Below the pieces are notes generated by a model. That model was not told where the DNA came from. It ran no database searches and was given only the letters and a program-made list of their open reading frames with translations. From Streptomyces sp. ALI-76-A (lineage in GTDB: Bacteria > Actinomycetota > Actinomycetes > Streptomycetales > Streptomycetaceae): 64,000 bases of DNA. Shown piece by piece: positions 1-64,000 of this stretch. The stretch's first letter is position 1. Every line of letters starts with the position of its first letter. The DNA is taken from contig NZ_JASVWB010000002.1 of NCBI RefSeq assembly GCF_030287445.1, forward strand, positions 1,984,001 through 2,048,000, read 5' to 3'. Made by a program: the position numbers and the translations under genes.

Positions 1-217
1 CCTGGATGGCGACGGCCTCGTAGCCCTGCCCGGCCAGGTCGGCGCGGAGCGCGTCACCGGTCTCGGCGAGTGCCTCCGGGTGGACGATCGCGACCCGCTT
101 GACCCTGTCACCGATCAACCCGGGCAGTTCACCCAGCAGTTGACGGCCGACCAGGACCTCGTACGGCTCGCTTCCCGCGGTCCCGCCGACCTGGATGCGG
201 GTGACTGCCTCGCTCAT
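1..217 (-). CDS. aroB: 3-dehydroquinate synthase AroB, N-terminal 72 residues (runs off the window)
   Basis: Second enzyme of the shikimate pathway in the cytoplasm, converting DAHP to 3-dehydroquinate with NAD and a divalent metal. Only the N-terminal part is inside the window. The visible protein opens [12 protein letters not shown], followed by a [10 protein letters not shown] strand-turn and an [14 protein letters not shown] strand, as expected for the N-terminal nucleotide-binding half of AroB; the metal-binding residues lie outside. The ATG overlaps the aroK stop codon (ATGA), so translation is probably coupled. Its place directly after aroC and aroK matches the usual actinobacterial order and supports the call. 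Confidence 0.88.
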
Positions 218-732
218 GCGTTCTTCAACTCCAGTGCGTCCAGGGCGGCTTGTGTGACCTCTTCGGGCGTACGGCCGTCGGTCGGTACGACGGCCGTGGC
301 AAGCCCCTCGTACAGGTGACGGCGGGCCTGCATCAGTTCGCGCCACTGCTTGCGCGGGTTGACCGCCAGCAGCGGCCGGGCCGCGTTGAGGCCGGTGCGC
401 TTGACCGCCTCCTCGACGTCCATCGAGAGGTAGACGACGCGCCGGCCCGCGAGCGACGCGCGCGTGTCCGCGTCCAGGATCGCGCCGCCGCCCAGGGCGA
501 GGACACCGTCGTGCTCGGCGAGCGCCCGGAGGACGGCCTGCTTCTCGATCGCGCGGAAGGCCGGTTCGCCCTCGTCGACGAAGATCTCGGCGATCGTCCG
601 GCCCTGCTCGGCCACGATGTCCTCGTCGGAGTCCCGGTAGCCCACGCCGAGCCGCTCGGCGAGGAGCCGTCCGACGGTGGACTTGCCGACCCCCATCGGA
701 CCGACCAGGACGACCAGGGGCACCGCGTTCAT
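214..732 (-). CDS. aroK: shikimate kinase AroK
   Basis: Cytoplasmic kinase that phosphorylates shikimate at the 3-hydroxyl using ATP, fifth step of the shikimate pathway. The 172-aa product has the usual length. It shows a Walker A motif, GPMGVGKST, at residues 11-19, a DSDEDI shikimate-binding stretch near residue 34, a GGGAIL loop near residue 80 and an ARPLL lid-region arginine near residue 118. The ATG overlaps the aroC stop by four bases (ATGA), and its own stop overlaps the aroB start in the same way. The three genes are therefore probably translated in coupled fashion. Confidence 0.96.
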
Positions 733-1913
733 CGGATCGCCAGGTTCTCGAGGTACGAGCGCACGTTGCGGCGGGTCTCGGGCACGCTGTCGCCGCCGAA
801 CTTCTCCGCCACCGCGTCCGCCAGCACCAGCGCCACCATCGCCTCGGCGACGATGCCGGCCGCCGGGACCGCGCAGACGTCCGAGCGCTGGTGGTGCGCG
901 GCCGTCGCCTCACCGGTGACGACGTCCACGGTCTTCAGGGCCCGCGGCACGGTCGCGATCGGCTTCATCGCGGCGCGCACCCGCAGCAGCTCACCGGTGG
1001 TCAGACCGCCCTCGGTACCGCCGGAGCGGCCCGAGGTGCGCCTGATGCCCTCGTCGGTGGCGACGATCTCGTCGTGCGCCTGCGAGCCGGGCACCCGCGC
1101 CAGGCCGAAGCCGTCGCCCAGTTCCACGCCCTTGATCGCCTGGATGCCCATCAGGGCGGCGGCCAGCCGCGCGTCCAGCTTGCGGTCCCAGTGGACGTGC
1201 GAGCCGAGGCCGACGGGCACGCCGTAGGCCAGCACCTCGACCACACCGCCCAGGGTGTCGCCGTCCTTGTGGGCCTGGTCGATCTCCGCGACCATCGCCT
1301 TCGACGCGTCCGCGTCCAGGCACCGCACCGGGTCGGCGTCCAGCTTCTCGACGTCGGAGGGCTTGGGGTAGACGCCGTAGGGCGCCTTCGCCGCGGCCAG
1401 CTCGACGACGTGCGAGACGATCTCGATGCCCGCTGTCTCCTTCAGGTACGACCGGGCCACCGCGCCCAGCGCCACCCGGGCCGCCGTCTCCCGGGCGGAG
1501 GCGCGCTCCAGGATCGGCCGGGCCTCGTCGAAACCGTACTTCTGCATCCCGGCGAGGTCGGCGTGACCGGGGCGCGGCCGGGTCAGCGGGGCGTTGCGCG
1601 CCAGGCCCGCCAGGATCTCCGGGTCGACCGGGTCGGCCGCCATCACCTGTTCCCACTTCGGCCACTCGGTGTTGCCCACCATGACCGCGACCGGGGAACC
1701 CAGCGTCAGCCCGTGCCGGACACCGCCGAGGAAGGTGACCTCGTCCTGCTCGAACTTCATCCGCGCACCGCGCCCGTACCCGAGCCGGCGCCGGGCCAGA
1801 TGGCCGGCCACCATCTCCGTGGTGATCGGCACGCCGGCGGGAAGGCCCTCCAGCGTCGCCACGAGTGCGGGACCGTGGGACTCCCCCGCGGTCAGCCAGC
1901 GCAACCTGCTCAA
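729..1913 (-). CDS. aroC: chorismate synthase AroC
   Basis: Last enzyme of the shikimate pathway; it makes chorismate from EPSP with reduced FMN. The 394-aa protein begins [13 protein letters not shown], a conserved chorismate synthase signature, and carries the RPGHADL and [10 protein letters not shown] motifs of the FMN/substrate pocket. The start is TTG: an AGGAG ribosome site lies six bases upstream and the conserved N-terminus begins at this codon. It is the first gene of the aroC-aroK-aroB unit. A 185-bp gap separates it from aroE upstream, so it may have its own promoter there. Confidence 0.96.
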
Positions 1914-2098
1914 CGGTGCTCCTCAGTGCTCGCGCCTGGTACTGCCGTCCGTACACGCGTCCTCGCGTACGGCAACGGCGCGACCGGGTGCGCGGCCCCG
2001 GCCCGCCACTCCGATCCTCCCACGTCCGGGCCCCGGCATCGGCGGCCGGTCCACAGGACGGACGGGTCCCTCGCGTTCCCGGCCGGAACCGGGTCGCG

Positions 2099-2938
2099 CT
2101 AGCGGGCCGCGAGCGCGTGCTCGCCGGCCTTGCGCATCACGGCCAGCGGGGCGGGCGTGCGCCCGGTCATCAGCTCCACCTGGAGGACGGCCTGGTGCAC
2201 CAGCAGGTCGAGCCCGCTGACCACCGCTCCGCCGTACGCCGACCAGCGGGCGGCGAGCGTGGTCGGCCAGGGGTGGTAGAGCACGTCGAAGAGGGTGGCC
2301 GGCCGTTCCGGCAGGGCGGAGGACAACGCGTCGGTCGCGCCGGCCGGGGTGGTGGCGACGACGAGCGGGGCGCGCAGGGCTTCGGCGGCGTCCGCCCAGT
2401 CCGCCGTTCGCACCTCGACGCCGAGCCGCTCCCCCCACTGCCGCATCTCGGCGGCGCGGGCCTCGCTACGGACGTAGGCGACGACCTCGCCGGTGCAGAT
2501 ACGGGCCAGCGCCGCGAGCGCGGAGGAGGCGGTGGCGCCGGCGCCGAGGATCGCCGCCGAGTCCACCTGTTCGATGCCGTGTTCCCTGAGGGCCGCGACC
2601 ATGCCGGGGATGTCGGTGTTGTCACCGGCGCGGCGGCCGTCCTCGGCGCACACGACCGTGTTGACCGTGCCGACCGAGGCGGCTGTCTCGCTGATCTCGT
2701 CGAGCAGCGGGATGACGGCCCGCTTCAGCGGCATGGTCACCGACAGCCCGGCCCACTCGGGCCCGAGCTCGGCGAAGAACCCGGCCAGGGCCGCCTCGTC
2801 GAGCTCGATCCGGTCGTACGACCAGCCGGTGAGACCCAGTTCGGCGTAGGCGGCGCGGTGCAGCACCGGGGAGAGGGAGTGCGCGATGGGCTTGCCGAGC
2901 ACGGCGGCCCGGCGGGCGTCAGTTGCCCGTGCTGGCAT
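2099..2938 (-). CDS. aroE: shikimate dehydrogenase AroE
   Basis: NADP-dependent reduction of 3-dehydroshikimate to shikimate. The 279-aa protein has the PIAHSLSP substrate motif at about residues 17-24, the catalytic lysine in SVTMPLK near residue 72, NTDIPG near 105, and a Rossmann glycine loop GAGATA near 130. Its start lies 20 bp inside the end of mltG, so the two genes are expected to be co-transcribed. Shikimate dehydrogenase next to mltG and ruvX is a common actinobacterial arrangement. Confidence 0.93.
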   Translation of the reverse strand: MPARATDARRAAVLGKPIAHSLSPVLHRAAYAELGLTGWSYDRIELDEAALAGFFAELGPEWAGLSVTMPLKRAVIPLLDEISETAASVGTVNTVVCAEDGRRAGDNTDIPGMVAALREHGIEQVDSAAILGAGATASSALAALARICTGEVVAYVRSEARAAEMRQWGERLGVEVRTADWADAAEALRAPLVVATTPAGATDALSSALPERPATLFDVLYHPWPTTLAARWSAYGGAVVSGLDLLVHQAVLQVELMTGRTPAPLAVMRKAGEHALAAR

Positions 2939-4700
2939 CGAACCGGTCCTTGAGCTTGAGGAACGCGTCGTGCGTCTTGGCGAACTCGGTCTTGCTCACG
3001 CCGTCGACCGCCACGAAGTAGTACCAGCCGTCGTCCGTCGGGTTCAGTGTCGCCTTGATCGCACCGTCGCCCGGGTTCCCGATCGGGCCGGGCGGCAGAC
3101 CCTTCTGCGTGTACGTGTTGTACGGGTCCTGGTTGCTGTTGATCTCCGACTCACTGATGTTGATGTTGCTCTCGTTCTTCAGGTAGTTGAAGGTCGAGTC
3201 GAACTGCAACAGTCCATAGGTCTCGGGGTTCGCGAGATCGAGGCGGTTGTAGACGACCTCCGCCATCCTGCGGTAGTCGTCGTCGGTCTTGCCCTCCGCC
3301 TGGACGAGACTCGCGACCGTGATGACCTGCAACGGGTTGTCCAGCTTGAGCGCCTTGGCCTTGGCCTCCAGGTCATAGGCGTCGTACTTCTCGACGGCCC
3401 GGGTCACCATCTCCTTCAGGACCGTCTCGGGCTTCATGCCCTTGGCCGCGGGATAGGTGCCCGGGTAGAGGAATCCTTCCAGCGGATCCTTGATGTCGTC
3501 GTTGTCGTTCGCCCAGTCCGGCAGGCCGAGGCTCTCGAACTTCTTCTCGGCGGCCTTCCTGGTGCTGCCGGACGACAGGTCGAGCTGCTTGTCGATCGCC
3601 GAGTACACACTCACGTTGCGTTCGCCCGGCTTGACCAGCACGCTGTTCTGGCTCGTCGGGTCGAGCATCATCGCGACGGCGCTCTTGGCGGACATCTCCT
3701 TCTTCAGGAGGTAGGCGCCGGCCTGGATCTTGTCACCGTCGGGGTTCTGCTGCTGCGCGGAGACGAAGGCGTCGACGCTCTTGACGACCCCGGCGTCCTT
3801 CAGCTTCTGGCCGATCGTCGACCCGAAGGCGCCCTTGGGGATGACGACGGACACCGTCTGGCCCGTACCCTCGCCCGCGTAGTCCGGTGCCGATCCGAAG
3901 CGGTTCTGATAGAACTGGTAGCCGAAATACCCGACTCCGCCCAGTCCGCCGCCGAACACCAGCAGGACCACCAGGCAGGCGCACCCGTTGCGGCGTTTCT
4001 TCTCCTTGCCGCCCCGGCCGCGCCGGTCGCCGCGTCCGCCGGGCTCGTCGCTGTCGCCATCGGCCTCGGCGTCGTCGTCACCGCCCGCGAAGAAGGCGTG
4101 TTCGCCCTGGTCGGGGCCGGGATCCCAGTCGGGCCGCGGCTCGGGTTCGGCGCGTCGGCGGGCGGGCGGCTCCGGGGGCGGGTAGGCGTCCGGGGTGCCG
4201 TAGAAGTCGGGCTGTTCACCGCCGTACGACGGGTCCTGCTGCCCGTACGGGTCCGACGGGTCGGGGTACGACGCGTTCGCGGGCGGGCTCGCGGCCCAGC
4301 CGTTGTTGTCGTACTGCTGCTGGGGCTGCTGCGGCTGTTCTTGGTGCTGGGGCTGTTCGTGCTGCTGGGCCGCGTAGTTCTGCTGCCCGTACTGCTGGTC
4401 GTACTGCTGCTGATCGTATGGGTGCTGGGCGTACTGCTGCTGGTCGTAGTGCTGCTGCTGGTGGGGCTGCTCGTGCTGCTGCGCCTGACCGTACGCGGCC
4501 TGCCGGCCGTCGCCCCAGCCTCCATCGTCGTACTGCGGCTGCTGCGGCTGCTGCGGCTGCTCCGGATAGTGCTGCGGCTGACCGCCGTAGGGGGACTGCT
4601 GACCCTCCTCGGCCTGCTGTCCGCCCCATCCGCCGTCCCCGTACAACGGGTCCTCCGGATGCCACGGTTCGGAGCCTTGGCCCCGGCCATACTCAGTCAT
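2919..4700 (-). CDS. mltG: endolytic peptidoglycan transglycosylase MltG with Gln/Tyr-rich N-terminus
   Basis: Membrane-anchored lytic transglycosylase that cleaves nascent glycan strands and so ends their elongation. I chose the ATG with AGGGG eight bases upstream (593 aa); a start 13 codons earlier has no better support. Residues about 1-150 are extremely rich in Gln, Tyr, Pro and Gly (runs such as QQYDQQYGQQ). An acidic and then Arg/Lys-rich stretch follows, a single membrane helix at about 238-262, and the YceG domain from about 280 to the end. ASLVQAEG, near residue 469, aligns with the catalytic-Glu motif of E. coli MltG. The N-terminal cytoplasmic extension is long compared with the enterobacterial protein. 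Confidence 0.92.
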   Translation of the reverse strand: MTEYGRGQGSEPWHPEDPLYGDGGWGGQQAEEGQQSPYGGQPQHYPEQPQQPQQPQYDDGGWGDGRQAAYGQAQQHEQPHQQQHYDQQQYAQHPYDQQQYDQQYGQQNYAAQQHEQPQHQEQPQQPQQQYDNNGWAASPPANASYPDPSDPYGQQDPSYGGEQPDFYGTPDAYPPPEPPARRRAEPEPRPDWDPGPDQGEHAFFAGGDDDAEADGDSDEPGGRGDRRGRGGKEKKRRNGCACLVVLLVFGGGLGGVGYFGYQFYQNRFGSAPDYAGEGTGQTVSVVIPKGAFGSTIGQKLKDAGVVKSVDAFVSAQQQNPDGDKIQAGAYLLKKEMSAKSAVAMMLDPTSQNSVLVKPGERNVSVYSAIDKQLDLSSGSTRKAAEKKFESLGLPDWANDNDDIKDPLEGFLYPGTYPAAKGMKPETVLKEMVTRAVEKYDAYDLEAKAKALKLDNPLQVITVASLVQAEGKTDDDYRRMAEVVYNRLDLANPETYGLLQFDSTFNYLKNESNINISESEINSNQDPYNTYTQKGLPPGPIGNPGDGAIKATLNPTDDGWYYFVAVDGVSKTEFAKTHDAFLKLKDRFDASTGN

Positions 4701-4820
4701 CGATCCCCTAGAGCCGCGAGGCGGCGGGCGCCTGATCACGGCCCGGCTCCCGTCCCGCCTCTCTTTGTGCGGTGGCTGTTCGAATGCCGCCGCATCGCGC
4801 GGAACGTTACCGTATCGCGA

Positions 4821-5285
4821 TCAGATGACCACTTCGACGCCCTCGCCGGGTGCTTTACCTGACACCCGTTCGGATTCCAACGCCTGCTGAAGGATGATCA
4901 CGGCCGCTGCCTGGTCGATGACCGATCTGCCCTTCTTCGACTTCACTCCCGAGGCGCGCAGTCCCTGACTGGCGGTCACGGTCGTCATCCGCTCGTCGAC
5001 GAGTCGCACCCCCACCGGGGCGATACCCTTCGCCAGCTCCTGGGCGAAGCCGCGGACCTTGACCGCGGCCGGCCCCTCGCCCCCCTTGAGAGAGCGAGGC
5101 AGACCGACGACGACCTCGATCGGCTCGTACTCCTCGACCAGTTGCCTCAGCCTGCGGTGAGCCGCCGGGACGTCCCGCCCGGGGACCGTCTCCACCGGCG
5201 TGGCGAGGATCCCGTCGGGGTCGCACGAGGCGACCCCGATCCGGGCGTCCCCGACGTCGATCGCGAGGCGACGGCCGCGGCGCAT
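4821..5285 (-). CDS. ruvX: RuvX/YqgF-family Holliday-junction resolvase or pre-16S rRNA nuclease
   Basis: RNase H-like nuclease involved in 16S rRNA 5' maturation; it has also been described as a putative Holliday-junction resolvase. The 154-aa form starts MRRGRRLAIDVGDARIG, placing the first catalytic Asp in AIDVGD. VVVGLPRSLKG, VDERMTT and a C-terminal DQAAAVIILQ supply the other conserved acidic residues. An alternative GTG at 5360 overlaps the alaS stop (GTGA) and would add 25 residues of low-complexity Gly/Asp/Arg sequence. I prefer the shorter form because conservation begins at MRRGRR and a GGGGA site lies upstream, but coupling to alaS makes the longer form possible. Confidence 0.88.
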   Translation of the reverse strand: MRRGRRLAIDVGDARIGVASCDPDGILATPVETVPGRDVPAAHRRLRQLVEEYEPIEVVVGLPRSLKGGEGPAAVKVRGFAQELAKGIAPVGVRLVDERMTTVTASQGLRASGVKSKKGRSVIDQAAAVIILQQALESERVSGKAPGEGVEVVI

Positions 5286-5356
5286 CACCGGGCCGTCCCC
5301 GGGCGTCCGACCGTCGTCACGCGCCCGGCCGTCCCCGCGGGTCTGTCCGTCCGCGC

Positions 5357-8029
5357 TCACTTGGCCGTTTCCGCCACGAGCCGCTCGACGGCGTCGACGG
5401 CCTCGCCGACGGCGGCCGGGTTCTGGCCGCCGCCCTGGGCGACGTCCGGCTTGCCGCCACCGCCGCCGCCGAGGGTCTTGGCGGCGGCGCGGACCAGGTC
5501 GCCGGCCTTGAGACCACGCTCCCGGGCGGCCTCGTTGGTGGCGATGACCGTCAGCGGCTTGCCGTTGTTGACGGTGAACAGGGCGACCACGGCGGCCCGT
5601 CCGCCCTGAATCCGGCCGCGCACGTCCAGGACCAGCTTGCGCAGGTCGTCGGCGTTCGTGCCGTCCGGGACCTGGCCGGTGACGACGGCGACCCCGCGGA
5701 CGTCCTTGGCGGACCCTGCGAGTCCGGCGGCGGCCTGGAGCACCTTCTCGGCGCGGAACTTCTCGATCTCCTTCTCGGCGTCCTTCAGCTTGCCGAGCAT
5801 GGCGGAGACCTTCTCCGGGAGCTCCTCCGGACGGCCCTTGATCAGCTCCTGGAGCTGGGCGACGACCGTGTGCTCCCGGGCCAGGAAGTTGTAGGCGTCG
5901 ACCCCGACCAGGGCCTCGATCCGGCGGACACCGGAGCCGATGGACGACTCGCCGAGCAGCTTCACCAGACCCAGCTGGGCCGTGTTGTGCACGTGCGTGC
6001 CGCCGCACAGCTCCTTGGAGAAGTCGCCGATGGTGACCACCCGGACACGCTCGCCGTACTTCTCGCCGAACTCGGCGATGGCACCCTGCTTCTTGGCCTC
6101 GTCGATGGACATGACGTCGGCGCGGACGTCCAGGTCGCGGGCGAGCACCTCGTTGATCTTCTGCTCGACGTCGGTCATCACGGCCGTCGGAACGGCGGAC
6201 GGCGACCCGAAGTCGAAGCGGAAGCGGCCGGGCTGGTTCTCGGAACCGGCCTGGGCGGCCGTCGGGCCGAGGGCGTCCCGCAGGGCCTGGTGGGTGAGGT
6301 GCGTGGCCGAGTGGGCGCGGGCGATGGCCGTGCGGCGGCGTACGTCGATGACGGCCTCGGCCTTGGCGCCGACGGTCATCTCGCCGACCTGGACGACGCC
6401 CTTGTGGACGTACACGCCCGGCACCGGCTTCTGGCAGTCGCGGACCTCGATGACGGCTCCGGAGTCGACCTTGATGCGGCCGGTGTCACCGATCTGGCCG
6501 CCGCCCTCGGCGTAGAACGGCGTCCGGTCGAGGACGATCTCGACCTCGTCGCCCTCGGTGGCGGCGGGCGACGACAGACCGTCGACCAGGATGCCGACGA
6601 TCGTCGACTCGCCGTCGGTGTCCGTGTAGCCGATGAACTCGGTCTCACCGGCCCGGTCGGCGATCTCGCGGTAGGCGCCGAGGTCGGCGTGGCCGGTCTT
6701 CTTGGACCGGGCGTCGGCCTTGGCGCGCTCCCGCTGCTCCTTCATCAGGCGGCGGAAGCCGTCCTGGTCCACGGCCAGGCCCTGTTCGGCGGCCATCTCC
6801 AGGGTGAGGTCGATCGGGAAGCCCCAGGTGTCGTGGAGCAGGAAGGCCTTCTCGCCGGACAGGACGCCGCCGCCGGCCTGCTTGGTCTCGGTGACGGCGG
6901 TGTCGAGGATGTTGGTGCCGGCCTTCAGCGTCTTGAGGAAGGCGTTCTCCTCGGCGACGGCGACCTTCTCGATCCGCTCGCGGTCCGTGACCAGCTCGGG
7001 GTACTGCCGGCCCATCATCTCGATGACGGTGTCGATCAGTTCCTTGACGACCGGGCCGGTGGCGCCGAGCAGGCGCATGTTGCGGATGGCGCGGCGCATG
7101 ATGCGGCGCAGGACGTAACCGCGGCCCTCGTTGCCGGGGCTCACGCCGTCGCCGATGAGCATCACCGACGTGCGCATGTGGTCGGTGACCACGCGCAGGG
7201 ACACGTCCGAGGCGTGGGCCTCGCCGTACTCGACGCCGGTCAGCTCGGTGGCCTTCCGGATGACGGCCATGGAGGTGTCGATCTCGTACATGTTCTGCAC
7301 GCCCTGCAGAATCATGGCGAGCCGCTCCATGCCGAGGCCCGTGTCGATGTTCTTGCTCGGCAGGTCGCCGAGGATCTCGAAGTCCTCCTTCGAGGTGCCC
7401 TCGCCGCGCTCGTACTGCATGAAGACCAGGTTCCAGATCTCCACGTACCGCTCGTCGTTGACGGCGGGGCCGCCCTCGGCGCCGAACTCGGGGCCGCGGT
7501 CGTAGTTGATCTCGGAGCACGGGCCGCAGGGACCGGGCACGCCCATGGACCAGTAGTTGTCCTTCTTGCCGAGGCGCTGGATGCGCTCGGCGGGGACGCC
7601 CACGACGTCGCGCCAGATGCGCTCGGCCTCGTCGTCCTCCAGGTAGACGGTGATCCACAGACGCTCGGGCTCGAGACCGTAACCGCCCTTGTCCTGGGGC
7701 GTGGTGAGCAGCTCCCAGGCGTACTTGATGGCGCCTTCCTTGAAGTAGTCGCCGAAGGAGAAGTTGCCGCACATCTGGAAGAACGTGCCGTGGCGGGTGG
7801 TCTTGCCGACCTCTTCGATGTCGGGCGTGCGCACGCACTTCTGCACGCTGGTGGCGCGCGCGAAGGGCGGCTTGACCTCGCCGAGGAAGTACGGCTTGAA
7901 GGGCACCATGCCGGCCGGGACGAGCAGCAGAGTCGGGTCGTCCGCGATGAGCGACGCCGAAGGCACGACGGTGTGACCGCGCTCCTCGAAGAAGCTCAAC
8001 CAGCGGCGGCGGATTTCAGCCGACTCCAT
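5357..8029 (-). CDS. alaS: alanyl-tRNA synthetase AlaS
   Basis: Class II aminoacyl-tRNA synthetase that charges tRNA-Ala and edits misacylated Ser and Gly. The 890-aa protein has the usual length and domain order: catalytic core ([18 protein letters not shown] near residue 80), tRNA-recognition region, editing domain with HSATHLTH (HxxxH) and CGGTHV zinc ligands, and a C-terminal Gly-rich C-Ala/DHHA1 domain. The ATG shares one base with the stop of the upstream DUF6167-like gene (TGATG), and GAGG lies just before it, so translation is probably coupled. Confidence 0.97.
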
Positions 8030-8385
8030 CAGAGGTCCTCATTCCGGTTGTGCGAGTACGTCGTCCTGTCGTTGTCGACGGACTTCGGGTTGGTGCGGTT
8101 CTCGATGGCGGTGTACCGCCGGGGCGCGGGGAGTTCGGGGTCGACGGAGGCGTTCAGCCCGAGCGCGTCGCCCAGTTCCTCCTCCCGCTGCGCCATGTTG
8201 TCCCGGACGTCGAGCGCGAAGCCCACCGCGCGGTCCTTGAGCCGGTGACCGGCGTCGATCGCCTTGTTCGCCGCGCTCACGGCCAGGTTCTCGGGCGTCA
8301 GCTGCTTCAGCTTGCGGTTGACCTTGGTGGTGGCCCACACACCGGCGGCGACGCCCGAGGTGAACCAGAAGGTACGGCGGAACAT
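8029..8385 (-). CDS. small DUF6167-like protein preceding alaS
   Basis: A 118-aa protein of unknown function. It opens [18 protein letters not shown], one short hydrophobic N-terminal segment that may anchor it to the membrane. A charged, mostly helical body follows ([11 protein letters not shown], then a Glu/Arg-rich region) with a polar tail. It resembles the actinobacterial DUF6167 family, which habitually precedes alaS; this is from memory. It overlaps the alaS start by one base and follows the DUF948 gene by nine bases, so all three are probably one transcript. No catalytic motif is visible. Confidence 0.8.
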
Positions 8386-8394
8386 CGCTGGCTC

Positions 8395-8835
8395 TCAGTC
8401 CTTCTTTTTGCGGAGGTCTCGCTTGTCCCGCCGAGAGACCGTGCGGCCCACGATCACGGTACGCCGGGGTGCCTTGGCGGGTACGTCGTCCTTCTGGCCG
8501 CCGAGGGCCCGGCGTACGCCGTAGCCGAAGGCGGCGACCTTGACCAGGGGGCCGCCGAAGGTGGAGGCGACGGTCGTCGAGAGCGCCGAGGCGTTCGACG
8601 TGACCTCCTGGACGTCCGACGCGATCGCGTCGACCCGGTCGATCTGGGTCTGCGCGGAGCGCACCGCCGCGGAGGCGTCGGACAGCAGCGGGACGGCCTG
8701 ATCGGTCACGTCCGCCACGAGCTTGGTGGTCGCCCTGAGCGTCTGGGCCAGCCTCGCCAGCGCGACGGCGAGGAAGGACACCAGGATCGCCCAGAAGACG
8801 GCCACCAGGATCCCGGCCACCTCTCCACCGGACAC
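8395..8835 (-). CDS. DUF948-family single-pass membrane protein
   Basis: A 146-aa protein of unknown function. An N-terminal membrane helix (GILVAVFWAILVSFLAVALA) is followed by a long amphipathic helical region with regularly spaced hydrophobic residues, as in the DUF948 family, and a basic C-terminal tail ending DLRKKKD. I chose the GTG start because the membrane helix begins six codons later and an AGGGAG site sits 12 bases upstream; a longer frame upstream reads as non-homologous basic sequence. It is the first gene of the DUF948-DUF6167-alaS-ruvX-mltG-aroE series. Its promoter should lie in the divergent gap before 9028. Confidence 0.82.
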   Translation of the reverse strand: MSGGEVAGILVAVFWAILVSFLAVALARLAQTLRATTKLVADVTDQAVPLLSDASAAVRSAQTQIDRVDAIASDVQEVTSNASALSTTVASTFGGPLVKVAAFGYGVRRALGGQKDDVPAKAPRRTVIVGRTVSRRDKRDLRKKKD

Positions 8836-8962
8836 TGTGCGCACCCGCTCCCTGAAACGTGCCTGCGTGACGAATAAGTCGTACGCCGAGCCTATCGCGC
8901 CGGGGGTGGGGCTCCGTACCGGATTACCGCCCGCGCGCGGCCGGGCCGCCGGCGGCGATTGT

Positions 8963-8992
8963 ACGGAGCGCGTACGGTTCAGTACGCTCCGT
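8963..8992. promoter_or_regulatory. inverted repeat between divergent DUF948 and STAND genes
   Basis: ACGGAGCG at 8963-8970 is repeated in inverted orientation as CGCTCCGT at 8985-8992, with a 14-base spacer. GTAC or CGTAC sits next to the inner side of both arms. It lies in the gap between two divergently transcribed genes, 36 bp before the chosen GTG of the STAND gene. Placement suggests an operator or a leader hairpin; which one cannot be told from sequence. Confidence 0.45.
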
Positions 8993-9027
8993 GTCCCATG
9001 CGCGATCATCAGTGCGGGAGTACCCCG

Positions 9028-11163
9028 GTGCCCGGCAATCTCCCCCTGGAGCTCACCAGGTTCGTGGGCCGCACGGCCGAACTCGCCCGGCTGGCACGGG
9101 TACTCGCCGCCTCGCGGCTGGTGACCGTCACGGGAGCCGGCGGGGTCGGCACGTCACGGCTGGCGGCGCATGCCGCGGCGCGGGCCGGGGTCCGTGACGG
9201 TGTGTGGCGGGTCGAGCTGGCACCCGTGCGGGATCCCGAACTCGTCCATCACGCGGTCGTGGAGGCACTGGGACTGACGGACCACACCACGCGGGCGCCG
9301 CGCGAGACCCTGCTGGCCCATCTCGCCGAGCGTGAACTCCTGCTGATCCTGGACGGGTTCGAGCATCTGGTGGACACGTGCGCCTCGCTGGTGACCGAGC
9401 TGTCGTGCCGGGCGCCGGGCCTGCGGGTCCTCGCCGTGGGACGCAGGCCGCTGGAGGTGGCCGGCGAGCACCTGTTCCCGCTGGGTCCGCTGGACCTGGA
9501 CGAGGCGGCCGAGCTGTTCGTGGACCGGGCGGCCCGCCACGGGATCGGTCTGCGGGACGATCCGGACGTACGGGAGCTGTGCCGGCGGCTGGAGGGCATC
9601 CCGCTGGCGGTCGAGCTGGCCGCGGGACGGCTGCGGGCACTGTCCCCGGCGCAGTTGCTGGAGCGGCTCGACGACCGGTTCCAGCTGCTGACCGGCGGGA
9701 GCCGTGACGCGCTCCCCCGGCACCGGACGCTGCGCACGGCGATCGGCTGGAGCCACGAACTGTGCACTCCCGAGGAGCGGTTGCTGTGGTCGCGGCTGTC
9801 GGTGTTCGCCGGGTGGTTCGACCTGGAGGCCGCGGAGTACGTGTGCGGCGGGGACGGGCTGCCCGCGGACGACGTCCTCGATGTCGTCGCGGAGCTGCTG
9901 GCCCAGTCCCTGCTCACCCGCGAGGAGACCGTGACCGGTGTGCGTTACCGCATGCTGGACACGGTCCGGGCGTACGGCGCCGACTGGCTGGAGGCCACCG
10001 GTGACGCGGCCCGGCTGCGGCGGCGGCACCGGGACTGGTACGTGGGCCTGGCGACCTGGTGCGAGCTGGACTGGTTCTCGCCGCGGCAGCACGAGGTGGC
10101 CGCGCGGATCGAGGCGGAACTGCCGAATCTGCGGCTGGCCCTCGAGTGCTGCCTGGCCGAGCCGGAGGGCGTGCGGCTGGGCCAGTACCTGGCGGGCTCG
10201 CTGTGGTTCTGCTGGGTCGGCTGCGGCCGGCTGGCGGAGGGGCGGCACTGGCTGGAGCGGGCTGTACGGCTGGGCCCGGAGCACGAGCGGTCCCGGCTGA
10301 AGGCACTGTGGGTGCTCGGCCACGTGGCGATCCTCCAGGGGGACGCGGTGCCCGCGCTGGCCGCGCTGGAGGAGTGCCGCACCGGGGCGGAGCGGGTCGC
10401 GAGTGCCACGGGGCGGGCCTACGCGGAGCACCGCATCGGCTGTCTGGCCCTGGTGACGGACGACATGGCGCGCGCGGAGACGCTGCTGCGCTCGGCGCTG
10501 GAGCGCTACCGGGAGATCGGCGAGCTGAACAGCAACGTGCTGATGGGCCAGGTGGAGCTGGCGATGACGCGGGCCTTCCAGGGCGATCTGCCGGACGCGG
10601 TGCGGCTGTGCGAGGACGTCCGCCGGGTCTGCGAGGACCACGGCGAGCGATGGGCGCGGGGGTACGCGCTGTACGTCCTGGCCTACGCCGCCTGGAGCGG
10701 GGGCGATCCGGCCCGCGCCCGCGAGCTGCTCACGGACTGTCTGGACGGGGCCCACGCCTTTGGCGACCTGCTCGGCTCGGTGCTGTCCATCGAGCTGCTG
10801 GCCCTGGTCGCGGCCACGGAGGGCGACCCGGCGGAGGCCGCGGTGCTACAGGGCGCGGCCGCGGCCATGTGGCCGTCGGTGGGCCTGCCGCTGTTCGGCT
10901 CGGCGTACTACAACGCCCCGCACGAGCTGTGCGAGCGGGCGGCCCGGGACCAGCTGGGCGACGAGCGGTACGAGGAGTGCGCCCGGCAGGGGCGGTCGCT
11001 CGGGCGTGAGGGGGCCGTGGCCCGGGCCCTGGGGCGTGGCGGGCCCGGGGTGCCGGCGGCGCTGCCGGGGCCGTGTGGCCCCGTCCGGCCCGCGACGGCG
11101 TCCCCGGACACGCACGAACCCGCCGCCTCGCCCACCCGGAAGGGCGGGGAGACGGCGGGCTGA
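9028..11163 (+). CDS. STAND-type ATPase-TPR protein with degenerate P-loop, no DNA-binding domain seen
   Basis: A 711-aa protein like the ATPase and TPR parts of AfsR/LAL-type regulators. PGNLPLELTRFVGR opens the NTPase module. The P-loop at about residues 34-46 reads TGAGGVGTSRL, where the family has GKT or GKS, so the catalytic lysine is a threonine. A Walker B-like LLLILDGFEHL follows near 104-114, then the GIPLAVELAAGRL motif, a winged-helix-like SHELCTPEERLLWSRLSVF segment, and helical TPR-type repeats from about 350 to 670. No helix-turn-helix is visible at either end. I chose GTG 9028 because GGGAG lies seven bases upstream; ATG 8998 has no ribosome site. ATP hydrolysis is doubtful, and the protein may act as a ligand or partner sensor. 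Confidence 0.78.
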   Translation: MPGNLPLELTRFVGRTAELARLARVLAASRLVTVTGAGGVGTSRLAAHAAARAGVRDGVWRVELAPVRDPELVHHAVVEALGLTDHTTRAPRETLLAHLAERELLLILDGFEHLVDTCASLVTELSCRAPGLRVLAVGRRPLEVAGEHLFPLGPLDLDEAAELFVDRAARHGIGLRDDPDVRELCRRLEGIPLAVELAAGRLRALSPAQLLERLDDRFQLLTGGSRDALPRHRTLRTAIGWSHELCTPEERLLWSRLSVFAGWFDLEAAEYVCGGDGLPADDVLDVVAELLAQSLLTREETVTGVRYRMLDTVRAYGADWLEATGDAARLRRRHRDWYVGLATWCELDWFSPRQHEVAARIEAELPNLRLALECCLAEPEGVRLGQYLAGSLWFCWVGCGRLAEGRHWLERAVRLGPEHERSRLKALWVLGHVAILQGDAVPALAALEECRTGAERVASATGRAYAEHRIGCLALVTDDMARAETLLRSALERYREIGELNSNVLMGQVELAMTRAFQGDLPDAVRLCEDVRRVCEDHGERWARGYALYVLAYAAWSGGDPARARELLTDCLDGAHAFGDLLGSVLSIELLALVAATEGDPAEAAVLQGAAAAMWPSVGLPLFGSAYYNAPHELCERAARDQLGDERYEECARQGRSLGREGAVARALGRGGPGVPAALPGPCGPVRPATASPDTHEPAASPTRKGGETAG

Positions 11164-11193
11164 CGCGCGGGGTGGTGCGGTGTCCGCCGAGGA

Positions 11194-11808
11194 TCAGCGG
11201 GCGTAGTACTCGACGACGAGCTGCTCGTCGCAGATCACCGGGATCTCCTTGCGGTTCGGCTCGCGGTCCAGGCGGAAGGCCAGGGCGCGGAGGTTCACCT
11301 GGAGGTAGCGCGGGGTCTCGCCGTCGGGGGCGAAGCCGCCCTCGCGCGCGATCGAGAACAGGGTCTTCTCGCGGCTGCGCTCACGGACCATCACGACGTC
11401 GTCGGGACGGACGCGGAAGGACGGCTTGTCGACCTTCTGGCCGTTGACCTCGATGTGGCCGTGGACGACCATCTGGCGGGCCTGGTAGATCGTGCGGGCG
11501 ATGCCCGAACGCAGGACCAGCGCGTCGAGACGGCGCTCGAGCTCGATGATCAGGGCCTCACCGGTCTTGCCCTGGACCTTGGAGGCACGCTCGTAGGCGC
11601 GGACGAGCTGACGCTCGGACACGTCGTACTGCGCGCGCAGACGCTGCTTCTCCAGCAGACGGACCTTGTAGTCCGAGTTCTGCTTGCGGCCGCGGCCGTG
11701 CTCACCCGGCGGGTAGGGGCGGGCCTCGAAGTACTTGACGGCCTTCGGGGTCAGCGCGATGCCGAGGGCACGCGACTTCTTGACCTTGGGGCGGGACTGG
11801 TTCGGCAT
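11194..11808 (-). CDS. rpsD: 30S ribosomal protein S4, zinc-free type
   Basis: Primary 16S rRNA-binding protein of the small subunit. The 204-aa protein has an S4 RNA-binding domain at about residues 93-155 ([15 protein letters not shown]...[16 protein letters not shown]). The N-terminus ([16 protein letters not shown]...) lacks the four cysteines of the zinc-binding S4 form, so this is the Cys-minus paralogue common in Streptomyces. GAGGTG sits eight bases before the ATG. It stands alone rather than in the alpha operon, with a 342-bp leader upstream. Confidence 0.96.
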
Positions 11809-12150
11809 GAACCAAACACCTCGTGTCTCTGATGCGAATACGGCTTCACCAGGGTTAGGGGAGGTCGCATCCGCAGCCGGGGAAACCCACCGGGTCCTGT
11901 CCTACGGACCTGCGGGCAGCCGCTCCCTGGTCTGGGCACAACGTGCAGCACGCGAGTGGCCCACCGACCTGTCCCGCGAATTCCGGGTGGTGGTGGGCTG
12001 CCCGCGACACCGTTCGACGGTGCGCGACGCTCCTGGAGTGCCTTCCCCGAGGGGAGGCTCTCCGGCTGGATGTCCCGTTCTGGTGGTGCCGGTTCTCCTT
12101 GCGGAGGTCCGGACACAGGACTCAGCACTTCGGGCGAGTCTACAGGGTGC
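11809..12150 (-). other. 342-bp gene-free leader/promoter region of rpsD
   Basis: No credible coding sequence on either strand. Just before rpsD is a clear GAGGTG ribosome site. A 6-bp inverted repeat with a TCG loop, CACCGT-TCG-ACGGTG, lies at 12008-12022. The length suits an autogenously controlled S4 leader, but I cannot show a defined S4-binding structure. A TAGACT sequence near the rarA stop (about 12136-12141, minus strand) could be a -10 element. Confidence 0.4.
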
Positions 12151-13506
12151 TCAGGACCGCTTGCGACCGAGGTGGGTGCGGGTCCACTCCACGGCGTCCG
12201 CGTACCGGGCCTCGGCGCCGTGCCGGGTGGGGGTGTAGTACTCGCGGTCCTTGATGGCGTCCGGCGCGTACTGCTGGGCGGCGATGCCCTCGGGCACGTC
12301 GTGCGGGTACACGTACCCCTGCGCGTGTCCGAGCTTGGCGGCGCCCTTGTAGTGCCCGTCGCGCAGGTGCGGCGGGACGGGTCCGGCCAGTCCCTTGCGG
12401 ACGTCCTCCATGGCGGCGCCGATCGCGGTGGTCGCCGCGTTGGACTTGGGGGCCAGGGCCAGGGCGATGGTGGCGTGGCTGAGGGTGAGGGCGGCCTCCG
12501 GGAAGCCGATCATGGCGACGGCCTGGGCGGCGGCGACCGCGATCGGCAGGGCGTTCGGGTCGGCGAGGCCGATGTCCTCGCTGGCGGAGATCATCAGGCG
12601 GCGGGCGATGAAGCGAGGGTCCTCGCCAGCCTCGATCATGCGGGCCAGGTAGTGCAGGGCCGCGTCGACGTCGGAGCCGCGGATGGACTTGATCAGGGCG
12701 CTGGCCACGTCGTAGTGCTGGTCGCCGTCGCGGTCGTACGTCACGGCCGCCCGGTCGACCGTCTCCTCCAGCGTCTGTAGGGCGACCTCCGCCTCGCCCT
12801 TGTCGAGGGCGGCACCGGCGGCCGCCTCCAGGGCGGTCAGGGCGCGGCGGGCGTCACCGCCGGCGATCCGCAACAGGTGCTCCTCGGTGTCCCCGGGGAG
12901 GGTGACGGAGCCCTTGAGGCCGCGTTCGTCGGTGAGGGCCCGGTGCAGCAGGCCGCGCAGGTCGTCGTCGGTGAGGGGTTCGAGGGTGAGCAGGAGGGAG
13001 CGGGACAGCAGCGGGGAGATCACCGAGAAGTACGGGTTCTCCGTCGTCGCCGCGATGAGCGTCACCCAGCGGTTCTCGACGGCCGGGAGCAGGGAGTCCT
13101 GCTGGGCCTTGCTGAAGCGGTGGATCTCGTCGAGGAAGAGGACGGTCTCCTTGCCGAAGCCGCCGGTGGCGCGGCGGGCCCCCTCGATGACCGCGCGGAC
13201 CTCCTTGACGCCGGCGGTGATCGCCGACAGCTCCACGAAGCGCTTGTTGGTGGCCTTGGAGACGACGTACGCCAGCGTCGTCTTCCCGGTGCCGGGCGGG
13301 CCCCAGAGGATCACCGAAGAGGGACCGGCCGGGCCACCCGCGCTCTCGCCGACCAGTCTGCGCAGGGGCGAGCCCGGCTTCAGCAGGTGCCGCTGGCCCA
13401 CGACCTCGTCGAGGGTGCGCGGACGCATCCGGACGGCCAGCGGGCTGGCGGCCGGGTCCTTCTCCTGACGTTCTTCTGCTGCGGCGGTGAACAGGTCGGG
13501 CTCCAC
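12151..13506 (-). CDS. rarA: replication-associated recombination protein RarA (MgsA) AAA+ ATPase
   Basis: DNA-dependent AAA+ ATPase related to clamp loaders and RuvB, acting at stalled replication forks. The 451-aa protein has an [16 protein letters not shown]-terminus, Walker [10 protein letters not shown] near residue 60, Walker [11 protein letters not shown], sensor 1 ATTENP and an arginine-rich sensor 2 (GGDARRAL). The C-terminal tetramerisation part carries SEDIGLADP and [12 protein letters not shown] chose the GTG before EPDLF; a TTG two codons earlier is possible. It lies between VKOR and rpsD on the minus strand. Confidence 0.93.
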
Positions 13507-13574
13507 ACCCAAAACCCTATGTCACCCCACTGACAACCCCGCCGGGGCCGCCCGGCGGTCCGCGACGGGGGCCG

Positions 13575-14237
13575 TCAGCTGGTCCAGAAGTCCCACCAGC
13601 GGGTCATGATCAGGATGCCGATGACGCCGGTGTGCAGCACCGGAAGCACCCAGGTGAACTCGCCGAAGAAGCTCTTCAGCCAGTGCGGGGCGGGCAGGAA
13701 GCCGTTGCGGACGTTGAACGACGTCACGTACCAGAACATGACGATCGTCGCGACCCAGGCCAGGGAGCACCACAGGCACAGGGCGCCGATCCGGTACAGC
13801 GACTGGAACTGCAGCCAGGTGCAGAAGCCGACACCGAAGAGCGTGCCGAAGTTGAAGGTCAGCCAGTACCAGCGGGGGAACCGGGCCCGGGCGAGCAGGC
13901 TCATGCCGACGCAGATCACCATGCCGTAGCAGACCAGGCCGAGCATCGGGTTGGGGAACCCGAAGGCCTCGGCCTGCCTGCTCTCCATGACGCTGCCGCA
14001 GGAGACGACGGGGTTCAGGCTGCACCCGGGGACGAAGGTCCTGCCCTCGACCTTGGCTTCGAGCAGCTTGAACTTGTCGAGCGTGATGACCCACGCGGCG
14101 AGCAGACCCGCCGCACCGGTGATCACCAGCAGCAGGGCGAACGCACGGCTGCCGCCCGCCGTCCGGGGCCCGGCGGAGGAGGTCTCCGGCACGGGCTCCG
14201 ACTCGGTGGAGACGTTTTTGACTGTGGTCTTGCTCAT
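13575..14237 (-). CDS. vitamin K epoxide reductase (VKOR) family membrane protein
   Basis: Integral membrane quinone-linked oxidoreductase that re-oxidises periplasmic thiol-disulfide carriers. The 220-aa protein has a polar N-terminus of about 30 residues, then four or five membrane helices. The VKOR cysteines are present: a loop pair in CSLNPVVSCGS near residues 68-76, and the active-site CLWC further on near residue 150. No fused thioredoxin domain is present, so a separate DsbA-like partner is needed; a thioredoxin-fold protein is encoded at 62260-62778. ATG 14237 is chosen because a longer frame upstream has no membrane-protein character. Confidence 0.9.
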   Translation of the reverse strand: MSKTTVKNVSTESEPVPETSSAGPRTAGGSRAFALLLVITGAAGLLAAWVITLDKFKLLEAKVEGRTFVPGCSLNPVVSCGSVMESRQAEAFGFPNPMLGLVCYGMVICVGMSLLARARFPRWYWLTFNFGTLFGVGFCTWLQFQSLYRIGALCLWCSLAWVATIVMFWYVTSFNVRNGFLPAPHWLKSFFGEFTWVLPVLHTGVIGILIMTRWWDFWTS

Positions 14238-14307
14238 CACGCGGATTCCGTCTGCTTGAGAGTCGGACCTGCTTCGGGCACGGGTCATTCTGCCGCACCC
14301 GCGCGCC

Positions 14308-14327
14308 TGTCCACCGTTCGGTGGACA
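14308..14327. promoter_or_regulatory. perfect 9-bp-arm palindrome before the ABC/two-component operon
   Basis: TGTCCACCG, two bases TT, then CGGTGGACA: nine-base arms match perfectly. It lies in the divergent gap between the VKOR gene and the ABC-transporter operon, 57 bp before the ABC ATPase start. CATAAG directly follows it and could be part of a -10 element. A dimeric regulator, plausibly the response regulator encoded by the operon itself, could bind here. The function is inferred from symmetry and placement only. Confidence 0.55.
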
Positions 14328-14383
14328 TAAGAAGGTACGCCCGGTCGTCCCCGGGCGATCGGTTCCGGCCGAGGCTCGAACGC

Positions 14384-15316
14384 ATGACAACACACGCGAA
14401 CGAGCTCGCGGTGGACGTACGGGGGCTGCGCAAACGGTACGGCGGCGTGACCGCCGTCGACGGCATCGACCTCGACATCCGCAGGGGCGAGGTGTTCGGC
14501 CTGCTGGGGCCCAACGGGGCGGGCAAGAGCACGACGGTGGAGATCCTCCAGGGCAACCGGGACCGGGACGGGGGCGAGGTGTCCGTGCTGGGGTCGGACC
14601 CGGCGCACGGCACGCGCGCGTGGCGCTCACGGGTGGGAATCGTCTGGCAGGACGAATCCGCGCCCGCCGAGTTGACGGTCGACGAGAGCGTGCGGCACTT
14701 CGCCCGCTACTACCCGAGGCCGCGGGACCCTCAGGAGGTCATCGGCCTGGTCGGTCTGGAGGCGAAGGCGGGCAGCCGGGTCAAGGCGCTGTCCGGCGGG
14801 CAGCGCCGGCGTCTCGACGTGGCGCTGGGGGTGATCGGCGGCCCCGAACTGCTGCTCCTGGACGAGCCGACGACCGGATTCGACCCGGCGGCCCGGCGCC
14901 AGTTCTGGGACCTGATCCGCAAGCTGGCCGACGAGGGCACGACCATCCTGCTCACCACGCACTACCTGGAGGAGGCGGAGGCGCTCGCGGACCGGCTGGC
15001 GATCGTCACCCGGGGACGGGTGGTCGCCGAGGGTGAGCCGACCGCGCTGCGGGAGCGGCACGGCACCGGGACCACCGTCGAGTGGACCGACACGGACGGC
15101 ACCCCGCGCGCGGAGCGCACCGACACGCCCACCCGGACGGTCGCCGAGCTGATGCGCCGCTTCGACGGCGAGATCCCGGGGCTGCGGGTGAGCCGCCCCA
15201 CGCTGGAGGACGTCTACCTCCGGCTGACGGGACAGTCGACGGCACGGACCGCACAGACCGCCAAGTCCGCGGCGACCCCACAGACCGGAGCGACCGCGGC
15301 GGAGGACACGCGATGA
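14384..15316 (+). CDS. ABC-2 type transporter ATP-binding protein
   Basis: Cytoplasmic ATPase of an ABC-2 exporter (drug/antibiotic-resistance or lipid type). The 310-aa protein has Walker A GPNGAGKST near residue 44, the LSGGQRRRLDVALG signature near 140, Walker B LLLLDEPTTGFD near 162 and an H-switch TTHYLEEAE near 195. The C-terminal region resembles the DrrA/CcmA-type regulatory extension. GAGG lies ten bases before the ATG. Its stop overlaps the permease start (ATGA). First gene of a four-gene operon with a permease, a sensor kinase and a response regulator. Confidence 0.93.
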   Translation: MTTHANELAVDVRGLRKRYGGVTAVDGIDLDIRRGEVFGLLGPNGAGKSTTVEILQGNRDRDGGEVSVLGSDPAHGTRAWRSRVGIVWQDESAPAELTVDESVRHFARYYPRPRDPQEVIGLVGLEAKAGSRVKALSGGQRRRLDVALGVIGGPELLLLDEPTTGFDPAARRQFWDLIRKLADEGTTILLTTHYLEEAEALADRLAIVTRGRVVAEGEPTALRERHGTGTTVEWTDTDGTPRAERTDTPTRTVAELMRRFDGEIPGLRVSRPTLEDVYLRLTGQSTARTAQTAKSAATPQTGATAAEDTR

Positions 15317-16158
15317 CCACGACCGTCGTACGGCCCCGGACCACGCCGTCCGCCGCGCGGCTGCCCGGCGCGTGGGGACTCGGACTGCGGCGGGGGGTGC
15401 TGGAGATCAGGCAGTTCTTCCGGCAGCGCGACCACGTGGTGTTCACGTTCGCCTTCCCGGTCGTGTTCCTGTTCCTCTTCGCGTCGATCTTCAGCGACGA
15501 CGTGCCGGACGCCGGCATCACCGCCTCGCAGCTCTACGTTCCCGCGATGATGGCCGCCGGCATCATGTCGACGAGTTTCCAGTCCCTCGGCGTCACCATC
15601 GCGATCGAGCGGGACGAGAAGGTGCTGCGCCGGCTGCGCGGGACGCCGATGCCGCCGGCCGCGTACTTCCTGGGCAAGATCTGGCTGGTTCTGGTCACCG
15701 GTCTGCTGGAGACCGTGATCCTGCTGGCCGTCGGCACCGGGCTGTACGACATCCAGCTCCCCTCGGACGCGGAGCGCTGGTTCCACTTCGCCTGGATCTT
15801 CCTGCTCGGGCTGACGGCGTGCGCGCTGCTCGGGATCGCGGTCAGCTCGGTCCCGAAGTCGGGCAAGAGCGCCAGCTCCGTGGTCGTCCTGCCCTTCCTG
15901 GTGTTGCAGTTCATCTCCGGGGTGTACATCGCGATCGACACCATCCCGGACTGGATGCTGAACATCGGCGCGCTGTTCCCGCTGAAGTGGATGTGCCAGG
16001 GGCTGCGCGGGGTGTTCCTGCCCGAGTCGGCGCGGATCCTGGAGCAGACGGGGAGCTGGGAGTTCGGCCGGATCGCCCTGGTGCTCGGGGCGTGGTGCGT
16101 CGGAGGATTGCTGCTGTGTCTGCTGACCTTCCGGTGGAAAGACCGACGCGACGGGTGA
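15313..16158 (+). CDS. ABC-2 type transporter permease
   Basis: Membrane subunit of the exporter. The 281-aa protein has six predicted membrane helices: VVFTFAFPVVFLFLFASIF near residues 40-58, a helix near 80, LVLVTGLLETVILLAVGTG near 125, and three in the C-terminal half (FAWIFLLGLTACALLGIAV, VVVLPFLVLQFISGVYI, and IALVLGAWCVGGLLLCLLTF). ERDEKVLRRLRGTPMP is the typical cytoplasmic loop of ABC2_membrane permeases. The ATG overlaps the ATPase stop and its stop overlaps the kinase start (GTGA), so the unit is tightly coupled. The substrate cannot be told from sequence. Confidence 0.92.
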   Translation: MTTTVVRPRTTPSAARLPGAWGLGLRRGVLEIRQFFRQRDHVVFTFAFPVVFLFLFASIFSDDVPDAGITASQLYVPAMMAAGIMSTSFQSLGVTIAIERDEKVLRRLRGTPMPPAAYFLGKIWLVLVTGLLETVILLAVGTGLYDIQLPSDAERWFHFAWIFLLGLTACALLGIAVSSVPKSGKSASSVVVLPFLVLQFISGVYIAIDTIPDWMLNIGALFPLKWMCQGLRGVFLPESARILEQTGSWEFGRIALVLGAWCVGGLLLCLLTFRWKDRRDG

Positions 16159-17354
16159 CCGACCCGGACGACACCGTCGGCGCGTACACCTGGGCCCGGT
16201 CGTTCCGGATCTGGGACACGTACTTCGCGCTCATCTGGCTGGCCACCCTGGTGTTCGTGCTCGGCACGGCGCATCCGGCGTGGCCGGTCCGGGTGGTCGC
16301 GGCGGGGCTGCTCATCCCGCTGGTCCCGTTGTTCGTGTGGATCGGACGGCCCATTCTGCGTGGCGACCCGCCCGAGGAACGGCAGGCCCTCGGTTACCTG
16401 GTCGCGGCGATGGCGCTGTTCCTGCCGTCGGCGATCCTGGTGGGCGAGACGCGGCTGATGACCTTCGCGCTGGTGCCCCAGTGCTTCATGACCCTGCGGA
16501 TGCACCGGGCACTGGCGGCGGTGGCCGTCATCAATCTCGTGCCGGTGCTCGGCTGGGCCCTGGTGTGGTGGCCCAGCCACCAGGACGTCTTCTTCAACAC
16601 CCTGTTCGCTCTCGTGACCCTGGTCTTCTCGGTGGCCGTCGGCAGCTGGGTCATCCGGATCATCGAGCAGAGTCAGGAGCGGGCCGCGCTGATCACGGAG
16701 CTGGACGCGAGCCGCCACGAGGTGTCCCGGCTGTCGGCCGAGCGCGGCGCGCTGGCCGAGAGGGAGCGGATGGCCCGGGAGATCCACGACACGCTGGCGC
16801 AGGGCTTCACCAGCCTGCTGATGCTCATCCAGGCCGTCGAGGCGGAACTCGACCACGACGTGCCGCAGGCCCGCCGGCATCTCGCCCTGATGGACGAGAC
16901 GGCCCGTCAGAACCTGGCGGAGGCACGGGCCCTGGTCGCCGGGGGCGCGCCCGCCGACCTGGCGGGGGCCTCCCTGCCGGACGCGCTGCGCCGACTCGCC
17001 ACACGGCACGAGGCGACGCTGGACGTGACCGGTTCCGCACGTCCGCTGCCCGCCGGCGCCGAGGTGGTGGCCCTGCGCACCTGCCAGGAGGCGCTGGCCA
17101 ACGCCCGCAGGCACGCGGGGAGTTCACCCGCGGTGGGCATCTGCCTGGCGTACGCCGACGAGCACCTGACCGTGTCCGTACGGGACGACGGCTGCGGCTT
17201 CGACCCGGAGACCGTCCGCGGGGGCTACGGTCTGGCGGGGCTGCGGGCCCGGGCCACGGAGGTCGGCGGGACGGCTCAGGTGCGCAGCGTCCCCGGCGAC
17301 GGTACGACGGTGACCGTCCGCCTGCCCGTACCGCCCCCGAGGAGCGCATGGTGA
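16155..17354 (+). CDS. sensor histidine kinase (HisKA_3/DesK type)
   Basis: Membrane sensor kinase, 399 aa. About five or six N-terminal membrane helices fill residues about 15-150. A coiled region with LAERERMAREIHDTLAQG follows; His211 is the phosphate-accepting residue of the HisKA_3 box. The C-terminal HATPase domain shows EALANARRHA (N box), DDGCGFD (G1) and YGLAGLRARA (G2). I chose the GTG overlapping the permease stop. A GTG 13 codons upstream has a GGAGG site eight bases before it and is a real alternative. Adjacent to its response regulator and an ABC exporter, so it probably senses membrane or envelope stress or the exporter's substrate. Confidence 0.92.
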   Translation: MTDPDDTVGAYTWARSFRIWDTYFALIWLATLVFVLGTAHPAWPVRVVAAGLLIPLVPLFVWIGRPILRGDPPEERQALGYLVAAMALFLPSAILVGETRLMTFALVPQCFMTLRMHRALAAVAVINLVPVLGWALVWWPSHQDVFFNTLFALVTLVFSVAVGSWVIRIIEQSQERAALITELDASRHEVSRLSAERGALAERERMAREIHDTLAQGFTSLLMLIQAVEAELDHDVPQARRHLALMDETARQNLAEARALVAGGAPADLAGASLPDALRRLATRHEATLDVTGSARPLPAGAEVVALRTCQEALANARRHAGSSPAVGICLAYADEHLTVSVRDDGCGFDPETVRGGYGLAGLRARATEVGGTAQVRSVPGDGTTVTVRLPVPPPRSAW

Positions 17355-17974
17355 TCCGGATCATCCTGGCCGACGACCATCCCGTCGTACGCGAGGGGCT
17401 GCGGGCGATGCTCAGTGCCGAACCGGACCTGGAGGTGGTCGCGGACGCGTCCAGCGGACCGCAGGCGGAGGCGATGGCGGAGCGGCTGCGGCCCGACATC
17501 GTGCTGATGGACCTGCGGATGCCGGGCGGCGGGGGCGTGGACTCCATCGTGCGGATGAGCGCGGCGGGGCTGCCGTGCCGGGTGATCGTCCTGACGACGT
17601 ACGAGACGGACCGGGACATCCTGCGGGCGGTGGAGGCGGGGGCGGCGGGCTATCTGCTGAAGGATCTGCCGCGTGGCGAACTGGCGGAGGCGGTACGGGC
17701 CGCCGCGCGGGGTGAGACCGTGCTGGCCCCCTCGGTCGCCGCCCGGCTGGTCGACCAGCTCCGTACCAGGCCGGAGCGGCCCCGTCTGTCGGAGCGTGAG
17801 ACGGCGGTGCTGCGGCTGGTGGCGGAGGGGTGCACGAACGCGGAGATCGGGCGCCGGCTGTTCATCGGTGAGTCGACCGTGAAGACCCATCTCCTGCGGA
17901 TCTTCGGCAAGCTGGGGGTGGACGACCGGACGGCGGCGGTGACGAGCGCGATGCGCCACGGTCTGCTCGACTGA
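17351..17974 (+). CDS. NarL/LuxR-family response regulator
   Basis: DNA-binding output partner of the adjacent kinase, 207 aa. The receiver domain covers residues 1-120: acidic pair DD near residue 8, phospho-acceptor Asp54 in LMDLRMPG, conserved Thr in LTTYE and Lys in LLKDLP. The C-terminal LuxR helix-turn-helix reads LSERETAVLRLVAEG...STVKTHLLRIFGKLGV. I chose the GTG that overlaps the kinase stop (GTGA) because GAGGAG then lies six bases upstream; an ATG one codon earlier would be only three bases from that site. The palindrome at 14308 is its most likely target. Confidence 0.93.
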   Translation: MIRIILADDHPVVREGLRAMLSAEPDLEVVADASSGPQAEAMAERLRPDIVLMDLRMPGGGGVDSIVRMSAAGLPCRVIVLTTYETDRDILRAVEAGAAGYLLKDLPRGELAEAVRAAARGETVLAPSVAARLVDQLRTRPERPRLSERETAVLRLVAEGCTNAEIGRRLFIGESTVKTHLLRIFGKLGVDDRTAAVTSAMRHGLLD

Positions 17975-17981
17975 GGCATGT

Positions 17982-18156
17982 CGCCACCCCTACCCGTCCC
18001 GTCCCGTCCTTCCGGGGGCTCCGCCCCGGACCCCGCTCCTCACACGCCGGAGGGGCTGATCTCAGGCCGTCCGGCGTGTGAGGACGAGGCCCCTTCAGGG
18101 CCGAAGAGGGGGTCTGGGGGCGGCGGCCCCCAGGAACGGGACGGGTAGGGGCGGCG
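17982..18156. repeat. 175-bp nested inverted repeat between convergent RR gene and hisS
   Basis: The outer arms, 17982-18000 and 18138-18156, match at 18 of 19 bases (CGCCACCCCTACCCGTCCC-like). The inner arms, 18038-18051 and 18070-18083, are a perfect 14-bp pair (CCTCACACGCCGGA / TCCGGCGTGTGAGG) around an 18-base loop. Between them are further GC-rich pairings (GGGGGCTCCGCCCC). The whole element can fold as one long hairpin. It fills the gap between convergent genes, so it probably ends transcription from both sides. Similar long elements recur between Streptomyces genes, to my recollection, so it may be a dispersed repeat family. Confidence 0.75.
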
Positions 18157-18180
18157 GGGGCGAGAACACCTTCCCCGGCC

Positions 18181-19443
18181 TCAGCCCAGCCTCGACTCCA
18201 GTTCCGCCACGATCTCGTTCACGCCGATCGGCGTCTGCTCGCCGGACTCCATGTCCTTGAGCTGGACGACCCCCTCGGCGAGATCACGCTCACCGGCGAC
18301 GACCGTGTAGCGCGCGCCACTGCGGTTGGCGTTCTTCATCGCCCCCTTGAGCCCCTTCGCGCCGTACGAGAAGTCCGCCGCGATGCCGTTCTTGCGCAGC
18401 TCGGTGACCTTCGCGAACAGCACCCGCCGGGCCTCCTCCCCCAGCGGCACCGCGAACACACTGGTCGCCGCAGGGAGTTCGAGCTCGACCCCCTCCGCCT
18501 CCAGCGCGAGCACCGTGCGGTCGACGCCCAGCGCCCACCCGACGGACGGCAGCGCGGGCCCGCCGATCATCTCGGACAGCCCGTCGTAGCGGCCGCCCCC
18601 GCCCACCGCGGACTGCGAGCCCAGACCGTCGTGGACGAACTCGAACGTCGTACGGGTGTAGTAGTCCAGGCCGCGCACCAGCTTCGGGTCGTCCTCGAAG
18701 GAGACACCCGCCGCCGTGATCAGCTCGCGGACCTCCTCGTGGTACGCCTTGCAGTCGTCGCAGAGGTAGTCGCGCAGCACCGGCGCGTCCGTCAGCTGCT
18801 TCTGGACGTCGGGGCGCTTGTCGTCCAGGACGCGCAGCGGGTTGATCTCCGCGCGGCGCAGCGTCTCCTCGTCGAGGTCCAGGTCCCGCAGGAAGCCCTG
18901 CAGCGCCTCCCGGTACACCGGCCGGCACTCCTTGTCGCCCAGGGAGTTCAGCAGGATCCGGAAGTTCCGCAGGCCCAGCGAGCGGTACGCCTGGTCGGCC
19001 AGGATGAGCAGTTCGGCGTCCAGTGCCGGGTCCTCCGCGCCGATCGCCTCGGCGCCGACCTGCGAGAAGTGGCGGTAACGGCCCTTCTGGGGGCGTTCGT
19101 AGCGGTAGTACGAGCCGGAGTACCAGAGCTTGACCGGCAGGTTGCCCGCCTTGTGCAGGTTGGCCTCCAGCGCGGCGCGCAGCACGGAGGCGGTGCCCTC
19201 GGGGCGCAGCGCCAGCCGGTCGCCGCCCTTGGTCTCGAAGGCGTACATCTCCTTCGTCACGATGTCGGTGGACTCGCCGACCCCGCGCGCGAAGAGCTCG
19301 ACGTTCTCGAAGCCCGGTGTCTCGATGTAGCCGTAACCGGAGGTGCGCAGCGGCGCGGCGATCGCCTCGCGGACCGCGAGGAACCGCGCGGAGTCCGGCG
19401 GGATCAGGTCGTACGTGCCCTTGGGGGCCTTGAAGGTGCTCAC
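18181..19443 (-). CDS. hisS: histidyl-tRNA synthetase HisS
   Basis: Class II synthetase that charges tRNA-His. The 420-aa protein starts [18 protein letters not shown], has motif 2 in [11 protein letters not shown] near residue 80, histidine-specific signatures [15 protein letters not shown] near residue 255 and GGGGRYDGL near 280, and a C-terminal anticodon-binding domain. A longer frame upstream reads through the neighbouring hydrolase gene in another frame and is rejected; GTG 19443 with AGAGA upstream fits the conserved N-terminus. It lies 13 bp after the metallo-beta-lactamase-fold gene. Confidence 0.95.
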
Positions 19444-19456
19444 GGGAAGTCTCTCG

Positions 19457-20179
19457 TCACATTCCTCGTCGGGGAGGGGTGTCCACGCCCGTGCCGCGCT
19501 CCTGGCGGCCCGCGGCGACCTGCCGCAGATACGGGTTGGTGGCGCGCTCCTGGCCGATGGTCGTCTGGGGGCCGTGGCCGGACAGCACCACGGTCGAGTC
19601 GTCGAGCGGCAGGCACACACGGGCCAGCGAGTCGAGCATCTCGGCCATGTCACCGCCGGGCAGGTCGGTACGTCCGATGGAGCCGGCGAAGAGCAGGTCG
19701 CCCGAGAAGAAGACGGGCGGGGTGTCCGCCGCCTCGGGCATCCGGAAGGTCACCGACCCCTTGGTATGGCCCGGCGCGTGCGCGACGGAGAACTCCAGAC
19801 CGGCCAGGTCCAGCCGCACGCCGTCGGTCAGCTCGCGGACGTCGTCCGGCTCCCCGACGGTCAGCTCGCCCAGCAGCGGCATCCCGACGGACCGGCCGAG
19901 CGCCTTCGCGGGGTCGCTCATCATGTACCGGTCCTCGGGGTGGATCCAGGCCGGTACGTCGTGCGCGCCGCACACCGGGACGACCGAGGCCACGTGGTCG
20001 AGATGACCGTGGGTGAGGACGACGGCGACGGGCTTGAGCCGATGCTTCTTCAGCGTCTCCTCGACTCCCTGGGCGGCCTGGTGGCCGGGGTCGATGATCA
20101 CGCACTCCTCACCGGCGGCGGGGGCGACGAGATAACAGTTCGTCCCCCAGGCCCCGGCGGGGAACCCGGCAATGAGCAC
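19457..20179 (-). CDS. metallo-beta-lactamase-fold hydrolase, glyoxalase II-like
   Basis: Cytoplasmic hydrolase of the glyoxalase II/MBL family, 240 aa. The metal-binding motif THGHLDHV is near residue 55, followed by HAPGHTKGS near 135 and a [17 protein letters not shown] strand-loop typical of glyoxalase II-like thiolesterases, and a final SGHGPQTT histidine near 210. The start is GTG. It sits just upstream of hisS, where this gene is commonly found in actinomycetes. The exact substrate is unknown; the classical C-terminal substrate domain of glyoxalase II is absent. Confidence 0.88.
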
Positions 20180-20358
20180 GATCGTCCTTCGTTGTGTCGA
20201 TTCGGGTGGGCTTCGAAGCGGTTACGCCTGTGGTCAGAGCCTACCGGCGCTGCCGATTCCTCAGCGAACCCATATACGGTACGGGGCACACGCAGGCGGT
20301 CGGCTCACAAGACGCACGCGTCCCAGTCGACGTACGAGACGCATGAGGAGAGAACCCG

Positions 20359-21189
20359 GTGGTCACCCAGGAACAGCGGAAGCGTCAGCTCGCCCGGGAG
20401 AAGTTCTTGCGGCAGCAGCAGCGACGCACGGCCGCGCGGCGCAAGGCGCGCATGCGCAACTCGGTGATCGCGTCGGTCCTCGGCGTGATCCTGGTGGGCA
20501 GTCTCGCCCTGTACACGACCGGCACCCTCAAGGGTGACGACGACAAGGCCAACGCGGGCTCCGAGACGAGCCCGAGCGCCGAGGCGCCCAGCAAGGCGCC
20601 GGATCCGTGTGAGAAGCCCGCGGCCGGCAAGGTCAAGACGGCGACCTGGAAGAAGGAGCCAGCGATGACCATCGACAAGTCGGCCGCTTACTCGATGCGG
20701 CTCGCCACGACCTGCGGCGAGATAGACATCGCGCTGAAGACGTCGGCGGCGCCGCACACCGTGAACTCCTTCAGCTTCCTCGCGGGCAAGGGCTTCTTCG
20801 ACCACACCAAGTGCCACCGGCTCACCACCGAGGGCATCTACGTGCTGCAGTGCGGCGACCCGACGGGCAGCGGCAGCGGTGGTCCGGGCTACACGATCCC
20901 GGACGAGAACCTGAAGGACAAAAGCCTGAAGAGCAACATCTACCCGGCGGGCACGGTCGCGATGGCGAACACCGGCCAGAAGAACACCGGCGGCAGCCAG
21001 TTCTTCCTCGTCTACCAGGACAGTCAGCTTCCGCCCAGCTACACACCGTTCGGCACGGTGTCCGAATCAGGCATGAAGGTCCTCAAGAAGATCGCCGGCG
21101 CGGGAGCCCAGGCGGCCGACCCCACTACGGGCAATACGGCACCCAACGCGACCGTCGTGATCAACAAGGCAACTGTCACCAAATCCTGA
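20359..21189 (+). CDS. membrane-anchored cyclophilin-type peptidyl-prolyl isomerase
   Basis: Cis-trans prolyl isomerase, 276 aa. A very basic, Gln/Arg-rich cytoplasmic N-terminus (about residues 1-32) is followed by one membrane helix (VIASVLGVILVGSLALYTT, about 34-53), a Ser/Ala/Pro linker and a cyclophilin domain from about 105 to the end. HTVNSFSFLAGKGFFD and GTVAMANTGQKNTGGSQFFLVY match the cyclophilin core. The catalytic domain should face outside. GAGGAG lies eight bases before the GTG start. Probably assists folding of secreted proteins, which fits its position near secDF, but this is inference. Confidence 0.92.
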   Translation: MVTQEQRKRQLAREKFLRQQQRRTAARRKARMRNSVIASVLGVILVGSLALYTTGTLKGDDDKANAGSETSPSAEAPSKAPDPCEKPAAGKVKTATWKKEPAMTIDKSAAYSMRLATTCGEIDIALKTSAAPHTVNSFSFLAGKGFFDHTKCHRLTTEGIYVLQCGDPTGSGSGGPGYTIPDENLKDKSLKSNIYPAGTVAMANTGQKNTGGSQFFLVYQDSQLPPSYTPFGTVSESGMKVLKKIAGAGAQAADPTTGNTAPNATVVINKATVTKS

Positions 21190-21324
21190 CCTTCAGCTGG
21201 GTAATTTCGGTCGCGCGGGATGCGGACAGGCAACCCGCCGGTCGCCTATGTTGGCCGTGACGAAACTGTGGACGATGCCCGGGGGCGCAGACGCCCTGCG
21301 CAGGCATCATGTGGAGGAGGCGCT

Positions 21325-22554
21325 GTGAGCAGCGACCCGTGGGGACGCGTCGACGAGACGGGGACCGTGTACGTGCGAACGGCCGACGGCGAGCAGGTCG
21401 TCGGTTCCTGGCAGGCCGGCTCCCCGGACGAGGCGCTGGCCTACTTCGAGCGCAAGTACGAAGGCCTGGTTGTCGAGATCGGCCTCCTCGAGAAGCGAGT
21501 GAAGACCACCGACCTGTCCGCGAAGGACGCGCAGGCCGCGATCGACCACATCCGCGAGCAGGTCGACGCGCATCACGCGGTCGGTGACCTGGACGCCCTG
21601 CGGACCCGGCTGGACAAGCTCGTGGAAACGGTCGACAAGCGCCGCGAGGAGCGCAAGGCGCAGCGGGCCAAGCAGTCGGACGAGGCGCGCCACGCCAAGG
21701 AGGCGCTGGTCGCCGAGGCGGAGGAGCTGGCGCAGTCCGACCAGTGGCGGGCGGCCGGTGAGCGGCTGCGGGCCCTGGTGGACACCTGGAAGGGGTTGCC
21801 GCGCCTGGACCGCAAGTCGGACGACGAGCTGTGGCACCGCTTCTCGCACGCCCGCTCGGCGTTCTCCAAGCGCCGCAAGGCCCACTTCGCGTCGCTGGAC
21901 GCGCAGCGCGAGGACGCCCGCCGGACCAAGGAACGCCTGGTCGCCGAGGCCGAGTCGCTGTCCGGCTCGACCGACTGGGGTCCGACGGCCGCGCGCTACC
22001 GCGACCTGATGGCGGAGTGGAAGGCCGCGGGCCGCGCCCAGCGCGAGCACGAGGACGATCTGTGGAACCGCTTCCGCGGCGCCCAGGACGTCTTCTTCGC
22101 CGCCCGCAGCTCGGTCTTCGCCGAGCGGGACGCCGAGCAGGCGGAGAACCTGAAGCTGAAGGAGGAACTGGCCGAGGAGGCCGAGAAGCTCCTCCCGATC
22201 GCCGACCTGAAGGCGGCCCGCGCCGCGTTCCGCTCGCTCAACGAGCGCTGGGAGGCCGTCGGCCACGTGCCGCGCGACGCCCGGCCGAAGGTCGAGGGCC
22301 GGATGCACGCCGTCGAGCGGGCGCTCCAGGAGGCCGAGGAGACCGAGTGGCGCCGGAGCAACCCGGAGGCCCGCGCGCGGGCCGAGGGGCTCACCGGTCA
22401 GCTCCAGGCGGCCGTGGACAAGCTTCAGGGCCAGATCGAGCAGGCGCGCGCCCAGGGCAACAACGCCCGGGCCGACAAGCTGGCGCGCGAGCTGGAGGGC
22501 CGTCAGGCGCTCCTGGACCAGGCGCTCAAGGGATTGCAGGAGTTCGGCGGCTAG
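21325..22554 (+). CDS. DUF349 coiled-coil protein
   Basis: A 409-aa, highly charged, almost wholly helical protein. Four or more DUF349 repeats can be seen, each with a W-G/K-x-A...LxxxWKxxGR-type core (for example WGPTAARYRDLMAEWKAAGRA and ADLKAARAAFRSLNERWEAVGHV). A heptad coiled coil at the C-terminus (about 375-405) completes it. DUF349 proteins have no firm function; an RNA- or ribosome-linked role has been suggested. GTG with GGAGG eight bases upstream defines the start. Convergent with relA across a strong terminator. Confidence 0.88.
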   Translation: MSSDPWGRVDETGTVYVRTADGEQVVGSWQAGSPDEALAYFERKYEGLVVEIGLLEKRVKTTDLSAKDAQAAIDHIREQVDAHHAVGDLDALRTRLDKLVETVDKRREERKAQRAKQSDEARHAKEALVAEAEELAQSDQWRAAGERLRALVDTWKGLPRLDRKSDDELWHRFSHARSAFSKRRKAHFASLDAQREDARRTKERLVAEAESLSGSTDWGPTAARYRDLMAEWKAAGRAQREHEDDLWNRFRGAQDVFFAARSSVFAERDAEQAENLKLKEELAEEAEKLLPIADLKAARAAFRSLNERWEAVGHVPRDARPKVEGRMHAVERALQEAEETEWRRSNPEARARAEGLTGQLQAAVDKLQGQIEQARAQGNNARADKLARELEGRQALLDQALKGLQEFGG

Positions 22555-22597
22555 TCCCGGCGACCGGTTCCCAGGGTCCGCCCGGACCCCGCATCAC

Positions 22598-22638
22598 GCA
22601 GAGGGGCTCCCGTACGCACCGTACGGGAGCCCCTCTGC
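22598..22638. terminator. bidirectional terminator between DUF349 gene and relA
   Basis: A perfect 19-bp stem (22598-22616 with 22620-22638) closes a three-base CAC loop. It lies between two convergent stop codons. No U-tract is present, which is usual for high-GC actinobacterial terminators. Confidence 0.88.
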
Positions 22639-22649
22639 CGTGTGCGCCG

Positions 22650-25190
<2,541 letters not shown>

Positions 25191-25309
25191 GAGGACTCCT
25201 CGTGCGCGATCCGGGTCCCCCGGTCAGGCTCCGGAAACCCCATGGTAGCGATCCTGCGCTCCAGGATCGCCTTCGGCCACTGTGAGGGCCGTCTACTTGT
25301 GCGACGCGA

Positions 25310-25342
25310 GGGGCGGACGCCGGATTCCTCCGGGCCCGCCCC
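25310..25342 (-). terminator. nested hairpin between apt and relA
   Basis: The outer stem GGGGCGG/CCGCCCC (25310-25316, 25336-25342) surrounds an inner stem CCGGA/TCCGG with a four-base loop. It lies in the 191-bp gap between apt and relA. It could end part of the apt transcript or attenuate read-through into relA, which then needs its own promoter nearer to 25191-25300. No U-tract is visible. Confidence 0.5.
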
Positions 25343-25381
25343 CTGTGGTTCTCACGGTGGTCGCGTGGCGTCCACCTGCGC

Positions 25382-25921
25382 TCAGACCGTGAGCAGCGCC
25401 TCCAGCGGGGCGCCGGCCAGGGCCGGCTCCAGGCGCCCTCGGCCGCCCAGGAAACCCAGCTCCATCAGGACGGCGAGGCCCGCGACCTCGGCGCCCGCGC
25501 GACGGACGAGCTGGATCGACGCCTCGGCGGTGCCGCCGGTGGCGAGGACGTCGTCGACGATCAGCACGCGGTCGTCGGCGCTCAGGTCCTCGGCGTGCAC
25601 CTCGATCTCGGCGGAGCCGTACTCCAGGTCGTACGCCTGGCTGAGCGTCGCTCCGGGGAGCTTGCCCGCCTTGCGTACGGGGATGAAGCCGAGGCCCGCG
25701 CGGACCGCGACCGGGGCGCCCAGGATGAAGCCGCGCGCCTCCAGGCCGACGATCTTCGTGGCGCCGGTGTCCGCGGCGATCCGGGCGAGGGCGTCGGTGA
25801 GGGCGGTGAACGCCGACGGGTCCGCCAGGAGCGGGGTGATGTCCTTGAACATCACACCCGGCTCCGGGTAGTCGGCCACGTCACGGATCCGGCTGAGCAG
25901 CAGTTCCTCGATGCCGGTCAT
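25382..25921 (-). CDS. apt: adenine phosphoribosyltransferase
   Basis: Purine salvage enzyme that makes AMP from adenine and PRPP. The 179-aa protein has DYPEPGVMFKDITPLL near residue 17, GLEARGFILG near 60 and the PRPP-binding motif VLIVDDVLATGGTAEA near 125. The ATG overlaps the secF stop (ATGA), so it is coupled to secDF. apt next to relA is a conserved actinobacterial pair linking purine nucleotide salvage and ppGpp synthesis. Confidence 0.96.
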   Translation of the reverse strand: MTGIEELLLSRIRDVADYPEPGVMFKDITPLLADPSAFTALTDALARIAADTGATKIVGLEARGFILGAPVAVRAGLGFIPVRKAGKLPGATLSQAYDLEYGSAEIEVHAEDLSADDRVLIVDDVLATGGTAEASIQLVRRAGAEVAGLAVLMELGFLGGRGRLEPALAGAPLEALLTV

Positions 25922-27039
25922 CGGCGCTTCCCCGAGGGCCGGCCGCGGCCGCGGTTGCGGGAGGCCGGCTGGTTGCGGGGGCCGACGACCGCGGGGGCCG
26001 CGTCCTCGGGCTCGTCGTCGTACGGCTCGTCGTCAGTGACCGGGGCGTCCAGGGACTCGCCCTTCGCGGCGGCCTGGGCCCGCTTGGCCTGGACGCGCTT
26101 CCTCAGCGCCTTCATCTGCGGCTCGAGTTCCTTGAGGTCGGCGACGAGCGGCGTGGCGATGAAGATCGAGGAGTAAGCGCCGGCCGCGAGACCGACGAAC
26201 AGCGACAGCGAGATGTCGTTCAGCATGCCCGCGCCGAGGACACCGCCACCGATGAACAGCAGACCCGCCACCGGCAGCAGCGCCACCACGGTGGTGTTGA
26301 TGGAGCGGACCAGGGTGCTGTTGATCGACCGGTTGGCGACGTCGCTGTAGGTCCAGCGGGTCTGTTTGGTGATGTCCCTGGTCTGTTCCTTGAGGCTGTC
26401 GAAGACGACGACCGTGTCGTAGAGCGAGTAACCGAGGATCGTCAGCAGACCGATCACCGTGCCGGGCGTGACCTCGAACCCGACGAGGGCGTAGATGCCG
26501 ACCGTGATGGTGATGTCGTGGATCAGCGCGACGAACGCGGCGATCGCCATGCGCCATTCGAAGGCGATCGCCAGGTAGATCACGACGAGGACCAGGAAGA
26601 TGCCGAGACCCTGCCAGGCCTTGTTGGCGATCTGGTCACCCCAGCTGGGACCGATCAGGTCGGCGTTGATGTTCTCCGCGTCGACCTTCAGGTCCTGGGC
26701 GAGGTCTTCCTTGATCTGGTTGGACGTGCCGGTGTCGATGCCGGCGATCTGGATGCGCAGGCTGCCGTTGCCGAGTTTCTGCACGATGGCGTCGTGGCCG
26801 GACGCCTCCTCCGCGTACGTCTCGGCCTGGGAGACCGAGACGGCCGTGTCCTTCGGGGTGGTGAAGACGGCGCCGCCCTGGAAGTCGATGCCCATGTTCA
26901 GGCCGCGCACCGCCAGGCCGACGATGGCCGTGATGGTGATCAGGATGGAGACGCCGTACCAGATCTTGCGGTTCTTGACGAAGTCGTAGCCGACCTCGCC
27001 ACGGTGCAGTCGGGCGCCGAGGTTGCCGAGCTTCGACAT
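25918..27039 (-). CDS. secF: protein translocase subunit SecF
   Basis: Membrane partner of SecD that uses the proton-motive force to assist the late steps of Sec export. The 373-aa protein has an N-terminal membrane helix followed by LNMGIDFQGGAVF, an external domain, then five helices with VIGLLTILGYSLYDTVVVFD and VANRSINSTLVRSINTT as SecF signatures. A charged cytoplasmic C-terminal tail of about 70 residues rich in Asp/Glu and then Arg/Gly is longer than in E. coli. Starts three bases after secD. Confidence 0.96.
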   Translation of the reverse strand: MSKLGNLGARLHRGEVGYDFVKNRKIWYGVSILITITAIVGLAVRGLNMGIDFQGGAVFTTPKDTAVSVSQAETYAEEASGHDAIVQKLGNGSLRIQIAGIDTGTSNQIKEDLAQDLKVDAENINADLIGPSWGDQIANKAWQGLGIFLVLVVIYLAIAFEWRMAIAAFVALIHDITITVGIYALVGFEVTPGTVIGLLTILGYSLYDTVVVFDSLKEQTRDITKQTRWTYSDVANRSINSTLVRSINTTVVALLPVAGLLFIGGGVLGAGMLNDISLSLFVGLAAGAYSSIFIATPLVADLKELEPQMKALRKRVQAKRAQAAAKGESLDAPVTDDEPYDDEPEDAAPAVVGPRNQPASRNRGRGRPSGKRR

Positions 27040-27042
27040 CTC

Positions 27043-28815
27043 TCACGCCTCCTTCGGGTCGACAGGGCCAGCGGCGGAATGGGCGGGACGGGGCGTGCGA
27101 CGCAGCGGCGGCTTGGCGCCCAGGCTCTTGGGATCCAGGCCCGACCACTTGTGACCGCTCGCGAAGAACCTGCGGCGGGCCATCAGCGTCAGCAGCGGCT
27201 TGGTGAAGAGGAAGACGACCACCACGTCGAGCACGGTGGTCAGGCCCAGCGTGAACGCGAAGCCCTGCACCTTGCCGACGGTGACGATGAAGAGCACCGC
27301 CGCGGCGAGGAACGACACGAAGTCGGAGACCAGGATGGTGCGCCGGGCACGCGGCCAGGCCCGCTCGACGGCGGGACGCAGCGAGCGGCCCTCGCGGATC
27401 TCGTCCCGGACGCGTTCGAAGTACACGATGAACGAGTCCGCGGTGATACCGATCGCGACGATGGCGCCGCACACGGCCGGCAGGTTCAGCGCGAAGCCGA
27501 TGGCCGGACCGAGCAGCGCCATGATCACGTAGGTCAGGGCCGCGGAGACCAGCAGCGAGGCGATGGCGATGAACGACAGCCCGCGGTAGTAGACCAGCAG
27601 GTACAGGACCACCAGGGCGAGGCCGATGGCGCCGGCGATCAGGCCGGCCTGCAACTGCTCACCACCCAGGGCGGCGGTCACCGTGGTGACGCTCTCCTCC
27701 CGGAAGGTCAGCGGCAGGGCACCGTACGACAGCATGTTGGAGAGGCTCTGCGCCTCCTCCTGGGTGAAGCTGCCGGAGATCTCCGCGTTGCCGCCGGTCA
27801 GCGCCTGACTGACGCGCGGGTCGGAGACGACCTCGCCGTCGAGGACGATCGCGAACTGGTTCTGCGGCGGCTGGTTCTGCGCCAGCGTGCCGGTGATGTC
27901 GGCGAACTTCTTGCCGCCCTTGTCCGTGAAGTCCATGTTCACGGTCCAGCCGGCGGCGGTCGTCGTGTTGAAGACGGCCTGCGCCTTGTCGACATCGGTG
28001 CCGTCGACCGCGGCCGGGCCCAGGATGTACTTCTGCCACTGGCCCTGCGCGTTCTGGCCGCAGGCCACCGTGGCTTCGGTGGGCTTGGTGCCCTTGCCCG
28101 CGGCGGCGCGGTCCGTCGGCTTGGTGCAGTCCAGTGCGGCGTACTGCTCCTCGAGCTTGCCGCTCGCGTCACCGCCGGCGGACGGGCTGCCGCTCGGGGA
28201 GGGGGACGCGGAGCCGCTCGCGGAGCCCGAGGCTCCGGCGGACGGCGTGGCGTCGGCCGTCAGGGCGCCGGTGACCGCGCGGCCCTGCGCGGAGGCGCTC
28301 GCCGACGGGGTGGCGGAGTTGGAGGGGGACGACGACGAGGTCGCCTCGTCCGGGCCCGACGGGCTGCCGGACGCGCTCGGCGAAGGGCTGGCCGGGGCGG
28401 CGGCGCCGGAGACCTCGGTGGCGACGACCGGCCGGAAGTACAGCTTGGCGGTGGTGCCGACCTGGTCCTGGGCCTCCTTGGAGTTCGTGCCCTTGGGGAT
28501 GTTGACGATGATGTTCGCCTCACCCTGGGTCTGAACTTCGGCCTCCGAGACACCAAGACCGTTGACCCGGCGGTTCATGATCTCGACCGCGGTGTCCATG
28601 TTGGTCTTGTTGATCGCGGATTCCTGGCCGGGCTCGCTGACCGCCTTCAGCGTGATGCTCGTACCACCGGCGAGGTCGATGCCGAGCCGCGGGGTGGTGT
28701 GCCCGGACAGGAACATCCCTCCGGTGAGCGCCACGATGACGATCAGGATGAAGGCCAGCGAGCGCCCCGGCTTGCTCTGGGCGCTCGCGTTCCGGCCCCT
28801 CTTAGGTGCTGCCAC
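27043..28815 (-). CDS. secD: protein translocase subunit SecD with Ser/Pro-rich insertion
   Basis: Large membrane subunit of SecDF. The 590-aa protein has the first membrane helix near residue 20, LGIDLAGGTSITL near 45, an external P1 region, and five C-terminal helices with DGEVVSDPRVSQALTGG and GITADSFIVYFERVRDE. Residues about 140-225 are a low-complexity Ser/Pro/Ala/Gly insertion (PSPSASGSPSG, SPSNSATPSASAS) within the external P1 domain. The start is GTG, and it follows yajC by 133 bp. Confidence 0.95.
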   Translation of the reverse strand: MAAPKRGRNASAQSKPGRSLAFILIVIVALTGGMFLSGHTTPRLGIDLAGGTSITLKAVSEPGQESAINKTNMDTAVEIMNRRVNGLGVSEAEVQTQGEANIIVNIPKGTNSKEAQDQVGTTAKLYFRPVVATEVSGAAAPASPSPSASGSPSGPDEATSSSSPSNSATPSASASAQGRAVTGALTADATPSAGASGSASGSASPSPSGSPSAGGDASGKLEEQYAALDCTKPTDRAAAGKGTKPTEATVACGQNAQGQWQKYILGPAAVDGTDVDKAQAVFNTTTAAGWTVNMDFTDKGGKKFADITGTLAQNQPPQNQFAIVLDGEVVSDPRVSQALTGGNAEISGSFTQEEAQSLSNMLSYGALPLTFREESVTTVTAALGGEQLQAGLIAGAIGLALVVLYLLVYYRGLSFIAIASLLVSAALTYVIMALLGPAIGFALNLPAVCGAIVAIGITADSFIVYFERVRDEIREGRSLRPAVERAWPRARRTILVSDFVSFLAAAVLFIVTVGKVQGFAFTLGLTTVLDVVVVFLFTKPLLTLMARRRFFASGHKWSGLDPKSLGAKPPLRRTPRPAHSAAGPVDPKEA

Positions 28816-28948
28816 CTTCTCGTACTCCCTCTCGGGCCGCCTCGCGCCGGGTCGGCGGGCGGACGGCCATCACATGGTGTCGGGACTCCGTGCGGACTGC
28901 GCAGGGTCCGGGGGCGCGTGGAGCAGGCCCACGCGCCTCGGAGTGCGG

Positions 28949-29467
28949 CTACTTCGCCCCGGAGTCGCCGTCGGTCTTCTTCGGCTCCTCGTCCGTCTTC
29001 GCCTCGGCGGCCTCGATGGTGGCCGGGACGTCGGCGGGCTCCTCGACCGTGTCCTTCTTGCCGAGGTCGACGGGCTTGTCGTCGGAGGCGGCGGCGTCAG
29101 CGGCGGCCCCGTCGGTCTCGTCGCTCTCGGTGAGGGAGGAGGCGTCGTCCGGGACGACGTCGGAGTCGGACTTCAGGTCGTGCTCGACGCCGTGGACGAT
29201 GCGGTTGTACTCGTCGTCCGACAGGACGGCGCCGATCGCGTTCTTCGCGAAGACGAGTTCGACGCCGGGACCGGCGTCGACGAGGACCGTGTCCTCGTTG
29301 ACCTCCTTCACCGTCGCGTACATGCCCCCGATGGTGCGGATGCCGCTGCCGGGCTGCATTTCGTTCCGCATCTGCGCGGCCTGCTGCTGCTTCTTCTTGG
29401 CCGAGCGGGTCATCAGGAACATGGCCCCGATGAGCACGATGAACGGGAGGAGGGTCACGAGACTCAC
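28949..29467 (-). CDS. yajC: preprotein translocase subunit YajC
   Basis: Small SecDF-associated membrane protein. The 172-aa product has one N-terminal helix (LLPFIVLIGAMFLMT) followed by the YajC signature KKKQQQAAQMRNEMQPGSGIRTIGGMYATVKEV. An acidic Ala/Asp/Glu-rich C-terminal tail of about 60 residues makes it longer than the roughly 110-aa E. coli protein. GTG start. First of yajC-secD-secF-apt. Confidence 0.95.
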   Translation of the reverse strand: MSLVTLLPFIVLIGAMFLMTRSAKKKQQQAAQMRNEMQPGSGIRTIGGMYATVKEVNEDTVLVDAGPGVELVFAKNAIGAVLSDDEYNRIVHGVEHDLKSDSDVVPDDASSLTESDETDGAAADAAASDDKPVDLGKKDTVEEPADVPATIEAAEAKTDEEPKKTDGDSGAK

Positions 29468-29642
29468 GGGTCGGTACTTCCTTCACGCGACCGCGATGGT
29501 GAGCGGCCTGATGGTTGGGGGTTTGTGCACCGCCGACAAGGGCGGCATCGGCGGAGTCTAAGCGAGTCCGCGCGCAGGGAACAACGCTCAGCATGGCACC
29601 GGGGTTCCTGCTCCGGCCAATGCGCGCGCCGTCACGCCGCCG

Positions 29643-30713
29643 TCACGCCCCGAACAGGTCCTGTTGTCCGTTTCCGGTGGCCGCCGAGCGGGGCGGGGTG
29701 AGGCCGAGATGCGCCCACGCGGCGGGGGTGGCCACCCGGCCGCGCGGCGTGCGGGCGAGCAGGCCCTCCCGGACGAGGAAGGGCTCGGCCACCTCCTCGA
29801 CGGTCTCGCGCTCCTCCCCCACCGCGACGGCGAGCGTGGACAGCCCGACCGGGCCGCCGCCGAACAGCTTGAGCAGGGCCTCCAGGACACCGCGGTCGAG
29901 GCGGTCGAGGCCGCGGGCGTCGACTTCGTAGACCTTGAGGGCGGCCGCCGCGATGTCGCGCGTGATGATCCCGTCGGCCTTGACCTGGGCGTAGTCGCGG
30001 ACGCGGCGCAGCAGACGGTTGGCGATGCGGGGCGTGCCGCGGGAACGGCCGGCGATCTCGGCGGCGCCCTCGGTCCCGATCTCCACGTCGAGCAGGTGGG
30101 CCGAGCGGTGGATGACCCGTTCCAGTTCGGCGGGCTCGTAGAACTCCATGTGCGCGGTGAAGCCGAAACGGTCGCGCAGCGGGGGCGGCAGCAGGCCCGC
30201 CCGCGTGGTGGCGCCGACCAGGGTGAAGGGCGGCAGTTCGAGGGGGATGGCGGTGGCGCCGGGGCCCTTGCCGACGATCACGTCGACGCGGAAGTCCTCC
30301 ATCGCCATGTAGAGCATCTCCTCGGCGGGCCGGGACATGCGGTGGATCTCGTCGAGGAAGAGGACCTCGCCCTCCTGGAGGGAGGAGAGGATCGCGGCGA
30401 GGTCGCCGGCGTGCTGGATGGCGGGACCGCTGGTGATGCGGATCGGGGCGTTCATCTCGGCCGCGATGATCATCGACAGGGTGGTCTTGCCGAGGCCGGG
30501 GGCACCGGAGAGCAGGACGTGGTCGGCGGTGGCGCCCCGCGCGCGGGCGGCGCGCAGGACGAGGTCGAGCTGCTCGCGGACCTTCTCCTGGCCGATGAAC
30601 TCGTCCAGGTCCTTGGGGCGCAGGGCGGCCTCGACGGCCTGGTCCTCACCGCCGGCGGCGGAGTCCACCAGCCGCTCGGCGGCGGTGCCGTCGGTCGTGT
30701 CGTCCCAGTTCAT
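29643..30713 (-). CDS. ruvB: Holliday-junction branch-migration helicase RuvB
   Basis: AAA+ motor that drives branch migration with RuvA. The 356-aa protein has [18 protein letters not shown] near residue 32, Walker [10 protein letters not shown] near 68, Walker [11 protein letters not shown] near 118, sensor 1 GATTRAGLL near 168 and the winged-helix domain in the last 80 residues ([29 protein letters not shown]). Follows ruvA by 25 bp. Confidence 0.97.
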
Positions 30714-30738
30714 GGAGTGTGCCTCGGGATCTCGTGGT

Positions 30739-31344
30739 TCAGCGAGCTCGGTTCAGGGTCTGCAGGGCCGCCTTCAGCAGCTGGCCCACCTGGGGCGTGC
30801 CCTCGGCGGCCTCGGCCTGGGGGGCCACGGCGGACACGGCCTCGTCGGCCTCCCGGGTCGCGTACCCGAGGCCGATCAGGGCGGCGTGCAGCTGGTCGCG
30901 CCAGCCGGTGCTGATCGCCGTGCCCATCGCGGGAGGGCCGAGCGGCTCGCCGAGCCGGTCCTTCAGCTCCAGCAGCAGCTTCTGCGCGCCTCGCTTCCCG
31001 ATGCCCGGCACGGCGGTCAGCGCCTTCTCGTCGCCGGTGGCGACGGCACGGCGCAGGGCGTCCGGGGTGTGGACCGCCAGCATGGCCTGGGCCAGACGCG
31101 GGCCGACTCCGCTCGCGGTCTGCAGCAGCTGGAAGGTCTGCCGTTCGTCGTCGTCCGCGAAGCCGTACAGGGTCAGGGAGTCCTCCCGTACGACGAGGGA
31201 GGTGGCGAGCTTGGCGGGCTGGCCGACGCGGAGCGTGGACAGCGTGTTCGGTGTGCACTGGACGGCCATGCCGACACCGCCGACCTCGATCACCGCGGCG
31301 TCGGGGGCGAGTGCGGCGACCTTGCCGCTGACGAAGGCGATCAT
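30739..31344 (-). CDS. ruvA: Holliday-junction-binding protein RuvA
   Basis: Tetrameric protein that holds the four-way junction for RuvB. The 201-aa protein opens [24 protein letters not shown] helix-hairpin-helix region at about 70-130 shows [14 protein letters not shown] and [20 protein letters not shown]. The RuvB-binding domain III is at the C-terminus ([19 protein letters not shown]). The ATG overlaps the ruvC stop (ATGA). Confidence 0.97.
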
Positions 31345-31871
31345 GCCGTACGGCCTTTCGATGCGTGCAGGGCGACGGCCTGCTGGAGTCGGTTCTGGGC
31401 GGGGGCGCGCCAGATGTGGCAGATGGCGAGCGCGAGGGCGTCGGCGGCGTCGGCCGGCTTGGGGGGCGCGTCCAGCCGCAGCAGCCGGGTGACCATGGCG
31501 CCGACCTGTGCCTTGTCGGCGCGCCCGCTGCCGGTGACGGCGGCCTTGACCTCGCTGGGCGTGTGCAGGGCGACGGGGATGCCACGCCGGGCGGCGCACA
31601 GCATGGCGACGGCGCTGGCCTGCGCGGTGCCCATCACGGTCCGTACGTTGTGCTGGCTGAACACCCGCTCCACGGCGACGGCTTCGGGCCGGTGCTCGTC
31701 CAGCCACTGTTCGATGCCCTGCTCGATCGCGACGAGGCGGCGCCCCAGCTCGGCGTCCGCCGACGTCCGTACGACACCGACGCCGAGCATGGTGAGCGGC
31801 CGGCCCGCGACCCCGTCGACCACGCCGACTCCGCACCGCGTGAGTCCGGGGTCGACGCCCAGTACCCGCAC
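31341..31871 (-). CDS. ruvC: Holliday-junction resolvase RuvC
   Basis: Structure-specific endonuclease that cleaves the junction. The 176-aa protein starts [14 protein letters not shown], placing the first catalytic Asp at residue 7; AVERVF supplies the Glu near residue 69, and [14 protein letters not shown] the C-terminal Asp pair near 140. The GTG start fits exactly at the conserved N-terminus. First gene of the ruvCAB unit, downstream of a terminator after yebC. Confidence 0.97.
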
Positions 31872-31953
31872 TCCAGCCCCCTTCTTCGATCGCCAGTTTG
31901 TGCAGGCTATCGGGTGCCACCGACAACGGCCGCACGCGGCGCCGGGCAGAGCG

Positions 31954-31984
31954 ACGGGCCGACGGGTGTGTCCCGTCGGCCCGT
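31954..31984 (-). terminator. terminator after yebC
   Basis: A perfect 13-bp stem, ACGGGCCGACGGG/CCCGTCGGCCCGT, with a five-base TGTGT loop between the yebC stop and the ruvC start. It should separate yebC-pdxT-pdxS transcription from ruvCAB. Confidence 0.8.
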
Positions 31985-32009
31985 TGGTCCCGTGCGGCTC
32001 GCCGCGGCC

Positions 32010-32762
32010 CTACGCGTCGACCTTCTCCATGATCTCGTCGCTGACGTCGAAGTTGGCGAAGACGTTCTGCACGTCGTCGCTGTCCTCGAGCGCGTCGATC
32101 AGCTTGAAGATCTTCTTGGCGCCCTCCTCGTCCAGCTCGACCTGCATGGTCGGGACGAAGTTGGCGTCGGCGGAGTCGTAGTCGATGCCGGCGTCCTGGA
32201 GGGCGGTGCGCACCGCGACCAGGTCGGTGGCCTCGGAGAGGATCTCGAAGGACTCCCCCAGGTCGTTGACCTCCTCCGCGCCCGCGTCCAGCACGGCGCC
32301 CAGGACGTCGTCCTCGCTCAGGTCGCCCTTGGGGACGATGACGACACCCTTGCGGTGGAAGAGGTACGACACCGAGCCCGGGTCGGCCATGGAGCCGCCG
32401 TTGCGGGTCATGGCGACGCGGACGTCGGAGGCGGCGCGGTTGCGGTTGTCGGTGAGGCACTCGATGAGCACCGCGACACCGTTCGGACCGTAGCCCTCGT
32501 ACATGATGGTCTCGTAGTCGGCGCCACCCGCCTCGAGGCCGCCGCCGCGCTTGATCGCCGAGTCGATGTTCTTGTTCGGGACCGACGACTTCTTCGCCTT
32601 CTGCACGGCGTCGTACAGCGTCGGATTGCCGTCCAGGTCCACGCCGCCCATGCGCGCCGCGACCTCGATGTTCTTGATCAGCTTCGCGAAGAGCTTGCCG
32701 CGCTTGGCGTCGATCACGGCCTTCTTGTGCTTCGTCGTGGCCCATTTAGAGTGGCCGGACAT
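32010..32762 (-). CDS. YebC/PmpR-family protein
   Basis: The 250-aa protein starts [32 protein letters not shown], the hallmark of the YebC family, with [14 protein letters not shown] near residue 90 and an acidic C-terminal domain. Family members have been described as transcription regulators and, more recently, as factors that help ribosomes through difficult peptide stretches. It lies between pdxT and ruvC, the classical position in actinobacteria. Confidence 0.94.
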
Positions 32763-32810
32763 CTGCCTGTCTCCTTCGCGTAACCCATCTCCGTACGAAC
32801 GGCAGAGATC

Positions 32811-33419
32811 CTACAAGGACTCCGCTGTCCGGTTGGCGCGTACCAGGTCGACGAACAGGGAGTGCACGCGGTGGTCGCCGGTGAGTTCCGGGTGGAACGA
32901 CGTGGCGAGCGCGTTGCCCTGGCGGACCGCGACGATGTGGCCGTCGTGCTCGGCGAGCACCTCGGCCCCGGCGCCCACGGACTCGACCCAGGGGGCGCGG
33001 ATGAACACGCCCTCCACAGGATCCCCCGGGACGCCCTTCACGTCGACCGTCGCTTCGAAGGACTCGTTCTGGCGCCCGAAGGCGTTGCGGCGCACGATCA
33101 TGTCGATGCCGCCGACCGTCTCCTGGCCCGAGCGCGGGTCGAGGATCTTGTCGGCGAGCATGATCATGCCGGCGCAGCTGCCGTAGACCGGCAGGCCGGA
33201 GCGCACCCGCGCGCGCAGGGGCTCCATCACGCCGAACAGGACGGCCAGCTTGGAGATGGTGGTGGACTCGCCGCCGGGGATGACCAGGCCGTCCACCTCG
33301 GCGAGTTCCTCGGGGCGCCGCACCGGCCTGGCCACGGCGTCGGCCGCGGCCAGGGCGATGAGGTGCTCCCGTACGTCGCCCTGGAGGGCCAGGACGCCTA
33401 TGACAGGTGCGTCAGTCAT
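32811..33419 (-). CDS. pdxT: pyridoxal 5'-phosphate synthase glutaminase subunit PdxT
   Basis: Glutaminase that feeds ammonia to PdxS for PLP synthesis. The 202-aa protein starts [25 protein letters not shown] is near residue 50, the nucleophile Cys in YGSCAGMI near 80, and the His/Glu of the catalytic triad in [10 protein letters not shown] near 175. A start 12 codons upstream lies in non-conserved sequence and is rejected. Follows pdxS by 25 bp. Confidence 0.96.
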
Positions 33420-33444
33420 GTGAGTGCGGTCCTCAGGGGGTGAC

Positions 33445-34356
33445 TTACCAGCCACGGTTGGCGTAGCGCTCGGACTCGGGGAGGGTGTCGCAGTTGATGC
33501 CGACCATGGCCTCGCCGAGATTGCGCGACGCGTCCGCGATGATCTTCGGGTCGTCGTAGAAGGTGGTCGCCTTCACGATGGCGGCGGCGCGCTTGGCCGG
33601 GTCGCCGGACTTGAAGATGCCGGAGCCGACGAAGACGCCCTCGGCGCCGAGCTGGCGCATCAACGCGGCGTCGGCGGGGGTGGCGACGCCGCCGGCGGAG
33701 AACAGCACGACCGGGAGCTTGCCGAGTTCGGCGACCTCCTTGACGATCTCGTACGGGGCGCGCAGCTCCTTGGCGGCGGCGTACAGCTCGTTGTTGTCGT
33801 AGCCGCGCAGGCGGGCGATCTCGTTCTTGATCTGGCGCAGGTGGCGGACGGCCTCGACGACGTTGCCGGTGCCGGCCTCGCCCTTGGAGCGGATCATCGC
33901 GGCGCCCTCGGCGATCCGGCGCAGGGCCTCGCCCAGGTTGGTGGCACCGCAGACGAAGGGGGTGGTGAACGCCCACTTGTCGGAGTGGTTGACCTCGTCG
34001 GCCGGGGTCAGGACCTCGGACTCGTCGATGTAGTCGACGCCGAGGGACTGCAGGACCTGCGCCTCGACGAAGTGGCCGATGCGGGACTTGGCCATGACCG
34101 GGATCGAGACGGCCTCGATGATCTCTTCGATCATGGTGGGGTCGGACATCCGGGCCACGCCGCCGTCCTTGCGGATGTCGGCGGGCACGCGCTCCAGGGC
34201 CATGACGGCGACGGCGCCCGCGTCCTCGGCGATCTTCGCCTGTTCGGCGTTGACGACGTCCATGATCACGCCGCCCTTGAGCTGCTCGGCCATGCCGCGC
34301 TTCACGCGAGCGGTGCCGGTCTCGGGAGCCTGGTTGTCGGAAAGCGTGCTGGACAC
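33445..34356 (-). CDS. pdxS: pyridoxal 5'-phosphate synthase lyase subunit PdxS
   Basis: Builds PLP from ribose 5-phosphate, glyceraldehyde 3-phosphate and ammonia. The 303-aa TIM-barrel protein shows [44 protein letters not shown] within the first 70 residues, [11 protein letters not shown] near 105 and [15 protein letters not shown] near 220. The GTG start, with GAGGT seven bases upstream, fits the usual actinobacterial length. Confidence 0.97.
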
Positions 34357-34467
34357 GGTGACCTCACTGAAGGGAAAGAGGGTTGCTGCACTCCGAGGAA
34401 ACGGGAGGGGACCAGGCCACAGCAAGGGCCAATGAGGAGCCGGTGGCTCGTTTTCCGGCCGGGGCGC

Positions 34468-35010
34468 CTACCCGGCCCGGTCCACCAGGGCCGCGGGCGG
34501 CTCGTCGTCCATCTCGAACGCGAGCGGGAACGGCGCGTGTCCGGCCAGCCGGAACCAGCGCACCTTGCGGTGCCGGCGCAGCGCCCGGGCCGCGCGCACG
34601 GTGTCGTTGTGGAAGCGCCGGGCCATCGGTACCCGGCGTACCGCCTCGGTCAGCTCGCGGGCCGCCGACTCGCCCCCGGGTGCCTCGCGCACCACTTCCA
34701 CCTGCTGGGTCTCGGCGAACACGGCCCGCAGCGCCTGGCTCAGCTCGCTCTCGGCGACCTCCCGTTGCTCCTCCTCGGCCTGGCGGGCGGCGTGCGCGGC
34801 CTCGTACAGGACGATCGACGCCGCCGGGTCGAGCACTCCGGAGGTGGCCAGTTCCTGGGCCACCGAGGCGCGGCGCAGCAACTGGGCGTCGAGTGCGGCG
34901 CGCGCCGCGTCGATCCGCGCGTGCAGCCGGTCGAGGCGGCCCGCGGTCCAGCTCAGGTAGAGACCGATCGCGCACAGGGCTACCGCGATCCAGATGAGTG
35001 TCGAAGTCAC
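34468..35010 (-). CDS. small single-pass membrane protein, LemA-like, function unknown
   Basis: A 180-aa protein with an N-terminal membrane helix (LIWIAVALCAIGLYLSWTA, residues about 4-22). A helical region follows with LDRLHARIDAARAALDAQLLRRASVAQEL, reminiscent of the LemA N-terminal helix. The C-terminus has VRWFRLAGHAPFPLAFEMDDEP, conserved in actinobacterial homologues as far as I recall. GTG start at the first codon that keeps the helix N-terminal. Lies between pimA and pdxS, on the same strand. No enzymatic motif visible. Confidence 0.78.
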   Translation of the reverse strand: MTSTLIWIAVALCAIGLYLSWTAGRLDRLHARIDAARAALDAQLLRRASVAQELATSGVLDPAASIVLYEAAHAARQAEEEQREVAESELSQALRAVFAETQQVEVVREAPGGESAARELTEAVRRVPMARRFHNDTVRAARALRRHRKVRWFRLAGHAPFPLAFEMDDEPPAALVDRAG

Positions 35011-35544
35011 GGGGCGCAGGCTACCCGTGCGCCGCGGCACGTCCCGACCGGCCCGGAGCCCGGGGACGGGCGGGGGTGCGCGGCATGCGCGGGGCGCTGG
35101 ACGAAGGGTGCCGTGGGCGGTCGACGGGGAGGTGCGCGTGCGGCGGTCGACGGGGAGGTGCGGCGTGCGGCGGTCGACGGGGAGGTGCGGCGTGCGCACG
35201 GTCCTGCTGGGCCCCGGCTACGCCCACGGCCACGACCACGGCGACCTGATGTGCGGCGCCCGCGTAGGGGCCGCGCGCAGGCCCCTCGGTGCCGGCGTCC
35301 GACGTCATGGGAAGACGCGGGGCCCGGGGCCGTCGGCCGAGGTCCACCCGAGCGAGCCCCAGGTCCCGGGCCAGCCCCGAACCAGTCGGAGGCGGCCCCC
35401 AGCCAGTCCGAGGCACCCCCCAGCCGGCCCCCGAGCCACCCCCGGGCCGGCCCCGAACCAGTCCGAGCCGGTACCCAGATCAGCCCCAGGCAGGCCCGCA
35501 TCAGCCCCGGGCCGGCCCCCGCGTCAGCCCCGAGCCCGTCCGGG
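35011..35544. other. 534-bp gene-free, repeat-rich spacer after pimA
   Basis: No credible gene. Part 35117-35196 is a threefold tandem repeat (see separate entry). Part 35325-35535 is C/G-rich degenerate repetition built from short words such as GGCCAGCCCCGAACCAGTC and GCCCCGGGCCGGCCCC. Long open frames on both strands here translate to Pro/Arg/Ser-rich low-complexity peptides without start signals. Confidence 0.6.
35117..35196. repeat. three tandem copies of a 27-bp repeat
   Basis: Copies at 35117-35142 (26 bp), 35143-35169 and 35170-35196 (27 bp each). The unit starts GCGGTCGACGGGGAGGTGCG and ends GCGTGCG. The second and third copies are identical and the first lacks one base. No spacer separates them. 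It lies downstream of pimA in non-coding DNA. Function unknown; copy number may vary between strains. Confidence 0.85.
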
Positions 35545-36711
35545 TCAGTCCCGTGCCAACCCCAGCCGCGCCCGCAGCCACGGTGTCCTGTCGTCGTCCG
35601 CGGCGACCGCCGCCGCCCCGGCCGTCACGGTCTCGTACACGGACAGGATGTCCGCGCCGACCGTCGACCAGTCGAAACGCCGCACGTGGGCGCTCCCCCG
35701 CGCGCGCAGCTCGGCCCGTCGCTCCGGGTCGCCCAGGAGTCGTACGGCGGCCCGGGCGAGCGCGTCGGCGTCCTCGTTGGCGAACAGCGCGCCCGCCGCG
35801 CCCTGGTCCAGTACCTGGGCGAAGGCGTCCAGGTCCGAGGCCAGCACGGGGGCGCCCGCCGACATCGCCTCGACCAGGATGATCCCGAAGCTCTCGCCCC
35901 CGGTGTTGGGGGCGACGTACAGGTCGACGCTGCGCAGGAAACGCGCCTTGTCCTCGTCGCTGACCATGCCGAGGAACTCCACGCGGGGGCGGAGCTCGGC
36001 GGGCAGCGACTCGACCGCCTCCTTCTCGTCCCCGCGTCCGGCGACCAGCAGCCGGGCTTCCGGACACTCGGCGAGGATCTTCGGCAGGGCCTTCATCAGC
36101 ACCGGCAGGCCCTTGCGGGGCTCGTCGATGCGGCCCACGAAGCCGATGGTGCCGCCCTGCCACTCGGGCTTCGGCTCGGCCCGGGCGAAGAAGTCGACGT
36201 CGACACCGTTCGGGATCACCACCGCGTCCCCGCCGAGGTGCTCGACCAGCGTCCGGCGGGCGTACTCGCTCACGGCGATCCGGGCGCTGATCTTCTCCAG
36301 GGCGGCCTGGAGGATCGAGTACGCGGCGATCATGGCCCGGGAGCGCGGGTTGGAGGTGTGGAAGGTGGCCACGATCGGGCCCTGCGCGGCCCAGCAGGCC
36401 AGCAGGCCGAGGGACGGCGAGGCCGGTTCGTGGATGTGGATGACGTCGAACTCGCCGTCGTGCAGCCAGCGTCGCACCCGGGCCGCCGACAGGAAACCGA
36501 AGTTCAGCCGGGCCACCGAGCCGTTGTACGGCACCGGCACCGCGCGGCCGGCCGAGACGACGTACGGCGGCAGCGGGGTGTCGTCGTCGGCGGGGGCGAG
36601 GACGGACACCTCGTGGCCGAGGCGGAGGAAGTACTCGGCGAGGTCGCGGATGTGGAACTGGACGCCGCCCGGCACGTCCCAGGAGTACGGGCAGACGATG
36701 CCGATCCTCAC
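35545..36711 (-). CDS. pimA: phosphatidyl-myo-inositol mannosyltransferase PimA (GT4)
   Basis: Cytoplasmic-face GDP-mannose-dependent enzyme that adds the first mannose to phosphatidylinositol. The 388-aa GT4 protein has MRIGIVCPYSWDVPGGVQFH at its N-terminus, a VIHIHEP membrane-proximal loop, VIPNGVDVDFF near residue 168, GRIDEPRKGL near 200 and the E-x7-E motif in GESFGIILVEAMSAG near 278. GTG start overlaps the acyltransferase stop (GTGA). Third gene of pgsA-acyltransferase-pimA. Confidence 0.95.
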   Translation of the reverse strand: MRIGIVCPYSWDVPGGVQFHIRDLAEYFLRLGHEVSVLAPADDDTPLPPYVVSAGRAVPVPYNGSVARLNFGFLSAARVRRWLHDGEFDVIHIHEPASPSLGLLACWAAQGPIVATFHTSNPRSRAMIAAYSILQAALEKISARIAVSEYARRTLVEHLGGDAVVIPNGVDVDFFARAEPKPEWQGGTIGFVGRIDEPRKGLPVLMKALPKILAECPEARLLVAGRGDEKEAVESLPAELRPRVEFLGMVSDEDKARFLRSVDLYVAPNTGGESFGIILVEAMSAGAPVLASDLDAFAQVLDQGAAGALFANEDADALARAAVRLLGDPERRAELRARGSAHVRRFDWSTVGADILSVYETVTAGAAAVAADDDRTPWLRARLGLARD

Positions 36712-37745
36712 GGGGTTCCCTTCCCGGGATCCGAGGGACGGGCCGAGGCGCCGGCGGAAGGCCCGGCGACAGGCCCGGCCGAGGGACCGCCGGTGGAACC
36801 GGCCGCAGGACCGCCCGCAGGACCGGCCGAGGGGTCCTTCCCGGAATCCGTCCCGGGGTCGAGATCAGCGAGCCACAAACGCTGCAGCATGTGCCAGTCC
36901 TCCGGGTGTTCGGCGATCCCTGCGGCGAAGGCGTCGGCCAGGGCCTGTGCCATCACAGACGTCTTCTCGGCCCGCGTACCTGTCCCGGGCACCTCGACCG
37001 GGGGATGCACCTGGCCCCGCATGATCCGCGGGCCGTCGTACCAGAGTGTCACCGGCAGCAGCAGCGCGCCGGTCTGCTGGGCGAGCAGGGCCGGGCCGGC
37101 CGGGATCCGGGTGGTCTCGCCGAAGAACGTGACCTCGACGCCGGAGCTCGACAGATCGCGTTCGGCGACCAGGCAGACCAGGCCGCCCTCACGCAGCCGC
37201 CGGGCCAGGGTGCCGAAGGCGGTGCCGCCGCTGTGCGGGAGCACCTCCATGCCGAGGCCCTCGCGGTAGGCCACGAAACGGTCGTACAGCGTCTCCGGCC
37301 GGAGGCGTTCGGCGACCGTCGTGAAGGGGATCTTCAGCTGGGTGGTGACCCAGGCTCCGGCGAGGTCCCAGTTGGCCATGTGCGGCAGCGCGAGGACGAC
37401 GCCCCGGCCGGTCGCGAGGGCGTCGGTGAGGTGGTGCAGGTCCTTCGGCTCGAAGCCGGTCCGGATCCGCTCGGCGCTCCAGGCGGGCAGCCGGAACGAC
37501 TCCATCCAGTAGCGCAGGTACGAACGCATGCCCGCGCGGGACAGTTCGGCGAGGCGCTCGGGGCTCGCGTCGGGCACCACGCGCGCGTAGTTGCTCTCCA
37601 GCCGCCGCACGCCCTTGCCGCGCTGCTTCCAGGTGAGGTCGGCGATGCTCCGGCCGAGGCGTACGGCGACCGGCTCGGGCAGCTTCTTGACCCCGCCCCA
37701 GCCGAGGCCGTACAGCGCGTCGGTGACCCGGTCCTGGGCGCTCAC
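36708..37745 (-). CDS. phosphatidylinositol mannoside acyltransferase (PatA-like) with Gly/Pro/Ala tail
   Basis: LpxL/HtrB-superfamily acyltransferase that acylates PIM1/PIM2. The 345-aa protein has GRGVVLALPHMANWDLAG near residue 115 (an HxxxxD-type site, HMANWD), LVAERDLSSSGVEVTFFGE near 190 and IPAGPALLAQQTGALLLPV near 215. The last 45 residues or so are a low-complexity tail of GPSAGP/GPAAGS repeats, encoded by near-repeat DNA at 36720-36840. Overlaps pgsA upstream and pimA downstream by four bases each, so translation is coupled. Confidence 0.92.
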   Translation of the reverse strand: MSAQDRVTDALYGLGWGGVKKLPEPVAVRLGRSIADLTWKQRGKGVRRLESNYARVVPDASPERLAELSRAGMRSYLRYWMESFRLPAWSAERIRTGFEPKDLHHLTDALATGRGVVLALPHMANWDLAGAWVTTQLKIPFTTVAERLRPETLYDRFVAYREGLGMEVLPHSGGTAFGTLARRLREGGLVCLVAERDLSSSGVEVTFFGETTRIPAGPALLAQQTGALLLPVTLWYDGPRIMRGQVHPPVEVPGTGTRAEKTSVMAQALADAFAAGIAEHPEDWHMLQRLWLADLDPGTDSGKDPSAGPAGGPAAGSTGGPSAGPVAGPSAGASARPSDPGKGTP

Positions 37746-38440
37746 TTCGCCGCCTCACTCCCCCGGGTCCGAGGGGTCTCCTGGGTCTCCTGCTGCTCCT
37801 GAGCGGCCGCGGCCTCCGCCTCGGCGGACTCGCGGCGGACCGTGACGACCCGCTGGATCAGCGTGATCAGGCTGCCGACGGCCACGATCCACAGGGCGAT
37901 CGGCAGCAGGTACTGGATCCCGGGCACGCCGAAGGTGTGCAGGCCCGAGAGCCCGGCCAGGACCAGGGCGATCACCAGGCGCTCGGCCCGCTCGACGAGC
38001 CCGTTCACGGCGACCGGCAGACCGATCGACTCGCCGCGGGCCTTGGTGTACGACACCACCTGCCCGCTCGCCAGACAGAAGATCGAGACCGCGCACAGGA
38101 CGTTGTCGTCGCCGTTCCCGGCGTACCAGAGGGCGAAGCCGCCGAAGATCGCGCCGTCGGCGACCCGGTCGAGCGTGGAGTCCAGGAAGGCGCCCCAGCG
38201 GCTGGAGCGGCCGAGCTGGCGCGCCATGTTTCCGTCGATGAGGTCGGAGAACACGAAGAGCGTGATCACGACCGTGCCCCAGAAGAACACGCCCCTGGGG
38301 TAGAAGACCAGCGCCCCCGCGACCACACCGGCGGTGCCGATGAGCGTGACCGCGTCGGGGCTGACGCCCCGGCGGATGAGAAACGCGGCGAACGGTGTGA
38401 GGACACGCGTGAAGAATGCACGCGCGTACTTGTTCAGCAT
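37742..38440 (-). CDS. pgsA: phosphatidylinositol phosphate synthase PgsA (CDP-alcohol phosphatidyltransferase)
   Basis: Membrane enzyme that joins CDP-diacylglycerol and inositol phosphate, the first step towards phosphatidylinositol and PIMs. The 232-aa protein carries the family motif DLIDGNMARQLGRSSRWGAFLDSTLDRVAD (quoted positions about 68-97; key residues D, DG, AR, G, D and D are all present), with about six membrane helices. The ATG has GGGAAGG just upstream. A charged C-terminal tail (about 30 residues, Ala/Glu/Gln-rich) is cytoplasmic. First gene of the PIM unit. Confidence 0.95.
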   Translation of the reverse strand: MLNKYARAFFTRVLTPFAAFLIRRGVSPDAVTLIGTAGVVAGALVFYPRGVFFWGTVVITLFVFSDLIDGNMARQLGRSSRWGAFLDSTLDRVADGAIFGGFALWYAGNGDDNVLCAVSIFCLASGQVVSYTKARGESIGLPVAVNGLVERAERLVIALVLAGLSGLHTFGVPGIQYLLPIALWIVAVGSLITLIQRVVTVRRESAEAEAAAAQEQQETQETPRTRGSEAAK

Positions 38441-38876
38441 GGCCTTCCCGAGGGTCGGTGTGGCCGAGCGGCCCCTGCTGGCCACCGGCTGGCCCATCGT
38501 AGCCACGCGGGCGCGTGGGCGACGGACGGGCACCACCGGCCCGGGTCACGGGCGGGCGGCATCCAGGTCACGGCACGGTCGCGTCGCCCGCGCCGAGCGC
38601 TCCGGGACGGACGGCCCGGGGCCGAGCGCTCCGGCCTCCCCGCCCCGTCCACCGGAGCCGAGGCCTCCCGGCCACCGCCGCGCCCACCGAAGCCGGGCGC
38701 GCCCCGGCGCCGTCACGTCCGCCGTATGGACGCACCGTGGCGGGAGTGGAAAGCTCGAAGGACACCGCGGGCGTCGCCGGAGCCGCCACCGCTGGGGGTG
38801 CCCCCGGACGGAGTCCGGGAGAGGGTCCCGCGTGTCCGCGCCCACAGTGACCTCACCGTGCACGGGAGGCAAGGCC
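38441..38876. other. 436-bp gene-free divergent promoter region (pgsA / EF-G-like)
   Basis: No coding sequence supported. Near its end (38797-38821) lies the hairpin-forming word GGGGGTGCCCCCGGACGGAGTCCGGGAG, of which CCCGGAC/GTCCGGG is a 7-bp stem with a three-base loop; I recall this kind of word recurring in Streptomyces intergenic regions. It should hold the pgsA promoter and the promoter for the EF-G-like gene; neither can be fixed with certainty. Confidence 0.45.
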
Positions 38877-41075
38877 ATGGGTGACAAGGCGAACGCACAC
38901 CCCGGAGCCGCCGGCAGGGCAACAGCGGCCGACCACCCCGCGTCCGTACGGAATGTGGTGCTGGTCGGCCACTGCGGATCGGGCAAGACGACATTGGTGG
39001 AGGCTCTCGCGCTCACCGCGGGGGCCGTGAAACGGGCGGGCCGTGTGGAGGACGGCGGCACCGTCTCCGACTACGACGAGATCGAGCACCGGCAGCAGCG
39101 CTCGGTGCAGCTCTCCCTGGTGCCCGTCGAATGGGACGGGTACAAGATCAATATTCTCGACACCCCCGGATACGCCGACTTCGTCGGGGAGCTCAGGGCC
39201 GGTCTGCGAGCGGCGGACGCGGCCCTCTTCGTCGTCTCCGCGTCGGACGGGGTGGACGGCTCGACCCGCATGGTGTGGGAGGAGTGCGCCGCCGTCGGCA
39301 TGCCGCGGGCGATCGTGGTGACGCACCTGGAGGCCGCCCGGGCGGACTTCGAGGAGATGACGCGGAACTGCGCGGAGGCCTTCGGCGGCGACGACCCCGA
39401 CGCCGTCCTGCCGCTGTACCTGCCGCTGCGCGGCCCGCAGGCGCCGGACGGGCACGCGCCCGTGACCGGGCTGATCGGGCTGCTGTCGCAGAAGCTGTTC
39501 GACTACTCGACCGGGGAGCGCAAGGAGTCCGAGCCGGGCGAGGAGCAGCTGCCGCTGATCGAGGAGGCCCGCAACCGGCTGATCGAGGGGATCATCGCGG
39601 AGAGCGAGGACGAGACCCTCATGGACCGCTACCTCGGCGGTGAGCCGATCGACGTCAAGACGCTGATCGAGGACCTCGAACGGGCCGTCGCGCGCGGGGT
39701 GTTCTTCCCCGTCCTGGCCGCCGCTCCCGCCGCCGAGGGCGCCCGCACGGGCCTCGGCACGGTCGAGCTCCTGGAGCTGATCACCGGCGGCTTCCCGACA
39801 CCGCTGGAGCGCCGGGCGCCCCGGGTGACCACCGTGGACGGCGCACCGCGCGAGCTGAAGCCGTGCGACAAGGACGGGCCGCTGGTCGCGGAGGTCGTCA
39901 AGACGTCGTCCGACCCGTACGTCGGCCGTGTCTCCCTGGTCCGGGTCTTCTCGGGCACGCTGCGCCCCGACGAGACGGTCCACGTCTCCGGGCACGGACT
40001 GGCCGACCGGGGCCACGAGGACCATGACGTCGACGAGCGGATCGGCGCCCTGTCCGCGCCGTTCGGCAAGCAGCAGCGGCCCCTCGCCCACTGCATCGCC
40101 GGCGATCTCGCGTGCGTGGCGAAGCTGAGCCGCGCGGAGACCGGGGACACGCTCTCGGCCAAGGACGACCCGCTGCTGATGGAGCCGTGGGAGATGCCGG
40201 ACCCGCTGCTGCCGCTGGCCATCCAGGCGCACAGCAAGGCGGACGAGGACAAGCTCTCCCAGGGCCTGTCCCGGCTGGTCGCCGAGGACCCGACCATGCG
40301 GCTGGAGCAGAACCAGGACACCCACCAGGTCGTCCTGTGGTGCCTGGGCGAGGCGCACGCCGACGTCGCGCTGGAACGGCTGCGCAACCGGTACGGCGTC
40401 CAAGTCGACGTCGTACCGCACAGGGTCTCCCTGCGGGAGACGTTCGCCGCCAAGTCGGCGGGCCGCGGCCGCCATGTGAAGCAGTCCGGCGGGCACGGCC
40501 AGTACGCGATCTGCGAGATCGAGGTGGAGCCGCTGCCGGGCGGCTCGGGCATCGAGTTCGTGGACAAGGTCGTCGGCGGGGCGGTGCCGCGCCAGTTCAT
40601 CCCCTCCGTCGAGAAGGGCGTGCGCAACCAGGCGGCCAAGGGCGTCGCGGCCGGCCATCCCCTGATCGACGTCCGGGTCACCCTGCTGGACGGCAAGGCG
40701 CACTCCGTGGACTCCTCCGACGCCGCCTTCCAGACGGCCGGCGCGCTGGCCCTGCGGGAGGCGGCGGCCGAGGCGAGGATCCACCTGCTGGAACCGGTCG
40801 CCGAGGTGAGCGTCCTGGTCGGCGACGAGTACGTGGGCGCCGTCATGAGCGACCTGTCCGGGCGGCGCGGCCGGGTGCTCGGCACGGAACAGATCAGTGG
40901 CGGACGGACATCGGTACGGGCCGAGGTGCCCGAGATCGAGATCGACCGGTACGCCGTCGACCTGCGCTCCCTGTCCCACGGCACGGCGCGCTTCAGCCGG
41001 ACCTACGCGCGGCACGAGCCGATGCCCCCGCAGGTCGCCGAGAAGGTCCGGGAAAAGGCGGGCAGTGTCTCGTAG
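38877..41075 (+). CDS. elongation factor G-like GTPase (EF-G2/FusA2 type)
   Basis: Second EF-G-type GTPase, 732 aa, with the full EF-G domain order. G1 is GHCGSGKTTL near residue 31, unlike the AHVDAGKTT of housekeeping EF-G. G3 is DTPGYADF near 95, and the G4 position reads THLE instead of NKMD, so guanine recognition differs. Domain IV shows SGGHGQYAICEIEVEPL, domain V VLVGDEYVGAVMSDLSGRRGRVLG. Actinobacterial paralogues of this type (M. tuberculosis FusA2) do not replace EF-G in translocation. GGGAGG lies seven bases before the ATG. Divergent from pgsA. Confidence 0.92.
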   Translation: MGDKANAHPGAAGRATAADHPASVRNVVLVGHCGSGKTTLVEALALTAGAVKRAGRVEDGGTVSDYDEIEHRQQRSVQLSLVPVEWDGYKINILDTPGYADFVGELRAGLRAADAALFVVSASDGVDGSTRMVWEECAAVGMPRAIVVTHLEAARADFEEMTRNCAEAFGGDDPDAVLPLYLPLRGPQAPDGHAPVTGLIGLLSQKLFDYSTGERKESEPGEEQLPLIEEARNRLIEGIIAESEDETLMDRYLGGEPIDVKTLIEDLERAVARGVFFPVLAAAPAAEGARTGLGTVELLELITGGFPTPLERRAPRVTTVDGAPRELKPCDKDGPLVAEVVKTSSDPYVGRVSLVRVFSGTLRPDETVHVSGHGLADRGHEDHDVDERIGALSAPFGKQQRPLAHCIAGDLACVAKLSRAETGDTLSAKDDPLLMEPWEMPDPLLPLAIQAHSKADEDKLSQGLSRLVAEDPTMRLEQNQDTHQVVLWCLGEAHADVALERLRNRYGVQVDVVPHRVSLRETFAAKSAGRGRHVKQSGGHGQYAICEIEVEPLPGGSGIEFVDKVVGGAVPRQFIPSVEKGVRNQAAKGVAAGHPLIDVRVTLLDGKAHSVDSSDAAFQTAGALALREAAAEARIHLLEPVAEVSVLVGDEYVGAVMSDLSGRRGRVLGTEQISGGRTSVRAEVPEIEIDRYAVDLRSLSHGTARFSRTYARHEPMPPQVAEKVREKAGSVS

Positions 41076-41124
41076 TCGACGCCGGGCGCCGCCCCGAGGG
41101 GCGGGCCCGGAGAGTTCCCCTCCG

Positions 41125-41156
41125 CGTCGGCGGGCGGCTCCGGCCGTCCGCCGACG
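41125..41156 (+). terminator. hairpin after the EF-G-like gene
   Basis: A perfect 9-bp stem CGTCGGCGG/CCGCCGACG with a 14-base loop, preceded by a smaller 7-bp GC hairpin at 41089-41104. Likely ends EF-G-like transcription before the next plus-strand gene. Confidence 0.55.
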
Positions 41157-41280
41157 GATGTGGGGGCGTCCGGGACCCGTGTCGCTGCCTGCGGATACGC
41201 TGATGACCTGATCAACAGGTGTGCGGAGCACGGAAGTCGGGAAGGCCGCAGGAGCAAGACTGTGGCGATCGGGGGCGGGA

Positions 41281-42939
41281 ATGGCCGTTGACAGCGGTTA
41301 CGCGGACTTCTTCGGTCCGCAGGTGCCGCGCACGGGCGACGAGGGCCAGACGGCGACGTACGCGCTGGCCTCGGCGGCCTATCGGGACAATCCGGTGGAG
41401 GAGATCCTCAAGGCCAACAACGAATGGCACGAATCGACTGTCACGGGCGGTCGCAGGTGGACACGGATCTTCCGCCCGAACCTGGGTGAGGCCTTCTCCG
41501 GGGCCGTGGTCGCCCGCATGCTGGGTGCCGGCCGCAAACCGCTCATCCAGTCCTTCGGCGCCGAGCCGCAGGTCGTGGTCGAGCACTGCCTCGCGGCGAA
41601 CAACATCCGCCGGGACCGCGACAATCTGCTGACCATCGTCATGGTGCTGTGCGGGCTGCTGTTCCTGCCCGGGCTGCTGGTCTGGCTGCTGGTCTTCCAG
41701 ATCCGCACCACGATGGCCAAGGTGGAGGGCAGGGCCAGTGCCTTCGGGACCGCGCTGCTCGTCGCGGTGGGCGCGCTGGCCGTGGTCTTCCTGGTCAAGA
41801 CGCCGTTCACGGGTTTCTGGGCCTGGTACGGACGCGCGGCGGTGGTCATGCCCGTGGTCGGCTGGTTCTGGGCCAAGCAGATCTGCGAGCGCACCGCGGC
41901 GGACCTGCGGGGGCGCTGGGACAGCCTGCTCTCCGGCAGCAGCGTCGGAGCGAAGGTGCCCGAGGCGGTACCGAGCAGCCCCCGCGAGACCGCCGCCGAG
42001 CAACTGCGCCAGTCCCTGGCCAAGTTGGGCGCCGAGCAGCAGTCCAACTCGGTCTTCTACGCCGGCCCCAAGGGCATACTCGGCATGGGGACCCGCTGGG
42101 GCAGCTGGCAGCTCGCCGAGGACCTGGTGCCGGCCGACCCCACCCGCGAGATCCACCCCTTCCGCAGCTGGGACGTCATCCGCTCGATCCACGACCAGCT
42201 GCGGATGCTGGAGCGCGGTCCGCTGAACACCGGCGGTTTCCCGAAGCCGTCGATACGGCACTGGGTGGTCACGCCCGTCGCGGAGAACGCCAAGGCGGTG
42301 TCCCGGCCCGAGGGCACCGATGTCGACGCGTACCAGGTGAAGTCGCACGCCATACAGGACATCTGCAACAAGCAGCAGTTCGGCGCGGGCGACCGGCACT
42401 ACCTGGGCGTGCAGTGGACGCTGTGGGACGGGCAGCTGGTGATCACCATGCTGATCACCGTGACCGTGCTGCACGAGACCCTGCGCATCGAGGTGACCGG
42501 GCACGCGCTGGGCCCGGTGCACGGCCTGTTCACCTCCAAGCCGGAAGCCCGGGAGAAGGAAGTCGCGAAGTCCCTGAGGTTCTGGGAGACCCGGAAGGTG
42601 AAGCTTCCGCTGGTCGACGCGGACGAGGTGGTACGGCTGGCGGCCCGGGCGCCGCTGACCTGGTACCCGCCGCTGCTCACCTGGCTCGGCGGCGGTCTGG
42701 TGCTCCCCGAGCCGTTCGGGCTGCGGCACGCCTGGGCGGACAAACCGTGGCGGCACCGCTTCATGGCCGACGACGCGCTGCGCGCCGCGACCCCGGTGCT
42801 GCGGGTGGTGCACTCGGCGGCGATCCGGGTCCTGCGGGACAACGGCGTGGACACCGAGAAGTTCGGCAACCGGTCGGCGTTCCTCAGTACGTCGGTGCAG
42901 GACGCGTCGCCGAGGAAGGCCGACCTGTACGACGCGTAG
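41281..42939 (+). CDS. large membrane protein of unknown function
   Basis: A 552-aa protein that I do not recognise as a named family. A hydrophilic N-terminal region (about 110 residues) leads to two or three closely spaced helices: LLTIVMVLCGLLFLPGLLVWLLVFQ near 121-145, FGTALLVAVGALAVVFLV near 155-172 and AAVVMPVVGWFWAKQ near 185. A large soluble domain of about 330 residues follows, with two weaker hydrophobic stretches (LVITMLITVTVLHETLRI near 390; PPLLTWLGGGLVLP near 465). The ATG is chosen because it follows GGGGGCGGGA; a GTG 20 codons upstream is possible. Lies between the EF-G-like gene and HIT gene, and appears to be a Streptomyces core gene. Confidence 0.78.
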   Translation: MAVDSGYADFFGPQVPRTGDEGQTATYALASAAYRDNPVEEILKANNEWHESTVTGGRRWTRIFRPNLGEAFSGAVVARMLGAGRKPLIQSFGAEPQVVVEHCLAANNIRRDRDNLLTIVMVLCGLLFLPGLLVWLLVFQIRTTMAKVEGRASAFGTALLVAVGALAVVFLVKTPFTGFWAWYGRAAVVMPVVGWFWAKQICERTAADLRGRWDSLLSGSSVGAKVPEAVPSSPRETAAEQLRQSLAKLGAEQQSNSVFYAGPKGILGMGTRWGSWQLAEDLVPADPTREIHPFRSWDVIRSIHDQLRMLERGPLNTGGFPKPSIRHWVVTPVAENAKAVSRPEGTDVDAYQVKSHAIQDICNKQQFGAGDRHYLGVQWTLWDGQLVITMLITVTVLHETLRIEVTGHALGPVHGLFTSKPEAREKEVAKSLRFWETRKVKLPLVDADEVVRLAARAPLTWYPPLLTWLGGGLVLPEPFGLRHAWADKPWRHRFMADDALRAATPVLRVVHSAAIRVLRDNGVDTEKFGNRSAFLSTSVQDASPRKADLYDA

Positions 42940-42943
42940 GCGC

Positions 42944-42970
42944 GAGGGGGCCGGGCCGTCCGGCTCCCTC
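42944..42970. terminator. terminator between convergent membrane-protein and HIT genes
   Basis: A stem of 11 bp with one mismatch, GAGGGGGCCGG/CCGGCTCCCTC, and a five-base loop, in the 45-bp gap between two convergent stops. Confidence 0.75.
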
Positions 42971-42984
42971 CCCGCCGGAACCGA

Positions 42985-43533
42985 TCAGGCCGTGGGCCAG
43001 GCGTCCGCCAGCATCTTGCGGGTGTCGGCCAGCAGTTGCGGCAGCACCCGGGTGTGGCCGACCACCGGCATGAAGTTCGTGTCGCCGCCCCAGCGCGGGA
43101 CGATGTGCTGGTGCAGATGGGCCGCGATACCGGCGCCGGCCACCGAGCCCTGGTTCATGCCGATGTTGAAGCCGTGCGCGCCGGAGGCGGTGCGCAGGGC
43201 GGTCATCGCCTGCTTGGTCAGCAGCGCCAGCTCGGCCGTCTCGGCGTCCGTGAGGTCCGTGTAGTCGGCCACGTGACGGTAGGGCACGACCATCAGGTGG
43301 CCGCCGTTGTACGGGTACAGGTTGAGCACGCCGTAGACCTGCTCACCGCGCCGGACGATGAGCCCGTCCTCGTCCGATTTGGCCGGAATCGAGCAGAAGG
43401 GGCAGCCGTCGTCGGCACCCGGGCCGGTCGGCTTGTTCTCGCCCTGGATGTAGGCCATCCGATGGGGCGTCCACAGACGCTGGAACGCGTCCTGGGTCCC
43501 CACGCCCCACTGCTGCTCCGGCTCACTCGTCAT
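42985..43533 (-). CDS. HIT-domain hydrolase/Ap4A phosphorylase-like protein
   Basis: Histidine-triad nucleotide-binding protein, 182 aa. A CPFC pair near residue 44 may bind zinc. YPYNGGHLMVVPYRHV carries the HIT fold. HLHQHIVPRW near residue 138 is the catalytic triad motif (His-x-His-x-His). The family cleaves dinucleoside polyphosphates or nucleotide-phosphoramides. I chose the ATG four codons into the longer frame; both are possible. thrS and HIT gene pairing near PIM genes matches mycobacteria, where the HIT gene also precedes pgsA. Confidence 0.9.
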   Translation of the reverse strand: MTSEPEQQWGVGTQDAFQRLWTPHRMAYIQGENKPTGPGADDGCPFCSIPAKSDEDGLIVRRGEQVYGVLNLYPYNGGHLMVVPYRHVADYTDLTDAETAELALLTKQAMTALRTASGAHGFNIGMNQGSVAGAGIAAHLHQHIVPRWGGDTNFMPVVGHTRVLPQLLADTRKMLADAWPTA

Positions 43534-43612
43534 GCAGTGCAGCATATGACTTCGCCCGTTCGCGCCGTGTCGCCGGGGTTCGCGGAAAACCGCCCCGGGC
43601 CAAGCTGGGCAG

Positions 43613-44281
43613 GTGGACGACGCGGTGGACGAGGACAGTCGCAGGACCCGCTGGGAACGCCGTACGGAAGGCCCGCTCGCCGTGGCGTCGCTGGTGTTCC
43701 TCGCGGCGTACGCGATCCGCGTGCTGACCGGTGATCCGCCCGACGGACTGCGTGCCCTCTGTCTCGGGCTGATCCTGGCCGCCTGGGCGCTGTTCGCCGT
43801 CGACTACGCGGTGCGCTGGCGGCTGAGCGGGCAGCGGCTGCGCTTCGTCCGGACGCACTGGCTGGACACCGTGGTGCTGATCCTCCCGCTGCTGCGGCCA
43901 CTGCGGGTCGTCAAGGTGTACGAGGCCGTGCGGCGGCGGCACGGCCGGCCCCGTTTCGCGCTGCACGCGCGCGTGATGGTCTACGCCGGCCTGGCCACCG
44001 TCCTCCTCGGCTTCACGGGCGCCCTCGGCGTCTACCAGCAGGAGCACGCGGCACCGGACGCGACCGTGCGGACCTTCGGGGACGCCGTGTGGTGGACCTG
44101 CGCGACCCTCTCGACCGTCGGCTACGGCGACGTCGCCCCTGTCACCCCGGTCGGACGCCTGATCGCGGTCGGGGTGATGGCCATCGGACTGGCCCTGCTG
44201 GGCGCGGTGACCGGGACCTTCGCCTCCTGGCTGCTCCAGGTGTTCGCGCGGGAGGACGACGGAGGGCCCCCGGCGAGCTGA
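43613..44281 (+). CDS. voltage-gated-type potassium channel
   Basis: Tetrameric potassium channel subunit of the six-helix type, 222 aa. Helices S1-S4 lie in the first 105 residues, with an S4-like Arg/Lys array LRPLRVVKVYEAVRRR near 95-110. The pore helix and selectivity filter TVGYGD are at residues 168-173, followed by a final helix ending LLQVFARED. No cytoplasmic RCK/TrkA-N domain is present. GTG start; a second GTG four codons later is equally plausible. Divergent from the HIT gene. Confidence 0.91.
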   Translation: MDDAVDEDSRRTRWERRTEGPLAVASLVFLAAYAIRVLTGDPPDGLRALCLGLILAAWALFAVDYAVRWRLSGQRLRFVRTHWLDTVVLILPLLRPLRVVKVYEAVRRRHGRPRFALHARVMVYAGLATVLLGFTGALGVYQQEHAAPDATVRTFGDAVWWTCATLSTVGYGDVAPVTPVGRLIAVGVMAIGLALLGAVTGTFASWLLQVFAREDDGGPPAS

Positions 44282-44295
44282 CCTCGCCGGGGGCC
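44265..44295. terminator. terminator overlapping the channel stop codon, between channel and thrS
   Basis: A perfect 13-bp stem GGCCCCCGGCGAG/CTCGCCGGGGGCC with a five-base loop that contains the channel gene's TGA stop. It lies between convergent genes, so it probably works in both directions. Confidence 0.82.
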
Positions 44296-44309
44296 TGACG
44301 GGCACCGGA

Positions 44310-46286
44310 TCAGACCTGCGCCCGCTCCTCCACGACCTGCGCGATCTTCGCGATGGCCTCGTCGAACGGGATGCCGTTCTCCTGCGAGCCGTCGCGGTAA
44401 CGGAAGGACACCGAACCGTTCGACATGTCCTCGTCGCCCGCGATGACCATGAAGGGCACCTTCTGCTTCTGGGCGTTGCGGATCTTCTTCTGCATCCGGT
44501 CCGAGGAGGAGTCGACCTCGACCCGCAGGCCCTTCTTCTTCGCCGCTGCGGCGAACTTCTCCAGGTACTCGACGTGCCCGTCGCCGATCGGGATGCCGAC
44601 CGCCTGCACCGGCGCCAGCCACGCCGGGAACGCGCCCGCGTAGTGCTCCAGCAGCACCGCGAAGAACCGCTCGATGGAGCCGAACAGCGCGCGGTGGATC
44701 ATGACCGGACGCTGCTTGGAGCCGTCGGGCGAGGTGTACTCCAGCTCGAACCGCTCCGGCAGGTTGAAGTCCAGCTGGATCGTCGACATCTGCCAGGTGC
44801 GGCCGATGGCGTCCTTGGTCTGGACGGAGATCTTCGGACCGTAGAAGGCGGCACCGCCCGGGTCCGGGACCAGCGGCAGGCCCTGCTTCTCGGCGACCTG
44901 GCGCAGCGTCTCCGTGGCCTCTTCCCAGGCGTCGTCGGAGCCGACGAACTTCTCCGGGTCCTTGGTGGACAGCTCCAGGTAGAAGTCGGTCAGGCCGTAG
45001 TCCCGCAGCAGACCGAGGACGAAGGTGAGCGTCTTGTCGAGCTCCTCGGCCATCTGCTCGCGCGTGCAGTAGATGTGCGCGTCGTCCTGGGTGAAGCCGC
45101 GGGCGCGGGTCAGGCCGTGCACGACGCCCGACTTCTCGTACCGGTACACGGTCCCGAACTCGAAGAGGCGCAACGGCAGTTCACGGTAGGACCGGCCGCG
45201 CGCGTCGAAGATCAGGTTGTGCATCGGGCAGTTCATGGGCTTGAGGTAGTAGTCCACGCCCTCGTCGAGCTGCATGGGCGGGTACATGCCGTCGGCGTAC
45301 CAGTCCAGGTGGCCCGAGGTCTCGAAGAGCTTCCCCTTCGTCGCGTGCGGGGTGTAGACGAACTCGTAGCCCTCCTCCTCGTGGCGGCGGCGCGAGTAGT
45401 CCTCCATGACGCGGCGGACGACGCCGCCCTTGGGGTGGAAGACCGCGAGGCCGGAGCCGATCTGCTCCGGGATGGAGAACAGGTCCAGCTCGGAGCCCAG
45501 CTTGCGGTGGTCGCGCTTCTCGGCCTCGGCGAGGAAGTCGAGGTGCGCCTTCAGCTCGTCCTTGGTCGGCCAGGCGGTGCCGTAGATGCGCTGGAGCATC
45601 GGGTTCTTCTCGCTGCCGCGCCAGTAGGCGGCCGCGTTGCGCATCAGCTTGAACGCCGGGATGTTCCGGGTGCTGGGCAGGTGGGGACCGCGGCAGAGGT
45701 CCTTCCAGCACAGGTCGCCGGTCTTGGCGTCCAGGTTGTCGTAGATCGTCAGCTCGCCGGCGCCGACCTCGACGTCCGCGCCGTCGTCGGCGGAGGCCGC
45801 GCCCTTGATGCCGATGAGTTCCAGCTTGTACGGCTCGTCGGCCAGCTCCTCGCGGGCGGCCTCGTCGGTGACGACCCGGCGCGAGAAGCGCTGGCCGCGC
45901 TTCTGGATCTCCTGCATCTTCTTCTCGACGGCCTTGAGATCCTCGGGCGTGAACGGCTTCTCGACGTCGAAGTCGTAGTAGAAGCCGTCCTTGACCGGCG
46001 GGCCGATGCCCAGCTTGGCCTCGGGGAAGAGTTCCTGCACGGCCTGCGCCATCACGTGCGCGGTGGAGTGGCGCAGGATGTTGAGGCCGTCCTCGGAGGA
46101 GATCTCGACGCCCTCGACCTCCTCGCCCTCGGACAGGACGTAGGACAGGTCCCGGAGCTCGCCGCCCACACGCGCGGCGATGATCGAGCGCTCGCCGGCG
46201 AAGAGCTCGGCGGCCGTGGTGCCCGTCGTCACCACGCGCTCTTCCCGCTCGGAATCGCGTTGGATGATCACACGGACGTCTGACAC
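44310..46286 (-). CDS. thrS: threonyl-tRNA synthetase ThrS
   Basis: Class II synthetase, 658 aa. An N-terminal TGS domain covers residues 1-60, and the editing domain has [20 protein letters not shown] with its HxxxH motif. The catalytic core has [47 protein letters not shown] and [22 protein letters not shown] are threonine-specific. The anticodon-binding domain is in the last 110 residues. GTG start with GGAGAG upstream. A longer in-frame reading upstream is non-conserved. Confidence 0.97.
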
Positions 46287-46377
46287 CGGTCTCTCCTGAC
46301 TGAAGGCGGATGCGGGCGCCGTACCGAGAGCGCGCGCAAGAGGCGATCGTACCGACCCGGGCCCGCCCACCGCGAAA

Positions 46378-47607
46378 TCAGTCCCCTCCGCAGGCCTCCT
46401 CGAAGAAGGCCGTGATCTCGGCGGTCTCCTGCAGCGACTTCATCAGCCGGTCCCGCTCCGCCTCGTCCACCTGGACCGGTTCGACCCCGGAGGCGTCCGT
46501 CAGCCGCCGGAACCCGCCCCGGCTCTCCAGCCGCCCGAGCACCCGCACCGGCAGCCCGACGAGGTGCGCGTGCCCGGCGATCCGGTACGCCTCCTCGTCC
46601 AGTGTCAGCCGGATGTGCGGGACCTCGGCGCCCGCGATCACGCGCAGCCGTACCGTCCCCTCCCCGCGCGGCCCCGACCGGCGCAGCCGGACCACCGTCC
46701 CGGTGAGACGCACCGGGACGGAGGGCTCCTCGCGCAGATAGCGGGCGCCGGCCGCGCGCAGCACGGGCAGGTCGCCCGGCGAGAACTCGACGGCCTCGGC
46801 GCGGGCCGCGCACCCCTCGGGGACACCGGCCGCCGGTGCCCACTCCACGGCGACGCGGGCCCCCTCCGTGCCGCGTACGAGGGCGATCAGCGCCTCGGTG
46901 AACTCGCGGCTGACGCCCGCCTCGACGGCGCCGTCGAAGGCGTCCATGCCGCCGGTGGCGCGCTGGTAGTCGATGGCCTCGCGGGCGGCGTACAGGGCCT
47001 GGTGCAGGCGCACGGCGAGCGGGCGGCCGGAGTCGACGGGCACGAACGCGGTGAGCCGGCGTCCCTCGGCCGCGGAGCCGACCAGCACGTTCGCCAGGGA
47101 CGCGGCGGCGGTGCGGCGGTAGCGGGCGCCGTAGTAACCGGCACGCGCGCGCGTGGCGAGCGCTCCGGCGAGCAGCGTCTGCCGGGCGGCCGTGCGCAGT
47201 TGCTCCTCCACGGTCCAGGAGGCGGCGCCGGCCGGACCGGTCGGGACGTCGCGCCACCAGCGGATCTCGTCGCTGGGCACGGCGAGGGAGACCAGCACCT
47301 CGCGCGCGCAGGGCGCGCCGCTGCGGGACAGCGCGAGGAGGGCCTCGCCGAGCAGGTCGTCGCTGTCGGGGAAGGCCCGGCTCTCGGGCACCAGCAGGCT
47401 CAGGCCGCCGCCGGGGCCGGGCGGGGTCCAGCGGCCGTAGCGTCCGGCCGCTCCCCCGCGCCGCTGCCAGCCGTGCCGGCGCAGCAGGGCGCCGAGCACG
47501 GCGGGGTCCACCGCGGCGGGGTCGGGGGGACGGGTCCAGGTCGTGACGGGGTGGTCGACGGGATGCGGTCGCGCGGTCCGGGGGAGCTCGCCCGGGCGAT
47601 GCGTCAT
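46378..47607 (-). CDS. 409-aa protein of unknown function, coupled to DUF4365 gene
   Basis: I do not recognise this protein. It is rich in Ala, Arg, Gly, Leu and Val, with no signal peptide or clear membrane helix. Features visible: a [20 protein letters not shown] strand-rich start near residue 60, [43 protein letters not shown] helical middle near 130-175, and a C-terminal beta-rich domain with [25 protein letters not shown] near 295 and [23 protein letters not shown] near 370, which resembles a nucleic-acid-binding OB-type fold (inference). The ATG overlaps the DUF4365 stop (ATGA). The next gene downstream is thrS, across a 91-bp gap. Seems conserved in Streptomyces. Confidence 0.75.
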
Positions 47608-48170
47608 GGTCTGCCTCCCGTGCCGACCCGCGTCATGATCTCGCAGAGCGCCCGGTCGTCGAAGATGCGCGAGGTCGGTACCCGCACGGTGGTGCGGTTC
47701 CGGCCGGTGACCGGGCGCCCGGCGAGGTTGACCCAGTAGCAGCAGTGCCTGAGGTCGAGCCGGTCGTGGCCGGCCCGCAGCCACTGGTCCCGCGACCGCG
47801 GGACGAGCATCACGACCAGGATCTTGTGCACCGAGACCGGGGTGCGGGCCAGCTTGCGCAGATGGTCGTTGTCGAGCGTAAAGGAGAAGGAGCGGCCAGG
47901 GGGGTTCGGCGGTATCTGGTACGTGCACTTGAGCTGCACCTTGATGGTCACCTCGTCGTCGACGGTGTGCCCGGGCGCGCTGTGACTGACGTGCCAGTCG
48001 ATGCCGTTGTCCGGAAAGGGCTGGGACAGCGAGCATCCCGCGGCCGCCGCGACCGCGTGCAAGTAACCCACCTGCAGTGTCTCCATGCACGCGGTGGTGG
48101 CGAGTGTGCCGCGATGGGGGCCCGCGCGTTCGGGCAGCAGCCCGCCCCGCTCGGGCTGCGCTATCGCCAT
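47604..48170 (-). CDS. DUF4365 domain protein (PD-(D/E)xK-like fold suspected)
   Basis: A 188-aa protein with the DUF4365 layout. RGTLATTACMETLQVGYLHAVAAAAGCSL forms the first helices. NGIDWHVSHSA gives an Asp, and the strand VTIKVQLKCTYQ gives the xQLK motif, together like the D...QxK core of PD-(D/E)xK nuclease-fold domains. PVSVHKILVVMLVPRSRDQW and HCCYWVNLAGRP follow. Nuclease activity is inferred from the motif only. It is followed with a 4-base overlap by the 409-aa gene and is divergent from a DEDDh exonuclease gene. Confidence 0.78.
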   Translation of the reverse strand: MAIAQPERGGLLPERAGPHRGTLATTACMETLQVGYLHAVAAAAGCSLSQPFPDNGIDWHVSHSAPGHTVDDEVTIKVQLKCTYQIPPNPPGRSFSFTLDNDHLRKLARTPVSVHKILVVMLVPRSRDQWLRAGHDRLDLRHCCYWVNLAGRPVTGRNRTTVRVPTSRIFDDRALCEIMTRVGTGGRP

Positions 48171-48362
48171 GACCAACAGCCTTCCCGGACAAGTGAGTAG
48201 CCCGCACCGGGGCCGAGTACGTTCCATTGCGGGCCGCTGAACTGCAAGGACCCGTATTCCTGTTGTGTCCTTCCGGCGTACGGCGCAAACAGCCCGGGTA
48301 TCACCAAACGGGGCAGACGACGGGGCGTCACCTGCCGCGGGTGAAAAAGGGGTTGTGAAGAT

Positions 48363-49091
48363 ATGGCTTGCTGGTACGAAGGGCCCCTGGCCGCTTTCGA
48401 CACGGAGACCACGGGTGTCGACGTCGAGACCGACCGGATCGTGTCGGCCGCCGTCGTCGTCCAGGACGCTCCGGGCACCCGGCCGCGGATGATCCGGTGG
48501 CTGGTGAACCCCGGGGTGCCGGTACCCGCCGGGGCGACGGAGGTGCACGGACTGACGGAGGAGCATCTGCGGCACAACGGCCGCTGGCCGGCTCCGGTGA
48601 TCTACGAGATAGCGGAGGCGCTGGCCGAACAGGCGGTGGTGGGGCGGCCGTTGGTCGTGATGAACGCGCCGTTCGATCTGACGCTGCTGGACCGGGAGTT
48701 GCGCCGGCACCGTGCCTCGTCCCTGGACCGCTGGTTCGAGGCGTCACCCCTGCTGGTGCTCGACCCCCGGGTCCTGGACAAGCACCTGGACCGCTACCGC
48801 AAGGGCCGCCGCACCCTGGCCGACCTGTGCGCGCACTACGACGTCCCGCTGGAGGGCGCGCACGACGCGGGCGCCGACGCGCTCGCCGCACTGGAGGTGG
48901 TCCGGGCGGTGGGGCGCCGGTTCGCGGAGCGGCTGGAGCGGCTGAGCCCGGCCGAACTGCACACCCTCCAGGCGGTGTGGCACGCGGCGCAGGCGCGCGG
49001 CCTACAGGCGTGGTTCGCGCGCAGTGGCACGGAGGAGGCGGTGGACCCGGCGTGGCCCCTGCGTCCGGACCTGCCCGCGGCGGCCGCGTAG
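48363..49091 (+). CDS. DEDDh 3'-5' exonuclease (DNA polymerase III epsilon-like)
   Basis: A 242-aa protein with a complete DEDDh set. Exo I is AFDTETTGVD near residues 11-20 (Asp and Glu), Exo II is VMNAPFDLTLLDREL near 98 (Asp), and Exo III is GAHDAGADALAALEV near 163 (His and Asp). LVNPGVPVPAGATEVHGLTEEHL is the typical strand-loop after Exo I. A helical C-terminal extension of about 50 residues carries no BRCT domain. Streptomyces have several epsilon-like exonucleases; this one is probably for repair or RNA/DNA trimming. The gene ends before a terminator and a tRNA-Val on the other strand. Confidence 0.88.
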   Translation: MACWYEGPLAAFDTETTGVDVETDRIVSAAVVVQDAPGTRPRMIRWLVNPGVPVPAGATEVHGLTEEHLRHNGRWPAPVIYEIAEALAEQAVVGRPLVVMNAPFDLTLLDRELRRHRASSLDRWFEASPLLVLDPRVLDKHLDRYRKGRRTLADLCAHYDVPLEGAHDAGADALAALEVVRAVGRRFAERLERLSPAELHTLQAVWHAAQARGLQAWFARSGTEEAVDPAWPLRPDLPAAAA

Positions 49092-49132
49092 CGCGGCGCC
49101 ACCGGCCGCCCGAGGCATCTGCCCGGACACGG

Positions 49133-49165
49133 AAGAGCCGGTCCGCGTGGTGCGGACCGGCTCTT
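49133..49165. terminator. terminator between the exonuclease and tRNA-Val
   Basis: A perfect 14-bp stem AAGAGCCGGTCCGC/GCGGACCGGCTCTT with a five-base GTGGT loop. On the plus strand the second arm ends in CTCTTT, giving a short U run. Serves the plus-strand exonuclease gene and, from the other side, the tRNA. Confidence 0.88.
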
Positions 49166-49171
49166 TCCCGG

Positions 49172-49243
49172 TGGGCGATACTGGGTTCGAACCAGTGACC
49201 TCTTCGGTGTGAACGAAGCGCTCTCCCACTGAGCTAATCGCCC
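49172..49243 (-). tRNA. tRNA-Val(CAC), first copy
   Basis: Reading the minus strand gives acceptor GGGCGAT/ATCGCCC, a D arm GCTC...GAGC, anticodon stem CTTCG/CGAAG with loop TTCACAC (anticodon CAC), and T arm ACTGG-TTCGAAC-CCAGT, with discriminator A. 72 bases; no CCA is encoded. It decodes GTG, a frequently used Val codon in high-GC genomes. An identical gene lies at 59150-59221. Confidence 0.97.
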
Positions 49244-49282
49244 GGGAACGCACTGAACAATACAGGTCTCGGCGGCTTTCCT

Positions 49283-49729
49283 TCAAACCGTTGCCAGGTG
49301 GCCGACGAGACCGCGCCGACCCGACCGCATCATCAGCCAGTGGTTGGCGCGGAAGACGGGCCGTCCCGGGACGGCGAACCGCCTCAGCAGCGGCTTGCCG
49401 ACGTCGACGACCTGCTCGTAGCGGGCCGTGCTGCCCTCCCCGTCCGGGGTGACCGTCCAGCGTGCCCAGCCGTCGATGTCACCTGACAGGGCGACCTCCA
49501 GCACCCCCGCCGCAGGATCGCGCCGCACCTCACGGGCGGTGAAGGTCAGGTCGTACGGAAGGAGGGAGCGGACGCGGACGACGCCGGTCGCGCCGTCGAT
49601 CCGGTGCACCTCACGCACCTGGCGCCACCAGCGCGGATAGTCCTCGACCCGTTCCAGCGCGGGGTACACGGCGGAGGGCGGGGCGGGCAGGGACCACAGG
49701 CTGCGGAAGCGGTAATGGGTCCAGTCCAT
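49283..49729 (-). CDS. SRPBCC-family (START-like) protein
   Basis: A 148-aa protein with the layout of the polyketide cyclase/SRPBCC fold. It begins MDWTHYRFRSLWSLPAPPSAVYPALERVEDYPRWWRQV, typical of proteins that place a ligand between strand 1 and helix alpha-1. Strand-rich DLTFTAREVRRDPAAGVLEVALSGDIDGWARWTV and a long C-terminal helix follow. The ligand is unknown. Upstream start positions run in a low-complexity frame and are rejected. Lies just inside the first tRNA-Val. Confidence 0.82.
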   Translation of the reverse strand: MDWTHYRFRSLWSLPAPPSAVYPALERVEDYPRWWRQVREVHRIDGATGVVRVRSLLPYDLTFTAREVRRDPAAGVLEVALSGDIDGWARWTVTPDGEGSTARYEQVVDVGKPLLRRFAVPGRPVFRANHWLMMRSGRRGLVGHLATV

Positions 49730-49828
49730 GTGCGGAGTCTGCCCCGCGCACCGGGAGCACACGTCTGAGTACGCCGCTGAGTACCCGCACTCATGCGGTA
49801 CGGCGTGACGCGGACCACACTCGCCGGT

Positions 49829-52222
49829 ATGACGCACATTCCGTCCCCGCCCGAGGAGTTGCGGCTCCTCGACGCCGAGCTGTGGCATCTGGACGCCCGC
49901 CGGTCCCAGTTGCTGGCCCGTCGCGCCTGGCTGATCGCCACCCTGCAAGCACCGCAGGCACCGCGGCCGCAGTCGGCGTCGGCACCCGTGGCCGGGCCCC
50001 GACCGGAGACCTCCGCGCCCAGTGTGCAGAACCTTCTCCTCCTGCTCGGCGGTGTCCTGCTCACCGTGGCGGCGATGGTGTTCACACTGGTCAGCTGGGG
50101 TGATCTGGGGATCGCCGGACGGGCCGTGGTGCTGGGCGCGGTCACGCTGGCCGCGCTCGCCGGGCCGGCGGTGCTGCTGAGGCGGGGGCTGCGTTCGACG
50201 GCCGAGTCGGTGGCGGGCCTCGCGCTCGCGCTGACGGTGCTCGACGCCTACGCCCTGCACGAGGCCGCGCTCGCGGGGACCGACGGCACGGGGTACGCGG
50301 CCCTCGCGGCGGCCGTGCTCGCCGGAGGGTGGACCGCGTACGGACTGCTGCCGGCCACGGCCGCCCTGCGCCTGCCCCTCCCCGCCGCCCTGGCGGCCGC
50401 CCAACTCCCGCTGCTGCTCTCGGCCCTGGCCGTCGACGCCGTGCCGTTCGGGATCACGACGGCGCTGCTGGTGACGGCCGGGCTCGACGCGGCGATGGCG
50501 CTCCGCCCGGTCACCCGGTCCGTGCGGGTCGTCGCAGCCGTCGGCGCGTACGGCCTGGGCGGCTGGGGCGTCCTGGCCGCCGGCTGGCTGTCCTGGACGG
50601 CCACCGGTCCCGGCGCCGCCGTGAAGGCGGCGGCGCTTCTCCTGCTCGCGACCGTCCTCGCGCTCGGCGCCGCCGGGCGGAGCCCGGGCGAGCGGCGGGC
50701 CGTCGGTCTCGCCGTCGCCTCGGGACTGTTCGCGGTCGGCACGGTCGCCGGTGCGGCGCGCCCCGCGCTGCCGGCGGTGTGGACGGTCCCGGCGCACCTG
50801 GCCTGCGGTATCGCCCTGCTGGCGGCGGTGCGGTCCGAACGGCTGCCGGACGCGGTGCGGCGCGGCCTGGCCGGGGCCTCCGGTGCCGTGCAGGCACTCG
50901 CCGTGCTGTGGACGCTGCCCGTCGTCGTGGTCACGCTGCTGGGACCGGTCGGCCAGGTGGCCCGGGCGTGGAGCGGCGCGCCGTCGGACGCGCGGGCCGC
51001 GGTGACGGCCGGCACCCCCTGGCCGCCGTACGCGGCGACGGCTCCCCTGATCCTGGCGGCCGTCGCGGCCGTCCTCATCACGGCCGTCCGCGACACGGCC
51101 TGGCGTCCGCGGGCCCTGACCGGCGCGCTCGGCCTGGCCTGGGCCGCGGTGCTCACCCTCGCGCCGATCCTCGAACTCCCCTACGTCGTCGGCCTGTCGG
51201 TGGCGGGAGCCACGACCGCCGGTGCCCTCGCGGTGGCGGCGTACGTCCTGCGGGCGATGCCCGAAGCCCGGTCCGCGCACCTCACGGCTCTCGTCCTTTC
51301 GCTGGTCACCTCGCTCGGCCTCGCCTTCCTCTCCCTCGGCACGCAGACCGCGACCCTGACCGTGCTCGCCGCCCTGACGGCGCTCTTCGCGACCGCCTCC
51401 CGGCAGCCACGCCTCGCCCCGGTCACGGCCCCGGCCGCCCTCGGGTACGCCGCCGCGCTCGCCTGCGCGACCGGTGCCGCCGCGAACTGGCCCCCCGCGC
51501 ACACCGCCCTGCTCGTCCTCGCGGTGGCCGCGGTCGCGGCGCTGCTCGCGGCGTGGCTCGGCGAGTCGACGGCGACGGTGCCGGTCGAGGCGGCGGGCGC
51601 CACCGCCGGCCTGCTCGCGGTGACCCTCGCCCTCACCGACCCGCCGCTGCTGGCCCTGGTCCTGGCCCTGTGCGCGGTGCTCACCGCCGGTACTGCGCTC
51701 CGCACGGACCGCCGCCCGCTCGGCTACGCGGCCACCGCCCTCTTCGTGCTGGCGACCTGGGTCCGCCTGGGCTCCTGGGACGTCGTCACGCCCGAGGCGT
51801 ACACGCTCCCCGTGACCGTCCCGGCGCTGCTCGTCGGCGTCCTGCGCCGGCGCCGCGATCCGCGGGCGTCCTCCTGGACGGCGTACGGTCCCGGACTCGC
51901 GGCCACTCTCGTGCCCAGCCTCGCGGCGGCCTGGAGCGACGCGGACGTGACGCGTCCCCTGCTGCTCGGGGCGGCGGCCCTGCTGGTCACCCTGCTGGGC
52001 GCCCGGCACCACCTCCGAGCGCCGCTGGTGCTCGGCGGCTCGGTGCTCGTCCTGGTCGCGCTGCACGAGCTCGCCCCGTATCTCGTGCAGGTGACCGGCC
52101 TGCTCCCCCGCTGGGTGCCCCCCGCCCTCGCCGGACTGCTGCTGCTCGCGCTCGGGGCGACGTACGAGCAGCGCATCCGTGACGTCCGGCGGGTGCGGGA
52201 GGTCCTGGGGAGGATGGACTAG
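49829..52222 (+). CDS. large multi-spanning membrane protein of unknown function
   Basis: A 797-aa protein. Residues about 1-65 are hydrophilic and helical (PEELRLLDAELWHLDARRSQLLARRAWL), then there are more than 20 hydrophobic stretches, such as LLLLLGGVLLTVAAMVFTLVSW near 70-91 and several VLAxLAA-type helices. It ends in a short cytoplasmic tail ERIRDVRRVREVL-like. Composition is very Ala/Leu/Val-rich. The N-terminal helix followed by many helices resembles a Streptomyces membrane-protein family I have seen annotated only as SCP-like or hypothetical; I assign no function. A GTG eight codons upstream is an alternative start. Confidence 0.82.
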   Translation: MTHIPSPPEELRLLDAELWHLDARRSQLLARRAWLIATLQAPQAPRPQSASAPVAGPRPETSAPSVQNLLLLLGGVLLTVAAMVFTLVSWGDLGIAGRAVVLGAVTLAALAGPAVLLRRGLRSTAESVAGLALALTVLDAYALHEAALAGTDGTGYAALAAAVLAGGWTAYGLLPATAALRLPLPAALAAAQLPLLLSALAVDAVPFGITTALLVTAGLDAAMALRPVTRSVRVVAAVGAYGLGGWGVLAAGWLSWTATGPGAAVKAAALLLLATVLALGAAGRSPGERRAVGLAVASGLFAVGTVAGAARPALPAVWTVPAHLACGIALLAAVRSERLPDAVRRGLAGASGAVQALAVLWTLPVVVVTLLGPVGQVARAWSGAPSDARAAVTAGTPWPPYAATAPLILAAVAAVLITAVRDTAWRPRALTGALGLAWAAVLTLAPILELPYVVGLSVAGATTAGALAVAAYVLRAMPEARSAHLTALVLSLVTSLGLAFLSLGTQTATLTVLAALTALFATASRQPRLAPVTAPAALGYAAALACATGAAANWPPAHTALLVLAVAAVAALLAAWLGESTATVPVEAAGATAGLLAVTLALTDPPLLALVLALCAVLTAGTALRTDRRPLGYAATALFVLATWVRLGSWDVVTPEAYTLPVTVPALLVGVLRRRRDPRASSWTAYGPGLAATLVPSLAAAWSDADVTRPLLLGAAALLVTLLGARHHLRAPLVLGGSVLVLVALHELAPYLVQVTGLLPRWVPPALAGLLLLALGATYEQRIRDVRRVREVLGRMD

Positions 52223-52229
52223 CCCCCGG

Positions 52230-54965
52230 CTAGGGCATCTTGTCGCCCAGCAGCGCCAGGTTCTCGATGGCGGCGAGGCCGTACAGCGAGGTGTCGTTCG
52301 TGGACACCCAGGTGGCCTCGCTGCCCGGCACCAGCGCGGCCGGGCCGCTCAGCTTCTCCGTCCTCCAGGGGGCCGACTCCTTGTAGCCGTCGGAGTTGTA
52401 GAACTTGTCCCACGCCCGCTTGGCGAGCTTCTCGTCGCCGGTCTGCACGGCCGCGTACGCGTCGAGACGCGAGTGGCCCTGGAACAGCAGCAGGCTGCCG
52501 AAGTTGGAGCCGTAACGCGCGGCCTGTTCCGCCTTGGTGGCGTTGAAGTAGCGGCAGTAGTCGAAGTAGGCCTCGTTGAACTTCGGCATGTCGACGAGGT
52601 CGATGAGTTCGGCGCACAGCTCGTTGAGGCCGAAGACGGCGGACAGGTGCGAGACGCCCACCACCGGCTTGTCGGCGACGGCGAACCTGCCCGTGTCGAG
52701 GTCGTACAGGGCCGTGCCCTGCACGAAGCCGTTGGGCTGGGCGGCGATCGTCTCCATCGTCGACAGCACGCGCGCCTTGGCCTTCTCCCACTTGGGGCCC
52801 TTGCGCTCCCACTCCGTCAGCCAGGCCGACACCAGCCCGCTCCAGTCCGTGCCGAAGCCGATCGACAGGGCGTGCCGGTCGGGTGTGTACGGCTCGGTGC
52901 GGATCTTGCGGATCGGGTCGAGGACGAGGAAGGTCTCGTCGGAGTCGACGTTGGCGTGCATGAGGTCGCCGACCCGCTCGTCGGCGGTGAGGAAGTAGTA
53001 GTAGCGCCGGTAGGTGGTGTTGGCGATGCGCTGCTGCTTGGCGCTGTCGGCGTAGTGCTGCACGCCGTGCCGGGTGCCCAGCCCCGCCCACTGCCCCAGG
53101 TGGTACACGTCGACCTCACCGGTGTGCCGGGTCATCGCCTCGGCGAACCGGAAGATGTCCGCGCGCCCGGACCGCAGGTAGGCGAACCAGAGCCACAGGT
53201 CCGGCGACAGCTCCGAGTTGTCCCAGGCGTAGCCGCCGACGTCGTACCGCCACTGGTGCCGGACGGTGTCGTAGGTGTGCATGATGTCGCCGTAGTCCCA
53301 GAAGCCGTACCAACGGCGTTGCTCCACCTGGTCCTTGTAGTAGGTGAAGAGGAAGTCGAGGTGGTCCTCGATCTTCGCCTTGGCGGGCGTGGAGCGGTCC
53401 GGCTCGGAGTAGAGCCCCGGGCCGAAGACCCCGGCCTTGATGAGCTGCTTGGGCGGTGCGGCGAGCTGCGGCAGCACCCGTACGGCCTCGACCTGTTCGG
53501 CGAGCTGGTCGGCGCTCGGCGTCGACTCGTTGGCCCAGAAGAGGAGTTCGGAGGTGCGGGCGATGCCGTAGGGGGTGCCGAACCCGGGCTCGTAGTCCTC
53601 GTAGGTGATGTTGAGGCCTTCGAGCTGTTCGGCGAAGGTGTCCTGGCCCATGCCGTCGTGGTAGAAGCGCAGGTCCATGGGTTGCGCCTCGGGCGACCAG
53701 AGCCAGAGGGTCACCTCGGCCTCGTCGGTCTGGGCGTCGCGGATGTCGAGCTGGGCGGGGAACTTCTCCCAGAAGTCGCGCAGGCCGAAGGAGAGTCCGC
53801 CGCTCGCGCCGCCGACGTAGCCGAAGCCGGAGGCCCGCTTGCCGCCGCCGGCACCGATCCAGCCGTGGCCCTTCTTGGTGCGCTTGCGCAGGGTGAAACC
53901 GTCGGCGGAGAGCTGGGAGAGGGTGTAGTCGCCCCACTCGGGGATGTACTGAAGGCGGGTGGTGACCCGCTGGTCCCAGGTGGCCGGGTCGGGCAGCTTC
54001 CTGCCCTCGTACTGGGCCGTCTGGACGGCCGCGCCCGGGTCGCGGCGCAGTCCCGTGATGCCCTTGACGGCCTCGCGCAGCAGACCGGTGCCGTCGCCGC
54101 CGATGCGGATGTGGCGGTCGTAGGACTGGTCGCGCATCGGCACGGTGAAGCGGACGCCGAGGCCGCGGATGAAGTCGCCGCTCGCCTTGCCGGGCTCCTG
54201 CTTCCCGTCGAACGTGATGGTGTGCACCATGCGGAAGGAGTCGGCGCCCGCGTAGAAGTACAGCCGGATGGAGAAGGGCAGCCAGCTGCGGCTGCCCTTG
54301 CGGTGCTTGCCGTCGATGCGGACGACCGCGCGGACCGGGCCGTCCTGCTCGACCTCGACCTCCGCGATGGCCCCCTCGAAGCGCTCGGTCTTCACCGAGC
54401 CCTGGTCCTCGTCCTCGATCTCGGGCTGGCGGATCAGGACGAGCCGGCCGTTCCTGGCGATCTCCGTGGAGCCGCGGGTGACCGACTTGATCAGCGTGGC
54501 GCCGGACGTGCCGATCTTCGCGGTGATGACCCCGGTGGAGACGGTGATCGTGCCGCCGCTCCTGCCGACGGTGACCTTCTTGGCCGGGGCGGCGGCCTCA
54601 CCGGTGGTCAGGGTGAGCTTGCCGGAGCCCGAACTCACGGCGTGGGCGGTCCACTTGAGAGAGCCGTCCGGCCAGTAGGCGATCGGCCACGACTGCACGG
54701 GCACGGCCTTGCCGTCCGCGTCCGTCACCGCGAACTTCTGGTCCGTCCGGTGGACGCCCTTGGGCCAGGGCACGCCGACCGTGGAGCCGGGGGCGGCGCC
54801 GAGGCCGCCGTCCTCCAGCCAGTCCAGGGTCACGGAGCCGTCGTCGGCGTCCGCGGCTCTCGGCGCGGCCTGCGCGTCCTTGGCTCCGAGCGCCCAGCTG
54901 AACTGTGCGGCGGCTCCGGCGACGGCGGCTGCCTTGAGGAGGGACCTGCGGGGAATGGGAGACAT
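52230..54965 (-). CDS. Tat-exported YetA/PL26-like exo-rhamnogalacturonan lyase candidate
   Basis: A 911-aa secreted protein. PRRSLLKAAAVAGAAAQFSWALGA is a Tat signal peptide (twin Arg at residues 6-7). The mature N-terminus contains GVPWPKGVHRTDQ and AVPVQSWPIAYWPDGSLKWTAHA, the signature of the YetA/PcRGLX first domain as I recall it. A beta-sandwich middle part (about 170-400) is followed by a long alpha-helical, aromatic-rich C-terminal region (EQRRWYGFWDYGDIMHTY, YGFWDYGD, PYTPDRHALSIGFGTDWSGLV) like an alpha/alpha toroid. This family includes exo-rhamnogalacturonan lyases (PL26). Last gene of the sugar-transport operon. The specific substrate is inferred from the family and neighbours. 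Confidence 0.68.
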   Translation of the reverse strand: MSPIPRRSLLKAAAVAGAAAQFSWALGAKDAQAAPRAADADDGSVTLDWLEDGGLGAAPGSTVGVPWPKGVHRTDQKFAVTDADGKAVPVQSWPIAYWPDGSLKWTAHAVSSGSGKLTLTTGEAAAPAKKVTVGRSGGTITVSTGVITAKIGTSGATLIKSVTRGSTEIARNGRLVLIRQPEIEDEDQGSVKTERFEGAIAEVEVEQDGPVRAVVRIDGKHRKGSRSWLPFSIRLYFYAGADSFRMVHTITFDGKQEPGKASGDFIRGLGVRFTVPMRDQSYDRHIRIGGDGTGLLREAVKGITGLRRDPGAAVQTAQYEGRKLPDPATWDQRVTTRLQYIPEWGDYTLSQLSADGFTLRKRTKKGHGWIGAGGGKRASGFGYVGGASGGLSFGLRDFWEKFPAQLDIRDAQTDEAEVTLWLWSPEAQPMDLRFYHDGMGQDTFAEQLEGLNITYEDYEPGFGTPYGIARTSELLFWANESTPSADQLAEQVEAVRVLPQLAAPPKQLIKAGVFGPGLYSEPDRSTPAKAKIEDHLDFLFTYYKDQVEQRRWYGFWDYGDIMHTYDTVRHQWRYDVGGYAWDNSELSPDLWLWFAYLRSGRADIFRFAEAMTRHTGEVDVYHLGQWAGLGTRHGVQHYADSAKQQRIANTTYRRYYYFLTADERVGDLMHANVDSDETFLVLDPIRKIRTEPYTPDRHALSIGFGTDWSGLVSAWLTEWERKGPKWEKAKARVLSTMETIAAQPNGFVQGTALYDLDTGRFAVADKPVVGVSHLSAVFGLNELCAELIDLVDMPKFNEAYFDYCRYFNATKAEQAARYGSNFGSLLLFQGHSRLDAYAAVQTGDEKLAKRAWDKFYNSDGYKESAPWRTEKLSGPAALVPGSEATWVSTNDTSLYGLAAIENLALLGDKMP

Positions 54966-55071
54966 GAGAGCTTCAGCCTTTCCTTTCCGTGCGGGATGCG
55001 CGGGGTGGTCAGGGGCATGACAGGGAGAGGTGCGACGCCCGGGGCGCCGACCTGGTACGGGGGCACCGCCG

Positions 55072-55671
55072 TCAGCGGTGCCGGTGGCGCTCCTCCACGG
55101 CGACGGCCGCCGCCGCGACGGCACCCAGGACGGGGACCGCCAGCGGAGCGGCGAACAGGGCGGACAGGGCCACGACGGCCAGCCCGCAGACGACCAGGAA
55201 GGACCCGGCGGGATCGAGCACGGTACGGCGGCCGGCCTGCGCGAGCAGCACCCGCCAGACCGCGCCCGGTGTCCAGACGGCGGCCGCCCGCAGCAGGGCC
55301 ACGGCGAGACCGATCAGCGCGAAGACGCCGACGGCCCCCACGAACGGCCCACCGGGAAGCCCGGCGCGCGCGGCCAGGACATCCACCCAGACCGCGGCGG
55401 CCACCGCCCAGCCGGCGAGCCCGACCACCCACCCGCCGCGCACGGCCGTACGGAAGTCCGCGACGAACTCCCGCCAGCCGCCGCCCCCGTGGGCGGTACG
55501 CCGCCGCAGATGCCGGGCGCCGGCGGCGAAGGCGGCAGGGTAGGTGACGACCCCGAGACAGGCCACGGCGATCCACACACCGGTGAGCAGACACTCGGCG
55601 AAGACCGCGAAGCGCTCGCCGAAGACGGCCCTCGTGCGCGGTGCGCGGGCTTTCACGCGTGCTTGCGCCAT
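55072..55671 (-). CDS. YesL-like (DUF624) membrane protein
   Basis: A 199-aa membrane protein with five or six helices: FAECLLTGVWIAVACLGVVTYPAAFAAG near 24-50, VVGLAGWAVAAAVWVDVLA near 80, and three more in the second half, with the WREFVADFRTAVRGGW cytoplasmic loop near 67-82. This resembles the YesL/DUF624 family found with pectin and other plant-polysaccharide uptake operons in Bacillus. The ATG has GAGG eight bases upstream and follows the second permease by ten bases, so it belongs to the operon. Function unknown; its place supports a role in the sugar locus. Confidence 0.62.
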   Translation of the reverse strand: MAQARVKARAPRTRAVFGERFAVFAECLLTGVWIAVACLGVVTYPAAFAAGARHLRRRTAHGGGGWREFVADFRTAVRGGWVVGLAGWAVAAAVWVDVLAARAGLPGGPFVGAVGVFALIGLAVALLRAAAVWTPGAVWRVLLAQAGRRTVLDPAGSFLVVCGLAVVALSALFAAPLAVPVLGAVAAAAVAVEERHRHR

Positions 55672-55681
55672 GGTGACCGCC

Positions 55682-56557
55682 TCAGCCCTTGAGTCCGGAG
55701 GTCGCCATACCGTCGATGAGGTAGCGCTGGAAGGTCATGAAGAAGGCGATGACCGGTACCAGTGCCACCAGCGACATCGCGATCATGCTCCCGTAGTTGG
55801 AGATGCCCTCCTGGTCGCGGAACATCATCAGGCCGAGCGAGACGGTGTACTTCTCGGGGGTGTTGAGGTAGATCAACGGCCCCATGAAGTCGTTCCAGGC
55901 GTTGATGAAGGTGAAGATCGCGCTGGTGATGAGCGCGGGCCGGCTCAGCGGCAGCACGATCGACCAGTAGGTGCGCAGATGCCCGCAGCCGTCCAGCTTG
56001 GCGGCCTCGTCCAGCTCCCTGGGGAGCCCGCGCATGAACTGCACCATCAGGAACACGAAGAACGCTTCCGTGGCCAGGAACTTGCCCGCGACGAGCGGCA
56101 CCAGGGTGTCGGTGAGCTCGAGGTTGCGGAAGAGCACGTACTGCGGGATGAGCAGCACGTGGTACGGCAGCAGCAGCGTGCCGATCATCAGCGTGAAGAG
56201 CAGGTTCCGCCCGGCGAACCGGATCTTGGCGAAGGCGTACGCGGTCAGCGAGCTGGACAGCACGACACCGGCCACCGCGAGGACCGCGTACATCAGCGAG
56301 TTCCAGAAGAAACTGCTGATGGAGATGCCGGAGATGCCGTCGGCGAGCCCGGAGAAGTTCGCCCAGACCGGCTTGGTGGGCAGCAGGTCGAGGCTGGCGA
56401 TGATGTCCTTGCTCGGCTTGAACGAGGCACCGAGCACCCAGATCACGGGATACAGGACGACCGCGAGGACGGCGAGCGCGCCCACGTGCCAGGCGATCGA
56501 TCCGACGCGCCGCCGCTCGTTGGCGGTGTGCAGGGCGGGGCTGGTGGCACTGGTCAC
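55682..56557 (-). CDS. sugar ABC transporter permease 2 (MalG-like)
   Basis: Second membrane subunit of a carbohydrate importer, 291 aa. Six helices, with the EAA loop ELDEAAKLDGCGHLRTYWSIVLPLSRPALIT near residues 180-210. The last helices include SLVALVPVIAFFMTFQRYLIDG, and ends SGLKG as in MalG. GTG start overlaps the first permease's stop (GTGA). CUT1 family. Confidence 0.94.
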   Translation of the reverse strand: MTSATSPALHTANERRRVGSIAWHVGALAVLAVVLYPVIWVLGASFKPSKDIIASLDLLPTKPVWANFSGLADGISGISISSFFWNSLMYAVLAVAGVVLSSSLTAYAFAKIRFAGRNLLFTLMIGTLLLPYHVLLIPQYVLFRNLELTDTLVPLVAGKFLATEAFFVFLMVQFMRGLPRELDEAAKLDGCGHLRTYWSIVLPLSRPALITSAIFTFINAWNDFMGPLIYLNTPEKYTVSLGLMMFRDQEGISNYGSMIAMSLVALVPVIAFFMTFQRYLIDGMATSGLKG

Positions 56558-57510
56558 TTGGCGGCCTCCTCGTAGTGCACCCACTTCTTCTGCGACCAGA
56601 ACAGGACCGCCGTGACGAGCGCCACCGCGATCACCAGCGTCCAGGCCATCGCGGAGGCGAAGCCCATCTGGGCCTCCTTGAAGCCCTTCTGGTACAGGTA
56701 GCAGGTGTAGACGAGCGTGGCGTCGGCGGGCCCGCACCGGGTGTCGGAGACGACGTAGGCGGAGCCGAACACCTGGAACGCGTGGATGGACTCCAGCAGC
56801 ACGTTGAAGAACAGCACCGGGGAGATCATCGGCAGCGTGATGTTCCAGAACCGCCGCAGCGGACCGGCCCCGTCCACCTCGGCGGCCTCGTACAGCTCCT
56901 GCGGGACCTGCTTGAGGCCCGCCAGGAAGATGACCATCGGCGCGCCGAACTGCCAGATGCTCAGCGCCACCAGGGAGTAGAGGACGTAGTCCGGGTTGCC
57001 GATCCAGCCGCCCACGTCGAACCCGAAGATCTTCTGCGTACGGTCCACGACGGCGTCGTCCGAGAACAGCGCCCGCCACACGAAGCCGACGGAGACGCTG
57101 GCACCGATGAGCGAGGGCATGTAGAACGCGGCCCGGTACAGGCCCTGGCCGCGCCGCTTCTGCGCGAGCAGCAGCGCGACGCCGAGCGCGAGCAGCAGTT
57201 TCAGCGGTGTGGCCACGACGACGTACTTCAGCGTGACCTCGACCGACTTCTGCCAGCGCGGGTCCTGGAACATCGTCGTGAAGTTGTCCAGGCCCACCCA
57301 CCGGGGTGGCGTGAACAGGTTGTAGCTGGTGAACGCGTAGTACAGGGACGCGATCATCGGCCCCGCCGTGAGCAGCAGGAACCCCGCGATCCACGGCGAC
57401 ATGAAGAGATAGCCGGCGAGGTTCTCGCGGCGTCGCCCGCGCCGCCCGGCGGCGGGAGCGGCGGGCCGCTTCCCCGCCGGGCGCACGGGCGCTTCCTTGA
57501 CGAGCGTCAT
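56554..57510 (-). CDS. sugar ABC transporter permease 1 (MalF-like)
   Basis: First membrane subunit of the importer, 318 aa. A basic, Pro/Ala-rich N-terminus (residues 1-28) is followed by NLAGYLFMSPWIAGFLLLTAGPMIASLYYAFTSY and five more helices. The EAA loop is ELYEAAEVDGAGPLRRFWNITLPMISPV near residues 220-248. ATG start with GGGGA nine bases upstream. No ATPase gene is in the operon; CUT1 importers of this type in Streptomyces usually share the MsiK ATPase encoded elsewhere. Confidence 0.94.
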   Translation of the reverse strand: MTLVKEAPVRPAGKRPAAPAAGRRGRRRENLAGYLFMSPWIAGFLLLTAGPMIASLYYAFTSYNLFTPPRWVGLDNFTTMFQDPRWQKSVEVTLKYVVVATPLKLLLALGVALLLAQKRRGQGLYRAAFYMPSLIGASVSVGFVWRALFSDDAVVDRTQKIFGFDVGGWIGNPDYVLYSLVALSIWQFGAPMVIFLAGLKQVPQELYEAAEVDGAGPLRRFWNITLPMISPVLFFNVLLESIHAFQVFGSAYVVSDTRCGPADATLVYTCYLYQKGFKEAQMGFASAMAWTLVIAVALVTAVLFWSQKKWVHYEEAAK

Positions 57511-57524
57511 GGTGGTACGTCCCC

Positions 57525-58811
57525 TCAGCCCGCGAAGGCGGCCTTGGCCTCGCTGAACAGCGCCTTGGCGGCATCGGCCGGCTTGGTCTTGCCCTGGGCG
57601 ACCTCGCCGCCGATGCGCAGGAACGCGGCCTCGATGACGTCGGCGCCGGACGGGTGCGGGGTGATCTTGCCGAGGACGCCGGCCTTGGCGACCTCCTCCT
57701 CGTACGCCTTGACACCCTTGTTGTTGGGGTCGGTGGGGGTGAACGCGTCGTACTGCTCGGTGGTGGCGAGGATGCCGCGGTCGTAGCCCATGATCTTGCC
57801 GGCCTCGGGGTCGTGCACCATGAAGTCGATGAACTGGGCGACTTCCTTGGGGTGCTTGGTCCCGGAGAAGGCGCTCAGCATCAGCGAACCGAGGTACTGG
57901 CCCGTGTCCTTGCCGTCCGTGGTGGGGATGGGCGCGAGCCCGTAGTCCGACTCGCCCTCGCCCTCGTAGCGGATGGAGAAGTTGTCCCAGGTGAACTCGG
58001 ACGCCGCGAGGCCCGCCGAGAGCGCGGACTTGGGCTTGACCTGCTCGACCTTCTTCGGATCGGCGACCAGCCCGGACCGCACGCGCTTGTAGCCGTCCTC
58101 CCACCACTGGGTCAGGTCGTCCTCGGTGAAGCCGAGATCGCTGTCCGTGAAGAAGGCCTTGCCGTTCTGACGCAGGTACAGGTCGTAGAGGTACATGATG
58201 CTGAAGTAGCCGGTGTCACCGGCGATCTTCACCTTGTCCTGGATGGTCTGCAGCGCGTCGAAGTACTCGTCCCAGGTCCAGCCGAACTTCGCCTCGACGC
58301 CCGCCTTCTTGAAGGCCTTGAGGTCGATGACGAGCGCCATGGTGTTGGCGCCGACGGGTATGCCGATCTGCTTGCCGTCGACCTGACCGTTGGCCAGAAC
58401 GCCGTTGCGGAAGCCCTCCAGGCTCAGATTCCCGGCGTCCGCCTGCGTCTTGAGATCCAGGAGAACACCGCGCTTGTCGTACTTGCGCAGGAAGCCGACC
58501 GCATTCTGGAAAACATCCGGCGGATTCCCGCCGGAGGCCTGGGTCTGGAACTTCTCCCAGAACGCCTCGTAGTCGGTGAATTCAGGCTTGATCTTGATCT
58601 TCGGGTACTTCTTCTCGAAGAGCGCGATCGTCTTCTTGATGGCGATGGTGCGCGGTTCGCCACCCCACCACGCGTAACGGAGTGTGACCGTTCCGTCTCC
58701 GGATCCGCTGTCCCCGCCGCAAGCGGCCGTCGCGCCCAGGCCGACCGCGGCCGCCGAGGCCCCGGCCACCCTCAGGATCGTACGCCTCTCAACATTCCTG
58801 CTGGTTCCCAT
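57525..58811 (-). CDS. extracellular sugar-binding lipoprotein (CUT1 ABC importer)
   Basis: A 428-aa substrate-binding lipoprotein. The signal region ERRTILRVAGASAAAVGLGATAAC ends at lipobox Cys31 with a twin-arginine pair at residues 9-10, so export may use Tat. The mature part shows the SBP_bac_1 layout: VTLRYAWWGGEPRT near 40, GGNPPDVFQNAVGF near 93, GKQIGIPVGANTMALVIDLKAFKKAGV near 145. GGGGAGG lies nine bases before the ATG. First gene of the five-gene operon, behind the LacI-type operator sequences. The ligand is probably a pectin-derived oligosaccharide, judging by the lyase. Confidence 0.93.
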   Translation of the reverse strand: MGTSRNVERRTILRVAGASAAAVGLGATAACGGDSGSGDGTVTLRYAWWGGEPRTIAIKKTIALFEKKYPKIKIKPEFTDYEAFWEKFQTQASGGNPPDVFQNAVGFLRKYDKRGVLLDLKTQADAGNLSLEGFRNGVLANGQVDGKQIGIPVGANTMALVIDLKAFKKAGVEAKFGWTWDEYFDALQTIQDKVKIAGDTGYFSIMYLYDLYLRQNGKAFFTDSDLGFTEDDLTQWWEDGYKRVRSGLVADPKKVEQVKPKSALSAGLAASEFTWDNFSIRYEGEGESDYGLAPIPTTDGKDTGQYLGSLMLSAFSGTKHPKEVAQFIDFMVHDPEAGKIMGYDRGILATTEQYDAFTPTDPNNKGVKAYEEEVAKAGVLGKITPHPSGADVIEAAFLRIGGEVAQGKTKPADAAKALFSEAKAAFAG

Positions 58812-58847
58812 GTGGGCCCCCTCCCCGCAGCGTCATTGCCGTCTGCA

Positions 58848-58872
58848 TGAATCGTTTCAAGTAAGCGCTTGC
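58848..58872. promoter_or_regulatory. two LacI-type operator-like palindromes before the sugar operon
   Basis: TGAATCGTTTCA (58848-58859) and GTAAGCGCTTGC (58861-58872) both fit the LacI-family consensus AANCGNTT. The second has the perfect 8-base palindrome AAGCGCTT. Their centres are 13 bp apart, 37-62 bp before the sugar-binding protein start. A minus-strand TTGTGC or TTGAAA nearby could be a -35. A LacI-family repressor would have to be encoded outside this window. Confidence 0.66.
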
Positions 58873-59104
58873 TGGCACAAGCTACGAGGGGCCCCGGGGT
58901 GCGTCAATGATTCGGACAGGAATTTCTCCGGGACCGGGCAGGCGAGTTGACGGGCCGTCGGACCCGGCGCCCACCGGGAAGGGAGCGATGGCGCAGGTGA
59001 GGCGCCCGCGACCGACGGGCCGAACGGGAACCGGCCGCGGATCCCGGGCAGCGGTCGGCCGGAATTCGCCCCGTCTCCGGACCCGCCCCGCGGACCCGGA
59101 GACG

Positions 59105-59142
59105 ACGACGGCCCGTCTGCTTGTTCGCAGACGGGCCGTCGT
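59105..59142 (-). terminator. terminator of the second tRNA-Val
   Basis: A perfect 16-bp stem ACGACGGCCCGTCTGC/GCAGACGGGCCGTCGT with a six-base TTGTTC loop, eight bases beyond the tRNA 3' end on the minus strand. The stretch between it and the operators (about 58880-59100) holds nothing else I can support. Confidence 0.88.
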
Positions 59143-59149
59143 ACCGGGG

Positions 59150-59221
59150 TGGGCGATACTGGGTTCGAACCAGTGACCTCTTCGGTGTGAACGAAGCGCT
59201 CTCCCACTGAGCTAATCGCCC
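59150..59221 (-). tRNA. tRNA-Val(CAC), second copy
   Basis: Same 72-base gene as 49172-49243, with identical stems, anticodon loop TTCACAC and discriminator A. Identity extends only two bases beyond each end (GG before, GG after on the plus strand), so it looks like a gene duplication rather than a longer repeat. Confidence 0.97.
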
Positions 59222-59300
59222 GGACGCAGGAAGTACATTACCGCATGTCAGGGGGCGCGGGTGACGGGCGGCCGCCGGTCACCCGCACGCCCGTCGCGGC

Positions 59301-59753
59301 CTACTGGTCCTCGATCTTCCAGGGCATCACCAGGCCGAACTTCCACAGGTACACCCCGCCGATCACGGCCACGATCACCAGGCCGACCGAGGTCAGGATG
59401 ATGTTGCGGCGCCGCACCCTGGGATCCAGGGCACGCTGGGCCGCCTCGGTGACCTTGCGCTTGGTCCAGCGCAGCACCAATTGGGCCCAGACGAACTCGG
59501 TCGCCCAGATCGCCATGCCGCCGAAGATCACCACCCAGCCCGGTCCGGGCAGCGGCAGCATGATGATGCCCAGGACCACGACCGCGAGCCCGATGATGAA
59601 GATCAACACCTGCCAGCTCAGGTGCAGCACCCGGCGGGCCTTGATGAATTCGGGCGCCTTCGAGCCGAGCCCCCGCTCGCTCCGCACCCCGTCGGTCTGC
59701 GTCTCGTCCGCCGCCACGGCAACCTCGCCCGGCTCGTCACTCCCCGTATTCAT
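59301..59753 (-). CDS. TIGR02611-type membrane protein
   Basis: A 150-aa membrane protein of unknown function. The polar N-terminus (about 45 residues) precedes two helices joined by a PGPGW turn: VLIFIIGLAVVVLGIIMLPLPGPGWVVIFGGMAIWATEF. A C-terminal helix, IILTSVGLVIVAVIGGVYLW, follows. This PGPG layout defines the TIGR02611 family in actinobacteria. The ATG is taken 11 codons into the longer frame because the upstream residues are not conserved. Divergent from ssgB. Confidence 0.86.
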   Translation of the reverse strand: MNTGSDEPGEVAVAADETQTDGVRSERGLGSKAPEFIKARRVLHLSWQVLIFIIGLAVVVLGIIMLPLPGPGWVVIFGGMAIWATEFVWAQLVLRWTKRKVTEAAQRALDPRVRRRNIILTSVGLVIVAVIGGVYLWKFGLVMPWKIEDQ

Positions 59754-59859
59754 ACGGCCAAACCCTACCGGACCGAAACCGGTCACCGAAATGGGCGTAC
59801 CGTGCGAACACGCACTCGGCCGGAAGAGTTACGTAAAGGCACGCAAAACACTCAGAGGG

Positions 59860-59886
59860 GTTTACAACGGCACCGTAGGTGGCATG
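59860..59886 (+). promoter_or_regulatory. candidate SigH/SigB-type promoter of ssgB
   Basis: GTTTAC at 59860-59865 and GGCATG at 59881-59886 are 15 bases apart, resembling the SigB/SigH consensus GTTTCC-N(14-16)-GGGTAT in the first element and partly in the second. It lies 59-85 bp before the ssgB ATG. ssgB is reported to be SigH-dependent in S. coelicolor; that knowledge, not the sequence alone, motivates the call. Confidence 0.38.
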
Positions 59887-59944
59887 TCGATTTCGCCGAC
59901 GTGCGAATCCCCGAGCGCACACTGAGCGAAAGGCCCTGGCGCTT

Positions 59945-60358
59945 ATGAACACCACGGTCAGCTGCGAGCTGCACCTGCGCCTCGTTGTGTCGAGCGAGTC
60001 CTCCCTGCCTGTCCCCGCAGGCCTGCGGTACGACACGGCCGACCCCTACGCCGTGCACGCCACCTTCCACACCGGAGCCGAGGAAACCGTCGAGTGGGTG
60101 TTCGCCCGCGATCTCCTCGCGGAGGGCCTCCACCGGCCCACCGGAACCGGCGACGTCCGTGTCTGGCCGTCGCGCAGTCACGGTCAGGGCGTCGTCTGCA
60201 TCGCCCTGAGCTCTCCGGAGGGGGAAGCCCTGCTCGAGGCCCCGGCGCGGGCCCTGGAATCCTTCCTGAAGCGCACTGACGCCGCCGTGCCACCCGGCAC
60301 GGAACACCGGCACTTCGATCTCGATCAGGAGCTCTCGCACATCCTGGCGGAAAGCTAG
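59945..60358 (+). CDS. ssgB: sporulation-specific cell division activator SsgB
   Basis: SsgA-like protein that, with SsgA, positions FtsZ at future sporulation septa in aerial hyphae. The 137-aa protein starts MNTTVSCELHLRLVVSS and contains LRYDTADPYAVHATFHTGA, EETVEWVFARDLLAEGLHRPTG and GDVRVWPSRSHGQGV, hallmark SALP sequence, and looks almost identical to S. coelicolor SsgB as I recall it. A frame 22 codons longer has no support. Monocistronic, with a strong hairpin after it. Its presence places the genome among sporulating streptomycetes. Confidence 0.97.
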   Translation: MNTTVSCELHLRLVVSSESSLPVPAGLRYDTADPYAVHATFHTGAEETVEWVFARDLLAEGLHRPTGTGDVRVWPSRSHGQGVVCIALSSPEGEALLEAPARALESFLKRTDAAVPPGTEHRHFDLDQELSHILAES

Positions 60359-60433
60359 GGGCGAGGCTGCACAGAGCCGCCCGGCGCCGTCCACTCGGGG
60401 AGACGGCTCGGGCCAGGACAACCGCATACGGAA

Positions 60434-60478
60434 GGCACCGGCGCCGTCGCCGCGGATCCTCGCGGGGCGGCGCCGGTG
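60434..60478 (+). terminator. terminator after ssgB
   Basis: Perfect 12-bp stem GCACCGGCGCCG/CGGCGCCGGTGC, with an inner GC-rich hairpin (CCGCG...CGCGG) in the 21-base loop. It lies 75 bp after the ssgB stop. Confidence 0.78.
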
Positions 60479-60512
60479 CGCGTGTCGCCCGGCCCCCGGA
60501 TCCCGCTCCCCC

Positions 60513-60539
60513 GGGGGCGGGGCCGGGGCCGGGGCCGGG
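60513..60539 (+). other. G-quadruplex-forming motif upstream of the CGNR gene
   Basis: Five runs of three to five G separated by one or two C: GGGGG-C-GGGG-CC-GGGG-CC-GGGG-CC-GGG. It lies 84-110 bp before the GTG of the CGNR gene, on the coding strand. Such loops of one or two bases are favourable for a stable quadruplex. A regulatory role is inference. Confidence 0.65.
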
Positions 60540-60622
60540 CGGATACTCACTCTCCGTACGAGCCGTTAACATCGGCCTGCATCGGCGGGCGTGCGCCCGA
60601 CCCCCAGGCCAGGGAGCGAAAC

Positions 60623-61183
60623 GTGCTGATCACCCACGACATCCGGTGCGCCCTCGACACCGTGGTCGACCTGGTGAACACCGCGCCGGAGGACGACACG
60701 ACGCCGGACGGACTGCGGGACGTCGCCGCCCTGGCGGAGTTCGTGGAGAAGCACGAGATCAGCGATGTCGGCGTGCTCTCGGAGTTCGACCTCTCGGCGG
60801 TGCGCAGGATCCGCGGACGGTTCGCCGCGGTCTTCGCCGCGGCGGACGCCCGGACCGCCGCCGGACTGATCAACGAGCTGGTCGCCGGCGCGGGCACCAC
60901 CCCTCGGCTCACGGACCACGACGGCTACGACTGGCATGTGCACTACTTCGCGCCCGGAGCCTCCGTCGCCGACCACCTGGCCGCCGACGGCGGCATGGCG
61001 CTGGCGTTCTTCGTGGTCGCCGGCGAGCAGGAGCGGCTGCGCCGCTGCGAGGCGCCCGACTGCCGGCGCGCCTTCGTGGACCTGTCCCGCAACCGCTCAC
61101 GGCGGTACTGCGACAGCCGCACCTGCGGGAACCGGCTGCATGTGGCCGCGTACCGGGCGCGACGCAAGGAGGCGGCGGGCTGA
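60623..61183 (+). CDS. CGNR zinc-finger protein
   Basis: A 186-aa protein of the ABATE/CGNR type. The N-terminal domain opens with LDTVVDLVNTAP and carries a conserved RxxR pattern (VRRIRGRFAAVFAAAD). The C-terminal zinc finger has RRCEAPDCRRAFVDLSRNRSRRYC and CGNRLHVAAYRARR, the four Cys and the CGNR signature being intact. The family is thought to bind DNA and regulate stress genes. GTG start with AGGGAG six bases upstream. A G-rich motif and a terminator lie upstream. Confidence 0.91.
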   Translation: MLITHDIRCALDTVVDLVNTAPEDDTTPDGLRDVAALAEFVEKHEISDVGVLSEFDLSAVRRIRGRFAAVFAAADARTAAGLINELVAGAGTTPRLTDHDGYDWHVHYFAPGASVADHLAADGGMALAFFVVAGEQERLRRCEAPDCRRAFVDLSRNRSRRYCDSRTCGNRLHVAAYRARRKEAAG

Positions 61184-61266
61184 CACCGGGACGGCACACC
61201 GGCCGGGACGGCCCAGCGATGTCGACGCGGCCCCCGGCGGGTGGCGCCGGAGACCGCGGGTACGGC

Positions 61267-61419
61267 TCAGAGCAGCAGCAGATCGTGCAGCGCAGCCATG
61301 AGCAGCAGACACCCGATCACCGCAAGGAAGATCATCAGCGGTGGCTGGGAAAGGGCGAAGAGGCATCCGCGCGGCTCGTCCTGAGGTGGCGCGGCCTCGC
61401 TCTGTGTCGTGTCCAGCAT
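61267..61419 (-). CDS. 50-aa membrane peptide
   Basis: A small open frame with ATG at 61419 and TGA at 61267-61269. Its product is 50 residues: a polar Asp/Glu/Pro/Gln-rich first half (MLDTTQSEAAPPQDEPRG), then CLFALSQPPLMIFLAVIGCLLLM, which can span the membrane once, then AALHDLLLL. The ribosome site is weak (CGCGAG). I recall similar small Streptomyces proteins with an LFALSQPPLMIFLA segment, which supports reality, but I cannot confirm it. Not usually called because of its size. Confidence 0.7.
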   Translation of the reverse strand: MLDTTQSEAAPPQDEPRGCLFALSQPPLMIFLAVIGCLLLMAALHDLLLL

Positions 61420-61596
61420 CTCGCGGCGATGATGACGCAGTCGGGACCCCCGCCGCGATCAACACGCCCGTAATGCGCGGGAGTTCGCCATATTCCGTGA
61501 TGTCCGCTTCCAGTCCTGATCACTTACGGACGCGCCTGGATCCCTCTGTGCCGTTTCGGTCCGCCCTCCGCGGTCATGGTCCGCCGCACACCGAGG

Positions 61597-62043
61597 TCAG
61601 ATGCCGTGCTTCTTCAGGATGGCCTCGATGTCGCTGAAGTCGTCCGCGGCGGACTCCTTGCGCGGCCGGGCCGCGGGCTGGGCCGCCGGACGGGCGCCCT
61701 GCCCCAGGGAGGGCGCCGACGCCGCCGGGGCCACCGCCTCGCGCGACGCCGCCTTGGCGGCCGCCCTGCGTTCCTTCCGGGTACCGCCCCGGCGGCGCTC
61801 CACGGCCCGGGTGGTCGCGAACAGCAGCCAGGAGACGCCGAGCACGCCGAAGCCCGCCCAGGCCGCCGGACTGAACGCGGTGTCCGCCAGCCACTCCACG
61901 ACACCGGTCATCACCAGGCCGATGGGGACGAGCGCGTACGCGGCGACGCGGGTGGCCGCGAGGAACCGCTTGCGGTACGCGGTGATCGCCGCGATGCCCA
62001 GGCCGGCCGCGGAGACGGCGGAACAGACGGTCTCGGCAATCAT
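61597..62043 (-). CDS. small membrane protein with conserved C-terminal DIEAILKKHGI
   Basis: A 148-aa protein. N-terminal helices (ETVCSAVSAAGLGIAAITAY and VAAYALVPIGLVMTGVVEWL, then AWAGFGVLGVSWLLFATTRAV) are followed by a basic Arg/Ala-rich linker and end in DDFSDIEAILKKHGI. Acidic-plus-ILxKxGI ends recur in actinobacterial membrane proteins of this type. GGAGG lies five bases before the ATG. Function unknown. It lies divergent from the DsbA-like gene. Confidence 0.82.
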   Translation of the reverse strand: MIAETVCSAVSAAGLGIAAITAYRKRFLAATRVAAYALVPIGLVMTGVVEWLADTAFSPAAWAGFGVLGVSWLLFATTRAVERRRGGTRKERRAAAKAASREAVAPAASAPSLGQGARPAAQPAARPRKESAADDFSDIEAILKKHGI

Positions 62044-62259
62044 CCGGTCCTCCAGGCAGGGCTCGGTCGCGCACGGGGCGCTTCGTCCCTTCCATCCTGC
62101 ACCCGCCGGACCCCGCCGGGCCATGGTCCGGCCCGACATCAGGGACATCTCCGGGTCGGCTCCTCCGCAGGTGCCGGTCCCGGCGCGGCCCCGAGGACTG
62201 CCCCGGAACCGGCCGAGGGCCGATTGGGCCGGGCCCGGCCGGGCTGGGAGACTGGGCGC

Positions 62260-62778
62260 ATGAGCGACTCCTCCCCCGCCCGTCCCGCCGCCGTTCTCGA
62301 CGTCTGGTGCGAACTCCAGTGCCCCGACTGCCGTGGCGCCCTGGACGACCTCCGGGCCCTGCGCGCCCGCTACGGCGACCGGCTGGAACTGCGCCTGCGG
62401 CACTTCCCGCTGGAGAAGCACAAGCACGCGTTCGCCGCCGCCCAGGCCGCCGAGGAGGCCGCGGAACAGGGGCAGGGATGGCCGTACGTCGAGGCGGTGC
62501 TCGGCCGGGTCGAGGAGCTGGACCGCGCGGGCGACGCCTTCCTCATCGAGGTCGCCCGCGAACTGGGCCTGGACGCCGAGGAGTTCGACACCGCGCTGAT
62601 CGACGGCCGGCACATCCTGATCGTGGACGCCGACCAGGCCGAGGGCAAGGCGATCGGCGTGACCGGCACCCCCACTTATGTCATCGGCGGCGAGCGCCTC
62701 GACGGCGGCAGCAGCCAGGAAGGGCTGCGGGAGCGCGTCGAGGAGATCGTGGACCGGCTGCTCGCCGAGGGCGCGTGA
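62260..62778 (+). CDS. DsbA-family thioredoxin-like protein
   Basis: A 172-aa DsbA/FrnE-type protein. The active site CPDC is at residues 21-24, and the conserved cis-Pro loop GTPTYVIGG is near residue 140. A helical insert, FAAAQAAEEAAEQGQGWPYVEAVLGRVEELDR, fits the DsbA helical domain. No signal peptide is visible, so it should be cytoplasmic, unlike secreted DsbA; it may act as a protein disulfide/thiol oxidoreductase. ATG start. It ends four bases before the convergent acetyltransferase. Confidence 0.9.
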   Translation: MSDSSPARPAAVLDVWCELQCPDCRGALDDLRALRARYGDRLELRLRHFPLEKHKHAFAAAQAAEEAAEQGQGWPYVEAVLGRVEELDRAGDAFLIEVARELGLDAEEFDTALIDGRHILIVDADQAEGKAIGVTGTPTYVIGGERLDGGSSQEGLRERVEEIVDRLLAEGA

Positions 62779-62781
62779 GCC

Positions 62782-63606
62782 TCAGAGCAGCTCCTTGTAC
62801 AGGTGGTGGGTGAGCGTCTCGTAGCCGAGCGACGCGTAGAGCCGCTCGGCCGGGGTGTTGCCCGCGAAGACGTTCAGCCGGATGCCCGTCCACCCGGCCG
62901 CGACGGCCTGCGCCTCGGCCAGCAGCATCAGCGTCCGGCCGTGCCCCCGGCCCCGGTGCTCCGCGTCCGCCTCGACGTCGTAGACGAAGCCCTGTCCGTC
63001 GCGGGCGCCCACCCACAGCGTGCCGACCCGGGTCCCTTCGTGCTCCAGGACGCTCAACGACATGCCGACGGTGGCCGGGCCGTCCGGGAGCAGCGTGGCG
63101 TGGTCCCGCTCGGCCTTGGCCCACGCCTCGGCCTCGGGCACGCCCCGCGCGATCCAGTCCTGCGCGTAGCCCGCCTTCTCGTGCTCCAGCCAGCCGTCGA
63201 ACTCCGCCTCCGTCAAGGGCCGGCCGCGGCTCCCGGCGGGCAGTTCCGGCGGGACGCTGCCCAGTGCCTTGCCCATCAGACGGTTGCGGACGACGTACCC
63301 GAGGGCGGTGGCCGCTCTGAGCGCCGCCTCGGCCTCGGCGGGTATCGCCACCTCGATCCGCCGGCAGCCCCAGCCGCGCGCCACCTCCTCCGCGGCGAGC
63401 GCGGCCACCGTCCCCCGGCCGCGCCGACGGTCCGGCGCCTCGATACGCAGGTCCAGGATCCGGGCCACCTGATCTCCGAAGACGGGGGACGTGTCGAGGT
63501 GGATCGCGCCGACGGGACGGCTGTTCACACACACCTGGTAGCGGCGCGAACGCGTTCCGTCGGCCGCGCGCTGAAGCGGCTCGGTCGGCCGCAGAGTCGT
63601 GGTCAT
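62782..63606 (-). CDS. double-GNAT acetyltransferase
   Basis: A 274-aa protein with two GNAT domains in tandem. The first (residues about 35-115) has ILDLRIEAPDRRRGRGTVAALAAEEVARGWG, an acetyl-CoA-binding R/Q-x-x-G-x-G/A loop (RRRGRG). The second (about 175-274) has VYDVEADAEHRGRGHGRTLMLLAEAQA and IRLNVFAGNTPAERLYASLGY. Only the second has the full motif A/B pair, as in mycothiol-synthase-like tandem GNATs. Substrate unknown. ATG start. Confidence 0.9.
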   Translation of the reverse strand: MTTTLRPTEPLQRAADGTRSRRYQVCVNSRPVGAIHLDTSPVFGDQVARILDLRIEAPDRRRGRGTVAALAAEEVARGWGCRRIEVAIPAEAEAALRAATALGYVVRNRLMGKALGSVPPELPAGSRGRPLTEAEFDGWLEHEKAGYAQDWIARGVPEAEAWAKAERDHATLLPDGPATVGMSLSVLEHEGTRVGTLWVGARDGQGFVYDVEADAEHRGRGHGRTLMLLAEAQAVAAGWTGIRLNVFAGNTPAERLYASLGYETLTHHLYKELL

Positions 63607-63681
63607 CAGGGGAGTTCTACCCGCCCCGGAGACCCGAGTCAGCCCGTTTTCCCGGGCTCCGGCGGATCTTCGGACGGCTCG

Positions 63682-64000
63682 TCACGGATCCTGGTCGTCC
63701 CCGGACCGCTCGTCGAAGATCCGCATGGCCTTGGCGGTCACCGGGCCCGGCGCACCCGGCAGCGCGCGGTCGTCGACCCGGTGGACGGCCTGGACGTCCC
63801 GCAGCGTGGAGGTCAGGAAGATCTCGTCGGCCCGTTCCAGCACGTCCAGCGGCAGGTCGGTCTCCCTGGCGCCGGTCCACTCGATGGTCAGGGCACGGGT
63901 GATGCCCGCCAGGCAGCCCGAGGAGAGCGGCGGAGTGTGCAGCTCACCGTCGAGGACGACGAAGACGTTCGACCCGGTGCCCTCGCACAGCCGCCCCACC
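63682..64000 (-). CDS. aminotransferase class IV / aminodeoxychorismate lyase-like, C-terminal part
   Basis: The visible 105 or so residues are the C-terminal half of a PLP-dependent fold-type IV enzyme: GSNVFVVLDGELHTPPLSSGCLAGITRALTIEW, then LPLDVLERADEIFLTSTLRDVQAVHRVDDRALP. These match 4-amino-4-deoxychorismate lyase/branched-chain aminotransferase. STLR and TSTLRDVQAV are the conserved C-terminal loop. The N-terminal part and the PLP lysine lie beyond 64000. The choice between lyase and aminotransferase is open. Confidence 0.85.
   Translation of the reverse strand, partial: VGRLCEGTGSNVFVVLDGELHTPPLSSGCLAGITRALTIEWTGARETDLPLDVLERADEIFLTSTLRDVQAVHRVDDRALPGAPGPVTAKAMRIFDERSGDDQDP

Follow-up and report, generated by a model that had tools for sequence, protein, structure and literature searches.

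A conserved Streptomyces operon, with a PL26 lyase, an importer and two LacI-type operators, that probably scavenges rhamnogalacturonan I

The window, a 64,000-nt stretch of the genome of Streptomyces sp. ALI-76-A (GCF_030287445.1, NZ_JASVWB010000002.1, positions 1,984,001-2,048,000 of the forward strand), carries on its minus strand a five-gene operon, at the place given by an initial annotation of this DNA (Table 1). From the promoter, the order is binding protein, permease 1, permease 2, membrane protein, and finally the PL26 lyase. Successive genes are separated by 14 bases, a 4-base overlap (GTGA), 10 bases, and 106 bases, and this longest gap agrees with the annotation's description of co-directional genes with overlaps or gaps under 110 bp. 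A terminator scan of the operon region gave no signal above shuffles.

Table 1. Features of the PL26 operon and its control region, with two candidate regulator genes. Coordinates of the operon genes include the stop codons.
Feature	Position	Strand	Basis
PL26 exo-rhamnogalacturonan lyase homologue, Tat-type signal, 911 aa	52230..54965	-	PF19501+PF21345+PF21346, PDB 5xq3
DUF624/YesL-like membrane protein, 199 aa	55072..55671	-	PF04854 via orthologues
CUT1 sugar permease 2	55682..56557	-	PF00528, 76 bits
CUT1 sugar permease 1	56554..57510	-	PF00528, 53 bits
Solute-binding lipoprotein, 428 aa	57525..58811	-	PF01547, 103 bits; PDB 5z6b
Probable -35, TTGACG	58902..58907	-	17-nt spacer; position and spacing conserved in relatives
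Probable -10, TAGCTT	58879..58884	-	position and spacing conserved in relatives
Operator 1, AGTAAGCGCTTGCT	58860..58873	.	core as in sites before pectin-lyase genes
Operator 2, TGAATCGTTTCA	58848..58859	.	pattern as in rhaI promoter
Candidate LacI regulators	L113:7450-8580 and L285:771-1796		

Among the 80 best of 573 confirmed relatives, all of them named loci, 76 have the operon whole and in the same order; of the four misses, three are short contigs, and the fourth is without a full match to permease 1. It is also whole and ordered in 16 of the 20 Streptomyces PL26 loci that we fetched, the other four being second copies that were picked as such. The operon is of a known general kind, and we found no description of the streptomycete locus itself in the searched literature (open-licence PMC papers).

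On its domain content, the 911-aa protein is confirmed as a full-length homologue of PL26 exo-rhamnogalacturonan lyases. A Pfam search matched PF21346 (613.9 bits), PF21345 (521.2 bits), and PF19501 (91.6 bits), all above cutoff, which correspond to the three families that the initial annotation had named in calling this a YetA/PL26-like lyase. Another lyase or hydrolase family, which that annotation had set as the outcome that would overturn its view, did not turn up: the search returned PL26 only. The protein has an N-terminal RIFT barrel, a central beta sandwich, and a C-terminal alpha/alpha toroid domain, and it contains QSWPIAYWPDGSLKWT, as had been stated. Its residues 43-910 align with PDB 5xq3 (PcRGLX) over 868 positions (E = 9.4e-269, 897 bits). 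Tyr455, which is invariant across the eight Streptomyces PL26 proteins that we compared, aligns with PDB chain position 437, a Tyr in 5xq3 and a Phe in 5xqo; as 5xqo is a mutant entry, this position is probably catalytic. Export by the Tat pathway is a reasonable prediction (there is an RR motif, and PF10518 scores 20.7 bits, slightly below the 22.7 cutoff). The proposed location at the cell surface was not borne out, as neither a lipobox nor an anchor is seen in the lyase sequence.

The neighbors of PL26 relatives also point to pectin. In two loci (L043 and L052), a second-copy PL26 gene is divergent to an adjoining PL4 rhamnogalacturonan endolyase gene, and in two others (L050 and L051) the second copy lies with a LacI-like regulator and a GDSL esterase. 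Elsewhere the operon comes after an arabinofuranosidase and before a GH2 gene (L037), and in Nonomuraea, DUF624, importer, GDSL, and PL26 genes occur together. The PL4 neighbors, together with the match of the binding protein to YesO described below, favor the rhamnogalacturonan function that was first suggested for this operon. (Three of four PL26 regions from a plasmid collection were without annotation.)

The first three genes encode a CUT1-type importer, as originally claimed: a PF01547 binding protein, closest to YesO among solved proteins, and two PF00528 permeases. None of the five genes encodes an ATPase; MsiK is the candidate put forward in the initial annotation. The N-terminus of the binding protein has an RR motif and a lipobox-like TAAC. 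Its match to YesO from Bacillus subtilis (E = 1.5e-47), whose ligand is an unsaturated rhamnogalacturonan oligosaccharide, is 81 bits ahead of its match to 2uvg (2uvg/2uvh, with E about 1e-22, is presumably an oligogalacturonide-binding protein). Only 5 of the 21 YesO ligand contacts are identical (W20, R25, N127, N251, and S286), and the 16 that differ cover the greater part of the galactose site as well as N254 (I) and Q255 (R), with gaps that leave the final third of the alignment uncertain. Among the four contacts that are termed highly conserved in the YesO paper, three are retained (R25, N127, and S286) and one, N254, is the replaced residue just mentioned. The importer block exists in three types, which we assigned by eye from identity thresholds and which do not track the lyase tree or the ThrRS tree (both from FastTree only); YesO is the top solved match for the type in the window and for one other. 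This exchange of importer types behind a constant lyase and promoter gives a handle on the evolution of substrate specificity.

The proposed DUF624 identity of the membrane protein is probable at the level of its orthologues: PF04854 (DUF624) matched 4 of 17 of them (best E = 2.1e-6), in line with a relationship to YesL. The search of the window protein itself was negative, with no match in Pfam or NCBIfam and none to PF04854 at E 1. Some close relatives of this protein carry the source names "DUF624" or "YesL."

Both of the LacI-type palindromes that had been noticed ahead of the operon were located, and both are conserved in relatives; they are CG-centered and abut each other (58848-58873). 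A promoter followed by CAAGCGCTT is present in 76 of 77 promoters of named relatives (pattern TTGAC, 16-18 nt, T[A/T]NNN[T/C], CAAGCGCTT, counted without a shuffle control), and operator 2 is found at one mismatch or less in 70 of the 77. A stricter sigma-70 scan called no promoter upstream of the operon, and the combined operator pattern had no match beyond the window operon at up to three mismatches.

Taken separately, the two operators are shared with different sets of genes. Within this genome, the core of operator 1 precedes two gene pairs (PL4/GDSL and PL1-PL3), a cluster with PL1, a GH115 gene, and two Gfo/Idh genes, one of which has a LacI gene divergent to it. Operator 2 is perfect before the genome's own rhaI, whose cluster ends with a LacI gene (L285:771-1796); it also precedes rhaI in three of four other actinomycete records, and at one mismatch or less it has just three matches in 378 kb of the genome's own sequence. 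Because operator 1 resembles the sites of pectin genes and operator 2 matches the rhaI promoter, we infer that the PL26 operon is under joint control by pectin and rhamnose. Two candidate regulators and their candidate sites can now be named for the streptomycete PL26 operon.

It is possible, although we consider it unlikely, that the two operators are instead one extended site for a single LacI protein, or are catabolite-type sites, and that the likeness to pectin and rhamnose sites is partly chance. The palindromes do abut, and operator-1-like sequences are not enriched genome-wide: the core 10-mer has 29 copies (versus 34 for the reversed pattern), a looser pattern has 125 (versus 137), and the other copies of the 10-mer are mostly within coding DNA or beside unrelated genes. 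But operator 1 stands without operator 2 before PL1, PL4, and Gfo/Idh genes, operator 2 stands before rhaI without AAGCGCTT, and the PL4 and C4 PL1 loci, which were chosen by family rather than for operator 1, still carry it.

The initial annotation expected the pathway to be completed elsewhere in the genome by a GH105 enzyme. No GH88/GH105 (PF07470) match exists in the 9.69 Mb genome, which is rated 100% complete (the same search was positive in B. subtilis), nor is there a KduI: the sole PF04962 match is IolB (TIGR04378 286 bits, cutoff 205). So, a GH105 or KduI elsewhere can be rejected, and no other part of the genome completes the pathway by the usual enzymes. Of the 68 Streptomyces genomes whose PL26 match goes beyond a fragment, 54 have no strong GH88/GH105 match and 45 have none at all. 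(Weak GH88 matches were tallied apart, G008 and G117 were left out because they have PL26 fragments, and G101, which is partial, and G001, which is 79% complete, were kept.) Rhamnose catabolism is present, with RhaI (679 bits, cutoff 531) and an adjoining aldolase-dehydrogenase. There is thus a definite gap: the genus retains the lyase and the importer, but the enzymes that should come next by the textbook are missing. This gap could lead to a new enzymatic route by which unsaturated uronates are used.

The best candidate for such a route is the operon at L113, which shares operator 1, has a divergent LacI gene, and encodes a Gfo/Idh/MocA dehydrogenase, a DUF993 protein, and an AP_endonuc_2-type TIM barrel. 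These proteins may perhaps cleave the glycosidic bond by oxidation and elimination. A specific tie to PL26 can be rejected, as the Gfo/Idh operon is in all 30 genomes that we searched, 8 of which have no PL26 match; its role must therefore be broader. The operator of the Gfo/Idh operon is present at 25 of the 27 loci that showed the start motif and absent from 2 (the other 3 of the 30 loci were unreadable by the start motif). The combined proposal, that streptomycetes use unsaturated galacturonyl-rhamnose by a route free of GH105 and KduI, with L113 as the candidate, and that the PL26 promoter works as a natural gate with separate inputs for pectin and rhamnose, is tentative, and we think it rather doubtful that both parts hold.

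The missing enzymes also bear on what is imported. If the lyase products were mainly lost or left for neighbors, and the importer took another piece of pectin such as galacturonate oligomers, this would fit the lack of known enzymes for the unsaturated unit and the match to 2uvg/2uvh. It seems improbable given that a tight operon with PL26 is kept in 76 of the 80 named loci above and that YesO outscores 2uvg. Very improbable is that PL26 cuts another rhamnose-uronate polymer (e.g., bacterial or algal) whose imported product needs no GH105, which would account for the absence of GH88/GH105 and KduI and for the differing YesO contacts, but not for the 897-bit similarity to a fungal enzyme named exo-rhamnogalacturonan lyase, the conserved Tyr455, the PL4 neighbors of the PL26 paralogues, or the operator in common with pectate-lyase and PL4 genes.

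We therefore favor, with a probability of roughly 0.85, an operon with which streptomycetes scavenge rhamnogalacturonan I (RG-I) by means of a lyase outside the cell, import of its products, and control by two operators. As far as can be judged from sequence, the operon's products very probably cut the rhamnose-rich backbone of pectin outside the cell and import the pieces. In this scheme, the Tat-exported PL26 lyase would act on RG-I chains or fragments by beta-elimination to give unsaturated galacturonyl-rhamnose. This would be taken up by the YesO-like lipoprotein and the two permeases, energized by an ATPase encoded elsewhere, with the DUF624 protein in a helper role. Transcription would start beside the abutting operators, of which operator 1 recurs before pectate-lyase, PL4, and Gfo/Idh-LacI genes of the genome and operator 2 before its rhamnose operon. 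With one operator shared with pectin genes and the other with rhamnose genes, both signals would be needed for full expression. Three observations count against this scheme: the absence of GH88/GH105 and KduI is odd for an importer of an unsaturated product, 16 of 21 YesO contacts differ (in an alignment whose final third is uncertain), and the operator 1 core is not enriched. A conserved streptomycete locus can now be placed in pectin breakdown.

The nearest known system is yetA-lplABCD/yesOPQR of B. subtilis, where PL26 is likewise found with an importer, a YesO-like binding protein, and an association with YesL/DUF624. In B. subtilis, YetA is cytoplasmic and LplD is a GH4 protein. One report names yetA and lplABCD together as plant-related (PMC2885750). 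The ATPase of the B. subtilis importer, MsmX, is encoded away from it, according to a second report (PMC5730181), and the Streptomyces operon is likewise without an ATPase gene. In contrast, B. subtilis has YesR, which a third report describes as a GH105 enzyme that acts on the unsaturated disaccharide (PMC7596534), whereas the Streptomyces genome has no GH88/GH105. For regulation, the comparison is with RhaR of Actinomycetales, a LacI-type protein that is reported to control the rha genes and, in several of these bacteria, the ABC importer rhiLFG as well; the available part of that account describes no PL26 operon or second operator (PMC3870299). A LacI gene by the rha cluster is common to that regulon and to the Streptomyces genome. 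Finally, PcRGLX of Penicillium chrysogenum has the same three domains and shares the Tyr that is exchanged in 5xqo, but it is a single fungal enzyme, whereas the Streptomyces lyase is part of a bacterial importer operon.

The five genes that the initial annotation assigned to an uptake and degradation operon for rhamnogalacturonan-I (RG-I) lie on the minus strand at the positions claimed. They are separated, in order, by 14 bases, a 4-base overlap, 10 bases and 106 bases. The 911-aa protein, which had been proposed as a PL26-like lyase, matched all three expected families (PF21346, PF21345, and PF19501; residues 44-910) in a Pfam profile search. Its sole match among solved proteins was the PL26 exo-rhamnogalacturonan lyase PcRGLX (E 9.4e-269, residues 43-910). 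Chain position 437 is Tyr in one PcRGLX structure (5xq3) and Phe in another (5xqo); the window lyase aligns Tyr455 there, and this residue is invariant across 8 aligned Streptomyces PL26 proteins. A protein search with the lyase found 4,607 relatives among 7,995 scored. All of the 120 relatives listed have PL26 domains, and the source names of several relatives are "exo-rhamnogalacturonan lyase family protein." Of 150 Streptomyces genomes, 70 contain PF21346, as do 9 of 296 sampled across the phylum. The operon's membrane protein is DUF624-like, as judged from its orthologues.

The whole operon is found at 16 of the 20 Streptomyces PL26 places that we fetched, and the other four are second copies elsewhere. 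Scanning named genomes yielded 573 confirmed relatives, of which we used the best 80 (79 labelled Streptomyces and one labelled only "Actinobacteria bacterium"); 76 of these 80 loci carry the full set of five genes in order. A tRNA-Val (cac) gene lies immediately upstream of the operon.

Coordinates of the features discussed
Feature	Sequence	Position
Binding lipoprotein gene	window, minus strand	58811-57525
PL26 lyase gene	window, minus strand	54965-52230
Importer block	window	55682-58811
Operator 1	window	58860-58873
Operator 2	window	58848-58859
tRNA-Val (cac) gene	window	59148-59221
Cluster with four PL1 matches	L192 (own genome, C2)	2.458-2.478 Mb
Gfo/Idh locus	L113 (own genome, C2 ~3.488-3.493 Mb)	4032-8580
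LacI gene of the Gfo/Idh locus	L113	7450-8580
LacI gene of the rha cluster	L285 (own genome)	771-1796
Region of the DUF6250 gene and second-copy PL26 gene	L043	8875-12403

The importer seems to have a different history from the lyase. Across 77 loci, the binding protein and permease 1 fall into three types by identity to the window (17, 18, and 42 loci; thresholds set by eye), while the lyase is 70-95% identical to the window's across these types. In FastTree trees, the permease requires 3 changes of type, the lyase protein 13, and the lyase DNA 12; a ThrRS tree (56 loci) requires 16. With only well-supported branches counted, 5 to 10 changes per type are still forced in the two DNA trees and 3 to 6 in the protein tree. 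A comparison of 8 loci, 2 of them of type I, places the difference across the three importer genes (~58.7-55.7 kb), and the promoter and lyase are alike. Because the type changes are in excess on the lyase and ThrRS trees and the difference is confined to the importer genes, it looks as if the block had been repeatedly replaced at one place. Taken together, the window and the relatives' loci (L197-L276) show these three sequence types, which are discordant with the lyase and ThrRS trees.

What does the importer bind? The best solved relative of the window's binding protein is YesO (5z6b, E 1.5e-47), the RG-I oligosaccharide-binding protein of B. subtilis, and this is also true of a type II binding protein (L053, E 8.2e-50). 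PMC7596534 describes YesO in complex with unsaturated galacturonate-rhamnose-galactose. By alignment mapping, 5 of its 21 contact positions are identical in the window protein (W20, R25, N127, N251, and S286), as are 3 of the 4 residues that the paper terms highly conserved; the other 16 contacts, including most of the galactose site, are changed. Since the pocket seems conserved at its uronate end and altered elsewhere, we suggest with moderate confidence that the ligand is shorter than YesO's or different.

Of the 77 loci in which the binding protein was matched, 76 have the promoter plus the CAAGCGCTT pattern. The second element, TGAAWCGWTTCA, is perfect in 54, has one mismatch in 16, and has two in 5; in this count, CAAGCGCTT is missing from the stretch read in 2 loci. 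In any register, AAGCGCTT is found upstream in 75 of 77, about 10 of which show the copy at a site further upstream.

Operator 1 recurs near pectin genes. The genome has two perfect matches to GCAAGCGCTTNCTNGA. One is at this operon, and the other lies upstream of the genome's one PL4 gene, in a region that a divergent GDSL gene shares. Near-perfect copies are found ahead of GH115, a PL1-PL3 pair, a PL1 cluster, which has two sites, and two Gfo/Idh genes, of which one is divergent from a LacI gene. (Both Gfo/Idh copies sit inside the 5' end of the called frame, ahead of where the family match begins.) Contig C4 supplies a fifth case, 460 bp ahead of a called PL1 frame; this region was picked because it holds a PL1 gene, independently of the site. 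Counting against such a link, neither exact GCAAGCGCTT (29 copies vs. 34 for a reversed control) nor a looser pattern (125 vs. 137) is enriched genome-wide. Of the 29 copies, 8 (at 7 loci) are linked to this operon or to pectin, carbohydrate, or Gfo/Idh genes, 1 is at a frame start in another PL1 cluster, and the remaining 20 lack any such link. Within 500 bp of the 7 PL1 places and PL4, we observed 3 copies vs. 0.012 expected from 29 copies in 9.69 Mb, ignoring differences in promoter composition. A strong or near site accompanies three or four of the PL1 places, and three lack one. One of the four PL1 matches in the L192 cluster has a AAGCGCTTGC site near its frame start. Two intergenic GTAAGCGCTTGCGC sites (L115 and L118, own genome) lie beside genes without a pectin link, and are possibly the sites of another LacI-type regulator.

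At the Gfo/Idh locus, Gfo/Idh, DUF993, and TIM-barrel genes are divergent from a LacI gene, which is a candidate regulator for operator 1. All 30 Streptomyces genomes searched contain this Gfo/Idh gene, and 25 of 27 readable loci keep its operator.

Operator 2 points to rhamnose control. Across the 378 kb of own sequence scanned, which is 4% of the genome, TGAAWCGWTTCA is matched with at most one mismatch at three sites: this operon, before rhaI, and on the opposite side of the same rha intergenic region. Four Markov simulations of 378 kb gave 0, 0, 0, and 2 matches. Among the four closest rhaI genes of a plasmid collection, a perfect copy lies 38-75 bp upstream of the match in three; the Nonomuraea gene has none near. 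Our rha cluster ends with a LacI gene; Streptomyces sp. NBC_01237 carries, divergent from rhaI, a LacI-like gene whose recognition helix is the same. The Actinomycetales LacI-type RhaR also controls oligosaccharide uptake, according to PMC3870299. We infer that both regulators, whose binding is predicted, act at the PL26 promoter.

The initial annotation expected a GH105 enzyme elsewhere to complete the pathway, which the genome (9,691,142 bases, 5 contigs, completeness rating 100%) does not support: PF07470 (GH88/GH105) has zero matches in it, and the same search is positive in B. subtilis. The single match to the KduI family (PF04962) is IolB, and so was ruled out as KduI. The genome does encode rhamnose isomerase and an aldolase-dehydrogenase. 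Among 150 Streptomyces genomes, GH88/GH105 has a strong match (E below 1e-60) in 19 and a weak match in 12 more. Strong matches occur in 14 of the 68 genomes in which PL26 is more than a fragment vs. 5 of the 82 others (Fisher P = 0.012), or 23 of the 68 with weak matches included. Thus, GH105 is commoner with PL26 than without it, yet is absent from most PL26 genomes.

Elsewhere, PL26 keeps RG-I company. Second-copy PL26 genes are divergent from a PL4 rhamnogalacturonan lyase gene (L043 and L052) or have a LacI-like regulator and a GDSL esterase close by (L050 and L051), and one relative's operon (L037) is flanked by an arabinofuranosidase and a GH2 enzyme. At L043, the PL26 gene overlaps at its start with a DUF6250 gene that weakly matches a 3-keto-disaccharide-hydrolase. 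In Nonomuraea gerenzanensis (L278), DUF624, a GDSL esterase, and PL26 form an independent operon with an importer of a different family. A Pseudoalteromonas plasmid has a GH88 gene after PL26, with oligogalacturonate lyase and GH43 nearby, which is the usual enzyme set, GH88 included. The Streptomyces operon is a variant, with no known enzymes for the unsaturated product, exchanged importers, and a two-operator promoter, of an RG-I uptake operon of known kind, its activity and ligand being predicted.
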